Origin: Ruegeria sp. ANG-R
Lineage (GTDB): Bacteria; Pseudomonadota; Alphaproteobacteria; Rhodobacterales; Rhodobacteraceae
Length of the DNA stretch: 64,000 nt
NCBI RefSeq assembly: GCF_000813985.1
Contig: NZ_JWLJ01000006.1
Span: forward strand, 1 to 64,000
Reading direction: 5' to 3'
The first letter of the stretch is position 1, and the number at the start of each line of letters is the position of its first letter. Of the stretch, positions 1 to 64,000 are shown in pieces. Below the pieces are notes generated by a model that searched no databases, had not been told where the DNA came from, and saw nothing but the letters and a program-made list of their open reading frames with translations. The position numbers and the translations under genes are program-made.

Positions 1-67
1 GGTTCCGAGAATCTATCATGGGCTGAGAGTGGCGCAGTTCGTCCTGACGCGAAAGCCCCCAACTGCG

Positions 68-256
68 TTACTGCCCTTTCAGGCATTGTGTGGGTTCTGC
101 ATCAGACTGCGAAACCGCGCCGCAGAAAACACAACGCCAATCGCCTTCCTTACGGTGCTGCCGCCACCTGCATTCGCGCGTCAGCGAAGACGTGCGGGAC
201 CGCCAAAGAAAATAGGCGAAAACGCCCGCGGCAAGCAGAAGCAGGAGAATAGGCAT
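68..256 (-). CDS. Small membrane-anchored protein with four-cysteine (zinc-ribbon-like) tail
   Basis: Encodes 62 residues. Residues 2-18 form one hydrophobic segment ending in FLWRSR, so the protein is probably anchored in the inner membrane with the remainder in the cytoplasm. The tail has cysteines in the pattern C...CVFC...C, which could bind a metal, but the function is unknown. Small proteins of this build are common in roseobacters. An AGGAG lies only one base before the ATG, which is unusually close, so the exact start is not certain. It lies on the same strand as the next two small genes. Confidence 0.55.
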   Translation of the reverse strand: MPILLLLLAAGVFAYFLWRSRTSSLTRECRWRQHRKEGDWRCVFCGAVSQSDAEPTQCLKGQ

Positions 257-305
257 ACTCCTGCATTGCCGATTGCTTCGGACTTTTCAAGCCTGCGCAA
301 TCCCA

Positions 306-446
306 TCAGGCCGCGTTGGCGTATTCAAAAAGCTCCGGTGTTTCGTCTCTCGCCGGGATTACGGGCTCGGGCGTATAATAGGCCCAGGCCTGTTCCAGTA
401 GCTCCAGTGCCTTATATGCCTGCGATTTTGTGTTTTGCTTGTCCAT
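306..446 (-). CDS. 46-residue conserved small protein
   Basis: The ATG at 446 gives a 46-residue acidic soluble peptide starting MDKQNTKSQAYKALELLEQA, with a predicted amphipathic helix and then AYYTPEPV. A longer reading frame extends upstream, but its sequence is arginine-rich and shows no conserved character. A purine-rich stretch (GGATCTC) precedes the ATG. I recall similar short peptides from Ruegeria-type genomes. No function is known to me. Confidence 0.5.
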   Translation of the reverse strand: MDKQNTKSQAYKALELLEQAWAYYTPEPVIPARDETPELFEYANAA

Positions 447-552
447 CGGAGAGATCCTGTTCCAATTCAGCCACTCCTTCCCCCTTGCAAGGCTATGCTG
501 GCAAGCACGTAACTTCACCACATCTTTTTGCAGTCTTGGTATGCTTAAAACA

Positions 553-583
553 CATAAAAGGCTGGCACATATATCTGCCAACC
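553..583 (-). terminator. Rho-independent terminator of the small lipoprotein gene
   Basis: On the minus strand an 8-bp stem (GGTTGGCA pairing with TGCCAGCC, one G-U pair) encloses an 8-base loop and is followed by TTTTATG. It lies about 20 bases past the stop of the lipoprotein gene that ends at 601. Confidence 0.6.
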
Positions 584-600
584 TAGAATAACGACGCAGG

Positions 601-849
601 TTATGCGCCCATACACGCGTTCGCTTTGGCGGCCTGTGCCTCGCTGACGCCATTGCCCGCAACGAATACTTCGGTTTGCTTGCCATTTTGCAGGACGTAT
701 TGCGTCGTAAATGAACCTTCGATCCCTGCCTGATTGGCGCATTCTACTTGCTTAAAAACAAGGTCCGCCCGATTACTGCCAGATCCGCCGCAGGCTGAAA
801 GAGCGATGATCGCAACCAAGGATAGAGCTTTCACTACTGTTTGGGTCAT
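601..849 (-). CDS. Small lipoprotein, unknown function
   Basis: Encodes 82 residues. Residues 1-20 are a lipoprotein signal peptide ending in the lipobox LSAC (Cys20), followed by GGSGSN, which suggests an envelope lipoprotein. The mature part has two further cysteines (VECANQ and NACMGA), which could form a disulfide in the periplasm. The start at 849 is preferred over an upstream in-frame Met at 879 because GGAGAA sits at normal spacing and the signal peptide begins there. A terminator follows at 553-583, so the gene is probably monocistronic. Function unknown. Confidence 0.65.
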   Translation of the reverse strand: MTQTVVKALSLVAIIALSACGGSGSNRADLVFKQVECANQAGIEGSFTTQYVLQNGKQTEVFVAGNGVSEAQAAKANACMGA

Positions 850-885
850 TGATATTCTCCGATATTTCAACGCCCGCATAACATG

Positions 886-914
886 AAAAAACCCGGGAAG
901 TTTCCACCCCGGGT
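886..914 (-). terminator. Terminator of the sdhCDAB operon
   Basis: A perfect 7-bp stem (ACCCGGG with CCCGGGT) with a 10-base loop, followed on the minus strand by TTTTTC. It begins 25 bases after the sdhB stop codon and also separates sdh from the small lipoprotein gene downstream. Confidence 0.8.
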
Positions 915-938
915 ATTAAACTATTTGCACAGCTGTAA

Positions 939-1718
939 TCAAACCGCCCGGTCGACCATCATCTTCTTAATCTCGGCAATCGCTTTGGCCGGGTTCAGAC
1001 CCTTTGGGCAGGTCTTGGCACAGTTCATGATGGTATGGCAGCGATACAGCTTGAACGGATCTTCCAGCTCATCCAGACGCTCACCCGTCGCCTCGTCCCG
1101 GCTGTCGATAATCCAGCGATAGGCGTGCAGCAGCGCGGCAGGTCCGAGATAGCGGTCGCCGTTCCACCAGTAGCTGGGGCACGAAGTCGAACAGCTGGCG
1201 CACATCACGCACTCATACAGACCGTCCAGCTTTTTGCGGTCTTCGATCGACTGCTTCCATTCCTTTGCCGGACGGTTGGTCTTGGTTTCCAGCCAAGGCA
1301 TGATGCTTGCGTGCTGGGCGTAGAAATGGGTCAGGTCCGGTATCAGATCTTTCACAACCGGCATATGCGGCAGTGGATAAATCTTCACATCGCCTTTGAT
1401 CTCATCCATGCCGTAGATACAGGCCAGCGTGTTGATCCCGTCGATATTCATCGCGCAGGAGCCACAGATACCTTCACGGCACGAGCGGCGGAACGTCAGC
1501 GTCGGATCGATTTCATTCTTGATCTTGATCAGCGCGTCCAGAACCATTGGGCCGCAAGCATCCATATCGACAAAATAGGTGTCTACGCGGGGGTTCTGGC
1601 CATCATCCGGGTTCCAGCGATAGATTTGGAACTTGCGCACATTCGTTGCGCCCTCGGGCTTGGGCCACGTTTTGCCGGTGGTGATCCGGGAATTCTTGGG
1701 GAGGGTCAGTTGTACCAT
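939..1718 (-). CDS. sdhB: Succinate dehydrogenase iron-sulfur subunit
   Basis: Encodes 259 residues, the usual length. SdhB carries electrons from the flavin of SdhA to ubiquinone through three iron-sulfur clusters, at the cytoplasmic face of the inner membrane. The [2Fe-2S] ligands are Cys80, Cys85, Cys88 and Cys100 (CREGICGSC). The [4Fe-4S] and [3Fe-4S] ligands lie in [12 protein letters not shown] (170-181) and in [14 protein letters not shown] (from 227). It is the last gene of sdhC-sdhD-sdhA-sdhB, 12 bases after sdhA, and is followed by a terminator. Confidence 0.97.
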
Positions 1719-1730
1719 GGATTCCTCTCC

Positions 1731-3539
1731 TTAGAACGTGCGCGCTTTGGGCGCGATTTTCTGCAGACTGATGCCGCCTTCGTCTTCGGTCGACAGCGGG
1801 TCGACGATGACAGGACGATAGCTGAGTTCGACCTCGTTCCCATCAACACGGGAAACGGTGTGAACGCGCCAGTTTTCATCATCTCGCTCGGTAAAGTCCT
1901 CGTGGGCGTGGGCCCCCCGCGATTCCTTGCGGGCCTCGGCCCCGACGATGGTGGCCAGAGCGCTTGGCATCAGGTTGGTCAGCTCCAGCGTTTCCATGAG
2001 ATCACTGTTCCAGATGAGGCTGCGATCGGAAACCTTGATGTCATCCATCTTGGCTGCAATCGCTGTCATCTTCTCGACCCCTTCCGCCATGGTCTTGGCG
2101 GTGCGGAACACGGCAGCGTCCGCCTGCATGGTCTTTTGCATCTCAAGCCGCAGTTCGGCGGTTGCGATCTCGCCACTGGCGTTGCGGACCGCATCAAAGC
2201 GGTCGAACGCCTTATCGACCGACGCCTGGTTCAGAACCGGGTTCGGAGCGTCTGCATCAACAACCTTGCCCGCGCGGATGGCCGCCGCACGACCAAAGAC
2301 CACTAGGTCGATCAACGAGTTCGAACCAAGTCGGTTTGCCCCGTGAACTGAGGCGCAGCCCGCCTCACCCACAGCCATAAGGCCCGGAACCACCGCTGTC
2401 GGATTGTCAGCAGTCGGGTTCAGAACTTCGCCCCAATAGTTTGTCGGGATACCGCCCATGTTGTAATGGACCGTTGGCAGAACCGGGATCGGCTCTTTCG
2501 TTACATCCACGCCCGCAAAAATCTTGGCGCTTTCGGAAATGCCGGGCAGGCGTTCATGCAGCGCTTCGGCTGGCAGGTGGCTGAGGTTCAGGTGAATGTG
2601 ATCCCCTTCCGCCCCGACGCCACGCCCTTCGCGGATTTCCATGGTCATGGACCGGCTGACATAGTCGCGCGGCGCCAGGTCCTTGTATTGGGGCGCATAG
2701 CGCTCCATGAACCGTTCGCCTTCCGAGTTGGTCAGATAGCCGCCCTCGCCCCGTGCGCCTTCGGTAATCAGACAGCCCGAGCCGTAGATGCCGGTTGGGT
2801 GGAATTGCACGAATTCCATGTCCTGCAGCGCTAGCCCCGCGCGGGCCACCATGCCGCCACCGTCGCCGGTGCAGGTATGCGCCGAAGTGGCGCTGAAATA
2901 GGCGCGGCCATAACCACCGGTCGCCAGCACCACCATTTTGGCGTTGAAAACATGCATCGTGCCATCGTCCAGCTTCCAGCAGACCACGCCCTGGCATTGA
3001 CCATCATCGGACATGATCAGGTCGATGGCAAAGTACTCGATATAGAACTCGGCGTTGTTCTTCAGCGATTGGCCATAGAGCGTGTGCAGGATCGCGTGGC
3101 CGGTCCGGTCAGCCGCAGCGCAGGTCCGCTGCACAGCAGGGCCCTCACCGAATTCTGTGGTGTGGCCGCCAAAGGGGCGCTGATAGATCTTGCCCTCTTC
3201 GGTCCGGCTGAACGGAACACCATAATGTTCCAGCTCATAGACGGCCTTTGGAGCCTCACGCGCGAGGTATTCCATCGCGTCGGTATCGCCCAGCCAGTCC
3301 GAACCTTTGACGGTGTCGTACATGTGCCATTGCCAATGGTCCGGGCCCATGTTCGACAGGGAAGCGGCGATGCCCCCCTGCGCCGCGACCGTATGGGAAC
3401 GGGTCGGGAAAACCTTGGTCACGCAGGCTGTGCGCAGTCCCTGTTCCGCCATGCCCAGAGTTGCGCGCAGACCCGCGCCCCCGGCGCCGACAACCACCAC
3501 GTCGTATTCGTGGGTCTCGTATTCATATGCTGCTGTCAT
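1731..3539 (-). CDS. sdhA: Succinate dehydrogenase flavoprotein subunit
   Basis: Encodes 602 residues and oxidises succinate to fumarate using covalently bound FAD. The Rossmann motif VVVGAGGAG is at residues 15-23. The flavinylated histidine is expected at His49 in [10 protein letters not shown], and the substrate-site motif QFHPTG is present further on. It sits 12 bases after sdhD and 12 bases before sdhB, in an operon of conserved order. No defect is visible. Confidence 0.98.
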
Positions 3540-3551
3540 TGTTCTTGTTCC

Positions 3552-3935
3552 TTACTGCGCATAACCGAGGGCAAGCCGTGCGAGCGCAAAAAGACCCGCT
3601 GCAATCAGCGTGTAGGCAAAGGCCCGCGCCGCCATCAGGGTAAGCTTTTCTGCTACGCCATGTACGTAGTCCTCAATCGCTTCTTGCACCTCGCGCAGCA
3701 GATGCGGAACAACAACAACCAATGTCAGGCCCATGACAATCGACGGGAACGGACGGCTGTAGTAAGCCAGCGCTTCGTCGTAGGTCCCGCCCAGAGCGTG
3801 TCCGAAGGTGAATACGAACAGCGGAACCAGAATGACCAACGCCGCCGAACTGAGCATCATCTGCCAGTGGTGATGCGTACCTGCGCGTCCGGCTCCCATG
3901 CCCTGTGCGCGTTTGCGATCTGTCAGAAACTGCAT
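3552..3935 (-). CDS. sdhD: Succinate dehydrogenase membrane anchor subunit
   Basis: Encodes 127 residues with three predicted membrane helices (about 28-48, 63-82 and 100-124). With SdhC it anchors the SDH catalytic dimer and helps form the heme b and ubiquinone sites; His78 and His92 are candidate ligands. The ATG at 3935 is chosen over a TTG six bases upstream because GGGAGG lies six bases before the ATG but directly abuts the TTG. It starts 13 bases after the sdhC stop. Confidence 0.92.
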   Translation of the reverse strand: MQFLTDRKRAQGMGAGRAGTHHHWQMMLSSAALVILVPLFVFTFGHALGGTYDEALAYYSRPFPSIVMGLTLVVVVPHLLREVQEAIEDYVHGVAEKLTLMAARAFAYTLIAAGLFALARLALGYAQ

Positions 3936-3948
3936 AGCCAACCTCCCT

Positions 3949-4332
3949 TTAAAGCGCCGCGGCTGTGATCAGGGCCAGCACCGTCGCGAGAACGAACATG
4001 CCAATGCCCATCTTCTCGGACACTTCAACATTCAGGCAATATCCCAGATCCCAGATGACGTGCCGCAAACGGCCCAGCATGTGATAGAAAATGGCCCAAG
4101 CCGCGCCGAACATGACCAGATCACCCAGGAAACTGGTCATCAAACCGTTGATCAGGTCAAAGGCGCTTTGCGATGTGGCAGCGGCAAGCAACCACCAGAC
4201 AACCAGCAAAGCCAAACCAAAAGAGGCGATGCCCGTGATGCGCACCATGATCGAAGAGATCGACGTCATCTGCGGACGATAGATCGTCAAATGTGGAGAG
4301 AGTGGGCGGTTGCCTCGATTTACATCGGCCAT
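3949..4332 (-). CDS. sdhC: Succinate dehydrogenase cytochrome b556 subunit
   Basis: Encodes 127 residues, first gene of the operon. The family motif SPHLTIYRPQ (residues 12-21) is followed by three membrane helices (about 28-50, 66-88 and 106-126). The likely heme b ligand is His84 in FYHMLGRLRH. AAGGAG precedes the ATG. The upstream region carries a set of GTGATCAC palindromes, annotated separately, that recur in front of sucC. Confidence 0.95.
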   Translation of the reverse strand: MADVNRGNRPLSPHLTIYRPQMTSISSIMVRITGIASFGLALLVVWWLLAAATSQSAFDLINGLMTSFLGDLVMFGAAWAIFYHMLGRLRHVIWDLGYCLNVEVSEKMGIGMFVLATVLALITAAAL

Positions 4333-4441
4333 GTTGGCTCCTTTTCGGTTGGCTACCGAACGTTTTACTGGTTTTTACGACTCTGTCACGCGCTGCAGGT
4401 GCAAAATCCAGTAAATTTGATGCAAAATCGCTGATAAGGTA

Positions 4442-4480
4442 CGTTTGTGATCACACAAAATATTCTCGTGATCACAAAAT
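4442..4480 (-). promoter_or_regulatory. 39-bp composite operator upstream of sdhC (paired GTGATCAC palindromes)
   Basis: Read toward sdhC the sequence is ATTTTGTGATCAC, 12 bases, then TGTGATCACAAACG. The palindrome centres (4450.5 and 4471.5) are 21 bp apart, two helical turns, so two dimers would sit on one face of the DNA. Its edge is 109 bp from the sdhC ATG. The two arms (27 bases) and their spacing are identical in front of sucC at 12057-12095. This implies a shared transcription factor. I cannot name it from sequence; AkgR, a regulator described for 2-oxoglutarate dehydrogenase genes in Rhodobacter, is one hypothesis. Confidence 0.75.
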
Positions 4481-4487
4481 ACATGCG

Positions 4488-4534
4488 GCGTGATCAATGT
4501 TAGCGTTTTCAATGGAAAAGCAATGTGATCACGA
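4488..4534 (-). promoter_or_regulatory. Two auxiliary GATC-centred half-operators behind the sdhC operator
   Basis: A TGATCA at 4491-4496 and a GTGATCAC at 4525-4532 extend the array away from sdhC. Successive centre-to-centre spacings from the main pair are 21, 22 and 35 bp. The outermost site ends five bases from the stop codon of the DUF1194 gene. They probably belong to the same regulatory array, but they are weaker matches. Confidence 0.5.
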
Positions 4535-4536
4535 AT

Positions 4537-5211
4537 CTAGCGCAGCGGCTGTTTCAGGTCCGCGGTCTGCTGCGTCACCTCGCGCAAAAGTTTCTTGCGG
4601 ATACGTTCGGGGTAATCGGCGAAGCCAGCGGCTGAAACGACAAACGCCCCCTCACCGACGATAACGTTCTCGAAAAAATACGCCGTCAGGTCGGGCTCGC
4701 TCTCTTCAATCGCGATGGCGTTCACGGTGACCCCGCGATCACGCAGCTTGCCGTGAAGCGTTGCCGGTTCGATCCCTTCATTCGAGACACCGTCGCCGGA
4801 AAGATCGATCAGATGCCTTTTGCACTCGGACACTTCGTCAAAACTGGCAACGGTCATTTCAAGCGCTTCACCAATCGCGGTCGAGAAATTACGCCAGACG
4901 CGCGGATCGGCAGCGACGTTGTCTGCAAACCTGTCCAGCGTGGCAAAGCTGTCGATCCGGGTCCATGGGATCGTGATCCGCTGGCGCGAGCTGCCGGTCC
5001 ACTGCACCAGCATCAAACGTGCCTGCCCGCGCACCAACGCCTCGGACACGATCGGATCGCGCAACCCGGCGGAAAGCCCATCCATCTGAATGCGGTATTC
5101 GTCAGAATCGACCGAGCCAGATACGTCCACTGCCAAGGCCAGGGCCAGATCGCAGGCATGAACCTGCGGAGCCAGACAAAGGCTGGCCAGAAACATGCGC
5201 AACATCATCAT
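4537..5211 (-). CDS. DUF1194 secreted VWA-like protein
   Basis: Encodes 224 residues. A short signal peptide ending near VHACDLA is followed by a von Willebrand factor A-like fold. The MIDAS-type motif DVSGSV is at about residues 29-34, and LIDLSGDGVSNEG later in the chain fits a second metal-site strand. DUF1194 proteins are conserved periplasmic proteins of unknown role in alphaproteobacteria. It lies between mcd and sdhC on the same strand, with the sdhC operator array starting just past its stop. Three consecutive ATGs at the start make the exact N-terminus uncertain by two residues. Confidence 0.8.
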   Translation of the reverse strand: MMMLRMFLASLCLAPQVHACDLALALAVDVSGSVDSDEYRIQMDGLSAGLRDPIVSEALVRGQARLMLVQWTGSSRQRITIPWTRIDSFATLDRFADNVAADPRVWRNFSTAIGEALEMTVASFDEVSECKRHLIDLSGDGVSNEGIEPATLHGKLRDRGVTVNAIAIEESEPDLTAYFFENVIVGEGAFVVSAAGFADYPERIRKKLLREVTQQTADLKQPLR

Positions 5212-5277
5212 ATCGCAAGCGTATCACGGATTTCGCAAGCCATGATCACTTCAATGTCAGCAATCGGACGAAGGGCC

Positions 5278-6306
5278 CTAGATGGGCATCAATGCCCAGT
5301 AATCCAGATCCAGCAGAACGTTGGGCAGATATTTCCCATCTTCATTGCGCAAAGCAAACGGTGCGCCGCCCTTGGTCGCAACCAGCCGCAGACGCAGCGC
5401 ACCAACGCCGGGCACATCAGTTTCGGCTTTATCCAAAACTTCTGACCAGGCCTTGATGGTATCGCCCGCAAAACAGGGGTTCGCATGGGCCCCGCCATTC
5501 AGGCCAGCGATCATCTGCGCATTTGCCAACCCGTTGAACGACAGGGCACGCGCCATCGAGATCACATGGCCGCCATAAATCAGGCGACCCTCGGGACGGA
5601 AGGTCAGGTCGAAATGCACCTTGGCCGTGTTCTGCCACAAGCGGGTAGCCAGCATGTGCTCGGCCTCTTCAACGGTCACGCCATCGACGTGATCGATCAT
5701 TTCTCCCGTGTTGTACGCATCCCAGCGATGGTTTTCGCCGGATTGTACAAAGTCGTATTTCGAGAAATCGAGCCCCTTCGGAACCACGAGGTCACCGACG
5801 TCCAGCGTCTTTTTCAGATCGGGCACAACCGTCTCAGGTGCAGGGGCATCGAGGTTCGATTTGCGCACCATCACCCAGCGCACATATTCGATCACCACTT
5901 CATCGCGCTGGTTCAGCCCGCGCGTGCGGACCCATACAACCCCGGTCTTGCCGTTCGAGTTCTGCTTGAGACCGATCACCTCGGATTCCGAACGCAAGGT
6001 ATCGCCGGGATAGACCGGCTTCAGCCAGCGGCCTTCGGCATAGCCCAGATTGGCCACCGCATTCAGCGAGATATCGGGGACGGTTTTGCCAAAGACCACA
6101 TGAAAGGCGGCCAGATCATCGATCGGGCTCTGCGGCAGACCGCAATTCCGTGCGAACTCGTCCGAGGAATACAGGGCGTGACGCGCGGGATAGAGTGCGT
6201 GATAAAGCGCACGCTCTCCATCTGTAACTGTGCGCGGGACCGCATGATGCAGCACCTGCCCGACAGAGTAGTCCTCGAAAAAGCGGCCCGGATTCGTTTT
6301 TGCCAT
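5278..6306 (-). CDS. mcd: Mesaconyl-CoA hydratase (ethylmalonyl-CoA pathway)
   Basis: Encodes 342 residues with two MaoC-like hotdog halves. By family it hydrates mesaconyl-C1-CoA to (2R,3S)-beta-methylmalyl-CoA in the ethylmalonyl-CoA pathway, which replaces the glyoxylate shunt for acetate assimilation in Rhodobacter-type bacteria. It starts GRFFEDYSVGQVLHHAVPRT and contains a hydratase-type D/H-rich stretch (SPIDDLAAFHVVFGKTVPDI). Its ATG overlaps the TAA of the DUF1737 gene by one base, and mcl2 is the first gene of the same run, which supports the assignment. The gene is often named mch or mcd. Confidence 0.92.
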   Translation of the reverse strand: MAKTNPGRFFEDYSVGQVLHHAVPRTVTDGERALYHALYPARHALYSSDEFARNCGLPQSPIDDLAAFHVVFGKTVPDISLNAVANLGYAEGRWLKPVYPGDTLRSESEVIGLKQNSNGKTGVVWVRTRGLNQRDEVVIEYVRWVMVRKSNLDAPAPETVVPDLKKTLDVGDLVVPKGLDFSKYDFVQSGENHRWDAYNTGEMIDHVDGVTVEEAEHMLATRLWQNTAKVHFDLTFRPEGRLIYGGHVISMARALSFNGLANAQMIAGLNGGAHANPCFAGDTIKAWSEVLDKAETDVPGVGALRLRLVATKGGAPFALRNEDGKYLPNVLLDLDYWALMPI

Positions 6307-6512
6307 TATTGCTGTCCCAGTTTCATGTCAGGGGAATAGTCGGCGTCGACCTCTTTGGTCACCGCCTGCGCGCAGCGCATCACGTTATTTGCCGTATCAA
6401 AGGCGTAGGACGGATCGCCATAAAGCTCCCACCCTTTTGCCAATGCGTCCGAGACTTTGTGACAGAAGGCCGAGGTGTCCTCTTCGGTCAGCAAACGATA
6501 AAGCTTCGCCAT
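6306..6512 (-). CDS. DUF1737 domain protein
   Basis: Encodes 68 residues of the DUF1737 type (YRLLTEEDTSAFCHKV, then a GWELYG motif). This short alpha/beta domain of unknown function often occurs alone or fused to other domains. It has no signal peptide or membrane segment, so it is cytoplasmic. It lies 12 bases after the NnrU-like gene, and its stop overlaps the mcd start (TAATG), so it is likely co-translated with mesaconyl-CoA hydratase. Confidence 0.8.
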   Translation of the reverse strand: MAKLYRLLTEEDTSAFCHKVSDALAKGWELYGDPSYAFDTANNVMRCAQAVTKEVDADYSPDMKLGQQ

Positions 6513-6524
6513 CAGATAAGCCCC

Positions 6525-7079
6525 TTACGATCCAAACGGGGATGGGCCGACAAGCCCGTGAATATACCCCACGATGCCCAGCAGCACGATCGAGGCCAAA
6601 AAGAACATAGCATCCTTGCCATAGGTGCCGGGTTCGCCCGGGGTCCAGTCGGGCTCGGCCCGGTTTATGACGATCACCTCGACAATCGCCCACGCGAGCA
6701 AGCCGCCGAACAGGACGATCGAAGCCAGATCGCCATTCACCAGCAAATGCGCAAAAGCCCACAGCTTGAAACCGCCGAGCATCGGGTGGCGCATTCGACT
6801 CAGTAGACGGCCTTTCTGGCCTGCTGGACTCATCATGTAGAACGCGATCAACACCAACAGGTTGTTGATATGAATCAGGAAAGTTGGCGGTGCCCAGACA
6901 TAGATAAAATCGGTCATGCGGTAGCCGAAGATCATCAACAGAATCGCAGCAACCAGTGCCAGTGCCACCGCACCTTTGCCCGCATTACCCATGGCGGCGC
7001 GGCGTTCGGGCATCGCGCGTTTGAACAGATGTGCGGCCCACCACAAGGCCACACCAAGGATCAGAAGAAAGAAGCCCAT
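6525..7079 (-). CDS. NnrU family membrane protein
   Basis: Encodes 184 residues with about five predicted membrane helices and the family motif RHPMLGGFKLWAFAHLLVNG near the middle. NnrU proteins were first linked to nitric oxide and nitrite metabolism and are related to isoprenylcysteine-methyltransferase-like membrane proteins; their reaction is not established. Here the gene is inside an ethylmalonyl-CoA pathway run, 7 bases after mcl2, with no denitrification genes nearby. Its role may therefore differ from the namesake. Confidence 0.82.
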   Translation of the reverse strand: MGFFLLILGVALWWAAHLFKRAMPERRAAMGNAGKGAVALALVAAILLMIFGYRMTDFIYVWAPPTFLIHINNLLVLIAFYMMSPAGQKGRLLSRMRHPMLGGFKLWAFAHLLVNGDLASIVLFGGLLAWAIVEVIVINRAEPDWTPGEPGTYGKDAMFFLASIVLLGIVGYIHGLVGPSPFGS

Positions 7080-7086
7080 TGCTGGC

Positions 7087-7944
7087 TTACCCCGCTTGCA
7101 AAGCTAATATCGCGTCTGCTTTTGCCAGAGTTTCGCGGGCAGTTACAACATGCAGGTTTTCAACAATCTTGCCATCCACGACCGCGACCCCCTGCCCCTG
7201 TGCCTCGGTCTCTTCAAAGGCCGCGATCTGACGGCGCGCCAGATCGATCTCATCCTCTGATGGGGCAAAGGCTGCGTTGGCGATATCGACCTGAGCGGGG
7301 TGGATCAGTGTCTTGCCGTCAAAACCCATGTCGCGGCCCTGAGCGCATTCGGCCTCGAGCCCTTCGGCATCTTTGAAGGCATTGTAGACACCGTCGACAA
7401 TAATCAGACCCTCGGCCTTGGCAGCCAGAAGACACAGGCCCAAAGAGGTCATCATCGGAAGGCGGTCAGGGCGAAAGCGGGTCTGCAATTCCTTGGCCAG
7501 ATCATTGGTACCCATCACAAACCCGGCCATCAGCGGATGCGCCGCGATTTCAGCTGCATTGAGCATACCGCGCGGAGTTTCCATCATAGCCCAGATCGGC
7601 AGATCACCCGTAATCGCGGCCAGCGCATCAACGTCTGCGGCCGAATTCACCTTGGGCAGCAGCACCGCATCGGCATCCATCCCGCGCACAGCTTCCGCGT
7701 CGGCACGACCCCATTCGGTGTCCAATCCGTTGATTCGTACGATCTTGACTCGTGCGCCATACCCTCCGGTGGCCAGGGCGGCCTTCAGCGTTTCGCGGGC
7801 GTTGGGCTTTTCATCGGCAGCAACTGCATCTTCGAGATCGAAGATAACCGCATCGACCGGCAGGCTGCGGGCCTTATCCAGCGCCCGGTCACGCGAACCG
7901 GGGATATAGAGAACTGAACGATAGGGGCGCTGACGGGACTCCAC
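7087..7944 (-). CDS. mcl2: (3S)-malyl-CoA thioesterase / CoA ester lyase family
   Basis: Encodes 285 residues of the HpcH/HpaI-CitE fold, with SVLYIPGSRDRALDKA near the start, FDLEDAV, and the metal-site region MMETPRGMLNA. In Rhodobacter sphaeroides the shorter paralogue Mcl2 hydrolyses (3S)-malyl-CoA to malate, while longer Mcl1 is the true lyase. Length and linkage to mcd favour Mcl2, but lyase activity cannot be excluded. The GTG at 7944 is chosen because GGGAGAGG precedes it and the protein then begins at the family N-terminus; an ATG at 8049 would add 35 unconserved residues. Confidence 0.87.
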   Translation of the reverse strand: MESRQRPYRSVLYIPGSRDRALDKARSLPVDAVIFDLEDAVAADEKPNARETLKAALATGGYGARVKIVRINGLDTEWGRADAEAVRGMDADAVLLPKVNSAADVDALAAITGDLPIWAMMETPRGMLNAAEIAAHPLMAGFVMGTNDLAKELQTRFRPDRLPMMTSLGLCLLAAKAEGLIIVDGVYNAFKDAEGLEAECAQGRDMGFDGKTLIHPAQVDIANAAFAPSEDEIDLARRQIAAFEETEAQGQGVAVVDGKIVENLHVVTARETLAKADAILALQAG

Positions 7945-8121
7945 TGGCCTCTCCCTTTGAAATAATGTTGCGCGGAATGGGACATTTTTTGACGGAAAGT
8001 TCAAGAGCAAAATCGCCGCAGCGCAGCATTGGCCCTTCGAACGATGCAACGTGCGTTGCTTTAACGTGATTTCTCCTTTGCCCGGGCAGGCTGGAAACCA
8101 CTCGCAAAAGAGGGGACCAGA

Positions 8122-8427
8122 ATGAAACCGACATTTATCAAGATGACCATGGGGCTGGGCCTAATGGTGCTGGCGGCACAGCAGCTCTATGCGCAACCCC
8201 GCCAATGTGCCCCACGCGACGACGTGATACAGCGATTGGCGGAAAATTATGGTGAAACCCGCCGGGGCATTGGCATCGCCCGTCAGGGAGCAGTGATGGA
8301 GCTGTTTGCGTCCGGCAGTACCGGCAGCTGGACGATTACGGTTACCCTGCCGGATGGCGTTACCTGCCTTATCGCCTCGGGTCAGGCGTTTGAAACGCTG
8401 GCCGAAGCACTGCCGCCCAACGCCTGA
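8122..8427 (+). CDS. Small secreted protein, conserved in roseobacters
   Basis: Encodes 101 residues with a signal peptide (about residues 1-24, cleavage near LYAQP). The mature periplasmic domain has two cysteines (RQCAPRDDV and VTCLIASG) that may form a disulfide. It contains SWTITVTLPDG, a pattern seen in short beta-rich periplasmic proteins. AGGGGA precedes the ATG. It is divergent from mcl2 and convergent with the TauE gene, three bases away. Function unknown. Confidence 0.7.
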   Translation: MKPTFIKMTMGLGLMVLAAQQLYAQPRQCAPRDDVIQRLAENYGETRRGIGIARQGAVMELFASGSTGSWTITVTLPDGVTCLIASGQAFETLAEALPPNA

Positions 8428-8430
8428 ACC

Positions 8431-9186
8431 TCAGACAAGCGCATCCCAGATCAGCTTGCTGCCTGTGATGGTCAGCAACACGTAGGCGATCCCAAAAAAC
8501 AGGCGTTCGGACATCATCCAGTGGGCCCGAACGCCAAGCCATGCGCCCAAGATGGCAAAGGGCGTAAGCAACAGATCCGCCAGCGCAGTGTGCCAGGTGA
8601 ACATGCCCAGATAAGCATAAGGTACGAACTTGGCGGCGTTGATGACCCAGAACACCAGAACAGTGCTGGCCTGAAACTCGGTTTTCGACAGGCGTTGAGA
8701 CAGCAGGTAGACGGCTGCCGGCGGGCCGCCCGCATGACTGACAAAGCTCGTGAACCCCGCAACCACTCCGGCGAACAAGCCTGCAGGCGGCGGCAAACGG
8801 TTGGCAAAACCGCGCACCCAACCCTGTGTCTTGCCGACATGCCAGATGACGAAGCCAACAGAGATGCCTCCGATCAGCAGCCGCAGCAGATCGGCGTCGG
8901 TGGCTTTATAAAGCCACGCGCCCAGCGCGACGCCGGGGATGGCACCCAGCATCAGCAGCCGGGAGTCCGGCCAGTTCCAGCGTTTCCAGTAGGGACCAAG
9001 CGTGGCAACATCGATAACCATCAGGATCGGCAACATCAGCGCCAGCGCCTGACCGGGGTCCAGAATAAGGGCCAGAATCGACGATGACGCGAAGGCTACA
9101 CCCGAGCCGAACCCGCCCTTCGAGATGCCCGCAAAGATCACCGCCGGGATCGCGACGGCAAAAAACAAAAAATTCAATTCGAACAT
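8431..9186 (-). CDS. Sulfite exporter TauE/SafE family permease
   Basis: Encodes 251 residues with seven or eight hydrophobic segments and the family N-terminus AGISKGGFGSGVAFASS. Members of TauE/SafE export organosulfur anions such as sulfite, sulfoacetate or related compounds from the cytoplasm; the substrate here cannot be told. It is a single gene, convergent with the small secreted protein gene and divergent from mdh, with no sulfur genes next to it. Confidence 0.87.
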   Translation of the reverse strand: MFELNFLFFAVAIPAVIFAGISKGGFGSGVAFASSSILALILDPGQALALMLPILMVIDVATLGPYWKRWNWPDSRLLMLGAIPGVALGAWLYKATDADLLRLLIGGISVGFVIWHVGKTQGWVRGFANRLPPPAGLFAGVVAGFTSFVSHAGGPPAAVYLLSQRLSKTEFQASTVLVFWVINAAKFVPYAYLGMFTWHTALADLLLTPFAILGAWLGVRAHWMMSERLFFGIAYVLLTITGSKLIWDALV

Positions 9187-9300
9187 CTGATGCCTCGAAA
9201 CGGCCTGTTTTGCTGGTCATTTAGCGCAAACTGCCGGACAGGCGCAAACGGTATGCGGTCGCATGCCGCGTCGCAGAGGCCTTGCGCGCTGTCGTTTTAA

Positions 9301-10308
<1,008 letters not shown>

Positions 10309-10334
10309 CCAGTCACCGAACCTGGAACAGAAAT

Positions 10335-10363
10335 GCCCCGCCCGAGTTGGCGGGGCTTTTTTG
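10335..10363 (+). terminator. Terminator of mdh
   Basis: A perfect 8-bp GC stem (GCCCCGCC with GGCGGGGC), 6-base loop, then TTTTTT. It isolates mdh transcription from the Hint gene and the suc operon. Confidence 0.9.
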
Positions 10364-10566
10364 TCTGGATTGACGAAAACCGCAGGCAACACCAGAAAGT
10401 CACGGCATTCCGACCCATAAAATTCATAAATTACATTGATTTAGGCGAAATTTTCAAGTTTCGCTGGAATCTTGCCACAATCTTGTAACAGGACAGCGCT
10501 CAGCTTTGACACCGCACCAGACCAGTGTCGGCAGTGAGCGAATTATTTAATTGAGGAACGTCGAGT

Positions 10567-11877
10567 ATGGGAACCTTTACCTACAAGAACTCGTTTGACG
10601 ATGACGGAGATGGCGACAACCTGAACGGCGCTTCCGAATTCGGCACAAGCGGCACCGGCCTTGGCGTATTCAACTCTCCCAACTCGGGCGATGGAGACAA
10701 CGAGTTTGTATTTTATTCCGGCGCGGGCGAGGAAAACAAACTCGATCTCAACGCCAACCTGACCGGGACGGACCGGGTGAACTCGTTCACCGCCGAGATG
10801 ACCCTGGATTTTACAACTCGGCCCGGCCCCTGGGGTGATGGTGAATCCGACGGTCTTACGTTCAACCTCGGCGACCCGAGTTCACTGAGTTCGATCGAAG
10901 AACGCGGCGTCTCCACCGGCCTGGCCATTCGCCTTGCCCCTTTTAGCTGGGGCACCACGGGGTACGCGGGCAACGTTATCGAAATCCGCTGGAACAATAC
11001 GATTATCGGCTCAACCACGGTGTCTGACCTCAGCTCGCCTGCAGCTTCTACTTTTTCGGTCTCGGTTGATACGTCCGGGAACGTCTCCGTCAGTTTCGGG
11101 TCGGAAACGGCCAGCGGCTCGATTCCGGGGACAGAGTGGACCAGCACCAGTCAGGACGGTTGGGATTTCCTCATCGCAGGCCGAACCGGGGCGAATGCCG
11201 GTGAAGCCTATATCGACGACATAGACGTAACCGCCAACACGGTATGTTTCGCGGCAGGCACTCTTATCGACACGCCCATAGGCCCGGTTCCTGTCGAGAC
11301 GTTAAGACCCGCAGACATGGTGCTGACGGCCGACAACGGATCTCAGCCGATACGCTGGATAAACACCCGAAAATTCTGCAAGGCACAACTGGAAGCCGCA
11401 ACAAATCTCAAACCCGTCATCATTCGGGCGAACGCGCTGGGGAAGGGGTACCCCGCGTCTGACCTGACGGTCTCGCGGCAACATCGCATCATGGTGCGCT
11501 CGCGCATTGCCGAACGCATGTTTGGTTGCCCTGAGGTTCTGGTACCGGCGGTCAAACTACTGGACCTTCCCGGGGTTTTTGTCGACGCGGAAGCCGACGG
11601 CGTAACCTACGTTCATTTTCTCTGCGACAATCACGAAGTCGTCTTTGCCAATGGCCAGCCCAGCGAGACTCTGCTGCTGGGCGATCAGGCATGTGAGACG
11701 CTTGGTGCGGATGCATTGGAAGAAATTCGGGCCATCTTCCCCGATATCGACATCAGTGATCGGCTCCCGATTTCGGCTAAAGCCATCCCCGACAGGGCCC
11801 GGCTGGGACAGTTCGTGGCGCGCCACCGCAAGAACAAAAAACCCTTCCTGTCCGCCGTCGAGCCCGAGCCAGCCTGA
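10567..11877 (+). CDS. Lectin-like domain plus C-terminal Hint (hedgehog/intein) domain protein
   Basis: Encodes 436 residues. Residues 1-222 resemble an L-type-lectin/concanavalin-like beta sandwich, with an Asp/Gly-rich start (SFDDDGDGDNLNG). A Hint_2-type domain follows: Cys227 in CFAAGTLIDTPIG is the expected nucleophile, His306 (SRQHRIMVRSR) fits block B, and His355 lies in DNHEVVFANG. There is no C-terminal extein, as in other proteobacterial Hint proteins thought to self-cleave or modify the upstream domain. No signal peptide is visible, so export, if any, would be by a type I-like route. GAGGAA precedes the ATG. Confidence 0.85.
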   Translation: MGTFTYKNSFDDDGDGDNLNGASEFGTSGTGLGVFNSPNSGDGDNEFVFYSGAGEENKLDLNANLTGTDRVNSFTAEMTLDFTTRPGPWGDGESDGLTFNLGDPSSLSSIEERGVSTGLAIRLAPFSWGTTGYAGNVIEIRWNNTIIGSTTVSDLSSPAASTFSVSVDTSGNVSVSFGSETASGSIPGTEWTSTSQDGWDFLIAGRTGANAGEAYIDDIDVTANTVCFAAGTLIDTPIGPVPVETLRPADMVLTADNGSQPIRWINTRKFCKAQLEAATNLKPVIIRANALGKGYPASDLTVSRQHRIMVRSRIAERMFGCPEVLVPAVKLLDLPGVFVDAEADGVTYVHFLCDNHEVVFANGQPSETLLLGDQACETLGADALEEIRAIFPDIDISDRLPISAKAIPDRARLGQFVARHRKNKKPFLSAVEPEPA

Positions 11878-12012
11878 ACCACTGCCGCAGGCTCTGCCCT
11901 GCTTCTCGCTTGGCGAGATTTCCTGCGCCCGGTTTATCTCTTACATCTGAAAGCGCTCGGCCTCGACGATCACGTCGGGCCAGCTTACAGATACTGTATT
12001 CGATGCGATTTT

Positions 12013-12022
12013 TGTGATCGCA
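12013..12022 (+). promoter_or_regulatory. Auxiliary imperfect operator TGTGATCGCA upstream of sucC
   Basis: Matches the TGTGATCACA palindrome at nine of ten positions and is flanked by TTTT like the main sites. Its centre is 48 bp upstream of the first perfect palindrome. Confidence 0.45.
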
Positions 12023-12056
12023 ATCGAAATTCGAATCAATTCCCGACACTCCGTCC

Positions 12057-12095
12057 ATTTTGTGATCACACCTTAAAATACTGTGATCACAAACG
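12057..12095 (+). promoter_or_regulatory. 39-bp composite operator upstream of sucC (paired TGTGATCACA palindromes)
   Basis: ATTTTGTGATCAC, 12 bases, then TGTGATCACAAACG. Both palindromes are perfect (12061-12070 and 12082-12091), centres 21 bp apart. All 27 arm bases and the 12-base spacing equal those of the sdhC operator, while the 12 inner bases differ, as expected for selection on protein contacts. The operator ends 105 bp before the sucC ATG, very close to its placement at sdhC. Confidence 0.8.
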
Positions 12096-12200
12096 GTGAC
12101 AATCTTTGCTAAAATCCTGTTGCCCGTCAAAAAACCCTTTATAAATGACGATTAGACACGGCTATATCGAACAAATCGTAGTCAGACAGGACAGTTTTCG

Positions 12201-13394
12201 ATGAATATTCACGAATATCAGGCCAAAGCGCTTCTTCGCAGCTATGGCGCTCCGGTCTCCGACGGTCGCGCGGTTCTGCGCGCCGAGGAAGCCAAATCCG
12301 CAGCCGGTGAACTGGATGGCCCTTTGTGGGTCGTTAAGGCGCAAATCCACGCGGGCGGTCGCGGCAAGGGCTCGTTCAAAGAGGTGGATGCCGGTGAAAA
12401 AGGCGGTGTTCGTCTGACAAAGTCGGTTGAGGAAGCCGCCGAGGAAGCCAAGAAAATGCTGGGCCGCACGCTGGTCACGCACCAGACCGGCCCCGCGGGC
12501 AAGCAGGTCAACCGCATCTATATCGAGGCCGGGTCCGGCATCGAGCGCGAATTGTATCTGGCCCTGTTGGTGGATCGCCAGACCAGCCGCATCTCTTTCG
12601 TCTGTTCGACCGAAGGCGGCATGGACATCGAAGAGGTCGCCGCCGCCACGCCCGAGAAAATCCTGTCCTTCTCGGTTGATCCCGCCACTGGTTATCAGCC
12701 CTATCACGGCCGCCGCATCGCCTTTTCGCTGGGACTGCAAGGCGCGCAGGTCAAGCAATGCGTCAAGCTGATGAGCCAGCTCTACAATGCCTTCGTCGAG
12801 AAGGACATGGAGATGTTGGAGATCAACCCGCTGATCATCTCGGACAAGGGTGATCTCAAGGTGCTAGATGCCAAGGTTGGCTTTGACGGCAACGCGGTCT
12901 ACCGCCACCCCGATATTGCCGAGCTGCGCGACACGACCGAGGAAGACCCCAAGGAGCTGGAAGCCAGCAAATACGACCTGAACTACATTGCGCTGGATGG
13001 TGAGATCGGGTGCATGGTCAACGGCGCCGGTCTGGCCATGGCCACGATGGATATCATCAAACTCTACGGTGCCGAACCTGCCAACTTCCTCGACGTGGGC
13101 GGCGGTGCCACCAAAGAGAAGGTGACCGAGGCGTTCAAGATCATCACCTCGGACCCGCAGGTCAAAGGCATTCTGGTCAACATCTTCGGCGGCATCATGC
13201 GCTGTGACGTGATTGCCGAGGGCGTGGTCGCCGCGGTGAAAGAGGTCGGCCTGCAGGTTCCACTGGTCGTGCGTCTGGAAGGTACAAATGTGGAAAAAGG
13301 CAAAGAGATCATCAACACCTCTGGCCTGGACGTGATCGCGGCGGACAACCTGAAAGACGGTGCCGAGAAGATCGTGAAGGCGGTTAAGGGGTGA
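12201..13394 (+). CDS. sucC: Succinyl-CoA synthetase beta subunit
   Basis: Encodes 397 residues with an N-terminal ATP-grasp domain ([16 protein letters not shown] start, [10 protein letters not shown] glycine loop) and a C-terminal CoA-ligase domain ([15 protein letters not shown] and [11 protein letters not shown]). With SucD it converts succinyl-CoA, nucleoside diphosphate and phosphate to succinate, CoA and nucleoside triphosphate. It is the first gene of the suc operon. Its TGA overlaps a GTG that begins a lipoprotein gene, instead of leading directly to sucD as in typical relatives. Confidence 0.97.
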
Positions 13395-13951
13395 ACACTG
13401 CCCGTCGTATAAGACTATTGTCGGGATTGTTGGCCGCGTGCGCTTTGCTTTCTGCATGTGTTGAAAGCCCTTCGGGGCTTTCTTCTGGAGGAAGCGTTGC
13501 GCAACAAGCAGCCAATGCATTCTCAAGCACATGCCTTAAGAGTTTGCCCAGCTTCGATGGATTTCAGACTGACGCCCGCGCCGCATCACTGAAACCATCA
13601 GAGAACCTAGGCAACATTCATTCGGTATACGTAGTGCCGAATAGCAAGGTTTTTATCGGCCTCCAGAATCTACCAAGTGCATCTGACGTTCAGGTCTGCG
13701 GTGTTAGAGCGGTTAGTTCCGAACCTTCTTCAGTCGTTGGAAATGCTATTCTGAACGCAGCCCGTTCGGCAGTAGGCTCAGGAACTGAAAAGCAGTTTCC
13801 GTCCGAGAGGTTCGAATACGCTATCCAGCTTCCAAACGGCAGCCTTCTTACACACGACGCAAAATACATGGGGAGCACGACAAGCAACGTGTTTCTGATT
13901 TCTCAACCAGTTCCGGAGGGAAGAGTCCCGTCGCTGATTTATGACGAATAG
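13391..13951 (+). CDS. Lipoprotein inserted between sucC and sucD
   Basis: Encodes 186 residues beginning with GTG inside the sucC stop (GTGA overlap), so it is translationally coupled to sucC. A lipoprotein signal ends in LLSAC (Cys23). The mature part has a repeated serine-rich start and two further cysteines (STCLKS and VQVCGVRA) but no domain I recognise. It is visibly more AT-rich than sucC and uses more A/T-ending codons, which suggests a different origin. It probably rides on suc transcription. Function unknown. Confidence 0.7.
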
Positions 13952-13988
13952 ACCCTGCCCTTAGAAATCCAATAAAGGAGAACGCCAA

Positions 13989-14049
13989 ATGGCAGTCCTC
14001 ATCGACGAAAATACCAAAGTGATCTGTCAGGGCTTTACCGGCGCGCAGG
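13989..14049 (+). repeat. Direct repeat, upstream copy: first 61 bp of sucD
   Basis: Bases 13989-14049 equal 14888-14948 except for one mismatch (G at 14043, T at 14942). The match begins exactly at the sucD ATG and ends within codon 21. Leaders before the two ATGs share only short blocks (CAATA and GGAG). The copies are 899 bp apart and bracket the methyltransferase gene. Confidence 0.97.
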
Positions 14050-14144
14050 ATGCACTGGGGACTTGCGTCGGCGGGAGCACCGGGGCCATTCGAATGTTTA
14101 ATACGCGGATGGTTCATATTGCATCAACGGAAGGGTCGAACTGA
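13989..14144 (+). pseudogene. Truncated sucD 5' fragment fused to foreign sequence (51-codon chimeric ORF)
   Basis: The first 18 codons are identical to sucD ([18 protein letters not shown]). After AQ the frame leaves sucD and continues through 31 unrelated codons to a TGA at 14142-14144. It retains a good ribosome site (AAGGAGAACG), probably the original sucD leader. The TGA overlaps the ATG of the methyltransferase gene (TGATG), so translation of the fragment could deliver ribosomes to that gene. It cannot have succinyl-CoA synthetase activity, since all but the first strand of the CoA-binding domain is missing. Confidence 0.85.
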
Positions 14145-14809
14145 TGCGTGAAGGCGTCAGAGACGCGTTCGAACACAAGAACTGGGGCGACAGAAATACG
14201 CCGCGTTCCGGTAGTGGCTCGACGCTTGATGCCACCGCGCCTCTTCGTGGTGCATTGCCTGCGATATTCGAACGCTACTCGGTAAAGACGTTTCTCGACG
14301 CCCCTTGTGGCGATTGGACTTGGATGCAGGAAGTGGACCTGAACGGGGTTCACTATATCGGCGGGGACATATCTCTGGAAGTTGTGGAGTCCGTGAAAGA
14401 GAAACATCAGGCTTTGGGGCGGGAGTTTTTCCATCTGGACATAACATCCGATCCACTGCCCAAGGCTGACCTGATGATGTGCCGCGATTGTCTGTTTCAC
14501 TTGAAATGGTGGTTGAGATGGGAGTTTTTCGAGAACTTCGCCAAAAGCGATATTCCGTATCTGCTGACCACCAAACACCATAACGCACGAAACGCCAAGC
14601 TTCGTGATAACGCGGCTTTCAAGTTATTCAATCCTTGCGCCGCCCCATTCAACTTTCCGGAACCGGTAGAAGAGATAAGCGAAACGGGGCCCTATAATGA
14701 CGACCCCGAATTTCTCCAGACCCGAGCAGGCAGACAGCAACGTTCGGTCGCAATTTGGTCGAAAGAGCAAGTGATTGACGTGCTAAAGCAGCGCGAGACG
14801 AAAACGTGA
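14144..14809 (+). CDS. Class I SAM-dependent methyltransferase, cargo between sucD copies
   Basis: Encodes 221 residues. The SAM-binding motif TFLDAPCGDWTWM is at about 49-61, followed by acidic strand end YIGGDISLE and a motif IV-like LMMCRDCLFHLKWW. The pattern GSGSTLDAT before motif I and DAPCGD are typical of a family often found in polysaccharide or glycosyltransferase loci; the acceptor is unknown. The length fits that family, so it looks complete. Its ATG overlaps the stop of the chimeric sucD fragment, and no other ribosome site is evident. Composition is more AT-rich than the suc genes around it, suggesting acquisition. Confidence 0.8.
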   Translation: MREGVRDAFEHKNWGDRNTPRSGSGSTLDATAPLRGALPAIFERYSVKTFLDAPCGDWTWMQEVDLNGVHYIGGDISLEVVESVKEKHQALGREFFHLDITSDPLPKADLMMCRDCLFHLKWWLRWEFFENFAKSDIPYLLTTKHHNARNAKLRDNAAFKLFNPCAAPFNFPEPVEEISETGPYNDDPEFLQTRAGRQQRSVAIWSKEQVIDVLKQRETKT

Positions 14810-14887
14810 GATCAAGGATCAACTGAATTGCCGCAGCGATGGTTTGTTGCAGAGCTGTGCTAACTTTAAACAATACGGAGGCCTAAC

Positions 14888-14948
14888 ATGGCAGTCCTCA
14901 TCGACGAAAATACCAAAGTGATCTGTCAGGGCTTTACCGGCTCGCAGG
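14888..14948 (+). repeat. Direct repeat, downstream copy: start of intact sucD
   Basis: The 61 bp beginning at the ATG of the complete sucD, 60 of 61 identical to 13989-14049. The new leader here carries its own ribosome site (CGGAGG, nine bases before the ATG). Confidence 0.97.
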
Positions 14949-15769
14949 GCACATTCCACTCTGAACAGGCCATCGCCTATGGCACCAAGATGGTCGGTGG
15001 CGTGACCCCCGGCAAAGGCGGGATGACGCATCTTGACCTGCCCGTGTTCAACTCGGTCCACGAGGCCAAGCATGTGACCGAAGCCAATGCCAGCGTCATC
15101 TATGTTCCGCCGCCCTTTGCGGCGGATTCGATCCTCGAAGCGATTGATGCCGAGATGGAGGTGATCGTCTGCATCACCGAAGGCATCCCGGTTCTGGACA
15201 TGATGAAGGTGAAGCGCGCGTTGGAAGGCTCGAAATCGCGCCTGATCGGCCCGAACTGTCCCGGTGTCATCACGCCTGATGCCTGCAAGATCGGTATTAT
15301 GCCCGGCCACATCCACAAACGCGGTTCGGTCGGCGTTGTGTCGCGTTCGGGCACCCTGACCTATGAGGCCGTGAAACAGACGACCGACGTAGGACTGGGC
15401 CAGTCCACATGTGTGGGCATCGGCGGTGACCCGATCAAAGGCACCGAGCATATCGACGTGCTGGAATGGTTCCTGGCGGATGACGAGACCGAGTCGATCA
15501 TCATGATCGGTGAGATCGGTGGCTCGGCCGAAGAAGAAGCCGCGCAATTCCTGGCGGATGAGGCCAAGAAGGGCCGCAAAAAGCCGACCGCTGGTTTCAT
15601 CGCAGGCCGCACAGCCCCTCCAGGCCGTCGCATGGGCCACGCGGGCGCGATTGTCGCCGGTGGCAAGGGCGGCGCCGAGGACAAGATCGAAGCCATGCGC
15701 GCAGCTGGTATCGTCGTGGCCGAAAGCCCGGCGCAGCTGGGTGAGGCTGTGCTGGAAGCGATTGGATGA
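14888..15769 (+). CDS. sucD: Succinyl-CoA synthetase alpha subunit (intact copy)
   Basis: Encodes 293 residues, normal length. The N-terminal CoA-binding Rossmann domain is followed by the phosphorylated-histidine loop in [13 protein letters not shown], which carries the phosphate between succinyl-phosphate and the nucleotide. Its first 61 bp also exist as a truncated copy 899 bp upstream. It is the only full alpha subunit in the window and pairs with sucC. Its TGA overlaps the ATG of the next reading frame (ATGA). Confidence 0.97.
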
Positions 15770-16512
15770 TAGCTGACCGACCCTCCAAAGGCGCTGAGGG
15801 CAGCGCCCGACCCTGGGTGGGTGCTGCAAGCGCCCTCCCGGGGGGAGGGTCGGGCGCTGCCCGGCGTTGCCGCCGGGCGGTAAGCTTTGTATTTAGCCTA
15901 GCTCTTTGCCTTTGGGTTCCAACAGTTGGGATAGCCGAACAAAACAATCCTCTAAAAACGGTTCTTGATGTTTGTGCAAGTGATGGTTCCACTTTTGAAG
16001 AAACCGTTGCCGAATTTTATACAAAAGGTTGGACTAAAGTTCCTCCTAGCAACCTCGGCACAGCCACCAACGCGATAGGAGACGCGCATTTGTTCTCGGG
16101 CAAAATAACGTTGGAGGACGAGTGGCCTAGGCTAAGGCTCGAAAAACGAAGTCAGGTTGGTAGCCGTGTGAACAGAGCGAACAGTTTTTACTTCCAATCG
16201 GCAACACTGTCTTCGCAAGACAGAAGCAGCTACGTAAATGTTTTCTTCAGAAAGCAGGGAAAAAGGGTGGACTGCATGGCATCCACGACGAACATCCAAA
16301 ACTTAGATGAATTCACCTATTCTATTATTGACCGATCCTCGACGGGAAAGCTTGGAGAACTCAGCGTGGAATGGATAGCTTATTCGGACACTTCTGAGCG
16401 CCCAAACGTGCGAGCAACTCTGTATTTGATCAAGCCCCACGTTCAAGACAGCTTTATAGTTGATCCTCTTCTTGCGCCGGCAGGATTAACTGTCCTCCGG
16501 CATATGAATTGA
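15766..16512 (+). CDS. Secreted protein of unknown function with repeat-derived N-terminus
   Basis: Encodes 248 residues if started at the ATG overlapping the sucD stop, the only in-frame ATG before the signal sequence. Residues 1-37 are translated from a GC-rich palindromic repeat (15798-15862) and its flank; a signal-peptide-like segment ([12 protein letters not shown]...VGIAEQ) then begins at residue 39. The mature part has two cysteines (DVCASDGST and VDCMAST) and no domain I recognise. Downstream of the repeat the gene is markedly AT-rich. The repeat probably inserted at or replaced the original start region, so expression is uncertain. Confidence 0.6.
15798..15862. repeat. GC-rich palindromic intergenic repeat (REP-like hairpin)
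   Basis: Two perfect 17-base inverted arms (GGGCAGCGCCCGACCCT at 15798-15814 and its complement at 15846-15862) enclose 31 bases. These form a second stem of ten pairs with one T-T mismatch around TGCAA. A smaller GGCG...CGCC element follows to about 15880. I recall similar dispersed elements from roseobacter intergenic regions. Only one copy is seen in this window, and it is read as protein in the overlapping frame. Confidence 0.75.
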
Positions 16513-16516
16513 TCTC

Positions 16517-17056
16517 ATGACCTTCTCCGACGCCATCCGCACCTGTTTCTCCAAGTTCTTCACCTTCTCGGGCCGTGCTTCGCGGCCCGAATACTGGTTC
16601 TTTTTCCTGTTCATCGTGATCTGGAACATCATTGCCGGGATCATCGACTGGCAGTTCTTCACTCAGGTTGCAGTAACCGAAACCGAGACTTCCAAATCCG
16701 TTACTGCCACCTCAACAGGCCCGGTGCAAAGCATCGTGAGCCTGATCGTCTTTTTCCCACATCTGGCCGTCGCGTGGCGGCGGATGCATGATACCGGACG
16801 CAGCGGGCTTTATGCGTTGTTGCCGATCCTGCTGATCCTCGGTGCGCTGGGAGTTCTGGTCTTTGGCATCGGCCTTGCCAGTCAGTTCCATGGCGGCACG
16901 CTGGACATCCTGTTTACCCGCGCCACACTTCTGATTGTCATTCCGACACTGCTCATTCTGTTTGTGTCACCCCTTCTGGTTCTGTGGTGGCTGACCCGCC
17001 CCGGCGAACCCGGCGCCAATCAGTACGGTCCCAACCCCTATGAGGTGGCCCCATGA
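16517..17056 (+). CDS. DUF805 membrane protein (first of tandem pair)
   Basis: Encodes 179 residues with four hydrophobic segments. DUF805 hallmarks are visible: FSGRASRPEYWFFFLF (about 17-32), WRRMHDTGRSGLYALLP in the middle and PGEPGANQYGPNP at the end. These inner-membrane proteins have no established biochemical role. It begins 4 bases after the preceding gene and overlaps the next DUF805 gene by four bases. DUF805 genes between sucD and sucA are, as I recall, common in roseobacters. Confidence 0.9.
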   Translation: MTFSDAIRTCFSKFFTFSGRASRPEYWFFFLFIVIWNIIAGIIDWQFFTQVAVTETETSKSVTATSTGPVQSIVSLIVFFPHLAVAWRRMHDTGRSGLYALLPILLILGALGVLVFGIGLASQFHGGTLDILFTRATLLIVIPTLLILFVSPLLVLWWLTRPGEPGANQYGPNPYEVAP

Positions 17057-17628
17057 GTTTTTCTTGGGCTATCAAAACCTGCTTCAAAAAGTATGTGACT
17101 TCCTCGGGTCGCGCGTCACGTGCCGAGTTCTGGTATTTCTGGATTTTCTGCATGCTAGTCATGATCGCCCTAACCATACTTAATACGGTCTTGTTTGGGC
17201 CAAACATCATCGTGACCGAGCAAATTGTGATTGCAAGCAATGGCAATCCACACCTCGTAAAAAACGTCATGGAGTTCTACAATAGCGGGTTGCCCGGCAC
17301 TGTCTTCCTGTTGATTGTAATTGTACCCGGACTCGCGCTTACCTCGCGTCGGCTGCACGACGTAGGATACAGTGCATGGTGGATAGTTGCTCTTGTCGTA
17401 ACCATCGTGGTTGCTTTCTCGACCGCCGTTCTGGGTACGATCGGGTGGTCTGCAACAATTCATGCCTTAACAACCACGGGAAGAGTCGTTGTTAGCGGCG
17501 GCCCTGCCGTTGAACTCGCATTAGTTACAATCGTGGCTTCAATTGTCATATTTGTGGTTTGGCTTTGCACAAAGTTTGAACCAGGCACCAACCAATACGG
17601 TCCCAACCCAACCGAGGTAATCCCATGA
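17053..17628 (+). CDS. DUF805 membrane protein (second of tandem pair)
   Basis: Encodes 191 residues and is paralogous to the previous gene (SSGRASRAEFWYFWIF, SRRLHDVGYSAWW, PGTNQYGPNP). Four hydrophobic segments are predicted. It is more AT-rich than its sister, so the pair may not be a recent tandem duplication. Its ATG overlaps the previous stop, and its own TGA overlaps the sucA ATG (ATGA), so it is translationally linked to 2-oxoglutarate dehydrogenase. Confidence 0.9.
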   Translation: MSFSWAIKTCFKKYVTSSGRASRAEFWYFWIFCMLVMIALTILNTVLFGPNIIVTEQIVIASNGNPHLVKNVMEFYNSGLPGTVFLLIVIVPGLALTSRRLHDVGYSAWWIVALVVTIVVAFSTAVLGTIGWSATIHALTTTGRVVVSGGPAVELALVTIVASIVIFVVWLCTKFEPGTNQYGPNPTEVIP

Positions 17629-20582
17629 CCGAACACTCGCCCAACGACCAGTTTCACGCCTCAAGCTTCATGCAGGGGCACAATGCCGAGTATCTGGAGC
17701 AGCTCTACGCCCAGTACACCCGGAACCCCGGTGCAGTGGATGCAGCCTGGGTCGAGTTCTTCAAGGCCATGGGGGATGACGCACCGGATGTGCAGCGCGA
17801 GGCCGAGGGCCCATCCTGGGCACGAACCGACTGGCCTCCGATGCCCAGTGATGATCTGACGGGTGCGTTGACTGGGGAATGGGCCGAGATCGATGCCAAC
17901 GCGGCGGGCAAGAAGATCAAGGACAAGGCGGCGGCCAAGGGGGTCGAGGTCAGCGATGATCAGATCAAGCGCGCGGTGCTAGACAGCCTTCGGGCGCTGA
18001 TGCTGATCCGGGCCTATCGCATCCGGGGCCATCTGGCCGCTGATCTGGACCCACTGGGTATGCGCGCCGCAAGCACGCATCCTGAGTTGGACCCGAAGAC
18101 ATATGGCTTCACCGATGCCGACATGGATCGCCCGATCTTCATCGACAACGTGCTGGGCCTGCAAATGGCCAGTATGCGGCAGATCGTTGAGATCGTGAAG
18201 CGGACCTATTGCGGCACGTTTGCGCTGCAATACATGCATATCTCGAACCCGGAAGAGGCCGCGTGGCTGAAGGAGCGGATCGAGGGCTATGGCAAGGAAA
18301 TCGCCTTTACCAAGGAAGGCCGCAAGGCGATCCTGAACAAGATGGTCGAGGCCGAGGGCTTTGAGAAATTCCTGCACGTCAAATACATGGGCACCAAGCG
18401 CTTTGGTTTGGATGGCGGTGAGGCTCTGATCCCCGCGATGGAACAGATCATCAAACGCGGCGGTGCGTTGGGGCTGAGCGATATCGTCATCGGGATGCCG
18501 CACCGGGGTCGTCTGAACATTCTGGCCAACGTGATGGGCAAGCCCTATCGCGCCATTTTCAACGAGTTCCAGGGCGGTAGCTTTAAGCCTGAGGATGTGG
18601 ATGGCTCGGGCGATGTGAAATATCACCTCGGCGCCTCCAGCGACCGAGAGTTTGACGGCAACAGCGTGCACCTGTCGCTGACGGCGAACCCCTCACACCT
18701 TGAGGCGGTGAACCCTGTCGTTCTGGGCAAGGTCCGCGCCAAGCAGGACCAGTTGAACGACGAGGACCGCACCAAGGTCATGGGCATCCTGCTGCACGGC
18801 GATGCGGCCTTTGCCGGTCAGGGCGTTGTCGCCGAAGGCTTTGGCCTGTCGGGTCTGAAGGGGCACAAGACCGGCGGCACCATGCATATCGTGGTGAACA
18901 ACCAGATCGGCTTTACCACCGCGCCGCATTTCAGCCGCTCAAGCCCCTATCCGACGGACATCGCGCTGATGGTCGAAGCGCCGATCTTCCATGTGAACGG
19001 CGATGACCCCGAGGCAGTTGTACATGCTGCCAAGGTGGCAACCGAGTTCCGCCAGAAGTTCCACAAGGACGTGGTGCTGGATATCTTCTGCTACCGCCGG
19101 TTCGGGCATAACGAGGGCGACGAGCCCATGTTCACCAACCCGATCATGTACAAGAAGATCAAGACGCATAAGACCACGCTGTCGCTGTACACGGAACGTC
19201 TGGTCAAGGATGGCCTTATCCCCGAGGGTGAGATCGAGGATATGAAGGCCGCGTTCCAGGCTCATCTGAACGAAGAATTCGATGCCGGGAAGGATTACAA
19301 GCCCAACAAGGCCGACTGGCTGGATGGGCGCTGGTCGCATCTGGACAAGAACAAAGAAGAATACATGCGCGGCGAAACCGCGATCTCAGCAGATACGCTG
19401 GCCGAGATCGGGACCGCCCTGACCGCTGCACCCGAAGGTTTTGCGATACACAAAACCGTTGGCCGGTTGCTGGATCACAAGAAACAGATGTTCGAAACCG
19501 GTACCGGCTTTGACTGGGCCACTGGTGAAGCGTTGGCATTTGGATCGCTGTTGACCGAGGGTTACCCGGTACGGCTGTCCGGTCAGGACGCAACACGCGG
19601 CACGTTTAGCCAACGCCATTCCGGATTGGTAAACCAAGAGACCGAAGAACGCTATTACCCGCTGAATAACATCCGCGCCGGGCAGTCGCAGTATGATGTG
19701 ATTGACTCGATGCTGTCCGAATATGCGGTTCTGGGCTTTGAATACGGCTATTCGCTGGCGGAACCCAACGCTCTGGTTCTGTGGGAAGCGCAGTTTGGCG
19801 ATTTCGCCAACGGGGCGCAGATCATGTTCGACCAGTTCATCAGTTCGGGTGAATCGAAATGGCTGCGGATGTCCGGTCTGGTCACGCTGCTGCCGCACGG
19901 GTTTGAGGGGCAAGGCCCTGAACACTCATCCGCGCGCCTGGAAAGGTTCCTGCAGATGTGCGGTCAGGACAACTGGATCGTGGCGAACTGCACGACGCCT
20001 GCGAACTACTTCCACATCCTGCGCCGTCAGCTGCACCGGACCTTCCGCAAGCCGCTTATCCTGGTGACACCGAAATCGCTGCTGCGTCACAAGCTGGCCG
20101 TCAGCACGGCGGATGACTTCACCACAGGCTCCAGCTTCCACCGGGTGCTGTGGGATGACGCGCAGAAAGGGAATTCCGACACCAAGCTGGTGTCGGATGA
20201 CAAGATCAAACGCGTCGTCATGTGTTCCGGCAAGGTCTATTTCGATCTGCTGGAAGAGCGGGACGCGCGTGGCATCGATGACATCTACCTTATGCGGATC
20301 GAGCAATACTATCCGTTCCCCGCCCATTCGCTGATCAACGAGCTTGAGCGCTTTAAAGGGGCCGAGATGGTCTGGTGCCAGGAAGAGCCCAAAAACCAAG
20401 GGGCCTGGACCTTTATCGAGCCCAATATCGAATGGGTTCTCACCCGCATCGGCGCCAAGCACACTCGCCCGGTTTATGCCGGTCGCGCAACTTCGGCCTC
20501 ACCCGCGACGGGTCTGGCCAGCCAACACAAAGCCCAACAAGAAGCGCTGGTGAACGAAGCGCTGAGCATTGAAGGAAAGTAA
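17625..20582 (+). CDS. sucA: 2-oxoglutarate dehydrogenase E1 component
   Basis: Encodes 985 residues. This thiamine-diphosphate enzyme decarboxylates 2-oxoglutarate and passes the succinyl group to the lipoyl arms of E2. The N-terminal E2-binding segment (NAEYLEQLYAQYTRNP) is followed by the ThDP domain with MPHRGRLNIL, GDAAFAGQG and NNQIGFTT, and by the transketolase-like C-terminal half (GRDATRGTFSQRH-type loop, here GQDATRGTFSQRH). sucB follows after three bases. No frame damage is visible. Confidence 0.98.
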   Translation: MTEHSPNDQFHASSFMQGHNAEYLEQLYAQYTRNPGAVDAAWVEFFKAMGDDAPDVQREAEGPSWARTDWPPMPSDDLTGALTGEWAEIDANAAGKKIKDKAAAKGVEVSDDQIKRAVLDSLRALMLIRAYRIRGHLAADLDPLGMRAASTHPELDPKTYGFTDADMDRPIFIDNVLGLQMASMRQIVEIVKRTYCGTFALQYMHISNPEEAAWLKERIEGYGKEIAFTKEGRKAILNKMVEAEGFEKFLHVKYMGTKRFGLDGGEALIPAMEQIIKRGGALGLSDIVIGMPHRGRLNILANVMGKPYRAIFNEFQGGSFKPEDVDGSGDVKYHLGASSDREFDGNSVHLSLTANPSHLEAVNPVVLGKVRAKQDQLNDEDRTKVMGILLHGDAAFAGQGVVAEGFGLSGLKGHKTGGTMHIVVNNQIGFTTAPHFSRSSPYPTDIALMVEAPIFHVNGDDPEAVVHAAKVATEFRQKFHKDVVLDIFCYRRFGHNEGDEPMFTNPIMYKKIKTHKTTLSLYTERLVKDGLIPEGEIEDMKAAFQAHLNEEFDAGKDYKPNKADWLDGRWSHLDKNKEEYMRGETAISADTLAEIGTALTAAPEGFAIHKTVGRLLDHKKQMFETGTGFDWATGEALAFGSLLTEGYPVRLSGQDATRGTFSQRHSGLVNQETEERYYPLNNIRAGQSQYDVIDSMLSEYAVLGFEYGYSLAEPNALVLWEAQFGDFANGAQIMFDQFISSGESKWLRMSGLVTLLPHGFEGQGPEHSSARLERFLQMCGQDNWIVANCTTPANYFHILRRQLHRTFRKPLILVTPKSLLRHKLAVSTADDFTTGSSFHRVLWDDAQKGNSDTKLVSDDKIKRVVMCSGKVYFDLLEERDARGIDDIYLMRIEQYYPFPAHSLINELERFKGAEMVWCQEEPKNQGAWTFIEPNIEWVLTRIGAKHTRPVYAGRATSASPATGLASQHKAQQEALVNEALSIEGK

Positions 20583-20585
20583 ACG

Positions 20586-22094
<1,509 letters not shown>

Positions 22095-22096
22095 TC

Positions 22097-22366
22097 ATGG
22101 CGACACATGTACTCTGGCAGGCCGATGTGGCCGATTTCGACGCCTGGCTGAAAGTGTTCCGCGAGGACAAACCGATGCGCGAGGCCGCGGGTATCCGCGA
22201 CCTGCATGTCTGGCGTGATCCCGATCAGAAAGACCATGCGATTGCGATGTTCGAAGTTCTCGACCTAGACAAGGCCAAAGCCTTTTTTGGATCAGAGGAG
22301 TTGGCTATGCATCACGAGCGGGGTGGGATCGCGCACATTTCGGTCAAGCTGCTGGAACCCGTTTGA
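22097..22366 (+). CDS. Small dimeric alpha/beta-barrel-like protein downstream of sucB
   Basis: Encodes 89 residues without signal or membrane segments. The pattern (FDAWLKVFREDKPMREAAGI, then HVWRDPDQKDHAIAMFEV) resembles ferredoxin-like dimeric barrels of the antibiotic-biosynthesis-monooxygenase type, where residues after an F/W-containing helix line a small cavity. The assignment is by pattern only. It starts two bases after the sucB stop, so it is co-translated with the 2-oxoglutarate dehydrogenase genes. I believe this linkage recurs in roseobacters; no function is established. Confidence 0.65.
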   Translation: MATHVLWQADVADFDAWLKVFREDKPMREAAGIRDLHVWRDPDQKDHAIAMFEVLDLDKAKAFFGSEELAMHHERGGIAHISVKLLEPV

Positions 22367-22373
22367 AATAGAC

Positions 22374-22399
22374 TACGTCGCCCCTGTCTGGGCGACGTA
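22374..22399 (+). other. Hairpin at the end of the suc gene run, no U-tract
   Basis: A perfect 10-bp stem (TACGTCGCCC with GGGCGACGTA) and 6-base loop directly after the small barrel gene. The following bases (ATGTGATTTCT) are not a clear T-run. It could stabilise the upstream mRNA 3' end or act as a weak terminator before lpd. Confidence 0.6.
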
Positions 22400-22464
22400 A
22401 TGTGATTTCTACCCAGCTATCTTAGGCTATTAGGTTAACGAAGTAACTGGCTAAACTTGCTCTT

Positions 22465-22746
22465 ATGGAAAGACTCTCGAACCTACTTGGGATCATTGAG
22501 AAGATTGTGATTATTCTTGTGGCGATTGCCGCACTATTCCCAATGTATCAATGGATAGCCGAAACTGACATGCGTGTGCTTCAGCGCACTACAGAGGTTA
22601 TAAAAGCTGTGGAGTACTGCGAAGAGTTTAGAGAGCAATCGTCCCAAGGGAATATGAACCTAGCTGAGATCGACTTCAAAGAAGAAGTTTGCAGTGTGAT
22701 CTACTCTCAGCTGAACTCGTGGTACCAAGATGTTTTCGATAGCTAG
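22465..22746 (+). CDS. Small single-membrane-span protein, orphan between sucB and lpd
   Basis: Encodes 93 residues. One hydrophobic helix at about 12-30 (VIILVAIAALFPMYQWI) is followed by a charged soluble part with two cysteines (EYCEEF and EVCSVIY). I recognise no family. It is distinctly AT-rich with codons unlike sucB or lpd, and no strong ribosome site precedes the ATG. It resembles other orphan insertions in this operon. Expression and coding status are moderately likely only. Confidence 0.5.
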   Translation: MERLSNLLGIIEKIVIILVAIAALFPMYQWIAETDMRVLQRTTEVIKAVEYCEEFREQSSQGNMNLAEIDFKEEVCSVIYSQLNSWYQDVFDS

Positions 22747-22883
22747 CTTGGATCAAATTGCAAGACGCCGTTCCGAAGGGCGGACAGCTCAGCGCCAAAA
22801 TAACCTCGTCCCGCTCAAGAACATAGGCGATATACAAAAACACTGGCTTGGGAACTGAGTCGGATTTCGGAAGGAAAAAACCC

Positions 22884-24272
22884 ATGTCTCAATATGACGT
22901 CATCGTAATCGGCGCCGGACCCGGCGGCTATGTCTGCGCCATCCGTTGCGCCCAGTTGGGCCTGAAAACCGCTGTTGTCGAAGGGCGCGAGACGTTGGGC
23001 GGGACCTGCCTGAACGTGGGCTGTATCCCCTCGAAGGCGTTGTTGCACGCTAGCCATCAGTTGCACGAAGCCGAACACAACTTTGCAAAGATGGGTTTGA
23101 AGGGGAAATCGCCTTCGGTCGATTGGAAGCAGATGCAGGCCTATAAAGACGAGGTGATCGAGGGCAATACCAAGGGCATCGAGTTCCTTTTTAAGAAGAA
23201 CAAGATCGACTGGCTGAAAGGCTGGGGATCGATTCCCGCAGCTGGCAAGGTCAAGGTTGGTGATGAGGTCCATGAGACTAAGAACATCATCATCGCGTCG
23301 GGCTCTGAGCCGTCCGCGCTGCCGGGTGTTGAGGTGGACGAAAAGGTCGTGGTGACCTCGACCGGCGCGCTGTCGCTGGGCAAGATCCCCAAGAAGATGG
23401 TGGTGATCGGGGCAGGTGTGATCGGGCTGGAACTGGGTTCGGTCTACAGCCGTTTGGGCGCCGAGGTGACGGTGATCGAATTCCTCAAGGAAATCACGCC
23501 GGGCATGGACCCCGAGGTGCAGAAGACATTCCAGCGTATCCTCAAGAAACAGGGCCTGAAGTTCGTCATGGGGGCCGCAGTCCAAAAGACCGAGGCCACC
23601 AAGACCAAGGCCAAGGTGACCTATAAGCTGCTCAAAGATGACAGCGAACATGTGATTGACGCGGATACCGTGTTGGTGGCAACCGGGCGCAAACCTTATT
23701 CCGGTGGTCTTGGGCTGGAGGCGTTGGGTATCGAGATGACCCAGCGCGGCCAGATCAAGGTTGGTAGCGACTGGCAGACCAACGTGCCGGGCATCTACGC
23801 GATTGGCGATGTCACCGAAGGCCCGATGCTGGCGCACAAAGCCGAAGATGAAGGCATGGCTGCCGCCGAACAGGTTGCGGGCAAGCACGGTCATGTAAAT
23901 TACGGTGTCATCCCGGGTGTCATTTACACGTGGCCCGAGGTGGCCAATGTGGGTGAAACCGAGACAACGCTTAAGGAACAGGGCCGCAACTACAAGGTGG
24001 GCAAGTTCATGTTCATGGGCAACGGTCGTGCCAAGGCAAACATGATGTCGGACGGGTTCGTAAAAATCCTTGCGGACAAGGAAACGGATCGCATTCTGGG
24101 CTGTCACATCATCGGCCCAGCAGCGGGTGACCTGATTCATGAGGTCTGCGTTGCAATGGAATTCGGTGCCTCAGCCGAAGATCTGGCCCTGACCTGTCAT
24201 GCCCACCCAACCTATTCCGAAGCGGTGCGCGAGGCCGCTCTGGCCTGTGGTGACGGGCCAATTCACAGTTGA
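22884..24272 (+). CDS. lpd: Dihydrolipoamide dehydrogenase (E3)
   Basis: Encodes 462 residues. Reoxidises the dihydrolipoyl arms of E2 with FAD and NAD. FAD motif [10 protein letters not shown], redox-active disulfide in [19 protein letters not shown]-binding [12 protein letters not shown] and the C-terminal His-Glu pair region [13 protein letters not shown] are all present. The ATG at 22884 is preferred over one 12 codons upstream because GGAAGG precedes it and the FAD motif then has normal spacing. A strong terminator follows. Confidence 0.97.
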
Positions 24273-24296
24273 ATACAGGCGCGGTTGAACAGATAT

Positions 24297-24321
24297 GGCG
24301 GGCCAAAGGGCCCGCCTTTTT
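24297..24321 (+). terminator. Terminator after lpd
   Basis: An 8-bp stem (GGCGGGCC with GGCCCGCC), 4-base loop and TTTTT. It marks the end of the suc-lpd transcription unit. Confidence 0.9.
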
Positions 24322-24436
24322 CTTGCCTTACACAAGTCTAAGTTTTGCTCTCCTCAAGATTGAATTATCCAGTCAATGGAGCGCTTTAGATTGATCATTG
24401 CCCTCCATGATCCCGATTAAGAGTTGAGGCAAAACA

Positions 24437-25285
24437 ATGCGATTTCTGATTTTATGCGCAGCAGCGATTACGGTTTCGTTGTTCTTAGGCGGCGAGGCGC
24501 ACGCCAAACGTGCCGGTGGCGTCTGGGGCACGTCCGAGCAAATGAGTTTGGTGGCCGAGACCCAGATAACCAATGACCAGGGTCAAACCCTGTCACTGTG
24601 TCATCTCACGGAGAAAACCCACATCCTGTTCGCCGGTGTCTGGCGCAGTTCCATGGGATACGCGCTGGCGACCAATAAATGTGATGCCGACAGCTATTAC
24701 GCCGTTAATGCGGAACAACTGACACTGGGACAGGCCATTGGAGAGTACCCAAATGACCTGCCGACACAACCCGCCATGTCGTTCGGCGATATGATCTCGG
24801 GGTTCTGGGGGCTTTGTGCCCTCGTTCTTTTATTCGCACTGGCGGGTATCAAATGGGCGGGACAAAGTGCACGCACCAGCAAGCGGCGGGCAGAGATGAG
24901 AGGCGCGGCCCCAGCAGCGGTCAAGGCCATCGACGCCATGTGCCATGCGGCAAAGGCGGACGGCAGGCTGGATGATAGCGAAATTGCGCTGATGTCGGAT
25001 ATTGCCAAACAGATGACCGGAGAAACCTTTGACGAGGCCCGTATCCGGCGGATGTACGATCTTGCCGAAGCAAAGCCGACCGAGCACCAGTTCGCAAGTT
25101 TTGGCAGCGGGCTATCACCTGATCAAAAGCGAATGGTGCTGCAAGCGGTTCTGATGATCATCGGGTCGGATGGTGATCTGGACAAGCGCGAAACGGACTT
25201 TGTTCAGAAGCTTGCACATGGCCTTAAAATCAGCGGTGCCGAGGTAAAAGCTCTGTTCCATTCCATGTACGCAAAACCCGCGTAA
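24437..25285 (+). CDS. Membrane protein with C-terminal TerB-like domain
   Basis: Encodes 282 residues: signal peptide (1-23), an extracytoplasmic segment with two cysteines, a membrane helix (about 117-137) and a cytoplasmic helical TerB/DjlA-N-like domain (about 155-280). Two equivalent helix pairs contain acidic motifs AAKADGRLDDSEI and GSDGDLDKRETDF, which in TerB bind divalent metal. TerB domains occur in tellurite and stress-response systems and envelope surveillance; no ter genes are nearby. It is an isolated gene convergent with the PPOX gene. Confidence 0.8.
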   Translation: MRFLILCAAAITVSLFLGGEAHAKRAGGVWGTSEQMSLVAETQITNDQGQTLSLCHLTEKTHILFAGVWRSSMGYALATNKCDADSYYAVNAEQLTLGQAIGEYPNDLPTQPAMSFGDMISGFWGLCALVLLFALAGIKWAGQSARTSKRRAEMRGAAPAAVKAIDAMCHAAKADGRLDDSEIALMSDIAKQMTGETFDEARIRRMYDLAEAKPTEHQFASFGSGLSPDQKRMVLQAVLMIIGSDGDLDKRETDFVQKLAHGLKISGAEVKALFHSMYAKPA

Positions 25286-25305
25286 GCCGTAAGACCGAGG
25301 GTGCC

Positions 25306-25911
25306 CTACCACATGGTTTTGGCGGCGCGGGCACCCCATTCCTGGTCATACTGTGCGCCGCCTTCTTCGCCCGATGTCATCTCGGACAGAATCTCACCAA
25401 CGCTGGGAAGGCCATCGGTTTCATTACGTCCGCTCCAGGTTGCCGCCCGCATCAGGGCGCGGGCGCACTGTGTGTAGATTTCGGAGATTTCGATCACGAT
25501 GACGGTCGCAGGGCATTTTCCCTGTTTCTCAAACCGGGTGCGCAGATCTTCGTCATCGGTCAGCCGAGCCGCCCCGTTCACCCGAACCACATTGTTCGAT
25601 CCCGGCACCATGAACATCAGCGAGACGCGCGGGTCCCGCACAATGTTTCGCAAAGAGTCCAAGCGGTTGTTTCCCCGCCAATCCGGCAGCGCCAGGGTGC
25701 CCGGGTCCAGTTCCAGCACAACTGGCCCATCGTCGCCACGCGGGCTGCCATCGACCCCTTCGGGACCGACAGTGCTGAGGATACACAGGCGCGAGGCCAT
25801 GATCCATTTGCGGTAGAGCGGCGTCAGTCGCCGCGCCACTTTGCGTATAGAGGCCGCTCCGGGCGCGCCATACAACGCCTCGAGCGCTGTGATGTCGTTA
25901 ATGAACTCCAT
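25306..25911 (-). CDS. PPOX-type flavoprotein (pyridoxamine 5'-phosphate oxidase family)
   Basis: Encodes 201 residues of the FMN-binding split barrel type, resembling the MSMEG_1061 subfamily. Visible are the strand ASRLCILSTVGPEGVDGSPR and the FMN-contact region DWRGNNRLDSLRNI, with NVVRVNGAARL later. Members reduce or oxidise small molecules, often with F420 or FMN; the substrate is unknown. The ATG at 25911 is preferred to a TTG three codons upstream. It is the last gene of ftsE-ftsX-plsC-PPOX and overlaps the end of plsC by 14 bases. Confidence 0.85.
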   Translation of the reverse strand: MEFINDITALEALYGAPGAASIRKVARRLTPLYRKWIMASRLCILSTVGPEGVDGSPRGDDGPVVLELDPGTLALPDWRGNNRLDSLRNIVRDPRVSLMFMVPGSNNVVRVNGAARLTDDEDLRTRFEKQGKCPATVIVIEISEIYTQCARALMRAATWSGRNETDGLPSVGEILSEMTSGEEGGAQYDQEWGARAAKTMW

Positions 25912-26638
25912 CCGGTTCAAACCCCACTTCCCGCATCAAATTATTCGACCGCGTCTCGATCTCGCTCTCCAGCCGCTCAAGAAAGTCGTGCCGCGCGACG
26001 CCCGGTTCGATCGGATCAAGGAAATCGACAATCGCCGTGCCCGGTTTGCGCAGAACACCCGTTCTGGGCCAGAAGACGCCCGCATTGGTGGCGACAGGTA
26101 TACATGGGAACCCAAGCCCTTCATACAGAACCGCAGTACCAACCTTATAGGGCTTGTGAACCCCCGGCGCGACGCGTGTCCCTTGGGGGTAGATCACCAG
26201 CTGACCGGGTTCGCTGAATTCTCGGGCGACATCCTTGACCATCTTCGCAACCGCGGCCCCCCGCTTGCCACGATTGACCGGGATACAGCCAAGCCGACGT
26301 GCATACATACCGATGATCGGCGTCCACAGCAGTTCTCGTTTCATGATGAACTTACCATGCGGTATCGCGTTGAAAATAATGATGATATCCAGGAATGACT
26401 GATGCTTGGCGCCGATCACGACTTCGCCGTGAGGTACATCTCCGCGCACTTCGCAGCGAATACCTACCATCCAACGGGCCAACCATATCGTCGTGCGCGC
26501 ATAGGTCTTGCAGGCCCGCAAGGCGCCCCGTTTGGAAAACAGCGCGTAGGGTGCAAAAACGATCCCAAGGACCAGCATCCAGGCGTAGATAGTAATCATG
26601 AAGATCAGCGAGCGGACCCATTGAATGGCCATGAACAT
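25898..26638 (-). CDS. plsC: 1-acyl-sn-glycerol-3-phosphate acyltransferase
   Basis: Encodes 246 residues. Transfers a fatty acyl chain to lysophosphatidate to form phosphatidate at the inner membrane. A hydrophobic N-terminal helix pair (about 8-35) precedes the HX4D catalytic motif in AKHQSFLDI and the glycerol-phosphate-binding YPQGTR. The start at 26638 forms a TGATG overlap with the ftsX stop; upstream in-frame codons are ftsX sequence in another frame. Coupling to ftsX links phospholipid synthesis with division genes. Confidence 0.92.
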   Translation of the reverse strand: MFMAIQWVRSLIFMITIYAWMLVLGIVFAPYALFSKRGALRACKTYARTTIWLARWMVGIRCEVRGDVPHGEVVIGAKHQSFLDIIIIFNAIPHGKFIMKRELLWTPIIGMYARRLGCIPVNRGKRGAAVAKMVKDVAREFSEPGQLVIYPQGTRVAPGVHKPYKVGTAVLYEGLGFPCIPVATNAGVFWPRTGVLRKPGTAIVDFLDPIEPGVARHDFLERLESEIETRSNNLMREVGFEPDGVH

Positions 26639-27537
26639 CACGAAAGCTCCTTCAACTTGCGCTGCGCGGCTGACCATGTGGCCAAAAACGCAACGCCTGC
26701 GCCCAAGATCGGGATCAGCGCCGGTAGTATCCAACCGATCCCCTGAAAACCAAGCCCGGTCAGAAACCCACCTGCGTCCGAGGCTTCAGGTAACAGCAAT
26801 ACACCTGACATGCCCAGAAGGGTCCCAACAGCCGCACCAAAGAGCGCGCGGAAGGTAAAGCGGCGCACGAAGGCCCCGGCGATGAACCGGTCGCGGGCAC
26901 CAACCTGGCGCAAAACCTCGATAATCTGCGCGTTGGCGGCAAGCGAGGCGTTGGCGGCAAGGGTGATCATGGCAGCGGTCGCGCCGCCGATCAGCAGGAT
27001 CGAGATCCAACCCAGCCGCCGCAGCGACATGGCCGCATCGACCAGCGGCTCACGCCATCGGGTGTGATCGTCCAGCACCGCGCCCGGAACCTCGGCGCCC
27101 AGACGCAGCCGCAGGCCTGTCGCATCCAGACCAGGCTCACCTTCGATAATCTCGATCAACTGAGGGATCGGTAAAGCATCCAGCGGCAAATCCGGACCAA
27201 ACCACGGTGACAGCAACGCGGCCTGTTCCTCGCCTGTCAGAGCACGGGCCGACGCGACGCCCGGCGTTTGCCGCAATACACTCAAGGCCGCCTCGGTCTG
27301 GGCCGCCCGCTGTTCGGCGGGCGCATTGATCCGCAAGGTCGCAGCACCCGCGAGTTCCGATGCCCAGCGATCCGCCAAACGGCCCGAAGCCAGCGACAGC
27401 GCCAGCGCAAATACTGCCAGAAACGCCATCGCACCCGAGACGAACAGGGTGAGTTGTGCGGTGAACCCGGTGGGCGGCACCACCCGGTCAGCACGTGTGT
27501 CGCGGCGCAGCAGATTGCGGATATTCCCCTTGCTCAT
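26638..27537 (-). CDS. ftsX: Cell division ABC transporter permease FtsX
   Basis: Encodes 299 residues: a cytoplasmic N-terminus, a membrane helix (about 30-50), a periplasmic loop of about 110 residues, and three C-terminal helices. With FtsE it regulates peptidoglycan hydrolysis at the septum. The start at 27537 overlaps the ftsE stop (ATGA). An ATG at 27708 would only add ftsE sequence in another frame. Sequence identity of FtsX is low in general, but fold, position after ftsE and length agree. Confidence 0.9.
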   Translation of the reverse strand: MSKGNIRNLLRRDTRADRVVPPTGFTAQLTLFVSGAMAFLAVFALALSLASGRLADRWASELAGAATLRINAPAEQRAAQTEAALSVLRQTPGVASARALTGEEQAALLSPWFGPDLPLDALPIPQLIEIIEGEPGLDATGLRLRLGAEVPGAVLDDHTRWREPLVDAAMSLRRLGWISILLIGGATAAMITLAANASLAANAQIIEVLRQVGARDRFIAGAFVRRFTFRALFGAAVGTLLGMSGVLLLPEASDAGGFLTGLGFQGIGWILPALIPILGAGVAFLATWSAAQRKLKELS

Positions 27538-28223
27538 AGGTTCGCCCCCGCAAGCTGCACCCGGCGCTGAGCAATCCGCAGTACGCGGGCCTGTACCTGG
27601 CTTTTGGCGGCCCGGATCAGGCTCAGGTCGTGCGTGGCGATCAGGACGGTTTTCCCCATCCGGTTCAATTCGATCAGCAGGTGCAGCAGGCGCTGCGACA
27701 TCTCCCAATCCACATTGCCGGTGGGCTCATCTGCAAGCACGACGTCAGGCGACAGAATAACCGCGCGGGCCAGAGCGGCGCGCTGGCGTTCCCCGCCAGA
27801 CAGTTCGGGCGGGTGCGCCTCGAGCCGGCTTCCAAGCCCGACCCATCCCAGAAGTTCGGTCAGGTTGTCCTGTGTCCCGTTCTCGGCGCGCCCGGATACC
27901 ATCAGCGGTAGTGCCACGTTTTCAGCCAGCGTCATGTGATCCAGAAAGCGGCAATCCTGGTGCACCACGCCGATCCGTCGGCGCAGCAGAGCCATCTGAT
28001 CGCGATTCATGCGGGCGATATCCTCGCCAAAGGCCATCATTCGGCCCGCGGTTGGCAACAGCGCGCCATAGCAGAGTTTCAGCAATGTGGTCTTGCCCGC
28101 GCCGGACGGGCCGGTCAGGAAATGGAACGACCCCGGTTGCAATTGCAGCGATACATCGCTCAGCAATTCGCCGCCGCCATAACTGTAGCTGATGTTTTCC
28201 AGCTCGATCACGCCTGTCCCCAT
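27534..28223 (-). CDS. ftsE: Cell division ATP-binding protein FtsE
   Basis: Encodes 229 residues with all ABC ATPase motifs: Walker A GPSGAGKTTLL, signature LSGGERQRAALARA, Walker B VVLADEPTGNVD and the H-loop ATHD. It provides ATP-driven conformational changes to FtsX at the division site. The ATG at 28223 is chosen because ABC homology begins at VIELENISYSYGG; the frame continues upstream without conservation. It is first in a four-gene overlapping run and divergent from the zinc-ribbon gene. Confidence 0.93.
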   Translation of the reverse strand: MGTGVIELENISYSYGGGELLSDVSLQLQPGSFHFLTGPSGAGKTTLLKLCYGALLPTAGRMMAFGEDIARMNRDQMALLRRRIGVVHQDCRFLDHMTLAENVALPLMVSGRAENGTQDNLTELLGWVGLGSRLEAHPPELSGGERQRAALARAVILSPDVVLADEPTGNVDWEMSQRLLHLLIELNRMGKTVLIATHDLSLIRAAKSQVQARVLRIAQRRVQLAGANL

Positions 28224-28393
28224 TGTTCTGCTCACCTCTTGCCCGAGCGCAGCGGTGGATTCAATGCCTCGGGCGGGGCCAATTGGCGACACTTGGCCCG
28301 TGAAACCGAAAACACGCTTTGCTGTTGGGTCTTAACGGAATATCATTCCTGAAAAAACAATTATCAGGCCAGCTTTGGAGGCCAGGAGGCAGA

Positions 28394-29122
28394 ATGCGTT
28401 TAACGTGTCCGAATTGCAGCGCCCAGTACGAAGTCCCGGACGAGGTGATCCCCGAGGGCGGGCGCGAAGTTCAATGTTCGAATTGCGAAGAGACATGGTT
28501 TCAGGCCAAGCATCCTGTCACCGGTACAACGGAAACTGAACCGGAAGCAAAGCCCGATGAAACCACTGCCGAACCAGAGGAGGTCGTTGCAGAGGATGCT
28601 TCAAAGCCCGAAGTGGCCGCGAAAGAATCCGCTGCGGCAGACGACCGGTCTGTCGGCAACGTAGATCCGGCGGTTTCCAGTATTCTCAAGGAAGAAGCCG
28701 CCCGTGAGGCCGAACTGCGTGAGCGCGAGGGCAGCAACCTGGAAAGCCAGCCCGATCTGGCCTTGGACCCGCCCGAAGAACCAAAGGTCAAACCCAAACG
28801 TCCGTCGGCCACGGAAACCGCCGCTGACGCGGGTCAGAAAGACGAGTTGCCGGATGTCGAGGCGATCAATTCGGGCCTGCGCAGCGATTTGACGTCGGAT
28901 GACTCTGCGGCAGTTGCTCCGGCGCGCAAATCCGGTGGTTTCATACGCGGCTTTGCCCTGATCATTATCATCGGCGTTATTCTGTTTCTGATCTATGGCA
29001 ACGCAAATCAGATCAGCGAGGCCGTTCCGCAAGCCGATCCGGTGTTGAAGCCCTATGTCTCGATGATCGATCAGGCGCGCCTGTGGCTTGAAGCCCAGAC
29101 CGGCGGCGCGGGACAGAACTAG
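28394..29122 (+). CDS. Zinc-ribbon (MJ0042-type) membrane protein
   Basis: Encodes 242 residues. The N-terminus MRLTCPNCSAQYEVPDEVIP continues to CSNC, giving two CxxC knuckles of the MJ0042/zinc-ribbon type. A long acidic, low-complexity region follows (about 45-175), then one membrane helix (about 192-212) and a short periplasmic tail. This build is typical for a conserved alphaproteobacterial protein next to ftsE; the role is not established. GGAGG lies before the ATG. Its stop overlaps the convergent TIGR02302 gene by four bases. Confidence 0.85.
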   Translation: MRLTCPNCSAQYEVPDEVIPEGGREVQCSNCEETWFQAKHPVTGTTETEPEAKPDETTAEPEEVVAEDASKPEVAAKESAAADDRSVGNVDPAVSSILKEEAAREAELREREGSNLESQPDLALDPPEEPKVKPKRPSATETAADAGQKDELPDVEAINSGLRSDLTSDDSAAVAPARKSGGFIRGFALIIIIGVILFLIYGNANQISEAVPQADPVLKPYVSMIDQARLWLEAQTGGAGQN

Positions 29123-31662
29123 AACCTTTCGAGCAATCGTTTGAGGTACTCCAATTCGATCTGGGGTCTGTCCTGTTCACCAGTACGGCGCCGGATTTCG
29201 TCGAGCAGTTCACGCGCGCGGCGATAAACGTCTTCACCCTGCAACAGGTTGTCGTCCGTCGAAATCGAACCCGCGGTGCCCGGAGCGCGACCCAACGGGT
29301 CGCGGTTGTTGGCCTGCATGTCGCCTGCCTCTGTGCCTTGTCCCGGCTGGTTCTGCTGGTTTTGCGCCATGGCCTCACCCAGCGACCGCATACCTTCACG
29401 CAGGGCCTCCATCGCCTCGGACTGGCGGTCGATCGCCTCGGCCAGATCGTCGCTGCGCAGAGCGTCCTCGGCCTCATCCATGGCACGGCCCGCACGACCC
29501 AGCGCTTCGCGCGCAGCGTCCCCTTCGGGCGTGCCACCACCGGGCAAACCCTGCTCCTGACGTCCAAGCTCATCCCGCAGGGCCTGCTGACGGTCAGCCA
29601 ATGATCCCTGACCCTGCTGGCCCTCACCCGCCTGATCTTGACCCTGGCCCTGGCCACCTTGCCCTTCATGGCTTTGGCCGCGACCCAGGCCTCCGCTGCG
29701 GCCCTCATTCCCCTGGCTTTCGCCGGATTGAGCCCCTGGGTTGAACTGTTCCTGCAGATCGCGGAAGGCCTGATCGCTGAGCCCCTGCTGCTCGCGCAGC
29801 GTCTCAGCCAACCCTTCCATGGCCTGCTGGCCCTCGGATTGGCCACCCTGACCCTGCCCTTGCGTGACGCGCATGTTTTCCATCATCTGCTGGAACTCTT
29901 CCAGCGCCTGCTGCGCCTCGGCCATACGGCCCTGTTCCATCAGTTCCTGAATGCGGTCCATCATCCGTTGCAGATCGTCCTGCGTCATCTGAATGGATTC
30001 GCCACTTTGACCCTGTTGGCGTTCGTCGCCTCCGTTTTCCTGAGCCAGACGCTGAAGCTGGCGCATATAGTCCTGCGTCGCGTCGCGCAGTTCCTGCATC
30101 AGTTCGGCGATTTCTTCGTCGCTGGCACCGTTCTTCATCGCTTCGGTCAAACGTTCCTGCGCACGGCGCATCCGTTCCAACGCATCGGCCAGCGTTCCAT
30201 CCTCGATCAGAACCGCCAGATCCCAGAGGGCCTGCGCGATCTCTTCCTGTTGTTTGACATTCAATGCGCCGTACTGGTCGAAGGTCTCCAATCGGCGCAA
30301 GATCACCCGCAGACGCAGATAAGCGGTATCCGAGCGAAACAGGTCCTCAGGCAGGTGCGATACCGCCCGCAACAGCTGCGATACACGCAGCGCATTCTCG
30401 CGCGACCAGAGCAGATCACGCCGTTGCTCGATCACCGCCGAGGCCAACGGGTCAAAGAAACGCCGCGCGGGCAGATCGGTCATATAGGTATCGGACATCG
30501 TTTCCTGATCGGCAGCATCCCGCGCCATCAGCGTGATCTTTACCGGCAGATGCGCCCATGGGTGCTGCGAGAAATCTTCGATCAGGTCTTCGGTGAAATC
30601 GGTCCGCTCACCGGTGATCGGCATTGGCAGATCAATCGAGATATTCTCACGCGGCTCGGGTTCTGTTGCCAATCCATACGAACGGTCCACCGCAGCCAGA
30701 TCCAGCTCGATCCGGGCCGAACCGGCGACAATGCCATAGTCATCCGCCGCCGCAAAGGGCAACTTCATCTGGCCGCCCGCTTCTGCTTCGGCCGCACCCG
30801 CGACTTCGATCCGAGGGGCGGTGTCAGCCAGGATATCCAGCACCCAGTCGCGCCCTGCTGGGCCGTCGATGCGTAGCTGGCCCGAACGTTCGGCGATAAA
30901 ATCCTGCTCCGGCTCTGTTGCCGCCTCGGTTCCCAGAGGTGTTGTTGTTTCTGTGAGGCTATGCGCACCGATCTCGCCGTAGAACCGAAGCGTGATGCGG
31001 CTGCCCTTGGGCACCGTAAGGGCCGGATCGGTTTGATCAGCGAGGTAAAGCGTCGGCAACCCCGTATAACGTGGCGGTTCAACCCAGCCTTCCCAACTTG
31101 GCCCCTGACCGGCCACAGCCGCGCCCGGTGTCATATCCGCCACAGATCCGATCCGCCAGAATGATCCAAACAGCACCCCGATAACGAGCGCCAGCAACGC
31201 AGCATAGCGCAACGCATAGGGATCGCGGGATGCAAGCTGCAGGTCGGGTTTCACCGGTTCGGCCTGCGCCGCACGCTCGGCCATGCGGGTCTGGTGCGCT
31301 TGCCACAATGCCACCGACTCCGCATCCATTGCTCCGATGGCCTGATCATCCATCAGAGCCTGTATCGGACGCCCGGGTAGCGTTTCATCCAGCCGAACCA
31401 ACGCCTCGGAACGTGTTGGCAAATGAAACCGCCTGATCCCGAGAACCGCGGTTACAACCAGCCCGATCAGTCCGGCCCCGGCGGAAGCCCAGACAGTCTC
31501 GATAGACACCAGATCCTGCAACCCCAGCATGAGGGCCGCCAGAAGAATCATGAGAACCGAGAAAAAGGGCCAGAAGGCGCGCAGCACCTGCTCGGCCAGA
31601 AGGCCCCCGTGTGTCAGCCACAGGGACAATCTTGGAATCGGCAGGGTCTGGTTGTCGCGCAA
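29119..31662 (-). CDS. TIGR02302 family membrane protein with Gln/Gly-rich coiled region
   Basis: Encodes 847 residues. Two N-terminal membrane helices (about 25-75) and a third near 155 are followed by a large region of beta-rich periplasmic type, then a long helical segment rich in Gln, Glu and Met (about 500-700) and a low-complexity Gly/Gln stretch (GQGQGGQSEGQQ and similar). This matches TIGR02302, conserved in alphaproteobacteria beside lysA and argH; function unknown. Low complexity may make it prone to length variation. It starts 35 bases after lysA. Confidence 0.88.
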   Translation of the reverse strand: MRDNQTLPIPRLSLWLTHGGLLAEQVLRAFWPFFSVLMILLAALMLGLQDLVSIETVWASAGAGLIGLVVTAVLGIRRFHLPTRSEALVRLDETLPGRPIQALMDDQAIGAMDAESVALWQAHQTRMAERAAQAEPVKPDLQLASRDPYALRYAALLALVIGVLFGSFWRIGSVADMTPGAAVAGQGPSWEGWVEPPRYTGLPTLYLADQTDPALTVPKGSRITLRFYGEIGAHSLTETTTPLGTEAATEPEQDFIAERSGQLRIDGPAGRDWVLDILADTAPRIEVAGAAEAEAGGQMKLPFAAADDYGIVAGSARIELDLAAVDRSYGLATEPEPRENISIDLPMPITGERTDFTEDLIEDFSQHPWAHLPVKITLMARDAADQETMSDTYMTDLPARRFFDPLASAVIEQRRDLLWSRENALRVSQLLRAVSHLPEDLFRSDTAYLRLRVILRRLETFDQYGALNVKQQEEIAQALWDLAVLIEDGTLADALERMRRAQERLTEAMKNGASDEEIAELMQELRDATQDYMRQLQRLAQENGGDERQQGQSGESIQMTQDDLQRMMDRIQELMEQGRMAEAQQALEEFQQMMENMRVTQGQGQGGQSEGQQAMEGLAETLREQQGLSDQAFRDLQEQFNPGAQSGESQGNEGRSGGLGRGQSHEGQGGQGQGQDQAGEGQQGQGSLADRQQALRDELGRQEQGLPGGGTPEGDAAREALGRAGRAMDEAEDALRSDDLAEAIDRQSEAMEALREGMRSLGEAMAQNQQNQPGQGTEAGDMQANNRDPLGRAPGTAGSISTDDNLLQGEDVYRRARELLDEIRRRTGEQDRPQIELEYLKRLLERF

Positions 31663-31697
31663 GGCGGGCCTCCTGATCGGCCCGCGCGCCTATCGCG

Positions 31698-32963
31698 TCA
31701 GAGCCACTCGGGTATGGTATCGCGGTTTATGATTTCGTCAAAGCTTGGGCGTTCACGAATTACGGCAAATTGATCCCCATTCACCAGAACTTCGGGGATC
31801 AGGGGGCGTGTATTGTATTCGCTCGACATCACCGCGCCATAGGCTCCTGCACTGCGGAAGGCGATCAGGTCCCCCGATTTCAAAGGCGGCATGTTGCGTT
31901 GTTTGGCGAATGTATCGCCGGATTCGCAGACCGGACCGACGATGTCATAGGGTCGTTGTTCGACCCCGGCGGCAGGTTCCTGCACAGCAACAATGTCGTG
32001 ATGCGCCTCATACATTGCGGGGCGGATCAGGTCATTCATCGCACCGTCGAGGATCAGGAAATCGCGATCTTCCCCGGATTTGACATAGATGACCTTGGAC
32101 ACCATCAGCCCCGCATTTCCCGCAATCAGCCGACCGGGCTCGATTTCGATCTCACAGCCCAGCTGGCCCAGTGTTTTCTTGATCATCGCGCCATATTCAA
32201 CCGGCAGCGGTGGCGCGTCGTTCGAGCGGGTATAAGGAATGCCCAAGCCACCGCCCAGATCAAGGCGGCGGATCGTGTGACCCTCGGCGCGCAGGCGCTC
32301 GGTCAGTTCCGCGACCTTGTTGTAGGCCAGCTCAAACGGTTCCAACTCGGTCAATTGCGAGCCGATATGGACATCGATGCCGATCACTTCGAGGCCGGGA
32401 AGGCTGGCGGCCAACGCATAAACCTCGGAGGCACGCGAGATCGGGATGCCGAACTTGTTCTCGGATTTGCCGGTGGCAATCTTGGCATGGGTCTTGGCGT
32501 CCACATCCGGGTTCACCCGAACGGTGATCGGCGCAACCTTGCCCAGTTCGAGTGCAACCGCATTGATCACCTGCATTTCGGGCTCGGATTCGACGTTGAA
32601 CTGCCGAATGCCGCCGGTCAGCGCCGTGCGAATCTCATCCGCCGTTTTGCCGACACCCGAAAAAACGATCTTGTCGCCCGGCACGCCTGCCGCTTTGGCG
32701 CGCAAATATTCTCCGCCCGAAACCACATCCATTCCCGCGCCTGCCTGCGCCAGCGTCTTCAGGATCGCCTGATTGCTGGCCGCTTTCATCGCATAGCAGA
32801 CAAGATGGTCGGTGCCTTCAAGCGCGTCATCGAACAGCTTGAAGTGACGCAGCAAGGTGGCCGTCGAATAGACATAGAAAGGGGTTCCGACCGCTGCAGC
32901 GATTTCGGAGATTGGGACATCCTCGGCGTAAAGCGCGCCGTCGCGGTAGAGAAAGTGATCCAT
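31698..32963 (-). CDS. lysA: Diaminopimelate decarboxylase
   Basis: Encodes 421 residues and makes L-lysine from meso-diaminopimelate. The PLP lysine is Lys60 in CYAMKAASN; HIGSQ, the phosphate-binding glycine stretch LDLGGGLGIPY, EPGRLI and the active-site CESGD are present. It lies downstream of argH and two small lipoprotein genes on the same strand, an arrangement common in alphaproteobacteria. The start MDHFLYRDGALYAEDV is the family N-terminus. Confidence 0.97.
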   Translation of the reverse strand: MDHFLYRDGALYAEDVPISEIAAAVGTPFYVYSTATLLRHFKLFDDALEGTDHLVCYAMKAASNQAILKTLAQAGAGMDVVSGGEYLRAKAAGVPGDKIVFSGVGKTADEIRTALTGGIRQFNVESEPEMQVINAVALELGKVAPITVRVNPDVDAKTHAKIATGKSENKFGIPISRASEVYALAASLPGLEVIGIDVHIGSQLTELEPFELAYNKVAELTERLRAEGHTIRRLDLGGGLGIPYTRSNDAPPLPVEYGAMIKKTLGQLGCEIEIEPGRLIAGNAGLMVSKVIYVKSGEDRDFLILDGAMNDLIRPAMYEAHHDIVAVQEPAAGVEQRPYDIVGPVCESGDTFAKQRNMPPLKSGDLIAFRSAGAYGAVMSSEYNTRPLIPEVLVNGDQFAVIRERPSFDEIINRDTIPEWL

Positions 32964-33028
32964 GCCTGCGCGCTTAGACCAAAAGCGCCCTGCGGATCAA
33001 TGGATTCTGAACAGGTCGCGTATCCAAG

Positions 33029-33178
33029 TCACTTGCGTGTCGAAACACCGACCCGACCATAGCCCGAAACCGAGATGCCCGAGCCGCTGCTGGAGGCTTC
33101 CGGTTCCGTTCGGGGTGGGCTTGACGGATCGCAGGCCGCAAGTATGGCAAGGCAGAGGATCAGGCCGACAGGTCTCAT
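33029..33178 (-). CDS. Tiny lipoprotein upstream of lysA
   Basis: Encodes 49 residues. A signal of 15 residues ends in the lipobox LAAC (Cys16), followed by a Pro/Ser-rich linker and a tail GSGISVSGYGRVGVSTRK. The tail's alternating Gly/Val pattern resembles that of the LptM-like lipoprotein upstream, so the two may be old tandem duplicates. GAGA lies upstream of the ATG as a modest ribosome site. It is probably transcribed with argH and lysA. Function unknown. Confidence 0.7.
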   Translation of the reverse strand: MRPVGLILCLAILAACDPSSPPRTEPEASSSGSGISVSGYGRVGVSTRK

Positions 33179-33252
33179 GGGTATCTCTTAAGTAATTGAA
33201 ACGGTGTATGTCGCAGATGGGCTGGCGTCCTGCCGATTGCAATCAAATAGCG

Positions 33253-33435
33253 TCAGAGGCCCAGATATACACCCAGCCCGCCGCGTCTGAGGCCAAGCCC
33301 GACGCCGCCATAGGTGCCGCTGCTGCCGACACCGACATTGGCGCTCATCGTCGGTTGGATCGGCTCGCCATCCGCACCGCACCCGGCCAGGGCCGCGCCT
33401 ACAGAAATCAACAACACCACGCGTAGTATTCGCAT
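33253..33435 (-). CDS. Small LptM/YifL-like lipoprotein between argH and lysA
   Basis: Encodes 60 residues. The signal peptide ends in LAGC (Cys19), and the mature start CGADGEPIQP fits the CGxxGPLYxP pattern of LptM (YifL/LppL), a short lipoprotein that assists disulfide maturation of LptD in E. coli and is also encoded next to lysine biosynthesis genes. The C-terminal part is Gly-rich and unlike the Pro-rich tail of E. coli LptM. The ATG overlaps the argH stop (TGATG), so it is translationally coupled to argH. Assignment to LptM is inference from motif and position. Confidence 0.72.
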   Translation of the reverse strand: MRILRVVLLISVGAALAGCGADGEPIQPTMSANVGVGSSGTYGGVGLGLRRGGLGVYLGL

Positions 33436-34823
33436 CACACCAGCGCCTTCCATCGCTTGATCTGGGCCCGCACCTGATCCGGTGCCGTGCCGCCATAAGA
33501 CTGGCGCGAGTTTACAGAATTTTCGACGGTAAGGACAGAATAGACATCATCGGTGATGTTTGTGTGGACCGATTGCATGTCGTCGAGCGTCAGATCGGGC
33601 AGGTCGCAGCCCTTGCTTTCCGCCAATGCAACCAGCGATCCGGTGACGTGATGGGCGTCGCGGAACGGCAGGCCGAGCACGCGCACCAGCCAGTCGGCCA
33701 AATCGGTTGCAGTCGAGAAGCCGGACCCGGCAGCAGCGGCCAGGCTGTCGCGATTGGCGGTCATGTCCTTGACCATGCCTTCCATCGCCGCCAGCGCCAA
33801 CATCCAGTTGTCCGCAGCGTCAAAGACCTGTTCCTTGTCTTCCTGCATGTCCTTGGAATAGGTCAGTGGCAGCCCCTTCATCACCATCATCAGGCCAGTA
33901 TTGGCACCATAGATGCGCCCAACCTTGGCGCGGATCAGTTCCGCCGCGTCGGGGTTTTTCTTCTGCGGCATGATGGACGAACCGGTCGAGAAGCGATCGG
34001 ACAGCGATACAAACCGGAACTGGGCCGAGGACCAGATCACCAATTCTTCGGCAAAGCGCGACAAATGCATCGCGCAGATCGAGGCGATGGACAGGAACTC
34101 CAGCGCAAAGTCCCGGTCGCTTACGGCGTCCAATGAGTTGGCGGCGGGTCGGTCAAAGCCCAGCGCCTCAGCCGTCATGTGGCGGTCGATGGGGAAGGAC
34201 GTTCCAGCCAAAGCCGCAGCACCCAGAGGAGATTCGTTCATCCGCGCACGTGCATCACGGACGCGGGACAGATCGCGACCAAACATCTCAACATAGGCCA
34301 TCATGTGGTGGCCCCATGTGACGGGCTGCGCGGTTTGCAGGTGAGTAAAGCCCGGCATGACCCAATCGGCGCCAGCCTCGGCCTGCGCCAAAAGCGCGCG
34401 GATCAGGGCCAACAGACCGGTTTCAGCCGCGTCCAACTGATCACGCACCCAAAGCTTGAAATCGGTCGCAACCTGATCATTCCGGCTGCGGCCCGTGTGT
34501 AAACGGCCTGCGGGCTCACCGATCACCTCTTTCAGCCGCGCCTCGACATTCATGTGGATGTCTTCCAGCGCGGTCGAGAACTGAAATTCCCCGTTCTGAA
34601 TTTCTGACAAAACGGTGAGCAGCCCTTCCCGAATGGCCTGCGCATCACTATCAGTAATAACGCCTGTGGCCGCCAGCATGGCGGCATGGGCGCGTGAGCC
34701 TGCGATGTCCTGGGCTGCCATCCGCTGATCGAACCCGATCGAGGCATTGATCGCCTCCATGATCGCGTCTGGACCGGCGGCAAAGCGGCCGCCCCACATC
34801 TGGTTCGAAGTTTGATCGGTCAT
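33435..34823 (-). CDS. argH: Argininosuccinate lyase
   Basis: Encodes 462 residues and splits argininosuccinate into arginine and fumarate. The superfamily signature [11 protein letters not shown] is present, along with [12 protein letters not shown] and the catalytic-histidine stretch [15 protein letters not shown]. The fumarate produced links to the TCA genes elsewhere in the window. The start codon is only 21 bp from the divergent TlpA-like start, so the promoters must overlap the genes or each other. Confidence 0.97.
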
Positions 34824-34844
34824 GAAAGAAAACCCGGAGTTGAT

Positions 34845-35411
34845 ATGCGCCTGTTACGTCTGATCCCCCTTTATATGGCCCTTGCGCTGGGTGCAAACGC
34901 CGCTTTGGCGACCGATGCCGAGACGCTTGAACCTTTGCGGGAGGGCAGCCTGAAGCGACTGATCCTGCATAGTGAGCCCAAGCCGGTGAAAGTGGTTGAA
35001 TTCGAACTGGAGGATGATGGCGGCAAAGGATCGCTGGCCGATTACAAAGGCAAGTATGTGCTGCTGAACTTCTGGGCCACATGGTGCGCACCCTGCCGCA
35101 AGGAAATGCCACAGATCGCAGAGCTGCAGGAGGAGTTTGGCGGCGACAAGTTTGAGGTTCTGACACTGGCCACAGGACGCAACACGCCAGCTGGGATCAA
35201 GAAGTTCTTTGACGACAACGGCATCGACAACCTGCCGCGCCATCAGGACCCCAAACAGGCAGTCGCACGCGAGATGGGTGTTATCGGTCTGCCCATCACG
35301 CTGATCATTGATCCGGACGGGAACGAAATCGCGCGTCTGATCGGCGATGCCGAGTGGAACTCGGATAGCGCGAAGTCGATTATCTCGGCGCTCATCAATG
35401 GCGAAAGCTGA
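34845..35411 (+). CDS. TlpA-like periplasmic thioredoxin
   Basis: Encodes 188 residues. Signal peptide or anchor (1-22), then a thioredoxin fold with active site WCAPC (Cys81, Cys84) and the cis-proline region [11 protein letters not shown]. TlpA-type proteins reduce periplasmic cysteines, for example in cytochrome oxidase copper-site assembly. The ATG at 34845 is preferred over a TTG at 34812 because GGAG precedes it and the signal peptide then starts correctly. It is divergent from argH; neighbours give no client protein. Confidence 0.9.
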
Positions 35412-35476
35412 GCGTTATATGTCTTTTTCGGGAAATGTGCTATTCTCCTGACCTTTGATTTAGGGGGGAATAGCCG

Positions 35477-35842
35477 ATGAAACGTTTTGCTCTGATTGGG
35501 ACATTAATTACGGTAATTGCTGCTGCCGGAGTGGCGCAGGCGGATTACAAGCGCATCAAAACCGGGACTCAGTTCAACGCAGACGTGGTCGGGAAAAAGT
35601 TGGTGGACGATCAGGGCAATGTGTTTGTTGCCAACGCAGACGGCACCATTTCAGCAAAACTCGTGAATGGAAAGAAGTTTAGCGGCAGCTGGGTTTGGAA
35701 CAAGAAATTCTGGTGCCGCAACGGTGTTTTAGACGGCAAAGCGCTTGGTACCGACTGTCACGTTTTTGAAATTGACGGCAACTCTATCAGAATGACGCGT
35801 AAAAAGGGCAAAGGCAGCACGACCATTTATTCGCTTCAATGA
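35477..35842 (+). CDS. Small secreted beta-rich protein
   Basis: Encodes 121 residues with a signal peptide (1-22, cleavage near AQADYK). The mature domain has two cysteines (FWCRN and TDCHVF) and a pattern GSWVWNKKFWCRN...GNSIRMTRKKGKG seen in short periplasmic proteins of Rhodobacteraceae. These may bind a ligand on a small beta barrel, but no function is known to me. GGGGGAA lies before the ATG. Single gene. Confidence 0.75.
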   Translation: MKRFALIGTLITVIAAAGVAQADYKRIKTGTQFNADVVGKKLVDDQGNVFVANADGTISAKLVNGKKFSGSWVWNKKFWCRNGVLDGKALGTDCHVFEIDGNSIRMTRKKGKGSTTIYSLQ

Positions 35843-35865
35843 CCGCCGGGCCCGTCCGTTCGGGA

Positions 35866-35902
35866 GTCGTGGTATACTGAGTTGGGCCCTCGGCAACGAG
35901 GG
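35866..35902 (+). promoter_or_regulatory. Extended -10 promoter and GNRA-capped leader hairpin
   Basis: TGGTATACT at 35870-35878 fits an extended -10 element (TGn plus TATACT); no good -35 is visible. About eight bases later a 6-bp stem (CCCTCG with CGAGGG) is capped by GCAA, a stable GNRA tetraloop, so the transcript would begin close to the hairpin. This may protect the 5' end of the downstream mRNA. Confidence 0.45.
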
Positions 35903-35936
35903 TGAGCCATTCGGTGTATTCGAATTGGGGGCGACG

Positions 35937-36266
35937 ATGAAACCTGTAGTACTACTAATAGGGCGGCTGCCGAACGTGATTGGCGATGTGGCCCGACAAC
36001 TGGATCACCTGCCGATTCAGTGGCTGGGCGCGCATGATCAGGATGAGGTGCGGCGGCAATTGGATACTGAACCGCGCATCGCCTGCGCAATCATGGGCGC
36101 AGGTCTGGATGACAAGATACGCGGCGAACTGGTGGGCATTATAGCTGCGCGCAGGCCCGATATCTGCATTCATCTCAAAGATCGGGCGTCAGGCCCCGAA
36201 GGTCTGATGCCGTTCGTCAAACGCATCGTACAGCACGAAATTCTGGAAAGCCTGGAAAACGGCTGA
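35937..36266 (+). CDS. Small receiver-like protein, unknown function
   Basis: Encodes 109 residues, no signal or membrane segment. The alternation (VVLLIGRLPNVIGDVARQL, CAIMGAGL, ICIHLKDR) suggests a small Rossmann or response-regulator-like alpha/beta fold, but the phosphoacceptor aspartate pocket is not evident. The ATG at 35937 follows GGGGG at suitable spacing; a TTG four codons earlier is less likely. It shares direction with the next genes. Function unknown. Confidence 0.65.
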   Translation: MKPVVLLIGRLPNVIGDVARQLDHLPIQWLGAHDQDEVRRQLDTEPRIACAIMGAGLDDKIRGELVGIIAARRPDICIHLKDRASGPEGLMPFVKRIVQHEILESLENG

Positions 36267-36325
36267 CGCCACGCCACCTTTGACAGCATTCACACTCCCT
36301 TGCAGTTTGATTGCAGGAGGGTGGA

Positions 36326-36712
36326 ATGCCGCTGGAAATTCTATTGGTGCTGGTCGTCGGCGGCATAGCCGGGGTGACACTGCTGCTGCATCTGACGGGC
36401 AGGTCCCGTTTGCGTCTGCTGACGTCCGAGACCGCGTCGGATCAGTGGCTGCGACATTTTCCAGATGATACGGTGATCGACGTGACGGTGGCCCATGACG
36501 GCCACGCGGCGCTTGTGCGGACCGAGACAGGAGCCGGACTGCTCTGGTCTTTTGGGGCCGATACAGTGGCGCGGCATCTGCTCGATTTCGACCGGATCGA
36601 CCACCCGGAAGGCTTTGAGGTCCAGTTCCACGATTTCAGCACACCGCGCGTGATCATCCATCTGGACGACACCGAACGCCGCCACTGGCAACACCTGATG
36701 GAGCCCGCATGA
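36326..36712 (+). CDS. Membrane-anchored small protein coupled to a sterol-desaturase gene
   Basis: Encodes 128 residues: one N-terminal membrane helix (about 4-22) and a soluble cytoplasmic domain of about 100 residues with no motif I recognise (TVAHDGHAALVRTETG and DFSTPRVIIHLDD). AGGAGGG precedes the ATG at 36326. Its stop overlaps the start of the desaturase-family gene (ATGA), so the two are co-translated and may act together. Confidence 0.75.
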   Translation: MPLEILLVLVVGGIAGVTLLLHLTGRSRLRLLTSETASDQWLRHFPDDTVIDVTVAHDGHAALVRTETGAGLLWSFGADTVARHLLDFDRIDHPEGFEVQFHDFSTPRVIIHLDDTERRHWQHLMEPA

Positions 36713-37683
36713 CCGACCACGTGAGTTTTCCCGACGCGGTACAATGGGCTGTGCCCTTTTTCATTGCCGCCATTCTGGCCGAGTTCCTCTGGATCGCCAT
36801 CAAAGGTCGGGGCGGTCGATATGAAACACGCGATGCCGTGACCTCTCTGATCATGGGGGCGGGCAACATCGCTTCCGGCTTTCTGCTGGGGTTCATCGCC
36901 TATGCGTTCTTCATGTGGCTGTGGCAGATTACACCGTTGAATCTGGGCACCTCTATTCCGGTCATCATCCTGTGCTTTGTGCTGGACGACCTGCGCTATT
37001 ACTGGGTGCATCGGTTCGGACACCGCATCCGCTGGGTCTGGGCCAGCCATGTGAACCACCACAGCTCGCAACACTACAACCTGACGACGGCGTTGCGGCA
37101 GACCTGGACCTATACGTTCACCTTCATGATGGTGGTGCGTGCGCCACTGATCCTGCTGGGGTTCCACCCCGCCATGGTCCTGTTCGTCGGAGGTCTGAAC
37201 CTGATCTACCAGTTCTGGATTCATACCGAGGCGATCGGCAAAATGCCGCGTTGGTTCGAAGCCATCATGAACACGCCCAGCCACCACCGCGCCCATCACG
37301 GGCGGAACCCGCGCTATCTGGACTGTAACTACGCCGGCGTCTTCATCATCTGGGACAGAATATTTGGTACATTCGTCCCCGAGCAGGAGGACGATAAAGT
37401 CGACTATGGGCTGGTCCACAATATCGGCACTTTTAATCCCCTGCGCGTGGCTTTTCACGAATGGGTCGGCATCTGGAAGGATGCCAGCCAGCCAGGGCTG
37501 ACGGTGCGCCAGCGCTTGGCCTATTGTTTTGCGCCGCCGGGGTACAGCCATGATGGCAGCCGCGACAACTCGGAACAGATCAAGGCCAAACACCTGGCCC
37601 GTCACCCTGAAGATCGTGGGACGCCCGGCTTCGACCAGTTGGGTGCAAAACCCTCTGCTGCGACAACGACAAAGCAGGCTTAA
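36709..37683 (+). CDS. Sterol desaturase / fatty acid hydroxylase family protein
   Basis: Encodes 324 residues with about four to five membrane helices and the three histidine boxes of the diiron family: HRFGH, HVNHHSS and HHRAHHG. Members hydroxylate or desaturate lipids, carotenoids or alkyl ethers using O2. The substrate here is unknown; bacterial members often modify ornithine lipids, carotenoids or hopanoid-like lipids. The C-terminus is polar and Lys/Pro-rich. It is co-translated with a small membrane-anchored protein. Confidence 0.9.
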   Translation: MTDHVSFPDAVQWAVPFFIAAILAEFLWIAIKGRGGRYETRDAVTSLIMGAGNIASGFLLGFIAYAFFMWLWQITPLNLGTSIPVIILCFVLDDLRYYWVHRFGHRIRWVWASHVNHHSSQHYNLTTALRQTWTYTFTFMMVVRAPLILLGFHPAMVLFVGGLNLIYQFWIHTEAIGKMPRWFEAIMNTPSHHRAHHGRNPRYLDCNYAGVFIIWDRIFGTFVPEQEDDKVDYGLVHNIGTFNPLRVAFHEWVGIWKDASQPGLTVRQRLAYCFAPPGYSHDGSRDNSEQIKAKHLARHPEDRGTPGFDQLGAKPSAATTTKQA

Positions 37684-37773
37684 GCCCCAAAAAGACCACT
37701 TGTATGCTTGAATTTTGGCACAAGCGCTCCATATCCGGACAGTGTTTTGATTACGTATTTTCCGGAGGCCCGC

Positions 37774-37962
37774 ATGTCAAAACTGCTGAGGATTTCTACC
37801 GTTACCGGCTTGCTGGGTCTTGTTGTTACCATGGCTGCGGCGCTCAACGGAGCTGTGCCGACGATTTTGGGACTTGGCTTCGTTATGGCAGCGCTCGGGC
37901 TTCTTGGGGCGCTCGTTGGCGCGGCGGCTTCCCTAAAGCATGTCTGGCAGTCAACACACTGA
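37774..37962 (+). CDS. Small two-helix membrane protein
   Basis: Encodes 62 residues, mostly two hydrophobic helices (about 8-28 and 31-52) rich in Gly, Ala and Leu, with a basic end KHVWQSTH. GGAGG lies eight bases before the ATG at 37774; the frame upstream has no conserved character. Unknown function. Confidence 0.6.
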   Translation: MSKLLRISTVTGLLGLVVTMAAALNGAVPTILGLGFVMAALGLLGALVGAAASLKHVWQSTH

Positions 37963-38074
37963 TCGCTGAACCAAGCACCGGCAAATAAACGCGCACTCAT
38001 TAACTCGGGTTTTACCTGTCTTCCCTGAAACTGCTGCCTGACCCATTTTCGTCAGAATCGGGAAACGGTACATC

Positions 38075-38908
38075 ATGCGAAACAGGAAACGTGCAGACCT
38101 GCCCGAGGGCGCGGACAACCCGCTGAGCGCCGCCGTCACGTCCCGGGATCAGTCGGTCGTACAGATGGCAACCGAGGCCGTGAAGCACAAACAATGCAGG
38201 CTGGCCTTTCAACCCGTCATGCAGGCGCATCCGCCGCACGGTGTCGCCTTCTACGAAGGGTTCATCCGCGTGCTGGACGAAACCGGGCGCGTCATCCCCG
38301 CGCGCGAGTTCATGCCGCAGGTCGAAAACACACCCATAGGCCGGGATCTCGATTGTATCGCTCTGGATATGGGTTTGCGCACCCTGATCCGAAATCCAGG
38401 CATCCGGCTGTCGATCAACATGTCGGCCCGGTCCATCGGTTATGCCCAATGGTCGCGCGTGCTGGATCGGTTCCTGAAAAAGGACGCGAGCCTGGGCGAA
38501 AGACTGATCCTGGAAATCTCGGAAGGTTCGGCCATGCAGGTGCCGGAACTGGTGGTCGATTTCATGGACCGCCAACAGGCCCGTGGCATTGCCTTCGCGC
38601 TGGATGATTTCGGCGCCAGCAACTTCAGCTTTCGTCATTTTCGTGAGTTTCTGTTCGACGCCGCCAAGATCGACGGGCAATTCGTGCGCGGCATCAGCGG
38701 CAACTCCGACAATCAGGCGCTGGTGCGCGCGCTGATCGCCGTCGCGCGGGAATTCGAAATTCTCGTTACCGCCGAATCGGTCGAAACTGCCGAGGATGCC
38801 AGCTTTCTGATTGCCAACGGTGTCGATTGTCTGCAGGGCTTCTTGTATGGCGCTCCGTCGGTTACCCCACCATGGAAAAGTGAAAACCCGGCCAAAACGG
38901 GCAGTTAA
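38075..38908 (+). CDS. EAL-domain protein (cyclic-di-GMP phosphodiesterase-like)
   Basis: Encodes 277 residues, a stand-alone EAL domain without GGDEF or sensor domain. The first motif reads EGFIR (residues 61-65) rather than EALLR, keeping the metal-binding Glu and substrate-binding Arg. SINMSA, LEISE, ALDDFG, AKIDG, AESVE and GFLYGAP fit the remaining metal and catalytic positions. It is therefore likely an active phosphodiesterase, though the second position of the EAL signature varies. It lies alone upstream of phaA. Confidence 0.87.
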   Translation: MRNRKRADLPEGADNPLSAAVTSRDQSVVQMATEAVKHKQCRLAFQPVMQAHPPHGVAFYEGFIRVLDETGRVIPAREFMPQVENTPIGRDLDCIALDMGLRTLIRNPGIRLSINMSARSIGYAQWSRVLDRFLKKDASLGERLILEISEGSAMQVPELVVDFMDRQQARGIAFALDDFGASNFSFRHFREFLFDAAKIDGQFVRGISGNSDNQALVRALIAVAREFEILVTAESVETAEDASFLIANGVDCLQGFLYGAPSVTPPWKSENPAKTGS

Positions 38909-39102
38909 CGACAGTATTTTTCGCAAAACACCGCCCTTGATCGATCTGAGACAAGCTGCCCGTTGCTGCAGATGCAGCATTGCGCTATTGCAGAAGATGC
39001 TGGAGCGGGGGATCACGAGGCGCTCTTGCAGCCGGAGAAAACCTCTCCACGCCCTGCGCCGTCAGATTTCCCACAGGACCATGACGGTAAAGGATTGACT
39101 GT

Positions 39103-40278
39103 ATGACCAACGTAGTAATCGCATCCGCCGCACGTACGGGCGTCGGTAGCTTTAGCGGTTCGTTTGCGAACACCCCCGCACATGATCTGGGCGCTGCCGT
39201 CCTTGAGGCCGTCGTCGAACGCGCCGGGATCGACAAGGGCGAGGTAAGCGAAACCATCATGGGCCAGGTCCTGACCGCTGCTCAGGGTCAAAACCCCGCG
39301 CGTCAGGCACATATCAATGCAGGCCTGCCACAGGAAAGCGCCGCATGGGGCATCAACCAGGTCTGCGGTTCGGGTCTGCGCGCTGTCGCCCTGGGGGCGC
39401 AGCACATCCAGCTGGGCGATGCCGAAATCGTGGCCGCAGGTGGACAAGAGAACATGACCCTGTCACCCCATGCCGCCGCCCTGCGTGCCGGTCACAAGAT
39501 GGGTGACATGAAGTACATCGACACGATGATCCGCGATGGTCTGTGGGATGCCTTCAACGGCTATCACATGGGTCAAACGGCCGAGAACGTTGCCGAGAAA
39601 TGGCAGATCAGCCGCGATATGCAGGATGAATTTGCGGTCGCCAGCCAAAACAAGGCCGAAGCCGCGCAAAACGCAGGCAAGTTCGCCGACGAAATCGTCC
39701 CCTTCACCATCAAGACTCGCAAGGGCGACATCGTGATGGACAAGGACGAGTACATCCGCCACGGCGCCACCATCGAAGCCATGGGCAAGTTGCGCCCGGC
39801 CTTCGCCAAGGACGGCTCGGTGACCGCTGCCAACGCCTCGGGCTTGAACGACGGTGCTGCGGCCACGCTGCTGATGTCGGCAGAAAACGCCGAAAAGCGC
39901 GGGATTGAGCCTTTGGCCCGGATCGCCTCCTACGCAACCGCCGGTCTTGACCCGTCGATCATGGGCGTCGGCCCGATCTACGCCTCGCGCAAGGCGCTGG
40001 AGAAAGCAGGCTGGTCGGTTGACGATCTGGATCTGGTCGAAGCCAACGAAGCGTTTGCTGCGCAGGCCTGCGCCGTGAACAAGGACATGGGTTGGGACCC
40101 GTCAATCGTGAACGTAAATGGTGGCGCCATTGCCATCGGTCACCCGATTGGTGCATCCGGCTGCCGGGTTCTGAACACCCTGCTGTTCGAAATGAAGCGC
40201 CGGGATGCGAAGAAGGGCCTCGCGACCCTCTGCATCGGCGGCGGCATGGGCGTTGCACTGTGCGTGGAGCGCGACTAA
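39103..40278 (+). CDS. phaA: Acetyl-CoA C-acetyltransferase (beta-ketothiolase)
   Basis: Encodes 391 residues and condenses two acetyl-CoA to acetoacetyl-CoA. The nucleophilic cysteine is Cys88 in NQVCGSGLR, with GHPIGASG and the second catalytic cysteine in LCIGGGMG. Upstream of phaB, it supplies both PHB synthesis and the ethylmalonyl-CoA pathway, whose later enzymes are at the left of this window. A terminator separates it from phaB. Confidence 0.95.
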
Positions 40279-40298
40279 GTGCGCTGAAAACTAAATAC

Positions 40299-40327
40299 AA
40301 AAGGGCGTCCACCGGGCGCCCTTTTTT
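40299..40327 (+). terminator. Terminator after phaA
   Basis: Stem AAAAGGGCG with CGCCCTTTT around a 9-base loop, followed by further T residues. phaB therefore probably has its own promoter in the AT-rich stretch 40328-40455. Confidence 0.85.
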
Positions 40328-40465
40328 GTTACAATCAGAACATATCCCTTAGATGCGACAATATCGCCGGACAGAAAGACAAAATCGATCACGAAACGAT
40401 ATTGCGCATCTTTAACTCTCAGAGTAACAGAATTACCAAGACGACTAAATTTGGAGGAGTCCTAA

Positions 40466-41188
40466 ATGGCACGTACAGCACTCGTAACCGGCGGTTCCCG
40501 CGGCATCGGCGCAGCAATTTCCAAGGCGCTGAAGGCCGAAGGATACAATGTTGCCGCTACTTATGCAGGCAATGACGAAGCCGCCGCGAAGTTCACCGAA
40601 GAAACCGGTATCAAGACCTATAAATGGAATGTTGCGGATTACGACGAATCCAAAGCGGGCATCGAAAAAGTCGAGGCCGAGGTCGGCCCGGTCGACATCG
40701 TGGTCGCCAACGCGGGCATCACCCGTGATGCGCCTTTCCACAAGATGACACCGGAGCAATGGCATCAGGTTATCGACACCAACCTGACCGGCGTGTTCAA
40801 CACCGTGCATCCAGTCTGGCCCGGTATGCGCGAACGCAAGTTTGGCCGCATCATCGTGATCAGCTCGATCAATGGCCAGAAAGGCCAGTTTGCGCAGGTC
40901 AACTATGCCGCAACCAAAGCGGGCGATCTGGGCATCGTGAAATCTCTGGCGCAGGAAGGCGCGCGGGCCGGTATCACGGCCAATGCGATTTGCCCCGGCT
41001 ATATCGCGACCGAAATGGTCATGGCAGTACCGGAAAAAGTGCGCGAATCGATCATCGGCCAGATCCCGGCCGGTCGTCTGGGTGAGCCGGAAGAAATCGC
41101 GCGCTGCGTCGCCTTCCTGGCATCGGACGATTCGCAGTTCATCAACGGCTCGACCATTTCGGCAAACGGTGCACAGTTCTTCGTCTAA
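40466..41188 (+). CDS. phaB: Acetoacetyl-CoA reductase
   Basis: Encodes 240 residues, a short-chain dehydrogenase that reduces acetoacetyl-CoA to (R)-3-hydroxybutyryl-CoA with NADPH. The cofactor motif TGGSRGIGAA is at residues 8-17; the catalytic Ser-Tyr-Lys set is in ISSINGQKGQFAQVNYAATK. GGAGG precedes the ATG. It is followed by a strong terminator. Confidence 0.95.
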   Translation: MARTALVTGGSRGIGAAISKALKAEGYNVAATYAGNDEAAAKFTEETGIKTYKWNVADYDESKAGIEKVEAEVGPVDIVVANAGITRDAPFHKMTPEQWHQVIDTNLTGVFNTVHPVWPGMRERKFGRIIVISSINGQKGQFAQVNYAATKAGDLGIVKSLAQEGARAGITANAICPGYIATEMVMAVPEKVRESIIGQIPAGRLGEPEEIARCVAFLASDDSQFINGSTISANGAQFFV

Positions 41189-41211
41189 GCCGACGACCTG
41201 AGAATGAAAAC

Positions 41212-41243
41212 GGGCCGGTCCATCAAGGACCGGCCCTTCTTTT
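41212..41243 (+). terminator. Terminator after phaB
   Basis: A perfect 10-bp stem (GGGCCGGTCC with GGACCGGCCC), 5-base loop, then TTCTTTTAT. Confidence 0.92.
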
Positions 41244-41269
41244 ATCCCGTAAGATCACGCGCGCTGTGA

Positions 41270-41380
41270 TCAGCGGGAACCGAATAGCCAGGACCAGAAC
41301 CCGACAACCGCCTTGCCGCGCTCTTCATGCGCACGGTGAATGGCATTCTGAATGGCTGGGTTTGTTGTCATCTCGATCAT
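41270..41380 (-). CDS. 36-residue small protein convergent with phaB
   Basis: The frame MIEMTTNPAIQNAIHRAHEE continues to a Trp-rich end GFWSWLFGSR. It is preceded by AGAAGGG at good spacing. A basic amphipathic helix followed by WSWLFG suggests a membrane-associating small protein. I recall similar 35-40-residue proteins in roseobacters. Function unknown. Confidence 0.6.
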   Translation of the reverse strand: MIEMTTNPAIQNAIHRAHEERGKAVVGFWSWLFGSR

Positions 41381-41491
41381 GCTGAACCCTTCTCAATCAA
41401 GTTGGATTTGTCTTGCCATCAGCATGGCCTTTGATTTTAAATCGCACAAACGAGAGTTTTCGCCCCTTCAGTTCAGAAAAACTTAACTGTC

Positions 41492-42439
41492 ATGACTGAC
41501 CGCCTGCCTCCGCTGACTGCTTTGCGCGCCTTCGATGCCGCCGCACGACATATGTCTTTTGCCAAGGCGGCGGAGGAACTGAATGTGACACCTGCGGCCC
41601 TGTCCTTTCAGATCAAGTCGTTAGAGGAGCATCTGGGCCACCCCCTGTTTCGCCGTCTCAATCGCGCTGTCGAGCTGACCGAAGCCGGGCGCACATTGGC
41701 CCCCGGAACAGCAGATGGCTTTGCCGCCCTGCAAACCGCGTGGCAAGCGACGCGGCGGCTGCAGGATGAAACCAGCCTCACGGTTACAGCAGGCCCTGCC
41801 CTGACAGCGAAATGGCTGGCACCCCGCCTTTATGAATTCGCACGTGCAAATCCGGGGATTGACCTGAAATTCTCGGCCACTCTGCGCAACATGGACCTTG
41901 AACGCGATGACGTGGACGTGGCGATCCGCTTTGGCTATGGGCCGGATGAGGGGCTCTATTCCGTTCCCGTCCGCAAGGAATGGCTGACCCCGGTGATGAC
42001 CCCGGAACTGGCCGAGCAATTCCCCACGCCTGCATCGTTGCGCGAGGCCCCTCTGATCCATGACGATTCGATCAGTTTCCTAAAGCCGCGTTGCGACTGG
42101 CCCGCGTGGTTCCGCGCGGTGGGATTGGATTTCACACCGACCCATGGGGCGCATTTTTCAAACGCCGATCACGCCATCGACGCTGCCGTGGCCGGGGTGG
42201 GCGTGGTTCTGGGGCGTCGCGCCATGATTCTGAAAGACCTGACCGAAGGGCGACTGGTCGCGCCGTTCAAAGTGGCACTGGAGACCGCCGGACGATTTCG
42301 TTTTCTCTGCCTGCAAGGGGCAGAAAAGCGACCGCAGATCGCAGCGTTCCGCGACTGGTTCATTTCCGAGATTGAAAAGACCGCGCATATATCGGATGAG
42401 TTTGAAATCATCCCTGTTGAGAAGGTAGCTGGTGAATGA
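41492..42439 (+). CDS. LysR family regulator (GcvA-like)
   Basis: Encodes 315 residues. The N-terminal winged helix-turn-helix (LPPLTALRAFDAAARHMSFA, then AAEELNVTPAALSFQIKSLE) and a periplasmic-binding-like effector domain are typical of the GcvA subgroup. The stop overlaps the start of the DMT-family exporter (ATGA). LysR regulators usually control the gene they are transcribed with or a divergent gene; here the exporter is the obvious candidate. The effector is unknown. Confidence 0.92.
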   Translation: MTDRLPPLTALRAFDAAARHMSFAKAAEELNVTPAALSFQIKSLEEHLGHPLFRRLNRAVELTEAGRTLAPGTADGFAALQTAWQATRRLQDETSLTVTAGPALTAKWLAPRLYEFARANPGIDLKFSATLRNMDLERDDVDVAIRFGYGPDEGLYSVPVRKEWLTPVMTPELAEQFPTPASLREAPLIHDDSISFLKPRCDWPAWFRAVGLDFTPTHGAHFSNADHAIDAAVAGVGVVLGRRAMILKDLTEGRLVAPFKVALETAGRFRFLCLQGAEKRPQIAAFRDWFISEIEKTAHISDEFEIIPVEKVAGE

Positions 42440-43302
42440 GCAAAATGGGCGCGACCGCAGTCGGTTTTGTCGCGGTTTTGCTGTGGTCTCTTCTGGCGCT
42501 GTTCACGGTGGGTTCGGCCCCGACGCCGCCTCTGTTGTTGAACGCGATCTGTTTTACCATCGGCGGCACGTTGGGCCTGATCTGGACCATGGCGAGCGGT
42601 GGTCTGCGACAACTACGTCAAGTCGCGTGGACGACATATCTGTTTGGTACAATTGGCCTATTCGGCTACCACGCGCTGTATTTTTCTGCCTTGCGCATGG
42701 CCCCCGCGGCCGAGGCCGGGCTGATCGCCTATCTCTGGCCCTTACTGATCGTTCTTCTGTCAGGCCTGCTGCCCGGAGAGCATCTGAAACCGGGGCACCT
42801 CATCGGAGCCTGCCTTGGCTTTGCCGGAGCCGCCGTCATCATCACCGGTGGAGGCAGCGCTGGCTTCCAGATTCAGCACTTGCCCGGTTATGGGCTGGCT
42901 TTGCTCTGCGCGCTGACATGGTCCAGCTACTCGGTCCTGTCGCGTCGGCTAGGCGATGTGCCCACAAGTTCAGTCGCAGTGTTTTGCGCCCTGACTGCCG
43001 TTGCGTCCTGGGTCCTGCATTTCGCCGTCGAAGAGACAATTTGGCCGCAAAACACATTGGGCTGGGCTTCGACACTTGCGCTGGGTCTGGGGCCGGTCGG
43101 GTTGGCGTTCTATGTTTGGGATATCGGCGTCAAGCGAGGGGATATCCAGATTCTGGGCACCGCCTCTTACGCAGCACCTTTGTTATCCACGCTTGTGTTG
43201 GTTCTGGCCGGGATCGCCGCCCCATCCTGGGGCCTGGCGATCGCGGCCTTGCTTGTCACCGGTGGCGCGGCCATCGCGGCCAGCGCCAGCCTGAAGGCTT
43301 AG
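42436..43302 (+). CDS. EamA/DMT superfamily transporter
   Basis: Encodes 288 residues with ten predicted membrane helices in two EamA repeats (PAAEAGLIAYLWPLLIVLLSG in the first half; ASYAAPLLSTLVLVL in the second). Members export amino acids or metabolites. Co-translated with the LysR regulator. It converges with the DUF465 gene, overlapping it by four bases. Confidence 0.9.
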   Translation: MSKMGATAVGFVAVLLWSLLALFTVGSAPTPPLLLNAICFTIGGTLGLIWTMASGGLRQLRQVAWTTYLFGTIGLFGYHALYFSALRMAPAAEAGLIAYLWPLLIVLLSGLLPGEHLKPGHLIGACLGFAGAAVIITGGGSAGFQIQHLPGYGLALLCALTWSSYSVLSRRLGDVPTSSVAVFCALTAVASWVLHFAVEETIWPQNTLGWASTLALGLGPVGLAFYVWDIGVKRGDIQILGTASYAAPLLSTLVLVLAGIAAPSWGLAIAALLVTGGAAIAASASLKA

Positions 43303-43463
43303 GCCGACAGGCGTTCAATCTCTTCTTTCAGCTTCAGCTTTTGCTTCTTGAGCTGTGCGATATGGAGATCGTCGATACCAGGTGAGCGTTGAGCTTCTTC
43401 TACTTCAAGACCGAGAATTTCGTGTTTCTTCTTCAACTCCGTCAGATGCGCGCTCACGCTCAT
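43299..43463 (-). CDS. DUF465 (YdcH-like) small coiled-coil protein
   Basis: Encodes 54 residues, all helical: SVSAHLTELKKKHEILGLEV, a PGID turn, then a Lys/Glu-rich helix (LKKQKLKLKEEIERL). This is the DUF465 pattern, a short antiparallel coiled coil of unknown role found widely in alphaproteobacteria. AAGGAGG precedes the ATG. The stop lies within the end of the convergent exporter gene. Confidence 0.85.
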   Translation of the reverse strand: MSVSAHLTELKKKHEILGLEVEEAQRSPGIDDLHIAQLKKQKLKLKEEIERLSA

Positions 43464-43578
43464 GGCGGTCCTCCTTCTCTGGTTTGGTAAATGTCACGTA
43501 GGAAGTTGATCACATCATTTCCACCCTGTCACGCTGCAGACGCACAGAATCTGTAACAAATCCGACAAATTCGGCTGG

Positions 43579-44358
43579 TCATTGCCGATCTGAGGTAAAG
43601 CCGGGCATTGCTGCACCCTTGCGTAGTATCGCTGAGACCTCAGAAGAGTAGCTTTCGCCATCACTCAGATGCCGATCCCCCTGATGCAGTATAAGCGGCG
43701 CGTGCAAGCGGAATGCGGCGCGTCCGCCTTTGCGGGCACGTAGAATGACCAACTCGGCAGCGCGGCCCGCGCGCGGGGACAAGGGCAGTACCTCGACTGA
43801 ACCCAAGCGGGCGGTGCACGCAGCCAACATATCCGGCAGGCGATCCACCTTCTGAATCATGTGAAGGTACCCTCGTGGCGCCAACCGTCGAGCGGCGACG
43901 TCGATCCAATCCGCCAGGGGCGTTTCTTCGCCCAAGGCAATCCGCCTTCCCGGGTCTCTCGCTGGGCTATGTGCGCCGGGTCGGTAATACGGCGGGTTGG
44001 CAATGACATGATCGAACTGTGCCTGTCGCAAATCATCGGGCAGCGCGCTCAGATCAGCTTCGACGACAGATAAGTTCAGAGCGTTTTGGGCGGCATTTCG
44101 ACGCGCCAGCGCGGCGTAAGCGGGTTGCAATTCAACCCCGGTGGCACGCAAGTCGGGAACGCGTGCCAGAAGGCACAGAATGGCCGCCCCGGCGCCACAT
44201 CCCAGCTCCAGCACCGATTGATCGGTGCGCGCTGGAACCGAGGCCGCCAGCAAAACAGGGTCAACACCCGCGCGATAACCCGACCTGGGCTGCCACAAAC
44301 GCACTCGTCCGCCCAGAAAATCGTTGCAGGTCAGATCGCTGTCGGAAAACGCGCTCAT
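43579..44358 (-). CDS. trmN6: tRNA1(Val) (adenine37-N6)-methyltransferase-like protein
   Basis: Encodes 259 residues, class I SAM methyltransferase. The SAM motif LELGCGAGAAILCLLARV and the N6-adenine motif IANPPYYRPG match the TrmN6/YfiC family, which methylates A37 of tRNA1(Val). The N-terminus DFLGGRVRLWQPRSGYR is also typical. The start overlaps the DUF2007 stop (ATGA). Specificity is inferred from the family. Confidence 0.88.
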   Translation of the reverse strand: MSAFSDSDLTCNDFLGGRVRLWQPRSGYRAGVDPVLLAASVPARTDQSVLELGCGAGAAILCLLARVPDLRATGVELQPAYAALARRNAAQNALNLSVVEADLSALPDDLRQAQFDHVIANPPYYRPGAHSPARDPGRRIALGEETPLADWIDVAARRLAPRGYLHMIQKVDRLPDMLAACTARLGSVEVLPLSPRAGRAAELVILRARKGGRAAFRLHAPLILHQGDRHLSDGESYSSEVSAILRKGAAMPGFTSDRQ

Positions 44359-44570
44359 CGACCCAACGGTATCTCATTATCGCGCATCACGCGCTCGGCG
44401 CGGGTCAGGTCATCGGTGCGCACCATCAGGCGACGGGGGAAAATCCCGATTCCGCCTTCGAGGATGCTCATATTTACGTCCATCTGAAAGCAGTCTATAT
44501 CCTCGCCTTCAAGAAGAGCGGTTGCAAAGGCTAGGATTGTCGGATCGGTGCTGCGCAATAGTTCTTTCAT
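44355..44570 (-). CDS. DUF2007 domain protein
   Basis: Encodes 71 residues of the DUF2007 type (putative signal-transducing protein): MKELLRSTDPTILAFATALL, then GEDIDCFQMDVNMS and RLMVRTDDLTRAERV. A ferredoxin-like small domain of unknown function. It is coupled with trmN6 by a four-base overlap and divergent from the prenyl synthase gene. Confidence 0.87.
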   Translation of the reverse strand: MKELLRSTDPTILAFATALLEGEDIDCFQMDVNMSILEGGIGIFPRRLMVRTDDLTRAERVMRDNEIPLGR

Positions 44571-44626
44571 GGGGATGGATGTAAGGGCAAGGTGACAGGG
44601 ATGTCGAGCCTTGTATCAGGGGTGTG

Positions 44627-45625
44627 ATGAACGTCGGCACGATCTCGAAACCACATGAGCGTCTGGCAGAGATGCTTTCGGGCGAAATGGCAGCGGTCAA
44701 TACGCTGATTCGCACACGCATGGCGTCGGAACACGCACCGCGCATCCCCGAAGTAACAGCGCACCTGGTTGAGGCGGGCGGCAAGCGCCTGCGTCCGATG
44801 CTAACCTTGGCGGCGGCCCAGCTGTTTGGCTATTCCGGCGATCATCATGTTCGGCTCGCCGCGACGGTCGAATTCATTCACACCGCCACTTTGTTGCATG
44901 ACGATGTCGTCGATGAAAGCGGGCAGCGGCGCGGGCGACCTACGGCAAACCTACTGTGGGATAATAAATCCAGTGTTCTGGTGGGGGATTACCTGTTTTC
45001 CCGCAGTTTCCAACTGATGGTTGAGACGGGTTCTCTGCGGGTTCTGGATATCCTGGCCAACGCGTCGGCCACAATTGCCGAAGGCGAGGTGCTGCAGATG
45101 ACGGCGGCCACCGACCTTGGGACCGATGAGGGTGTTTATCTACAGGTCGTGCGCGGCAAGACTGCGGCACTTTTCTCGGCCGCAACCGAGGTGGGTGGTG
45201 TAATCGCGGGCGCGTCCGAGGAGCAGGTCAAGGCCCTGTTCGACTATGGCGACGCACTGGGGGTCGCATTCCAGATCGCCGACGACCTGCTTGATTATCA
45301 GGGTGACAGCGCAGCAACCGGTAAAAACGTGGGCGACGATTTCCGTGAACGGAAATTGACCTTACCGGTGATCAAGGCCGTAGCGCAGGCAACGCCCGAG
45401 GAACACGCGTTTTGGGAGCGCACGATTGGCCGGGGACGCCAGGAAGATGGTGATCTGGACCATGCACTGGCGCTGATGAACAAATACGGCACGTTGGAAG
45501 CCACCCGTTCCGATGCGTTTGGCTGGGCGGCAAAAGCAAAATCGGCGCTCAGATCTCTCCCGGACCACGAAATCCGGTCACTGCTGGGCGACCTGGCCGA
45601 TTACGTCGTATCCCGGCTCAACTGA
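44627..45625 (+). CDS. ispB: Long-chain polyprenyl diphosphate synthase (ubiquinone side chain)
   Basis: Encodes 332 residues. Condenses isopentenyl diphosphate onto an allylic primer to form the C40-C50 chain of ubiquinone. The first Asp-rich motif is in LLHDDVVDESGQRRGRP; the second is DDLLDYQGD. In this group the product is likely decaprenyl diphosphate, but chain length cannot be read safely from sequence. The ATG at 44627 follows GGGG; a GTG one codon upstream is possible. Convergent with ispE, overlapping by eight bases. Confidence 0.92.
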   Translation: MNVGTISKPHERLAEMLSGEMAAVNTLIRTRMASEHAPRIPEVTAHLVEAGGKRLRPMLTLAAAQLFGYSGDHHVRLAATVEFIHTATLLHDDVVDESGQRRGRPTANLLWDNKSSVLVGDYLFSRSFQLMVETGSLRVLDILANASATIAEGEVLQMTAATDLGTDEGVYLQVVRGKTAALFSAATEVGGVIAGASEEQVKALFDYGDALGVAFQIADDLLDYQGDSAATGKNVGDDFRERKLTLPVIKAVAQATPEEHAFWERTIGRGRQEDGDLDHALALMNKYGTLEATRSDAFGWAAKAKSALRSLPDHEIRSLLGDLADYVVSRLN

Positions 45626-46439
45626 GCGTCGTCGCGCGACACCACCACTCGGGATGTGCTGCACCGATCTCATAAGCCGCAAAATGGGCCGCCTTTGCTG
45701 TTGGGTAGAGTGCGAAACACGTCGAACCCGAACCGGACATCCGGGCCAGCAGCACATCACGGGTTTCCGATAACTCATCAAGCACGTCGGCAATTGCGCT
45801 CGCCACTTCGCAGGCCGGACGTTCCAGATCATTACGTTGGCCTTGCAGCCAGTCCGCGCAGCTAGCGGGTGTTCCGAATTCGGGAATAGTGTCGGGCATC
45901 GGCGGGTGTTCCCGGGTCTGCAATGCAGTGAACACCGCCCCTGTGGGAACGGACACGCCCGGATTGACCAACAGGGCGGGTAATTTCGGCAGCGCGACCG
46001 GCTCAATCTGCTCGCCGATCCCACGCATCCGGGCCGAGGCCGCATGTATACAAACAGGAACATCCGCACCCAAAGACAGCGGCGCATGACGGGGAACAAC
46101 GGCTCCCTGTTGCGCCAGCAGCCGCAGGACAGCTGCTGCATCCGCAGAGCCGCCGCCAACACCGCCCCCATGAGGCAACTGCTTGTCCAGATGAATATCA
46201 CCGGTCCAGTCAGCGGTCTGAGCGGCCTGCCATACCAGATTGCGGTGATCGGTGGGTACACCGTCCGAGAATTCGCCGGTCACCGACAAAGACAGCGCGG
46301 GACCTGCTGCAAGATTCAGTCGATCCCCGACATCCGCAAAGGCAACCAGCGAATCCAGCAGATGATAGCCATCGTCCCGCTGGCCAGTCACATGCAAAGT
46401 CAGGTTGATCTTGGCGGGGGCAAATGCCTCAGCCTTCAT
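45618..46439 (-). CDS. ispE: 4-diphosphocytidyl-2-C-methyl-D-erythritol kinase
   Basis: Encodes 273 residues, a GHMP kinase of the MEP isoprenoid pathway. ATP-binding motif PHGGGVGGGSADAAA, N-terminal AFAPAKINLTLHVTGQRDDG and C-terminal ARMSGSGSTCFALY are the family signatures. It supplies precursors to the adjacent convergent polyprenyl synthase. Its start overlaps the end of the TPR gene by 11 bases. Confidence 0.95.
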   Translation of the reverse strand: MKAEAFAPAKINLTLHVTGQRDDGYHLLDSLVAFADVGDRLNLAAGPALSLSVTGEFSDGVPTDHRNLVWQAAQTADWTGDIHLDKQLPHGGGVGGGSADAAAVLRLLAQQGAVVPRHAPLSLGADVPVCIHAASARMRGIGEQIEPVALPKLPALLVNPGVSVPTGAVFTALQTREHPPMPDTIPEFGTPASCADWLQGQRNDLERPACEVASAIADVLDELSETRDVLLARMSGSGSTCFALYPTAKAAHFAAYEIGAAHPEWWCRATTLS

Positions 46440-48141
46440 TGGCGACCTTCAGAGGTTCCGCGCCTTCTTCCTGCAGAACGGCGTCGAGCCCGACCTCGAT
46501 CTTTTGACGGATGCGCTCGGGGTCGGCTTCACCGTCGGTGTCTTCGGGGTCGATGAAGGACAGGGCGCGTTTCCACTGGAACTCGGCCTCGCGGGCACGG
46601 CCCACGGCCCAGTAGACATCACCCAGATGGTCATTCACCACCGGATCGACCGGCATCAGCTCAACGGCGCGTTCCATGTGTTCAACCGCCTCGTCATAAC
46701 GGCCGAGGCGGAACAGAACCCAGCCCAGACTGTCGACGATATAACCACTGTCCGGACGCGCGGCGACCGCGCGCTCGATCATGCTCAGCGCCTCGTCCAG
46801 CTTCTCCTGCCGTTCGACCAGCGAGTATCCAAGGTAGTTCAGCACCTGCGGCTGATCGGGGTTCAACTCAAGCGCGCGACGAAAATCAGCCTCAGCCTTG
46901 TCCCAGTTCTTGAGGCGTTCGTGAGAAATCCCGCGGGCGTAATGCAGAAACCAGTTGCCGCCCCCACCCACTTCGGTCAAATCGATGGCCTTGTCATACG
47001 AGGCAACAGCTGCCGCATACTCCTCTTGCTGGCGCTGAAGATCTGCCAATGCCACATGCACACCGGGCAGATCAGGGCTCTGAGCGGTGAGATTTTGCAG
47101 CACTTCGGCAGCGGCCTCTTTCCGATCGGAACGGCTGAGCACCTCGGCGCGCCCAAGCTCGGCGGCATGATAATCGCTGCTGCCCGGAGGCACCTGGCGA
47201 TAGACATCGACGGCCAGATCGTATTGCTCGAGCCCGTCCAGCAGCTCAGCGCTCAGCAGGAGCGCGTCGATGTGATCAGGACGCAGGAAGGCAGCAACCC
47301 GGGCATAGAGCAGAACATAGTCTTGCGCAGCCTCAGCACTTAATGCCGCGCCCACGGTAAAGAACACCTCAGCCATACCGTCCTGGGCCGAGCCGACATG
47401 GGTAAAGGGCAGCGTTTCATCGGCTGAAAGGCGTTCCATATACCCGTCGATGGTCGGATCACTGCCCGCTGCGAACACATTCCTGAGGAATTCCAGCGCG
47501 TCCTCATTGCGATCTAGTTGCGACAGCACCTCGGCCCGCGCCAGCGCGGCCCGGCGCGAGAAACGCGCAACCACGTCATCGTCTGCGGAAAAAATAGCCT
47601 CAGCGCCCTCGAAATCCCCGACTGACGCCAGAGCCATAGCCTTGTGATAAAGCGCAAATTCTTTCAGACCGTCCTGCGTGGAAACAAGATCGAACTGCTC
47701 CATCGCCTTGGTCATGGCACCCTGGCCCATATGGGCCCATGCGATCATCAAGCCATCGACCAACGGGCCGACGCCCTGAGTTTCGGGATCGCGCGCAAGG
47801 AATTCATCCAGCTTTCCGTCGGCCACCAGATTGGCCGTGATCACCATACGGGCGGCCTGACTGGGCAGTTCATTTTCTTCGATGACTTCTGCGACGGTCA
47901 GCGCTCGATCGATTTCACCCAATGCCAGACGGGCAACAACAACGTTTTCCAGCAGCTTCGGGTTTTGGGGATCTGCGCGCAGCGCTTTGGCATAATACTG
48001 CTCGGCAGCTGGGTAATCGCTCTGATAAATAGCCTGTCGCCCTGCCAGATACGAACCCGATCCGGTATCCGAAACCGCGGGAAGCGCAATTGAAGAGCTG
48101 AGGATCGCGGCCAGGGCCGCGCGTCGAACCAGGGAAACCAC
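46429..48141 (-). CDS. Secreted TPR-repeat protein
   Basis: Encodes 570 residues from a GTG at 48141. A signal peptide (about 1-24, SSSIALPAVSD) is followed by tandem tetratricopeptide repeats, for example NPKLLENVVVARLALGEIDR and VLNYLGYSLVERQEKLDEAL. The protein is expected in the periplasm as a scaffold, perhaps in envelope assembly. The frame continues upstream to 48345, but those codons overlap etfD and lack conservation. AAGG lies about ten bases before the GTG; another start near 48237 is possible. Confidence 0.82.
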   Translation of the reverse strand: MVSLVRRAALAAILSSSIALPAVSDTGSGSYLAGRQAIYQSDYPAAEQYYAKALRADPQNPKLLENVVVARLALGEIDRALTVAEVIEENELPSQAARMVITANLVADGKLDEFLARDPETQGVGPLVDGLMIAWAHMGQGAMTKAMEQFDLVSTQDGLKEFALYHKAMALASVGDFEGAEAIFSADDDVVARFSRRAALARAEVLSQLDRNEDALEFLRNVFAAGSDPTIDGYMERLSADETLPFTHVGSAQDGMAEVFFTVGAALSAEAAQDYVLLYARVAAFLRPDHIDALLLSAELLDGLEQYDLAVDVYRQVPPGSSDYHAAELGRAEVLSRSDRKEAAAEVLQNLTAQSPDLPGVHVALADLQRQQEEYAAAVASYDKAIDLTEVGGGGNWFLHYARGISHERLKNWDKAEADFRRALELNPDQPQVLNYLGYSLVERQEKLDEALSMIERAVAARPDSGYIVDSLGWVLFRLGRYDEAVEHMERAVELMPVDPVVNDHLGDVYWAVGRAREAEFQWKRALSFIDPEDTDGEADPERIRQKIEVGLDAVLQEEGAEPLKVANEG

Positions 48142-48245
48142 TGATAATCTGCCTTGCTGTCGTTGACTGAACGACAAGCTAGGGCTTTGGCGTGCGAGAG
48201 GCAATGGCAGAGCCTTCACGACCCTGCCAGTGCCCATGTTCTTGC

Positions 48246-49892
48246 TTACATATTGGGGTAGTTCGGGCCATCGCCGCCCTGCGGTGTGGTCCAGGTGATG
48301 TTCTGGCTGGGGTCTTTGATGTCGCAGGTCTTGCAGTGAACGCAATTCTGGAAGTTGATGACGAATCGCGGACCGTCTTCATCCTCGACCATTTCATAGA
48401 CGCCTGCGGGGCAATACCGCTGCGCCGGTTCGTCGAACCTAGGCAGGTTGACCTTCACCGGAATCTCAGGGTCGGCCAGTTTCAGATGGCAAGGCTGGCT
48501 TTCCTCGTGGTTGGTGGCCGCAAACGATACGTTCGTCAGACGATCAAAGGACAGCGTGCCGTCGGGTTTCGGGTAGTCGATGGGCTTGTGTTTGCTGGCA
48601 TCTTCCGTCGATTCCGCGTCGTTCTTACCGTGGCCCAGCGTGCCCAGCAGCGAAAAGCCCAGCGTGTTGGTCCACATGTCCATACCACCCAGCACCAGCG
48701 AGGCGGTCAGGCCATACTTCGACCACAGCGGTTTGACGTTCCGCACCTTCTTCAGGTCCGTGCCGATGGCACCATCGCGCACATCAGCCTCATAGGCGGT
48801 CAGTTCATCACCCGAACGTTCGGCCTTGATGGCATCATACGCGGCCTCGGCCGCGGCTTTGCCCGACAGCATCGCATTGTGGTTGCCCTTGATGCGCGGC
48901 ACGTTGACCATACCCGCCGAACAGCCCAGCAGCGCCACGCCCGGAGCGACTAGCTTGGGCATCGATTGATAGCCGCCTTCGGTGATCGCTCGCGCCCCGT
49001 AAGCCACGCGCTTGCCGCCTTTCAGCAGCTCGGCCACCATCGGGTGATGCTTGAAGCGCTGGAATTCCATGTAGGGGTAAAGGTGCGGGTTCTTGTAGTT
49101 CAGGTGAACCACGAAGCCCACATAGACCTGATTGTTTTCAAGGTGATAAATGAACGACCCGCCACCCGCGTTGCTGCCCAGAGGCCAGCCCATTGTGTGC
49201 GTGACCGAGCCTTCTTTGTGCTTGGCTGGATCAATCTCCCAGATCTCTTTCATGCCGACGCCGTATTTCTGCGGCTCTTTGCCGGCTGACAGGTCGTACT
49301 TGGCGATGACTTCCTTGGACAACGATCCGCGCACGCCTTCCGACAGGAAGACATATTTGCCGTGCAGTTCCATCCCCGGCTCGGTGTTGGGGCCATAGGA
49401 CCCATCTGCTTCCAGCCCGAATACACCTGCGACGACACCTTTGACCTCGCCATTCTCGCCGTACACCAACTCGGAACAGGCCATGCCGGGGAAGATTTCC
49501 ACGCCCAGCTCTTCGGCCTGTTCGGCCATCCAGCGGCAGACATTGCCCATCGAGACGATGTAGTTGCCGTGGTTGTTCATCAGCGGCGGCATCGGGAAGT
49601 TGGGAATGCGGATCTGACCGGCCTCGCCCAGCATATAGAAATGATCTTCATGCACCGGCACGTTCAGAGGCGCGCCTTTTTCCTTCCAGTCCGGGATCAG
49701 AGCATCCAGCCCGCAAGGATCAAGAACCGCACCCGACAGGATATGCGCACCCACTTCCGAGCCCTTTTCCAGAACCACGACGTTCAGGTCGGCATCCAGC
49801 TGTTTCAGACGGATGGCCGCAGACAGACCCGCAGGGCCTGCACCCACGATCACCACGTCATATTCCATCGCTTCGCGTTCAATCTCGGCCAT
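48246..49892 (-). CDS. etfD: Electron transfer flavoprotein-ubiquinone oxidoreductase
   Basis: Encodes 548 residues. Passes electrons from ETF, reduced by acyl-CoA dehydrogenases, to ubiquinone. FAD motif VIVGAGPAGLSAAIRL at the start; the C-terminal ferredoxin-like part has the [4Fe-4S] cysteines in RYCPAGVYE and NCVHCKTCDIKDP. A membrane-contact hydrophobic region lies between. It provides the quinone link for the acyl-CoA dehydrogenase at 61877. GGAG precedes the ATG. Confidence 0.96.
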   Translation of the reverse strand: MAEIEREAMEYDVVIVGAGPAGLSAAIRLKQLDADLNVVVLEKGSEVGAHILSGAVLDPCGLDALIPDWKEKGAPLNVPVHEDHFYMLGEAGQIRIPNFPMPPLMNNHGNYIVSMGNVCRWMAEQAEELGVEIFPGMACSELVYGENGEVKGVVAGVFGLEADGSYGPNTEPGMELHGKYVFLSEGVRGSLSKEVIAKYDLSAGKEPQKYGVGMKEIWEIDPAKHKEGSVTHTMGWPLGSNAGGGSFIYHLENNQVYVGFVVHLNYKNPHLYPYMEFQRFKHHPMVAELLKGGKRVAYGARAITEGGYQSMPKLVAPGVALLGCSAGMVNVPRIKGNHNAMLSGKAAAEAAYDAIKAERSGDELTAYEADVRDGAIGTDLKKVRNVKPLWSKYGLTASLVLGGMDMWTNTLGFSLLGTLGHGKNDAESTEDASKHKPIDYPKPDGTLSFDRLTNVSFAATNHEESQPCHLKLADPEIPVKVNLPRFDEPAQRYCPAGVYEMVEDEDGPRFVINFQNCVHCKTCDIKDPSQNITWTTPQGGDGPNYPNM

Positions 49893-50028
49893 CGCGGGCT
49901 CCTTAGCTAACTTTCCGAATTGGCGCTTTCTTCATGCGGTCGGCGCAATATTGTTTCACGGCTGATTACATGGTCGGAAAGACTTTGGTCAATCGAAACA
50001 CGGCGTAACAATGCCGCTATTCGACACT

Positions 50029-50484
50029 TCACGCCTCTGGCGCGTCGCCCATCAGGTATCTGGGACCGCTACCATGGGATTTGGCCCTGTCATCTGGGTT
50101 ATACAGCGCGCATTTCGGCAGGCTGAGGCAACCGCATCCTATGCAGCCATCCAGATTGTCCCGTAACCGTATCAGCGTGTCGATTCGCTGATCCAGACGG
50201 GCGCGCAGGACCACGCTGATCTGCTGCCAATCCTTCGGCGTCGGTGTGCGATTTCCGGGCAGCTCCGACAACACCTCGCGGATTTCGGGCAAGGTCAGAC
50301 CGAATTGCTGCGCAATCATCACGAAACTCAGCCGTCGGATATCAGCGCGCTGATACCGCCGCTGCCCCCCGGCATTGCGCCATGGTGCGATCAAACCCTG
50401 CGCCTCGTAATACCGGATGGCCGAGACAGCCAACCCGGTACGCCGGGCCAGCGCCCCGATTGCCAGACCTTCGGAGACTGCCAT
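50029..50484 (-). CDS. soxR: Redox-sensitive transcriptional activator SoxR
   Basis: Encodes 151 residues, MerR family. Winged helix (IGALARRTGLAVSAIRYYEA), dimerisation helix, and the [2Fe-2S] cysteines Cys114, Cys117, Cys119 and Cys125 in CIGCGCLSLPKC. SoxR activates genes when its cluster is oxidised by redox-cycling compounds. The likely target is the divergent VOC gene, whose promoter carries a SoxR-box-like element. There is no soxS here, as expected outside enterics. Confidence 0.95.
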   Translation of the reverse strand: MAVSEGLAIGALARRTGLAVSAIRYYEAQGLIAPWRNAGGQRRYQRADIRRLSFVMIAQQFGLTLPEIREVLSELPGNRTPTPKDWQQISVVLRARLDQRIDTLIRLRDNLDGCIGCGCLSLPKCALYNPDDRAKSHGSGPRYLMGDAPEA

Positions 50485-50504
50485 AACACCTCCACAAAAT
50501 TTCC

Positions 50505-50535
50505 TTGACCTAAAGTTAGGTTTAGAAATTACGGT
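50505..50535 (+). promoter_or_regulatory. SoxR box within the VOC-gene promoter
   Basis: CCTAAAGTTAGGTTTAGA at 50509-50526 matches the E. coli SoxR box CCTCAAGTTAACTTGAGG at 13 of 18 positions. It overlaps TTGACC (50505-50510, -35-like) and is followed 19 bp later by TACGGT (50530-50535, weak -10). The overlong 19-bp spacer is the MerR-family hallmark. The promoter faces the VOC gene. Confidence 0.7.
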
Positions 50536-50571
50536 GAGTCGGGAGAAACCTCAAGGCACAAAGGAGACCCC

Positions 50572-50952
50572 ATGATGGCGACGCTTGAACATACCAACTT
50601 CACTGTCCGCGACCCGAAGGCATCCGCGGCATGGATGCAAGACGTCTTCGATTGGAAAACCCGCTGGGAAGGCCCGGCCATCGCCGGTGGTTACACGGTG
50701 CATGTGGGCAGCGCTCACACCTATCTGGCGCTCTATGCCCCCGGCGATCCTAAGCCATCGGGTGAAAGCAGCTACGACATCGTGGGCGGCCTGAACCATG
50801 TCGGCGTGTTGGTCGAGGATATTGACGCCACCGAAGAAAGAGTCCGCAAAGCGGGGTTTGAGCCGCATAACCATGCCGACTACGAGCCCGGTCGGCGGTT
50901 CTATTTCCGCGACGACAACGGCATCGAGTTCGAGGTGGTTCAGTATGATTGA
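50572..50952 (+). CDS. VOC (glyoxalase/bleomycin resistance) family protein
   Basis: Encodes 126 residues with two beta-alpha-beta-beta-beta modules (EHTNFTVRDPKASAAWMQDV and GLNHVGVLVEDIDATEERVR). The metal-binding histidine and glutamate positions seem present (His in LEHTNF and LNHVGV; Glu in GIEFEVV). VOC enzymes handle electrophiles, antibiotics or dioxygenase substrates; the SoxR box suggests a role in redox-drug or quinone defence. AGGAG precedes the ATG. Confidence 0.87.
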   Translation: MMATLEHTNFTVRDPKASAAWMQDVFDWKTRWEGPAIAGGYTVHVGSAHTYLALYAPGDPKPSGESSYDIVGGLNHVGVLVEDIDATEERVRKAGFEPHNHADYEPGRRFYFRDDNGIEFEVVQYD

Positions 50953-51049
50953 GATGTTATGGCTTGGGCACGATGCCAGCCGTTGGCGGCGCGGAGAGTT
51001 GCTGGGCCAGCGGCACCGGCGCAATCGCCCCCCTAAACGGCGGCGCTAA
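50945..51049 (+). CDS. Possible 34-residue arginine-rich peptide overlapping the VOC gene
   Basis: An ATG in the last codons of the VOC gene opens a frame of 34 residues: MIEMLWLGHDASRWRRGELL, then a tail of mostly Arg, Pro and Lys ending PPKRRR. The overlap would allow translational coupling. The basic tail could bind nucleic acid or membrane, but such tails also arise by chance in GC-rich DNA. I cannot tell whether it is real. Confidence 0.25.
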   Translation: MIEMLWLGHDASRWRRGELLGQRHRRNRPPKRRR

Positions 51050-51130
51050 GTTGCGAGTTTACTGACAACCCACGCGTCCCCTCTTGCAATTCACGCTCCA
51101 TTTGGGTCAGGTAATTGCCAACCCATCCTT

Positions 51131-51158
51131 CGCCCCGACGCTTTTGTGCGGCGGGGCG
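51131..51158 (+). other. Strong hairpin in the greA leader
   Basis: CGCCCCGACGC pairs with GCGGCGGGGCG (ten pairs and one A-G mismatch) around TTTTGT, ending 27 bases before the greA ATG. No T-run follows, so it is not a canonical terminator. It may end the VOC transcript weakly or act in the greA 5' leader. Confidence 0.55.
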
Positions 51159-51185
51159 TAACATTTATGCGTGGACGACAAGACT

Positions 51186-51656
51186 ATGGAAAAGATCCCC
51201 ATGACGCCCTCGGGCAATGCCGCGCTCGAGGCAGAGCTGAAGAACCTGAAATCCGTCGAGCGCCCGGCGATCATCGAGGCGATTGCCTCGGCCCGCGAAC
51301 TCGGTGACCTCAAAGAGAACGCGGAATACCACTCGGCCCGTGAAAAGCAGGGCTTCATCGAGGGGCGCATCAAAGAGCTTGAAGGCATCCTTTCGCTGGC
51401 CGACGTTATCGATCCGGCGAAACTGTCGGGTGCGATCAAGTTCGGTGCCAAAGTGACGCTGGTCGATGAGGATACCGACGAAGAAAAGACCTGGCAGATC
51501 GTGGGTGAGTATGAGGCCAATATTGAAAATGGCCTTCTGAACATCAAATCCCCCATCGCCCGCGCCCTGATCGGCAAGGAAGAAGGCGACAGCGTCGAGG
51601 TTCGCACCCCCGGCGGTGTGCGGTCCTACGAAGTTTTGAGTATCGAATACGCCTGA
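51186..51656 (+). CDS. greA: Transcription elongation factor GreA
   Basis: Encodes 156 residues. Stimulates transcript cleavage by backtracked RNA polymerase. The N-terminal coiled coil starts [20 protein letters not shown] and carries the acidic tip region [20 protein letters not shown]; the C-terminal FKBP-like domain ends [13 protein letters not shown]. The ATG at 51186 gives the usual length; a GTG five codons upstream exists. The next gene starts 15 bases after the stop. Confidence 0.95.
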
Positions 51657-51670
51657 CCGGAGCGTTTATC

Positions 51671-52663
51671 ATGTCGGGTTCTGAACCTGAGCAGGAAACC
51701 GAAAAACCGACCTCGCTGGGGATCTACGACCGCCCCGCACACCGCTCGGTCACCGAGATCGAGATCGCGGCCGTAGTGCTCAGCCTGATCTGGCTGGTGG
51801 TGTCGGTGGTATTTCTGGTGCTGCCCGGAGCGCAACAGGGCGGGTTCATCGTCACATTTCTGGCGGTGTTCATGCCGGTGGCGATGATCTGGGTCGCAAC
51901 CCTTGCGATGCGCGCCAGCCGTGTGATGCGCGAGGAAAGCGCCCGCCTGCAGACCGCAATCGATGCGATCCGCAACAGCTATGTGGTCCAACAACAACGC
52001 GCCGCCAGCACGTATGAGCCGACGGTGGGCAAGAAATTGGATGAAATCGCCGAAAGCGCAAAAAAGACTGAAAGCGCGCTGGCGACATTTTCGACCAATC
52101 GCAGTGAACCTGCACGTGTCAACAAGCCCTCATCGGTACCCGCTAACCAGACTTCGCTGGAACTCGGTACTTCCGCAGAAGAAATTGCGCCCCCGTTGCC
52201 CACAGACATCTTTATCCGGGCGCTGAACTTCCCCGAGACACAAAGCGATGAAGCGGGTTTCGACGCGCTGCGTCTTGCATTGAAAGACCGTAAGACATCG
52301 CAGCTTGTGCAGGCCTCACAGGATGTTCTGACTCTGCTCAGTCAGGAAGGCATCTATATGGACGATCTGCGTCCGGACATGGCCCGCCCCGAGGTCTGGC
52401 GGCAATTTGCGCAGGGCGCACGCGGTCGGTCGGTGGCCGCGTTGGGCGGCATTCGGGATCGGTCTTCGCTGGCACTGACAGCGGCACGGATGAAACAGGA
52501 CCCTATATTTCGAGACGCGGTACACCATTTTCTGCGGCGTTTCGACCGGATGATCGTCGAATTCGAACCCGAGGCTACCGATGCCGAGCTGTCGGCTCTA
52601 GGCGAGACCCGCACGGCACGCGCCTTTATGCTGCTGGGACGCGTGACAGGGACGTTCGACTGA
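51671..52663 (+). CDS. Conserved membrane protein, alphaproteobacterial, unknown function
   Basis: Encodes 330 residues. Two membrane helices near the N-terminus (about 32-52 and 58-78) are followed by a probable coiled coil (SARLQTAIDAIRNSYVVQQQ) and a helical C-terminal domain (about 175-330). I do not recognise a named family. It is likely co-transcribed with greA, 15 bases downstream. Function unknown. Confidence 0.8.
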   Translation: MSGSEPEQETEKPTSLGIYDRPAHRSVTEIEIAAVVLSLIWLVVSVVFLVLPGAQQGGFIVTFLAVFMPVAMIWVATLAMRASRVMREESARLQTAIDAIRNSYVVQQQRAASTYEPTVGKKLDEIAESAKKTESALATFSTNRSEPARVNKPSSVPANQTSLELGTSAEEIAPPLPTDIFIRALNFPETQSDEAGFDALRLALKDRKTSQLVQASQDVLTLLSQEGIYMDDLRPDMARPEVWRQFAQGARGRSVAALGGIRDRSSLALTAARMKQDPIFRDAVHHFLRRFDRMIVEFEPEATDAELSALGETRTARAFMLLGRVTGTFD

Positions 52664-52707
52664 GGCGCTTTCAACCGAAGGGGAAGGCCGCGCTCTTCAA
52701 GCCAAAC

Positions 52708-53973
52708 TCAAAGCCCGAAACTTCCATAAGGGATAAAACGCACCGGATCGCCCGGTTTTATTTCACGCGCCCCGTCTTGGATCTCGACCAGCCCTTCGGC
52801 CCAGCTCAGCCCGCTGATCCGGCCGGACCCTTCCGAATGGAACACCTCTGCGCGCCCCTCGCGGATACGGGCCCGCAGGTATTCGCGACGGCCCGGTTTC
52901 TTGCGCTTCTCGAACGCGGCGGGCACGTCGAATCCCATCGGCTCCTGCCAGCCTGCGCCGGCCATCAGGCTCAGCGCGGGGTGCGCAAAGATCAATGTGC
53001 AGACCATCGCCGCCACCGGATTTCCCGGCAAACCAAACACGGGTGTATGATTCCACATCCCCAGCGCCAAGGGGCGCCCGGGTTTCAACGCGATGCGCCA
53101 TTCCTGCATCGCGCCGGCTTCACTCAGCAACGCTGAGACGTGATCTTCGTCGCCCGCAGAAGCCCCGCCACTGGTCAGGATCACATCTACCTGCTGCGCC
53201 GCTTGATCCAGATGCAGTTTCAGCGCCGCGCGGTCATCCGCCGCGCACCCCAGATCAACCGCGTCGAATCCGATCCTTCTGACCAAAGACAGCAGCATCG
53301 GTCGGTTGGCATCGTATATCTGCCCCGGCCCGGCGGTGTCACCTGGTTCAACCAGTTCATCTCCGGTCGACAAAATCCCGACGCGCAACGCCTTGCGCGC
53401 GGATATTTCGGCCACACCAACCGCCGACAGAAGCGCCAGGTCGGCGGGCGTCAATCGTCGTCCGGCAGGCAAGGCCAACGCGCCTTCCGTCACATCTTCG
53501 CCCGCTTTCCGCGTGTTCGCCCCCTGTTTCAACGGGCCTCGGAACGCAATGTGACCCTGATCCAAGGTCACATCCTCTTCCAGTATGACCGTATCGACAC
53601 CCTCTGGCAGCGCAGCCCCGGTCAGTACGCGCACGGCATGGCCCCGCGGAACGTCGCCGCTGAATGGAACCCCCGCAGCCGCCCGGCCCTCGACCAGGGG
53701 CAGAACGCAGGGGCCATCGGGCGCGGGTCCGGAAAACCCGTATCCATCCACCGCCGTGTTGGGCTGCGGCGGGTTCGACCGTTTGGCTGATACATCCGCT
53801 GCCAGTATGCGACCGGCGGCCTGCATCAGCGGCACAGTCTCGACCCCTGTCACGACGGTCAATCTATCTTTCAACAGCGCCAAGGCTTCGTCGACCGGCG
53901 TCCAGTTCACCCCGGCAGGCAAGGCAAAACAATCATTGCGCAGGGGCGGAGGTGCGATATCAGGCTTGCTCAT
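52708..53973 (-). CDS. moeA: Molybdopterin molybdenumtransferase
   Basis: Encodes 421 residues. Inserts molybdate into adenylylated molybdopterin. Domain III carries LTSGGASAGDEDHV and the GNPVAAMVC loop; domain IV is at the C-terminus (about 340-421). It is the last of fdhD-mobA-mobB-moeA, whose overlaps indicate one operon for making and loading bis-MGD-type cofactors. The start overlaps the mobB stop (ATGA). Confidence 0.94.
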   Translation of the reverse strand: MSKPDIAPPPLRNDCFALPAGVNWTPVDEALALLKDRLTVVTGVETVPLMQAAGRILAADVSAKRSNPPQPNTAVDGYGFSGPAPDGPCVLPLVEGRAAAGVPFSGDVPRGHAVRVLTGAALPEGVDTVILEEDVTLDQGHIAFRGPLKQGANTRKAGEDVTEGALALPAGRRLTPADLALLSAVGVAEISARKALRVGILSTGDELVEPGDTAGPGQIYDANRPMLLSLVRRIGFDAVDLGCAADDRAALKLHLDQAAQQVDVILTSGGASAGDEDHVSALLSEAGAMQEWRIALKPGRPLALGMWNHTPVFGLPGNPVAAMVCTLIFAHPALSLMAGAGWQEPMGFDVPAAFEKRKKPGRREYLRARIREGRAEVFHSEGSGRISGLSWAEGLVEIQDGAREIKPGDPVRFIPYGSFGL

Positions 53974-54461
53974 AATCCGACCTCCCCGAGGATGAAATCT
54001 GCAATGGCAATCGTATCGTTCAGATCGAACACCGGGCGATCCAGTTCCACGGGGGTATCACTGGCGACGGCACGTATCGTGTCATCCCTGGTGGCGATCA
54101 GAGGATTGCCGGGTTCGGCGCGATAAGCCTCGACCTTTGGGTGACCCTCGCGCTTGAACCCTTCGATCAACACCAGATCGACAGGGGACAAACGGGCCAG
54201 CAGCGCATCCAGTGTCGGCTCTGGCGCGCCACGCAACTCCTGCATCAGGGCGACGCGCTGGCCCGATGCCAGCAGCACTTCGGAAGCGCCCGCGACACGA
54301 TGCCGGTGGCTGTCTGTGCCCGGCTGATCGACATCGACGCTGTGATGGGCGTGTTTGACAGTTGAAACGGTAAAGCCGCGCCCCGTGATCTCGGCCACCA
54401 GACGTTCCATCAACCCGGTTTTGCCTGCGTTCTTCCAACCCGTGACGCCATAAACTCTCAT
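53970..54461 (-). CDS. mobB: Molybdopterin-guanine dinucleotide biosynthesis protein MobB
   Basis: Encodes 163 residues. The P-loop GWKNAGKTGLMERL is a nonstandard Walker A as in MobB, a GTP-binding accessory that assists MobA. VSTVKHAHHSVDVDQPGTDS and LVLIEGFKREGHPK are family motifs. It overlaps mobA and moeA by four bases on each side. Confidence 0.93.
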   Translation of the reverse strand: MRVYGVTGWKNAGKTGLMERLVAEITGRGFTVSTVKHAHHSVDVDQPGTDSHRHRVAGASEVLLASGQRVALMQELRGAPEPTLDALLARLSPVDLVLIEGFKREGHPKVEAYRAEPGNPLIATRDDTIRAVASDTPVELDRPVFDLNDTIAIADFILGEVGL

Positions 54462-55114
54462 GCCAGCTCCAACAGGATTTCGGCGCGCGTCAGATCTTCG
54501 GGTGTGTTAACGTTGAAGAACGGGTCAAAAGGCTCGGTCGAGAACAACGCCTCGCGCCCATCATGTTTGTCGGTCCACAGGACGACCTTGCGTAATCCGT
54601 CGTTCAACGCCGCCCGCAAATCATCACGCAGCGCGACAGGCCAGAGACCGAATGTGGGGTGTCGATTAACCCGCTTGCTGCCGCCCGATTTCAACGCCTC
54701 CTCCCCCGAGCGGGGCGTGGTGGCCAGAACCAGCGGATGTGTCTGCCCTTCGGAGGCGCGTACCAATTGCGTCACCAGATCACACGGAAAGAACGGCGTA
54801 TCTGCAGCGGCGGTTACGATACTGTGGGCGCCCTGCCCGGCAGCCCAATCGAGCCCGGCCAGAACACCGGCCAGCGGCCCTGCAAACCCTTCGATGGAAT
54901 CCGAGATCACAGGCAGGCCCAAATCCTCAAACCGCGCGGGCTCGCCATTCGCATTCAGCGCCAAGCCATCGACCTGAGGGCGCAACCGATCGATCACGCG
55001 GCTCAACAAGCTCTGCTCGCCAATCCGTAACAGGCCCTTGTCGCCTCCGCCCATGCGGGTAGCGAGGCCTCCGGCTAGAATAACGCCCAACGGCTTTTGC
55101 ATTTGCTCAGCCAT
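54458..55114 (-). CDS. mobA: Molybdenum cofactor guanylyltransferase
   Basis: Encodes 218 residues. Adds GMP to molybdopterin to form the MGD cofactor. Nucleotidyltransferase signature LAGGLATRMGGGDKGLL near the start and AAADTPFFPCDLV for the metal-binding aspartate. The ATG at 55114 overlaps the fdhD stop by eight bases; an ATG four codons later would also fit. Formate dehydrogenase, a bis-MGD enzyme, is the likely client because fdhD is next door. Confidence 0.93.
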   Translation of the reverse strand: MAEQMQKPLGVILAGGLATRMGGGDKGLLRIGEQSLLSRVIDRLRPQVDGLALNANGEPARFEDLGLPVISDSIEGFAGPLAGVLAGLDWAAGQGAHSIVTAAADTPFFPCDLVTQLVRASEGQTHPLVLATTPRSGEEALKSGGSKRVNRHPTFGLWPVALRDDLRAALNDGLRKVVLWTDKHDGREALFSTEPFDPFFNVNTPEDLTRAEILLELA

Positions 55115-56048
55115 TGGCACTCTTCCTGTGATGCTTCTTATCCTCGACCACCACCGTCGCCGGATCAACGTCGCGCATCAAACGGTCTTCGCCCGACAGG
55201 CAAACAAACCGCTGCCCGCGCATACGGCCGATCAGGGTCAGACCGACTTCACGGGCGATCTCGACGCCCCAGGCGGTGAAACCCGACCGCGAAGCGAGTA
55301 CCGGGATACCCATCATCGCCGTTTTGATGACCATCTCCGAGGTCAGGCGACCCGTGGTATAGAGAATCTTGTCGGCAGCGCCCTCGCCTTCGGACAGCAT
55401 CCAGCCCGCGATCTTGTCGACCGCATTATGGCGGCCGACGTCTTCCATATAGACTAGCGGGCGGCCCTCGTGGCACAGCACCGTGCCATGGATCGCACCG
55501 GCCTCGAGATAAAGCGACGGGGTGCGGTTAATCTTGGCGGCCAAATCATACAGCCATGAAGTCCGCACCGAGACCTGTGGCAGGCGTACATCCTCGAGCC
55601 CCTCCATCATGTCGCCAAAAACAGTACCCACGGCGCAACCGCTGGTGCGGGTTTTCTTTTTCAGCTTGTCCTCATACGACGTCTCGCGTGCAGTGCGCAC
55701 GACCACGGTTTCCAGATCGTCGTCATATTCGACCCGAGTGATCTGATCATCTGCCAACAACATGCCCTGATTGCGCAGAAAACCCAGCGCAAGATATTCG
55801 GGATAGTCGCCAATGGTCATCGCCGTCACGATTTCCTGCGCATTGAGGAAAATCGTCAAAGGCCGCTCCTCAACCACCGAAATCTGGCTGAGCTCCCCAT
55901 TCTGATCCACGCCTTCAACCGCGCGGGTCAGGTGGGCCGCGCCGGGATCGGGCGCGATGAGGTAGTCCGAGAGGTCGATTTCCGAGGCCAATTGCAACCC
56001 TTTCACAAGACGGATACTGCTGCTCGCGTCACCATAGGATTTAGCCAT
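55107..56048 (-). CDS. fdhD: Formate dehydrogenase sulfurtransferase FdhD
   Basis: Encodes 313 residues. Delivers sulfur to the Mo/W-bis-MGD cofactor of formate dehydrogenase. The cysteine motif is in RTSGCAVGTVFGDM; MEDVGRHNAVDKIAGW and ILYTTGRLTSEMVIK are family signatures. The start codon shares the palindrome CCATGG with the divergent azlC start, so no leader separates them. The N-terminal 40 residues are less conserved and a later start is possible. No formate dehydrogenase gene is in the window. Confidence 0.92.
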   Translation of the reverse strand: MAKSYGDASSSIRLVKGLQLASEIDLSDYLIAPDPGAAHLTRAVEGVDQNGELSQISVVEERPLTIFLNAQEIVTAMTIGDYPEYLALGFLRNQGMLLADDQITRVEYDDDLETVVVRTARETSYEDKLKKKTRTSGCAVGTVFGDMMEGLEDVRLPQVSVRTSWLYDLAAKINRTPSLYLEAGAIHGTVLCHEGRPLVYMEDVGRHNAVDKIAGWMLSEGEGAADKILYTTGRLTSEMVIKTAMMGIPVLASRSGFTAWGVEIAREVGLTLIGRMRGQRFVCLSGEDRLMRDVDPATVVVEDKKHHRKSANG

Positions 56049-56757
56049 GGCCACCGCCACACCCAAGTCATACTTCTGGAAAGGTTTTCGCGACGGAACA
56101 CCTTTCGTGTTCGTCGCTATGCCCTTCGGCCTTCTGTTCGGCGTCTTTGCCACCGAGGCCGGGCTGGATGTCGTCCAGACAATGGCTTTTTCCGCAACAG
56201 TGTTCGCCGGGGCGGCGCAATTTACCGCGCTCCAGCTTTTGCAGGATAACACACCCACGGTGATTGTCCTGATCTCGGCACTGGCCGTAAACCTGCGGGT
56301 TGCGATGTACTCCGCCTCGCTGACACCTTATCTGGGGGCGGCACCTCTGTGGCAGCGGGCTTGTGCCGCCTATTTGATCGTGGACCAGTCTTATGCCTGT
56401 TCGATAGCGCGGTTCGAAAAAGAGCCCGATATGTCTGTGCCACAGCGGATGGTCTATTTCGTTGGCTCGGTTACGCCGATCACGCCGCTGTGGGTGCTTG
56501 GCACGTATCTGGGGGCGGTACTGGGCACGCAGATACCAGACAGCTGGGCGCTGGACTTTGCCCTCCCTATCACTTTTCTGGCGATGATCGGGCCGATGAT
56601 GCGAACGCTGGCCCATGTGGTTGCCGCACTGGTTGCGATCGTTGTGGCCCTGCTGACGGTGGCCGTGCCGTTCAACCTGGGCCTTCTGATCGCGGGCGCA
56701 GCAGGCATGATCGCCGGGGCGCAGACCGAGTTGATGCTGGAACGGAGCAAATCATGA
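56047..56757 (+). CDS. azlC: AzlC family branched-chain amino acid exporter, large subunit
   Basis: Encodes 236 residues with six or seven membrane helices. Family signature FVFVAMPFGLLFGVFATEAG and AGAAQFTALQLL. With AzlD it exports branched-chain amino acids or analogues. AGGAT lies seven bases before the ATG, inside the divergent fdhD gene. Its stop overlaps the azlD start (ATGA). Confidence 0.92.
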   Translation: MATATPKSYFWKGFRDGTPFVFVAMPFGLLFGVFATEAGLDVVQTMAFSATVFAGAAQFTALQLLQDNTPTVIVLISALAVNLRVAMYSASLTPYLGAAPLWQRACAAYLIVDQSYACSIARFEKEPDMSVPQRMVYFVGSVTPITPLWVLGTYLGAVLGTQIPDSWALDFALPITFLAMIGPMMRTLAHVVAALVAIVVALLTVAVPFNLGLLIAGAAGMIAGAQTELMLERSKS

Positions 56758-57086
56758 CCCAGATCGACACCACCACCATCTGGATCATCATCGTCGGTCT
56801 TGCGGTCGGCAGCTACCTTCTGCGATTCACCTTCATCGGGCTGGTCGGAGATCGACCAATGCCACCCTGGCTGTTGCGCCATCTGCGCTATACTGCGGTG
56901 GCTATCATCCCAGCGCTGATCGCGCCGCTGGTGGTGTGGCCCTCGGCCACTGACGGGCAGCCGGATCTGCCGCGTATGGCAGCGGCTGCGGTGGCGCTGA
57001 CTGTCGGGTTTGCGACGAAAAACGTGCTGGCGGCCATCTTTTCCGGGGCCGCCACGCTCTACGGTCTGCTCTACCTAGTTGGTTGA
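56754..57086 (+). CDS. azlD: AzlD family branched-chain amino acid exporter, small subunit
   Basis: Encodes 110 residues with three to four membrane helices (GLAVGSYLLRFTFIGLVGDR; RHLRYTAVAIIPALIAPLVV; TLYGLLYLVG at the end). This is the partner of AzlC, co-translated via the ATGA overlap. The frame extends upstream inside azlC without conservation, so the start at 56754 is clear. Convergent with the lipoprotein gene, overlapping by 12 bases. Confidence 0.92.
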   Translation: MTQIDTTTIWIIIVGLAVGSYLLRFTFIGLVGDRPMPPWLLRHLRYTAVAIIPALIAPLVVWPSATDGQPDLPRMAAAAVALTVGFATKNVLAAIFSGAATLYGLLYLVG

Positions 57087-57707
57087 TGCCGCTTCGAGCT
57101 GATTGAGGCGCGCGTTATTCGCAGCCAGTCCCTGCTGCAGATCAGCCGAGTCGCTTTCACGGTATTCCGTGGTCACAACCCCGGGAATCTGGCCGAATTC
57201 GTCGGACAGCTTCACCGGATAGAACGTGGTGCTGATCTGCCCGAACCCCGGCACCTGCTGCAATAGCTGCGAGGTTGAATTCGCACAGAAAGCGCCTGCC
57301 ACCGGCCCCATCTGCTTGGCCAGTTGCAGCGCGATTTCTGCCTGTTGCGGCGTCACTTCGATGGTCTGAATGCGCGCATAATGCGTTTCACGCGCGTGGC
57401 TGCTGCGATACGCACGCTCGACATTTGGGGTGATGCCGTACAAAACGTCATTCCTGATCGGCACGACATCCGCCCGGAATGATCCCGCAGGATCAAAAAT
57501 CACCCGTTCGCTGCCGCTGATCATCAACGAGGTATGCGCACCCGAACCGGTCCGCGTGTTGATCATCGTATAAAGCGTCAGGGTTGATGGCCCCGGATCG
57601 CGATAGGATCGGGCCACGATTTCGGACGGATCGGCCTGCGGGCGCTGCGACCCGGTACAGCCTGCCACGGTTGCTGCCAGCAGGCAGGCTATCAGTATCC
57701 TGAACAA
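57075..57707 (-). CDS. Lipoprotein with conserved periplasmic domain
   Basis: Encodes 210 residues from a TTG at 57707. Short signal MFRILIACLLAATVAGC with lipobox VAGC (Cys17). The domain (TMINTRTGSGAHTSLMISGS; YARIQTIEVTPQQAEIALQL; GAFCANSTSQLLQQVPGFG) resembles small cysteine-peptidase-like folds in which a histidine near the start (GAHTSL) and a later cysteine (FCANS) are conserved, but I cannot assign activity. AGAGG precedes the TTG; upstream in-frame codons overlap the cytochrome subunit gene and look unconserved. Confidence 0.72.
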   Translation of the reverse strand: MFRILIACLLAATVAGCTGSQRPQADPSEIVARSYRDPGPSTLTLYTMINTRTGSGAHTSLMISGSERVIFDPAGSFRADVVPIRNDVLYGITPNVERAYRSSHARETHYARIQTIEVTPQQAEIALQLAKQMGPVAGAFCANSTSQLLQQVPGFGQISTTFYPVKLSDEFGQIPGVVTTEYRESDSADLQQGLAANNARLNQLEAASTN

Positions 57708-57726
57708 GGGGGCGCCTCTGATCGGA

Positions 57727-57861
57727 TTAAGCCGCGAAAACCGCCAGGAAAATGCAAAGGAAAATGATTGCCACCACGCACCATGTGGTGAACTTGACGA
57801 ACCCGTCAAAGGTTTTGGTTTGAACGGTGATGTCCATCTCGCCGTGCTTGTGTTCAGCCAT
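57727..57861 (-). CDS. Cytochrome c oxidase aa3-type subunit IV
   Basis: Encodes 44 residues. A polar N-terminus (MAEHKHGEMDITVQTKTFDG) is followed by a single membrane helix (FVKFTTWCVVAIIFLCIFLA). This is the small fourth subunit of aa3-type cytochrome c oxidase seen in Paracoccus and Rhodobacter, whose function in the complex is not essential. Other oxidase genes are not in the window. It lies 19 bases upstream of the lipoprotein gene and may share its transcript. Confidence 0.9.
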   Translation of the reverse strand: MAEHKHGEMDITVQTKTFDGFVKFTTWCVVAIIFLCIFLAVFAA

Positions 57862-57929
57862 GTCTCAAAGAATCCCAATTCGCGTGTTTGAAATGTTGGA
57901 TAATGCAAAATGCGGGGCCTGTCACGACG

Positions 57930-58484
57930 TCATTCGCGCGCAGGCGCGGCAAAAACCGAGCATCCCGGATAGCCGAACCCCCAGCGCCACGGCAGACCGC
58001 TGCAGGGGCCGCCGCCAAAGCGCACGGCCATATACATTGCCTCGGAGGTGATCGAATGAACCGAGATAATCTGATCAGGCGTCATGTCATAACGTTTGGC
58101 GTATTCAACGGCATGGGTCTCGCCATGGGCTTTGACGCAAGCGCGAAGCTTGTCATCGGCCGCAAGGCGGGCATCAAAACTGGCATCCGCCTGCGAGGCG
58201 CCGCCCGCATCGTGATAGGCGCGATCATGGGTGACACAGCAGTATTCCCATGGGGGATGCGCCTCATAAAGCAGGCTGAAATCGGGAAATGTCTGGGCCA
58301 CCAGTCGCCAGCTTGAGGAAAGCCCGCCTGAGCAGCCATCGGTTTCAAACGGCGTCAGGTCGGCGTTCCCGACAGCGGCCATCAGTGCCCGGTGCGCGGG
58401 TATCTCGACGCTACGCATCAGGTCCTGCGCGGCGGCGGGCAGCGCGCAACAGGCCAGAACAACGGCCAGCCTAGGGGCTTTCAT
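57930..58484 (-). CDS. Secreted phospholipase A2-like protein
   Basis: Encodes 184 residues. Signal peptide 1-20 (cleavage near AAAQDL). The motif CCVTHDRAYHDAGG (Cys82, Cys83, His86, Asp87, Tyr90) matches the catalytic CCxxHDxxY helix of phospholipase A2, and TDGCSGGLS (Cys51) resembles the calcium loop. It would cleave the sn-2 ester of phospholipids in the periplasm or outside. It follows directly on a GDPD gene with a 14-base overlap, which suggests a phospholipid-turnover pair. Family match is by motif. Confidence 0.8.
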   Translation of the reverse strand: MKAPRLAVVLACCALPAAAQDLMRSVEIPAHRALMAAVGNADLTPFETDGCSGGLSSSWRLVAQTFPDFSLLYEAHPPWEYCCVTHDRAYHDAGGASQADASFDARLAADDKLRACVKAHGETHAVEYAKRYDMTPDQIISVHSITSEAMYMAVRFGGGPCSGLPWRWGFGYPGCSVFAAPARE

Positions 58485-60309
58485 CACGCATCTCAGAGGT
58501 ATCGATGGACAGGCCAAAAGTCGTCGCGAGCCAGAGCATCAGCCGCTCGCCCGGCCCCATCTCGGCGCGGACCCGCAGCACTTCGCGGGCCATCGCCGGA
58601 CGATCCGTGATCAGCCCGTCGACCCCCATCGAGGCCATGGCCGACATCTGCAGCGGGTCATTCACCGTCCAGACATAGATATCCTTGCCCGCGTCGTGGA
58701 CCGAGCGGATCAGACCGGGCGAAACCGTCGCTGCATTGACCGCCACGAAATCGCCCTCAAGTCCCGACAAGTCGCCAATCGCGGTCGCAGCAAGAACACC
58801 CGCGCGCCAATCGGGACGCAACGCTTTCATCTTCTGCACGGCGGGGTATTTCAGCGACATCGTGGCGATATCGTCCTGCATCTCCAGTTCTTCGACAATC
58901 GCCGCCACGCGGTTTTCCAGATCGACGTCGTGGCCGTAGTATTTCAGTTCGATAATGACCTTGGCCTTGCCCTTGGCGGCCTCCAGCACGTCATACAACG
59001 TCGGCGCGCGTTCCGAAGCGTATTCCGGACCGAACCAGCTGCCGATATCGATCTCGGCGACATCCTCCATGGTTGCGTCCCAGACCTTAAGCGGCACGCC
59101 TGCCAATTTCATGAAGTCGCTGTCGTGAGCAATAATGACTACGCCATCAGCGGTCTCCTGCACGTCGATCTCAACCCAATCCGCCCCGTCTTCGATGGCC
59201 TTCAAGACCGAGGCCATGGTGTTTTCGGGTCTCAAAGCCGCCGCACCCCGATGGCCGATGACATCCGCATGATCGGGGGCCTGAACGCGCTCCAGCAACT
59301 CCTGCCCGGACCAGAGGCCGATCAGCAGGGCGACAACCGCGCCACCGACCACCGCATAGAGCGGCGCGCGTAGATTACCGGGTTCGGGATGCGGCACCTC
59401 TCGGCCCTGCTCATCAAAGAACCCGTCCAGCAAAACCGCCAATGCGCCCAGCGCAATGGCCGCCAATACCAACCCCGCCAGCGACCACAGCCCCGCGACA
59501 ATGAAACTGAGGATCAGCGCAAAGCGCAGATTCGCGCTCTGTTGCAGCGGCACAAGGTCGAACAACACACCGGCGACAACAGCGATCAGCGACGCAATGG
59601 CCAGACGCAGGATCAGCCACAGGCCCAGCTCGATCTTGAGCCGGCCACGTTTGCCCGCCATCCGATCTGCGCTGATTGCAAAGGCTTCGGCGGGTTTGCA
59701 TTCCTCAAAGAGAACCAGATGCAGCGCCAGCGCCCAGGCCGAGAGCCTGCGGATCAGGACCCAGACCAGACACAGCACGACAAAACCGATCAGCACCACC
59801 GCGACCCAAAACGAGGGCGGGTGGAAGGTCAGGTAATAGTTGATGTCGTATTCCGTCAGCGTCCACCACGCGATCACCCCGGCCACAAGCACAAAAGGCA
59901 GAGCCAGCAGCAAAACACGCAGAATAAACCGCGCGGCGAACCCGAAAAGCGCAAGCAGGCGTGTCAGAATCAAACGGATCGAAGCACTGCCCGCGCGCCA
60001 GGGATCGCGTTCGCCCATCCGAAGCGACCCGGCCATGACCGAGAAGACGAAAACCTCGGCCAGCAGGAACAGGCTGAGAACGGCAACCGCCGCGATGAAC
60101 CCGGCGGGCGACAGCAGGAACATGGCGATGTCCTGATCCGTCAGCGCGGACTGATCCGAAAGCGAAACGGCCAGATTGACCGCAATGGCCACCCCGGGCG
60201 CGATCAGGGCCACCAAAAGAAGCCGCACCGCCAGATAGATCGGCACAAAGACACGCCGCCGCGCCCAGGCCCCCCGATAGGCGTTTGTAACGGTTACGAA
60301 ATTGGTCAC
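58471..60309 (-). CDS. Membrane-bound glycerophosphodiester phosphodiesterase
   Basis: Encodes 612 residues. An N-terminal region with six to eight membrane helices (about 20-335) is followed by a GDPD domain (from about residue 350) with HRGAAALRPENT, EIDVQETADG and IIAHD catalytic motifs. It hydrolyses glycerophosphodiesters to glycerol-3-phosphate and an alcohol. The GTG at 60309 is favoured because AGGAG lies eight bases upstream; a GTG three codons earlier abuts the same AGGAG. Next to a phospholipase A2-like gene. Confidence 0.9.
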   Translation of the reverse strand: MTNFVTVTNAYRGAWARRRVFVPIYLAVRLLLVALIAPGVAIAVNLAVSLSDQSALTDQDIAMFLLSPAGFIAAVAVLSLFLLAEVFVFSVMAGSLRMGERDPWRAGSASIRLILTRLLALFGFAARFILRVLLLALPFVLVAGVIAWWTLTEYDINYYLTFHPPSFWVAVVLIGFVVLCLVWVLIRRLSAWALALHLVLFEECKPAEAFAISADRMAGKRGRLKIELGLWLILRLAIASLIAVVAGVLFDLVPLQQSANLRFALILSFIVAGLWSLAGLVLAAIALGALAVLLDGFFDEQGREVPHPEPGNLRAPLYAVVGGAVVALLIGLWSGQELLERVQAPDHADVIGHRGAAALRPENTMASVLKAIEDGADWVEIDVQETADGVVIIAHDSDFMKLAGVPLKVWDATMEDVAEIDIGSWFGPEYASERAPTLYDVLEAAKGKAKVIIELKYYGHDVDLENRVAAIVEELEMQDDIATMSLKYPAVQKMKALRPDWRAGVLAATAIGDLSGLEGDFVAVNAATVSPGLIRSVHDAGKDIYVWTVNDPLQMSAMASMGVDGLITDRPAMAREVLRVRAEMGPGERLMLWLATTFGLSIDTSEMRDESP

Positions 60310-60373
60310 GCGGCGCACTCCTGAATGATGCTCTCATTCAAGGCTGCGCACATGTGAATTGCAAGGGATGCTG

Positions 60374-60826
60374 TCAGCTTTCTTCCAGATCCGCCGCAAG
60401 GCGAAAGCCGATGCGGTTGGCCGGTTTATCCTCGACCGTCTTGGGTAAGGCGCGCAACATCACATTCAGCTGGCTGACATGCTGCACCAGCTGCGTTTTG
60501 GCCCCGGTCGCATCCGAGCCGTAGAAGGTGATGATATCGGGATCGAAATAACCCATCCCTTCGATCCGCATCACACCTGCGTCACCGCCGGTAAAGCCCA
60601 TGGCGACCTCGTGATCGCCATCCAGCGTCTTTTCGAAGTTCTGGATATACATGATCAGTCGCTCATAGGCCCACTGCGCCGGGCTTTTGGTTTCAACCGG
60701 CTTTTGCAGGGGCTTCGGCAGGTCCTTGCTGCCCGACGCCGCATCCGGGTTGGCGTGCACCTCGTAGCAGCGGGGCAAAGCTGCGGATTCCGCCGCCTCG
60801 GCTGAGGTTTCGATCTGGTCCTGCAT
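60374..60826 (-). CDS. DUF6173-like conserved protein
   Basis: Encodes 150 residues, no signal peptide. A disordered start is followed by a domain with SPAQWAYERLIMYIQNFEKT, LDGDHEVAMGFTGGDAGVMR and IGFRLAADLE, the pattern of DUF6173, conserved in alphaproteobacteria without known function. The ATG at 60826 lies four bases after the MBL-fold gene's stop; the longer frame upstream is MBL gene sequence in another frame. Confidence 0.75.
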   Translation of the reverse strand: MQDQIETSAEAAESAALPRCYEVHANPDAASGSKDLPKPLQKPVETKSPAQWAYERLIMYIQNFEKTLDGDHEVAMGFTGGDAGVMRIEGMGYFDPDIITFYGSDATGAKTQLVQHVSQLNVMLRALPKTVEDKPANRIGFRLAADLEES

Positions 60827-60830
60827 TGCT

Positions 60831-61877
60831 CTACCCTTTGCGCTGATACTCCCACGCCCCGTCCGCGCGGCGCGTCCGGGTGACCGCTCCAATGTGGTAG
60901 AGATGGTTCACATGTGCAACCGCCTCGACCAGCGCGAGGCCGTATTCGCCGCCTTTGATCGGGCGCTTGAACAGCGGGGCAAAGCATTCGGCGGCAGTTT
61001 TGGGTTGGTCGAGGTCGTTCAGCAAACGGTCGAGCGCGCTGTGATGGTTGTCGATCAACTGACGCATTCGAACGGGCAATCCCGTGAAGGGCAGCTTGTG
61101 CCCGCCCAACACCAGATGATCAGGGCGGGCCAAAGGCTGCAGACGTTCGCAGGCTTCCAGCCAATCGGCCACCGGGTCTGCCATCGGCTCGGTCGCATAG
61201 ACACCCAGGTTTGAACTGATCGAGCTGAGAATCTGATCTCCGGTCAACACCAGATTGTCGTCACGGCTCCAAAAGGTACAGTGTTCGGGCGCGTGGCCGT
61301 TGCCCATATGAACATCCCAGTCACGCCCGCCCATGCGTATCACGTCGCCTTGTTTGACACGGGTAAAGCCCAGCGGCATGGGGTAGACGGTGTCGGCAAA
61401 GTTGAAGGGACGTTCAGCCATCCGGCCCGCCAGCACATCCGCATCCATCCCGGCGCCGCGGTAGTAATCGAGCGTTTCCTTCGGCCAGTTCTCCTGCACG
61501 TCCAGCGTCAGCATCCGGGCGAACAGCCATGCGGTGCGGCTGGTGACAAGCTCAGCACCGTGTTCTGACTGGAACCATCCCGCATTGCCGACATGGTCGG
61601 GATGGTGATGCGTCACGACAACCCGATGAACGGGTTTACCACCCAAAGGACCCTCCATCAGGGTCTGCCAGATGGCACGCGTCTTCTTCGAAGACAGCCC
61701 GGTATCGACCACCGTCCAGCCATCACCATCATCCAGCGCGTAGACATTCACGTGATCTAGCGCCATGGGCAGAGGCAACCTGATCCACAAAACCCCCTCG
61801 GCGACCTCGACCCATTCGCCCGGCGCGGGCGGTTCCGACCACGGATAGCGCATCACCTGAGGCCCCTCACCGTCCAT
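60831..61877 (-). CDS. MBL-fold metallohydrolase
   Basis: Encodes 348 residues. Metallo-beta-lactamase fold with the zinc motif VVVTHHHPDHVGNAGW (THHHPDH), a later GHAPEH and LGGHKLPF supplying further histidines. Residues beyond 270 form a C-terminal winged-helix-like domain common in LACTB2/thioesterase-type members. It is coupled to the acyl-CoA dehydrogenase by a TGATG overlap, so a role in acyl-CoA or thioester metabolism is plausible. The substrate is unknown. Confidence 0.87.
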   Translation of the reverse strand: MDGEGPQVMRYPWSEPPAPGEWVEVAEGVLWIRLPLPMALDHVNVYALDDGDGWTVVDTGLSSKKTRAIWQTLMEGPLGGKPVHRVVVTHHHPDHVGNAGWFQSEHGAELVTSRTAWLFARMLTLDVQENWPKETLDYYRGAGMDADVLAGRMAERPFNFADTVYPMPLGFTRVKQGDVIRMGGRDWDVHMGNGHAPEHCTFWSRDDNLVLTGDQILSSISSNLGVYATEPMADPVADWLEACERLQPLARPDHLVLGGHKLPFTGLPVRMRQLIDNHHSALDRLLNDLDQPKTAAECFAPLFKRPIKGGEYGLALVEAVAHVNHLYHIGAVTRTRRADGAWEYQRKG

Positions 61878-63580
61878 CAGACCGCCAGCTCGTCGGCGCT
61901 TAGCGCATAGAGGTCAGCGGCCCCGTTCTGCGCCTGCGCCAACAGGCCCGTATGTTCCGGCAGCAGCGCGTTGATGTAGAACCGCGCCAGCTTGGCGCGC
62001 GGACCCTCGGGGTCGGCCAAGGCCGCCGACAGGTGATAATGCCCGCCCAGAACCCGTGCGAAGGCCTTGAGGTACGCGGCGGCCCCGGCGAACCGGGTGT
62101 TCATGTCTGACTGCGCCACCAGCCATTCAGTGGCTTCCCGAAGAGACTCGGTGGCTTCCCAAACAGGACCGGCAAGTTCCGGCATCGTGGCGCGGGCTTT
62201 CTCGGCCTGATCCTCGATTTCATCCAGCAGGTTCGAGGCCGCCTCGCCCCCATCCATCATTTTACGAGCGACGAGGTCCATGGCCTGAATACCGTTGGTG
62301 CCTTCATAAATCGCAGTCACGCGGACATCGCGGTAATACTGCGCGGCGCCGGTTTCTTCGATGAAGCCCATACCGCCATGCACCTGCACGCCGGTCTCGG
62401 AGACGCGCATCCCGGTTTCGGTTCCAAAGGCCTTGCAGATCGGCGTTAGCAGGGCCGCCCGCGCCGCCCAATCCGCATCGCCCGTGGCCTGCGCCATGTC
62501 GATCGCGGCGGCATTGGCCAGCATGATCGCCCGTGCGGCAAACACATCCGCGCGCATCGAGATCAGCATCCGCCGTACATCAGCGTGATCAATGATGGTG
62601 CCCGAGGGCGTCTTGCCTTGTTTGCGCTCCAGCGCATAGGCCAGCGCGTGCTGATAGGCACCCTCGGCCACCCCAACGCCTTCGCCGCCAACGCCCAGAC
62701 GGGCGTTGTTCATCATGGTGAACATTGCAGCCATGCCGCCATGTTCCTTTCCGATCAGCCAGCCCTTGGCCCCGTCATATTGCATCACGCAGGTGGGCGA
62801 GCCGTGCAGGCCCATCTTGTGTTCCAGCGAGACGACCTTCAGATCATTGGCTACGCCGGGATTGCCGTTCTCATCAGGGATGAATTTCGGGACCAGAAAT
62901 AGCGAAATCCCTTTGGTCCCCGGCACACCGTCTGGCAGACGGGCCAAAACCAGATGGCAGATGTTCTCGGCAAAGTCATTGTCGCCCCAAGAGATATAGA
63001 TCTTCTGCCCAGTCACCGAATAGGTGCCATCGCCGTTATCCTCGGCCTTCGATGTCAGCGCTCCGACATCCGAGCCAGCCTGCGGTTCGGTCAGGTTCAT
63101 GGTGCCTGACCACTCACCCGCCATCATCTTGGGCAAATAGAGCGCTTTCAATTCATCGCTTGCGTGATGCTCCAGCGCCTCGATCTGGCCTTGGGTCATC
63201 AACGGGGCGAGTTGCAGCGACAGGCACGCCGCGCTCATCATCTCGTTCACGGCGGTGGTCATGGTCATGGGCAGGCCCATGCCGCCATATTCGGGATCAC
63301 CGCTCATCCCGATCCAGCCGCCTTCGGCGATTGCTTTCCATCCTTCCGCGTAGCCCGGAGAGGTCCGCAGCACGCCGTTTTCCAACCGCGCGGGCTCCAG
63401 ATCGCCGGGGCGCTGCAGCGGGGCCATAACCTCTTCGCACATCTTTCCGGCTTCGGTCAGAATGGCGCTGACCACGTCTTCGCTGGCTTCCGAGAACTTC
63501 TCGGTCGCGGCGATCTGGTCAAATCCGATCACGTTGCGGAACAGGAATTCATAGTCTGAGATCGGGGCACGATAGGGCAT
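61877..63580 (-). CDS. Acyl-CoA dehydrogenase, DmdC-like subgroup
   Basis: Encodes 567 residues, longer than classical 380-residue enzymes because of a C-terminal extra domain, as in DmdC (methylthiopropanoyl-CoA dehydrogenase of the DMSP demethylation pathway) and related roseobacter paralogues. FAD/substrate motifs MNLTEPQAGSDVGALTS and YEGTNGIQAMDL are present; a catalytic glutamate is expected in the latter. Roseobacters often have several DmdC paralogues with different substrates, so the DMSP link is inference. Electrons would go via ETF to EtfD (48246). GGGAAACC precedes the ATG. Confidence 0.85.
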   Translation of the reverse strand: MPYRAPISDYEFLFRNVIGFDQIAATEKFSEASEDVVSAILTEAGKMCEEVMAPLQRPGDLEPARLENGVLRTSPGYAEGWKAIAEGGWIGMSGDPEYGGMGLPMTMTTAVNEMMSAACLSLQLAPLMTQGQIEALEHHASDELKALYLPKMMAGEWSGTMNLTEPQAGSDVGALTSKAEDNGDGTYSVTGQKIYISWGDNDFAENICHLVLARLPDGVPGTKGISLFLVPKFIPDENGNPGVANDLKVVSLEHKMGLHGSPTCVMQYDGAKGWLIGKEHGGMAAMFTMMNNARLGVGGEGVGVAEGAYQHALAYALERKQGKTPSGTIIDHADVRRMLISMRADVFAARAIMLANAAAIDMAQATGDADWAARAALLTPICKAFGTETGMRVSETGVQVHGGMGFIEETGAAQYYRDVRVTAIYEGTNGIQAMDLVARKMMDGGEAASNLLDEIEDQAEKARATMPELAGPVWEATESLREATEWLVAQSDMNTRFAGAAAYLKAFARVLGGHYHLSAALADPEGPRAKLARFYINALLPEHTGLLAQAQNGAADLYALSADELAV

Positions 63581-63712
63581 GGTTTCCCTCTGGGTATGAC
63601 ATGTTCATTGCGTGGGGTTGGAATCCCGGCCCCACGCCGGTATTCATCTGGGCTGGCACGATTACCTACCGTTACCGGAACTGCAAGCAACCAAAACGCG
63701 GCGTCACGACCT

Positions 63713-64000
63713 ATGACCCTTCTCGGCACTCAAGACTTATCAGCGGACACCGACGGCATCGCCAAAGCCGCTGACCTGCTGCGGCAGGGGTTACTGGTCG
63801 CCTTCCCGACCGAGACTGTCTATGGCCTCGGCGGAGATGCGCGAAACGGAGAAGCCGTCGCTGCGATCTACGAGGCCAAGGGGCGGCCCAGCTTCAACCC
63901 GCTAATTGCTCATGTCGCCTCAACCGAGACCGCGAAACGGTTCGTCGAGTGGACTGATCAGGCCGAACAGCTTGCGAAAGCCTTCTGGCCCGGACCACTG
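63713..64000 (+). CDS. Threonylcarbamoyl-AMP synthase (Sua5/YrdC), 5' part
   Basis: The first 96 codons are present and the gene runs off the window edge. LLRQGLLVAFPTETVYGLGG and KGRPSFNPLIAHV are hallmarks of the Sua5/YrdC/TsaC family, which makes threonylcarbamoyl-AMP for the t6A modification of tRNA. Whether it has the long Sua5 C-terminal domain cannot be seen. Divergent from the acyl-CoA dehydrogenase. Confidence 0.92.
   Translation, partial: MTLLGTQDLSADTDGIAKAADLLRQGLLVAFPTETVYGLGGDARNGEAVAAIYEAKGRPSFNPLIAHVASTETAKRFVEWTDQAEQLAKAFWPGPL

Follow-up and report, generated by a model that had tools for sequence, protein, structure and literature searches.

The sucC-sucD junction of the marine bacterium Ruegeria sp. 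ANG-R contains two cargo genes with a copy of the start of sucD placed between them, a layout that probably originates from the fusion of two alleles carrying one cargo each, sucC-lipoprotein-sucD and sucC-methyltransferase-sucD, in which one end was paired by homology and the other joined illegitimately. Two cargos would be present because two single-cargo alleles were fused, and a site-specific recombinase is not needed for this arrangement. The locus was analysed in a stretch of 64,000 nucleotides (positions 1 to 64,000 of contig NZ_JWLJ01000006.1, termed the window in the following), which is part of a contig of 341 kb in an assembly of 41 contigs. It was compared to the equivalent region in a survey of 54 genomes of the genus, which includes the genome of the window itself as G000.

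In the window, the operon is organized in the order mdh, a Hint-domain ORF, sucC, a lipoprotein-like gene (family F6), the sucD remnant, a methyltransferase gene (family F4), sucD, an ORF of secreted type, two DUF805 genes, sucA and sucB (Table 1). The segment 14888-14948 at the start of sucD is repeated upstream with 60 of 61 identical positions, corresponding to nucleotides 1-61 of the gene, and an ATG opens both copies, as had been claimed in an original prediction made from the sequence of the window alone. The leaders of the two copies differ, with AAAGGAGAACGCCAA preceding the first and CGGAGGCCTAAC the second ATG. The same prediction had placed a SAM methyltransferase gene of deviating base composition between the copies and an intact sucD behind the second one. 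Both statements hold, since the intervening frame has methyltransferase matches in Pfam and PHROG, the GC content amounts to 0.51-0.56 in segments starting at 14000-14600 compared to 0.58-0.65 in sucD and 0.58-0.63 in most of sucC, and the downstream copy heads a complete frame of 293 residues. The GTG start of the lipoprotein-like gene (13391) overlaps with the sucC stop codon and, as judged from its sequence relatives, this gene is to be regarded as variable cargo too, besides the methyltransferase.

Table 1. Features of the sucC-sucD junction in the window.
Feature	Position	Strand	Basis
sucC, left flank of the cargo site	12201..13394	+	ORF; gene order same in relatives
First cargo, family F6, lipoprotein-like, 186 aa	13391..13951	+	ORF; position shared by F6 relatives in 4 further genomes of the genus
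Ribosome-binding site AAAGGAG of the sucD remnant, of a type found at empty sites	13974..13980	+	Leader comparison
sucD 5' remnant	13989..14049	+	60/61 positions shared with the sucD start
Mini-ORF beginning with the remnant, 51 codons	13989..14144	+	ORF; overlap of its TGA (14142-14144) with the methyltransferase ATG
Second cargo, family F4, class I SAM methyltransferase, 221 aa	14144..14809	+	ORF, Pfam, PHROG, alignment
Ribosome-binding site CGGAGG of intact sucD, of a type found in all 6 F4 genomes	14876..14881	+	Leader comparison
Intact sucD, 293 aa	14888..15769	+	ORF; identity of 97-100% to sucD of the other 53 genomes

The repeat is not a product of chance. When 40-nt pieces of mdh, sucC, sucD, sucA and sucB, taken in 20-nt steps, were compared to three junctions of each of the 54 genomes, a match of at least 29 of 40 positions was obtained solely for the sucD 5' end within the sucC-sucD junction. 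This was the case in eight genomes including that of the window, and reversed junctions used as control gave no match at this level. A ninth genome, G026, falls below this cut-off, yet its remnant shows an ungapped match of 36/60 to its own sucD start.

Cargo recurs at the sucC-sucD junction in Ruegeria and also elsewhere in the family, with individual genes oriented like the operon being gained and lost at this site. Within the genus, the gap between both genes measures 79-85 nt in 18 of the 54 genomes, thus providing the junctions devoid of insert that the original prediction had anticipated in relatives, and 251-1714 nt in the remaining 36, with one cargo ORF in 27 and two in nine genomes. 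Cargo ORFs were called at a length above 70 residues with those on the minus strand weighted half, so that their co-direction is partly built into the procedure, which favoured the plus strand. Recurrent families include F1, F4, F5, F6, F11, F21 and F23, of which F1 corresponds to glycosyltransferase family 25 (Pfam, 2.5e-19) and F5 and F6 are lipoprotein-like as judged by eye, and a sulfotransferase, an RDD membrane protein and an STM3941-family protein are among the cargos found once. The state of the site differs even between very close relatives, for example in G018, G040 and G039. In other genera, the gap spans 4-148 nt in 32 of 79 loci and 347-3140 nt in 47, as determined without ORF annotation in 80 genomes of 80 further genera, of which 79 have sucC in the extracted stretch; these are the best-scoring of 265 genomes with sucD, excluding those already surveyed and G287, G148 and G161 with short contigs. 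The empty spacer of about 83 nt (e.g. in G053 and G032) carries GGCGGGC/GCCCGCC inverted repeats, which presumably resemble REP elements.

Other junctions of the operon were surveyed alongside. The gaps between mdh and sucC and between sucD and sucA also vary across the genus, and the one between sucA and sucB, for which 53 genomes gave a value, is 2-6 nt long in 52 of them and -4 in the other. The mdh-sucC gap extends over 300-4828 nt and contains four extra ORFs in G051; a Hint-domain ORF is located there in the window (10567-11877) and in G009. The ORFs of secreted type at the sucD-sucA junction (15766-16512 in the window) differ between loci. Many contain a GW motif preceded by a cysteine, and they may belong to a single superfamily that has diverged. 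They are followed by a near-constant DUF805 gene, which in the window is the first of two tandem genes (16517-17628) with 35% identity and is found at the same place in nearly all loci of the genus.

Across the survey, the sucD remnant is tied to the two-cargo state. The best ungapped 60-nt match to the own sucD start reaches 36-59 positions in all nine two-cargo genomes of the genus (G000, G002, G012, G015, G025, G026, G027, G028 and G031) compared to 23-31 in the 27 one-cargo genomes, none of which carries a remnant at the cut-off of 36/60 that was chosen after viewing these scores. Outside of the genus, values of 42/60 and 30/60 were obtained for the two-cargo loci of G056 and G057, respectively, and 27-28/60 for four one-cargo loci. 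In all ten remnant loci, consisting of the nine from the genus and G056, the remnant resides between the two cargos. A repeated sucD start flanking different cargos in other genomes, which the original prediction had put forward as a sign of a recurrent site, thus does occur. The finding of the same layout with other cargos in eight further genomes of the genus and in G056 makes an assembly artefact exceedingly unlikely, as does the match of the upstream half of the window to G028, which extends with 93% identity up to the seam.

The sequences preceding sucD are specific to the respective allele. The leader of the intact gene tracks the last cargo, with GGAGGCC found in 6/6 F4 genomes and AAAGGGACA in 12/12 F1 genomes, and the 18 empty sites contain either AGGAGAACGCC or AGGAGAATGCC. 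The leaders of the remnants belong in part to types that are seen at empty or one-cargo loci, which applies to AAAGGAGAACGCC in the window, G012, G015, G028 and G031 and to AAGGAGAACGCC in G027. That of G002 resembles the leader of G038, which carries F5 as single cargo, and those of G025, G026 and G056 differ.

How two alleles may become joined is best illustrated by G031, which has the least decayed remnant. Its first sucD piece comprises nucleotides 1-134 with 95% identity to the own sucD and continues, with an overlap of 8 nt, into a stretch that matches positions -41 to -4 of its own sucC (87%). There follows a spacer resembling the 43-nt sucC-methyltransferase spacer of the one-cargo genome G009 (score 32, 0/300 shuffles as good; no other pair among the 54 compared did so), and subsequently the methyltransferase and sucD. 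On this order of segments, G031 is best described as sucC-F6-sucD joined to sucC-F4-sucD. Homology-facilitated illegitimate recombination is characterized by one homologous and one non-homologous or short-overlap junction, and the sucD/sucC seam of G031 with its 8-nt overlap is of the latter kind. The left seam of the window lacks homology beyond nucleotide 61 of sucD, and no homologous crossover was located. Since this seam contains neither a sucC tail nor a recognised spacer, its join is read by analogy with that of G031. Apart from G031, the sequence following the seam does not match sucD significantly, and its interpretation as decayed sucD was thus discarded.

Several further pairs of genomes diverge at a similar place. 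The window and G028 share 93% identity over 953 nt up to the seam, where F4 is found in one and F1 in the other. The two-cargo genome G002 and the one-cargo genome G038 are 93% identical from sucC through F5 to sucD nucleotide 59 and divergent thereafter, and G031 matches G027 with 84% over 994 nt to sucD nucleotide 60. The leader downstream of the seam is common to six F1 arrays, where among 15 pairs none of 300 shuffles scored as well in 13, with four and 139 doing so in the other two. These six arrays thus probably go back to one event. Conversely, none of the pairs with the window, G027, G031 or G056 was better than 11/300 shuffles. Counting each unrelated leader as a separate event would imply a minimum of five fusions.

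Based on these observations, we propose that chromosomal DNA arriving from a relative would pair at one end with its homologous counterpart, in either sucC or sucD, and that its other end would be attached by an illegitimate join at about 60 nt into one of the sucD copies. The upstream sucD start would then be the truncated sucD of one allele, and the downstream one, together with the ribosome-binding site of the methyltransferase allele, would head the working gene. The original prediction had offered capture of foreign DNA by Campbell-type recombination as one explanation. Cargo brought in by recombination with sucD left intact remains part of our proposal; a single Campbell insertion does not, as the data fit fused one-cargo alleles. 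We infer transformation or a gene transfer agent as the route of the DNA, and the single ComEC-type (PF03772) and the single HK97-type capsid (PF05065) match that were detected in a profile search of the genome are compatible with either.

Some findings speak against a fusion. In three unrelated downstream contexts, the window, the F1 arrays and approximately G027, the seam is located at about nucleotides 57-61 of sucD, with G031 (134) alone deviating, and such a near-constant position is not predicted by a random join. Pairs of genomes sharing a cargo are not more alike in the adjoining sucC or sucD flank (24 tests in 46 of the 54 genomes, excluding G014 and seven with other gene lengths). 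In these tests, it was sucC nucleotides 241-480, away from the junction, that stood out (4/400 permutations as low), and a slightly raised similarity beside the junction was seen between empty sites (25 to 35 of 400 permutations). We base no conclusion on these differences. Additionally, G057 from another genus carries two ORFs and no remnant, and none was detected in 50 loci of further genera with a gap above 100 nt, where the best matches reach 23-32/60.

The near-constant repeat of about 60 nt in most two-cargo loci would be accounted for if cargo were placed by an element or recombinase within the initial 60 nt of sucD, with the repeat as attachment site or target duplication. Integrative elements such as SXT at prfC integrate into the 5' end of their target gene and furnish it with a new start, and the window resembles them in the duplication of a gene start around inserted DNA and in the rebuilt host gene. 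Unlike these elements, it carries a one-gene cargo at a site without integrase, and the seam of G031 is found elsewhere with a piece of sucC inside. In agreement with the original prediction, neither an integrase nor a transposase was found among the ORFs of the site (ORF list, Pfam scan). This lack of a recombinase gene, together with the missing repeat in all 27 one-cargo loci, also argues against an integrase-borne element or integron cassette. The order of repeat and sucC piece in G031 is not what target-site duplication would give, and the genome contains no further site for the sucD start at E <0.01 beyond sucD and the remnant copies. Targeted insertion at a conserved gene start, the second explanation of the original prediction, is thus highly improbable.

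As another origin, the two cargos could be an old array that was passed on vertically, in which case other species would have lost cargos and the repeat would be an ancient relic. The leader common to six F1 arrays would fit such a history, and so would the identity of F1, which for 19 of 66 pairs exceeds that of the core genes or deviates from it by no more than one point. Against it stand the unrelated leaders in four of the ten remnants and the number of changes on a rapidly computed tree of mdh, sucA and sucB, the neighbours of the site, with SH-aLRT of at least 95 on 29 of 53 inner branches, which requires at least 13 changes for filled versus empty, six each for F1 and F4, four each for F5 and F6, and at least seven for presence of the remnant. 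It is also contradicted by first cargos that are more alike than the core genes (mdh, sucA and sucB), as for the F6 DNA of the window and G028 (91.2% vs 86.4%) and the F5 DNA of G002 and G038 (92.7% vs 83.4%), which in sum renders such inheritance very unlikely.

Returning to a fusion of alleles, the same comparison bears on the question of which half has arrived. The window-G028 pair is the only one of ten F6 pairs above core identity, and most other pairs of F5, F6 and F4 are below; in G012 and G015, both cargos exceed the core genes (98.5% and 96.1% vs 90.2%). The F1 arrays combine four kinds of first cargo with one shared leader. As some first cargos exceed core identity and four kinds precede one leader, the segment from sucC to the remnant is likely swapped. 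In the window, the newcomer may be the upstream half consisting of F6 and the sucD start, with a likelihood at least equal to that of the methyltransferase half.

The remnant might have been kept because it is useful, its ribosome-binding site and mini-ORF leading ribosomes into the second cargo, which would add to an origin by fusion and which we consider possible, though rather unlikely. A start codon (ATG or GTG) and an open frame over 20 codons are retained in all ten remnants, also at identities of 36/60 and 43/60. In a model of random substitutions the frame-keeping probabilities multiply to 0.0013, to which G025, G026 and G056 contribute most, in a calculation that treats non-independent rows as independent and does not include indels. 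The ribosome-binding sites of the remnants are strong (mean -7.4 kcal/mol, 10/10 at -5.6 or lower), those of the second cargo are at -3.3 or weaker in seven of ten, and random positions average -2.3. In the window and G056 the stop of the mini-ORF overlaps the next start, and the overlap of its TGA with the ATG of the methyltransferase is the layout expected of translational coupling, which makes a role as leader possible. Conversely, substitutions in decayed remnants are mostly non-synonymous and the methyltransferase of the window has a moderate ribosome-binding site of its own (-6.2). Five single F1 alleles without remnant have equally weak sites, for which reason a weak site in front of the second cargo was not accepted as proving coupling.

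More speculatively, and in our view unlikely, the sucD start between cargos could act as a re-usable module that couples translation of the next cargo and provides a 60-nt homology arm for recombinase-free swaps of the first. A core metabolic operon would in that case be an integrase-free cassette platform. Codons 1-20 of sucD are the least variable of 2426 intervals in five genes of the genus (0.066 vs a gene mean of 0.218). Similarly quiet starts were found, in 30 genomes each, for atpD (0.038 vs 0.186), rplB (0.014 vs 0.105) and the ORF following rplB (0.048 vs 0.144), and other ORFs of the atpD and rplB loci lack them. As such starts are shared by other highly expressed genes, no special function is needed for that of sucD, and a special nucleotide element at this position was rejected.

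The methyltransferase of the window matches PHROG 3382 (5.5e-36) and four Pfam methyltransferase families at E-values of 1e-4 to 4e-3, each below its curated cut-off. Its SAM-binding motif region is conserved, with a DxPCGD sequence, which we take to be motif I of class I SAM methyltransferases, invariant in 12/12 aligned relatives. At an identity of at least 68%, F4 is found in six of the 54 genomes, always at the sucC-sucD junction, and the same place was confirmed by context in three Ruegeria atlantica strains and one R. haliotis. The stretch in the window is 76-77% identical to other F4 loci in alignments that include part of sucD. Relatives with 45-53% identity reside outside of the suc operon (G012:C10:44704-45354, G015:C2:310661-311323 and G026:C30:11332-11994), in genomes that all hold F1 arrays within it. 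A phage source was considered in light of the PHROG family and of 33-36% relatives on three IMG/VR contigs, which did not identify a source. For the F6 lipoprotein, Pfam gave no match and NCBIfam none over a cut-off, and its single-sequence fold model (mean pLDDT 34) was set aside. A sequence search for solved structures returned no relatives of either cargo.

Variable cargo at the roseobacter sucCD locus has been known since 2012, and the new part is the seams. Roseobacter operons were described to contain genes of low conservation, located either between sucC and sucD or between sucAB and sucCD (Christie-Oleza et al., 2012, PMC3305630), where SPO_PG006 in the former position of R. pomeroyi is co-transcribed and its protein was detected. 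The cargo of the window belongs to the same locus and genus and fits the description of a poorly conserved gene between sucC and sucD. The parts of that study available to us leave the reason for the inserted genes open, ask whether they are opportunists profiting from high expression, and mention no repeated sucD start, two-allele fusion or mechanism of arrival, compared to the repeat and the proposed fusion described here. The closest mechanism is found in the T6SS immunity-gene arrays of Vibrio cholerae, where, according to the sections consulted, alleles are added at one locus by recombination that is homologous at one end and illegitimate at the other, leaving remains of displaced genes as in the sucC-sucD stacks (PMC5361080). 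Those arrays concern effector-immunity modules at a secretion locus, whereas here unrelated single genes enter an operon of central metabolism and the start of an essential downstream gene is left over. Small variable segments between conserved genes of bacterial genomes, about 10% of them flanked by direct repeats with illegitimate recombination suggested, are likewise short variable DNA. As far as the excerpts extend, they were surveyed within three species (PMC2884548), as opposed to the turnover of whole cargo genes between species at one operon junction.

Our search of open-licence papers found no report of gene-start remnants in such operons and none in which a sucD remnant was recognised. 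Extra frames in nuo operons would provide a precedent, which this search did not confirm.

For the cargo, we infer an advantage in the high expression of the suc operon. The remnants and the seam of G031 are physical traces of cargo stacking, in which alleles were fused and the start of an essential gene was left behind. Through these remnants and seams, the question that was left open in 2012 becomes testable.
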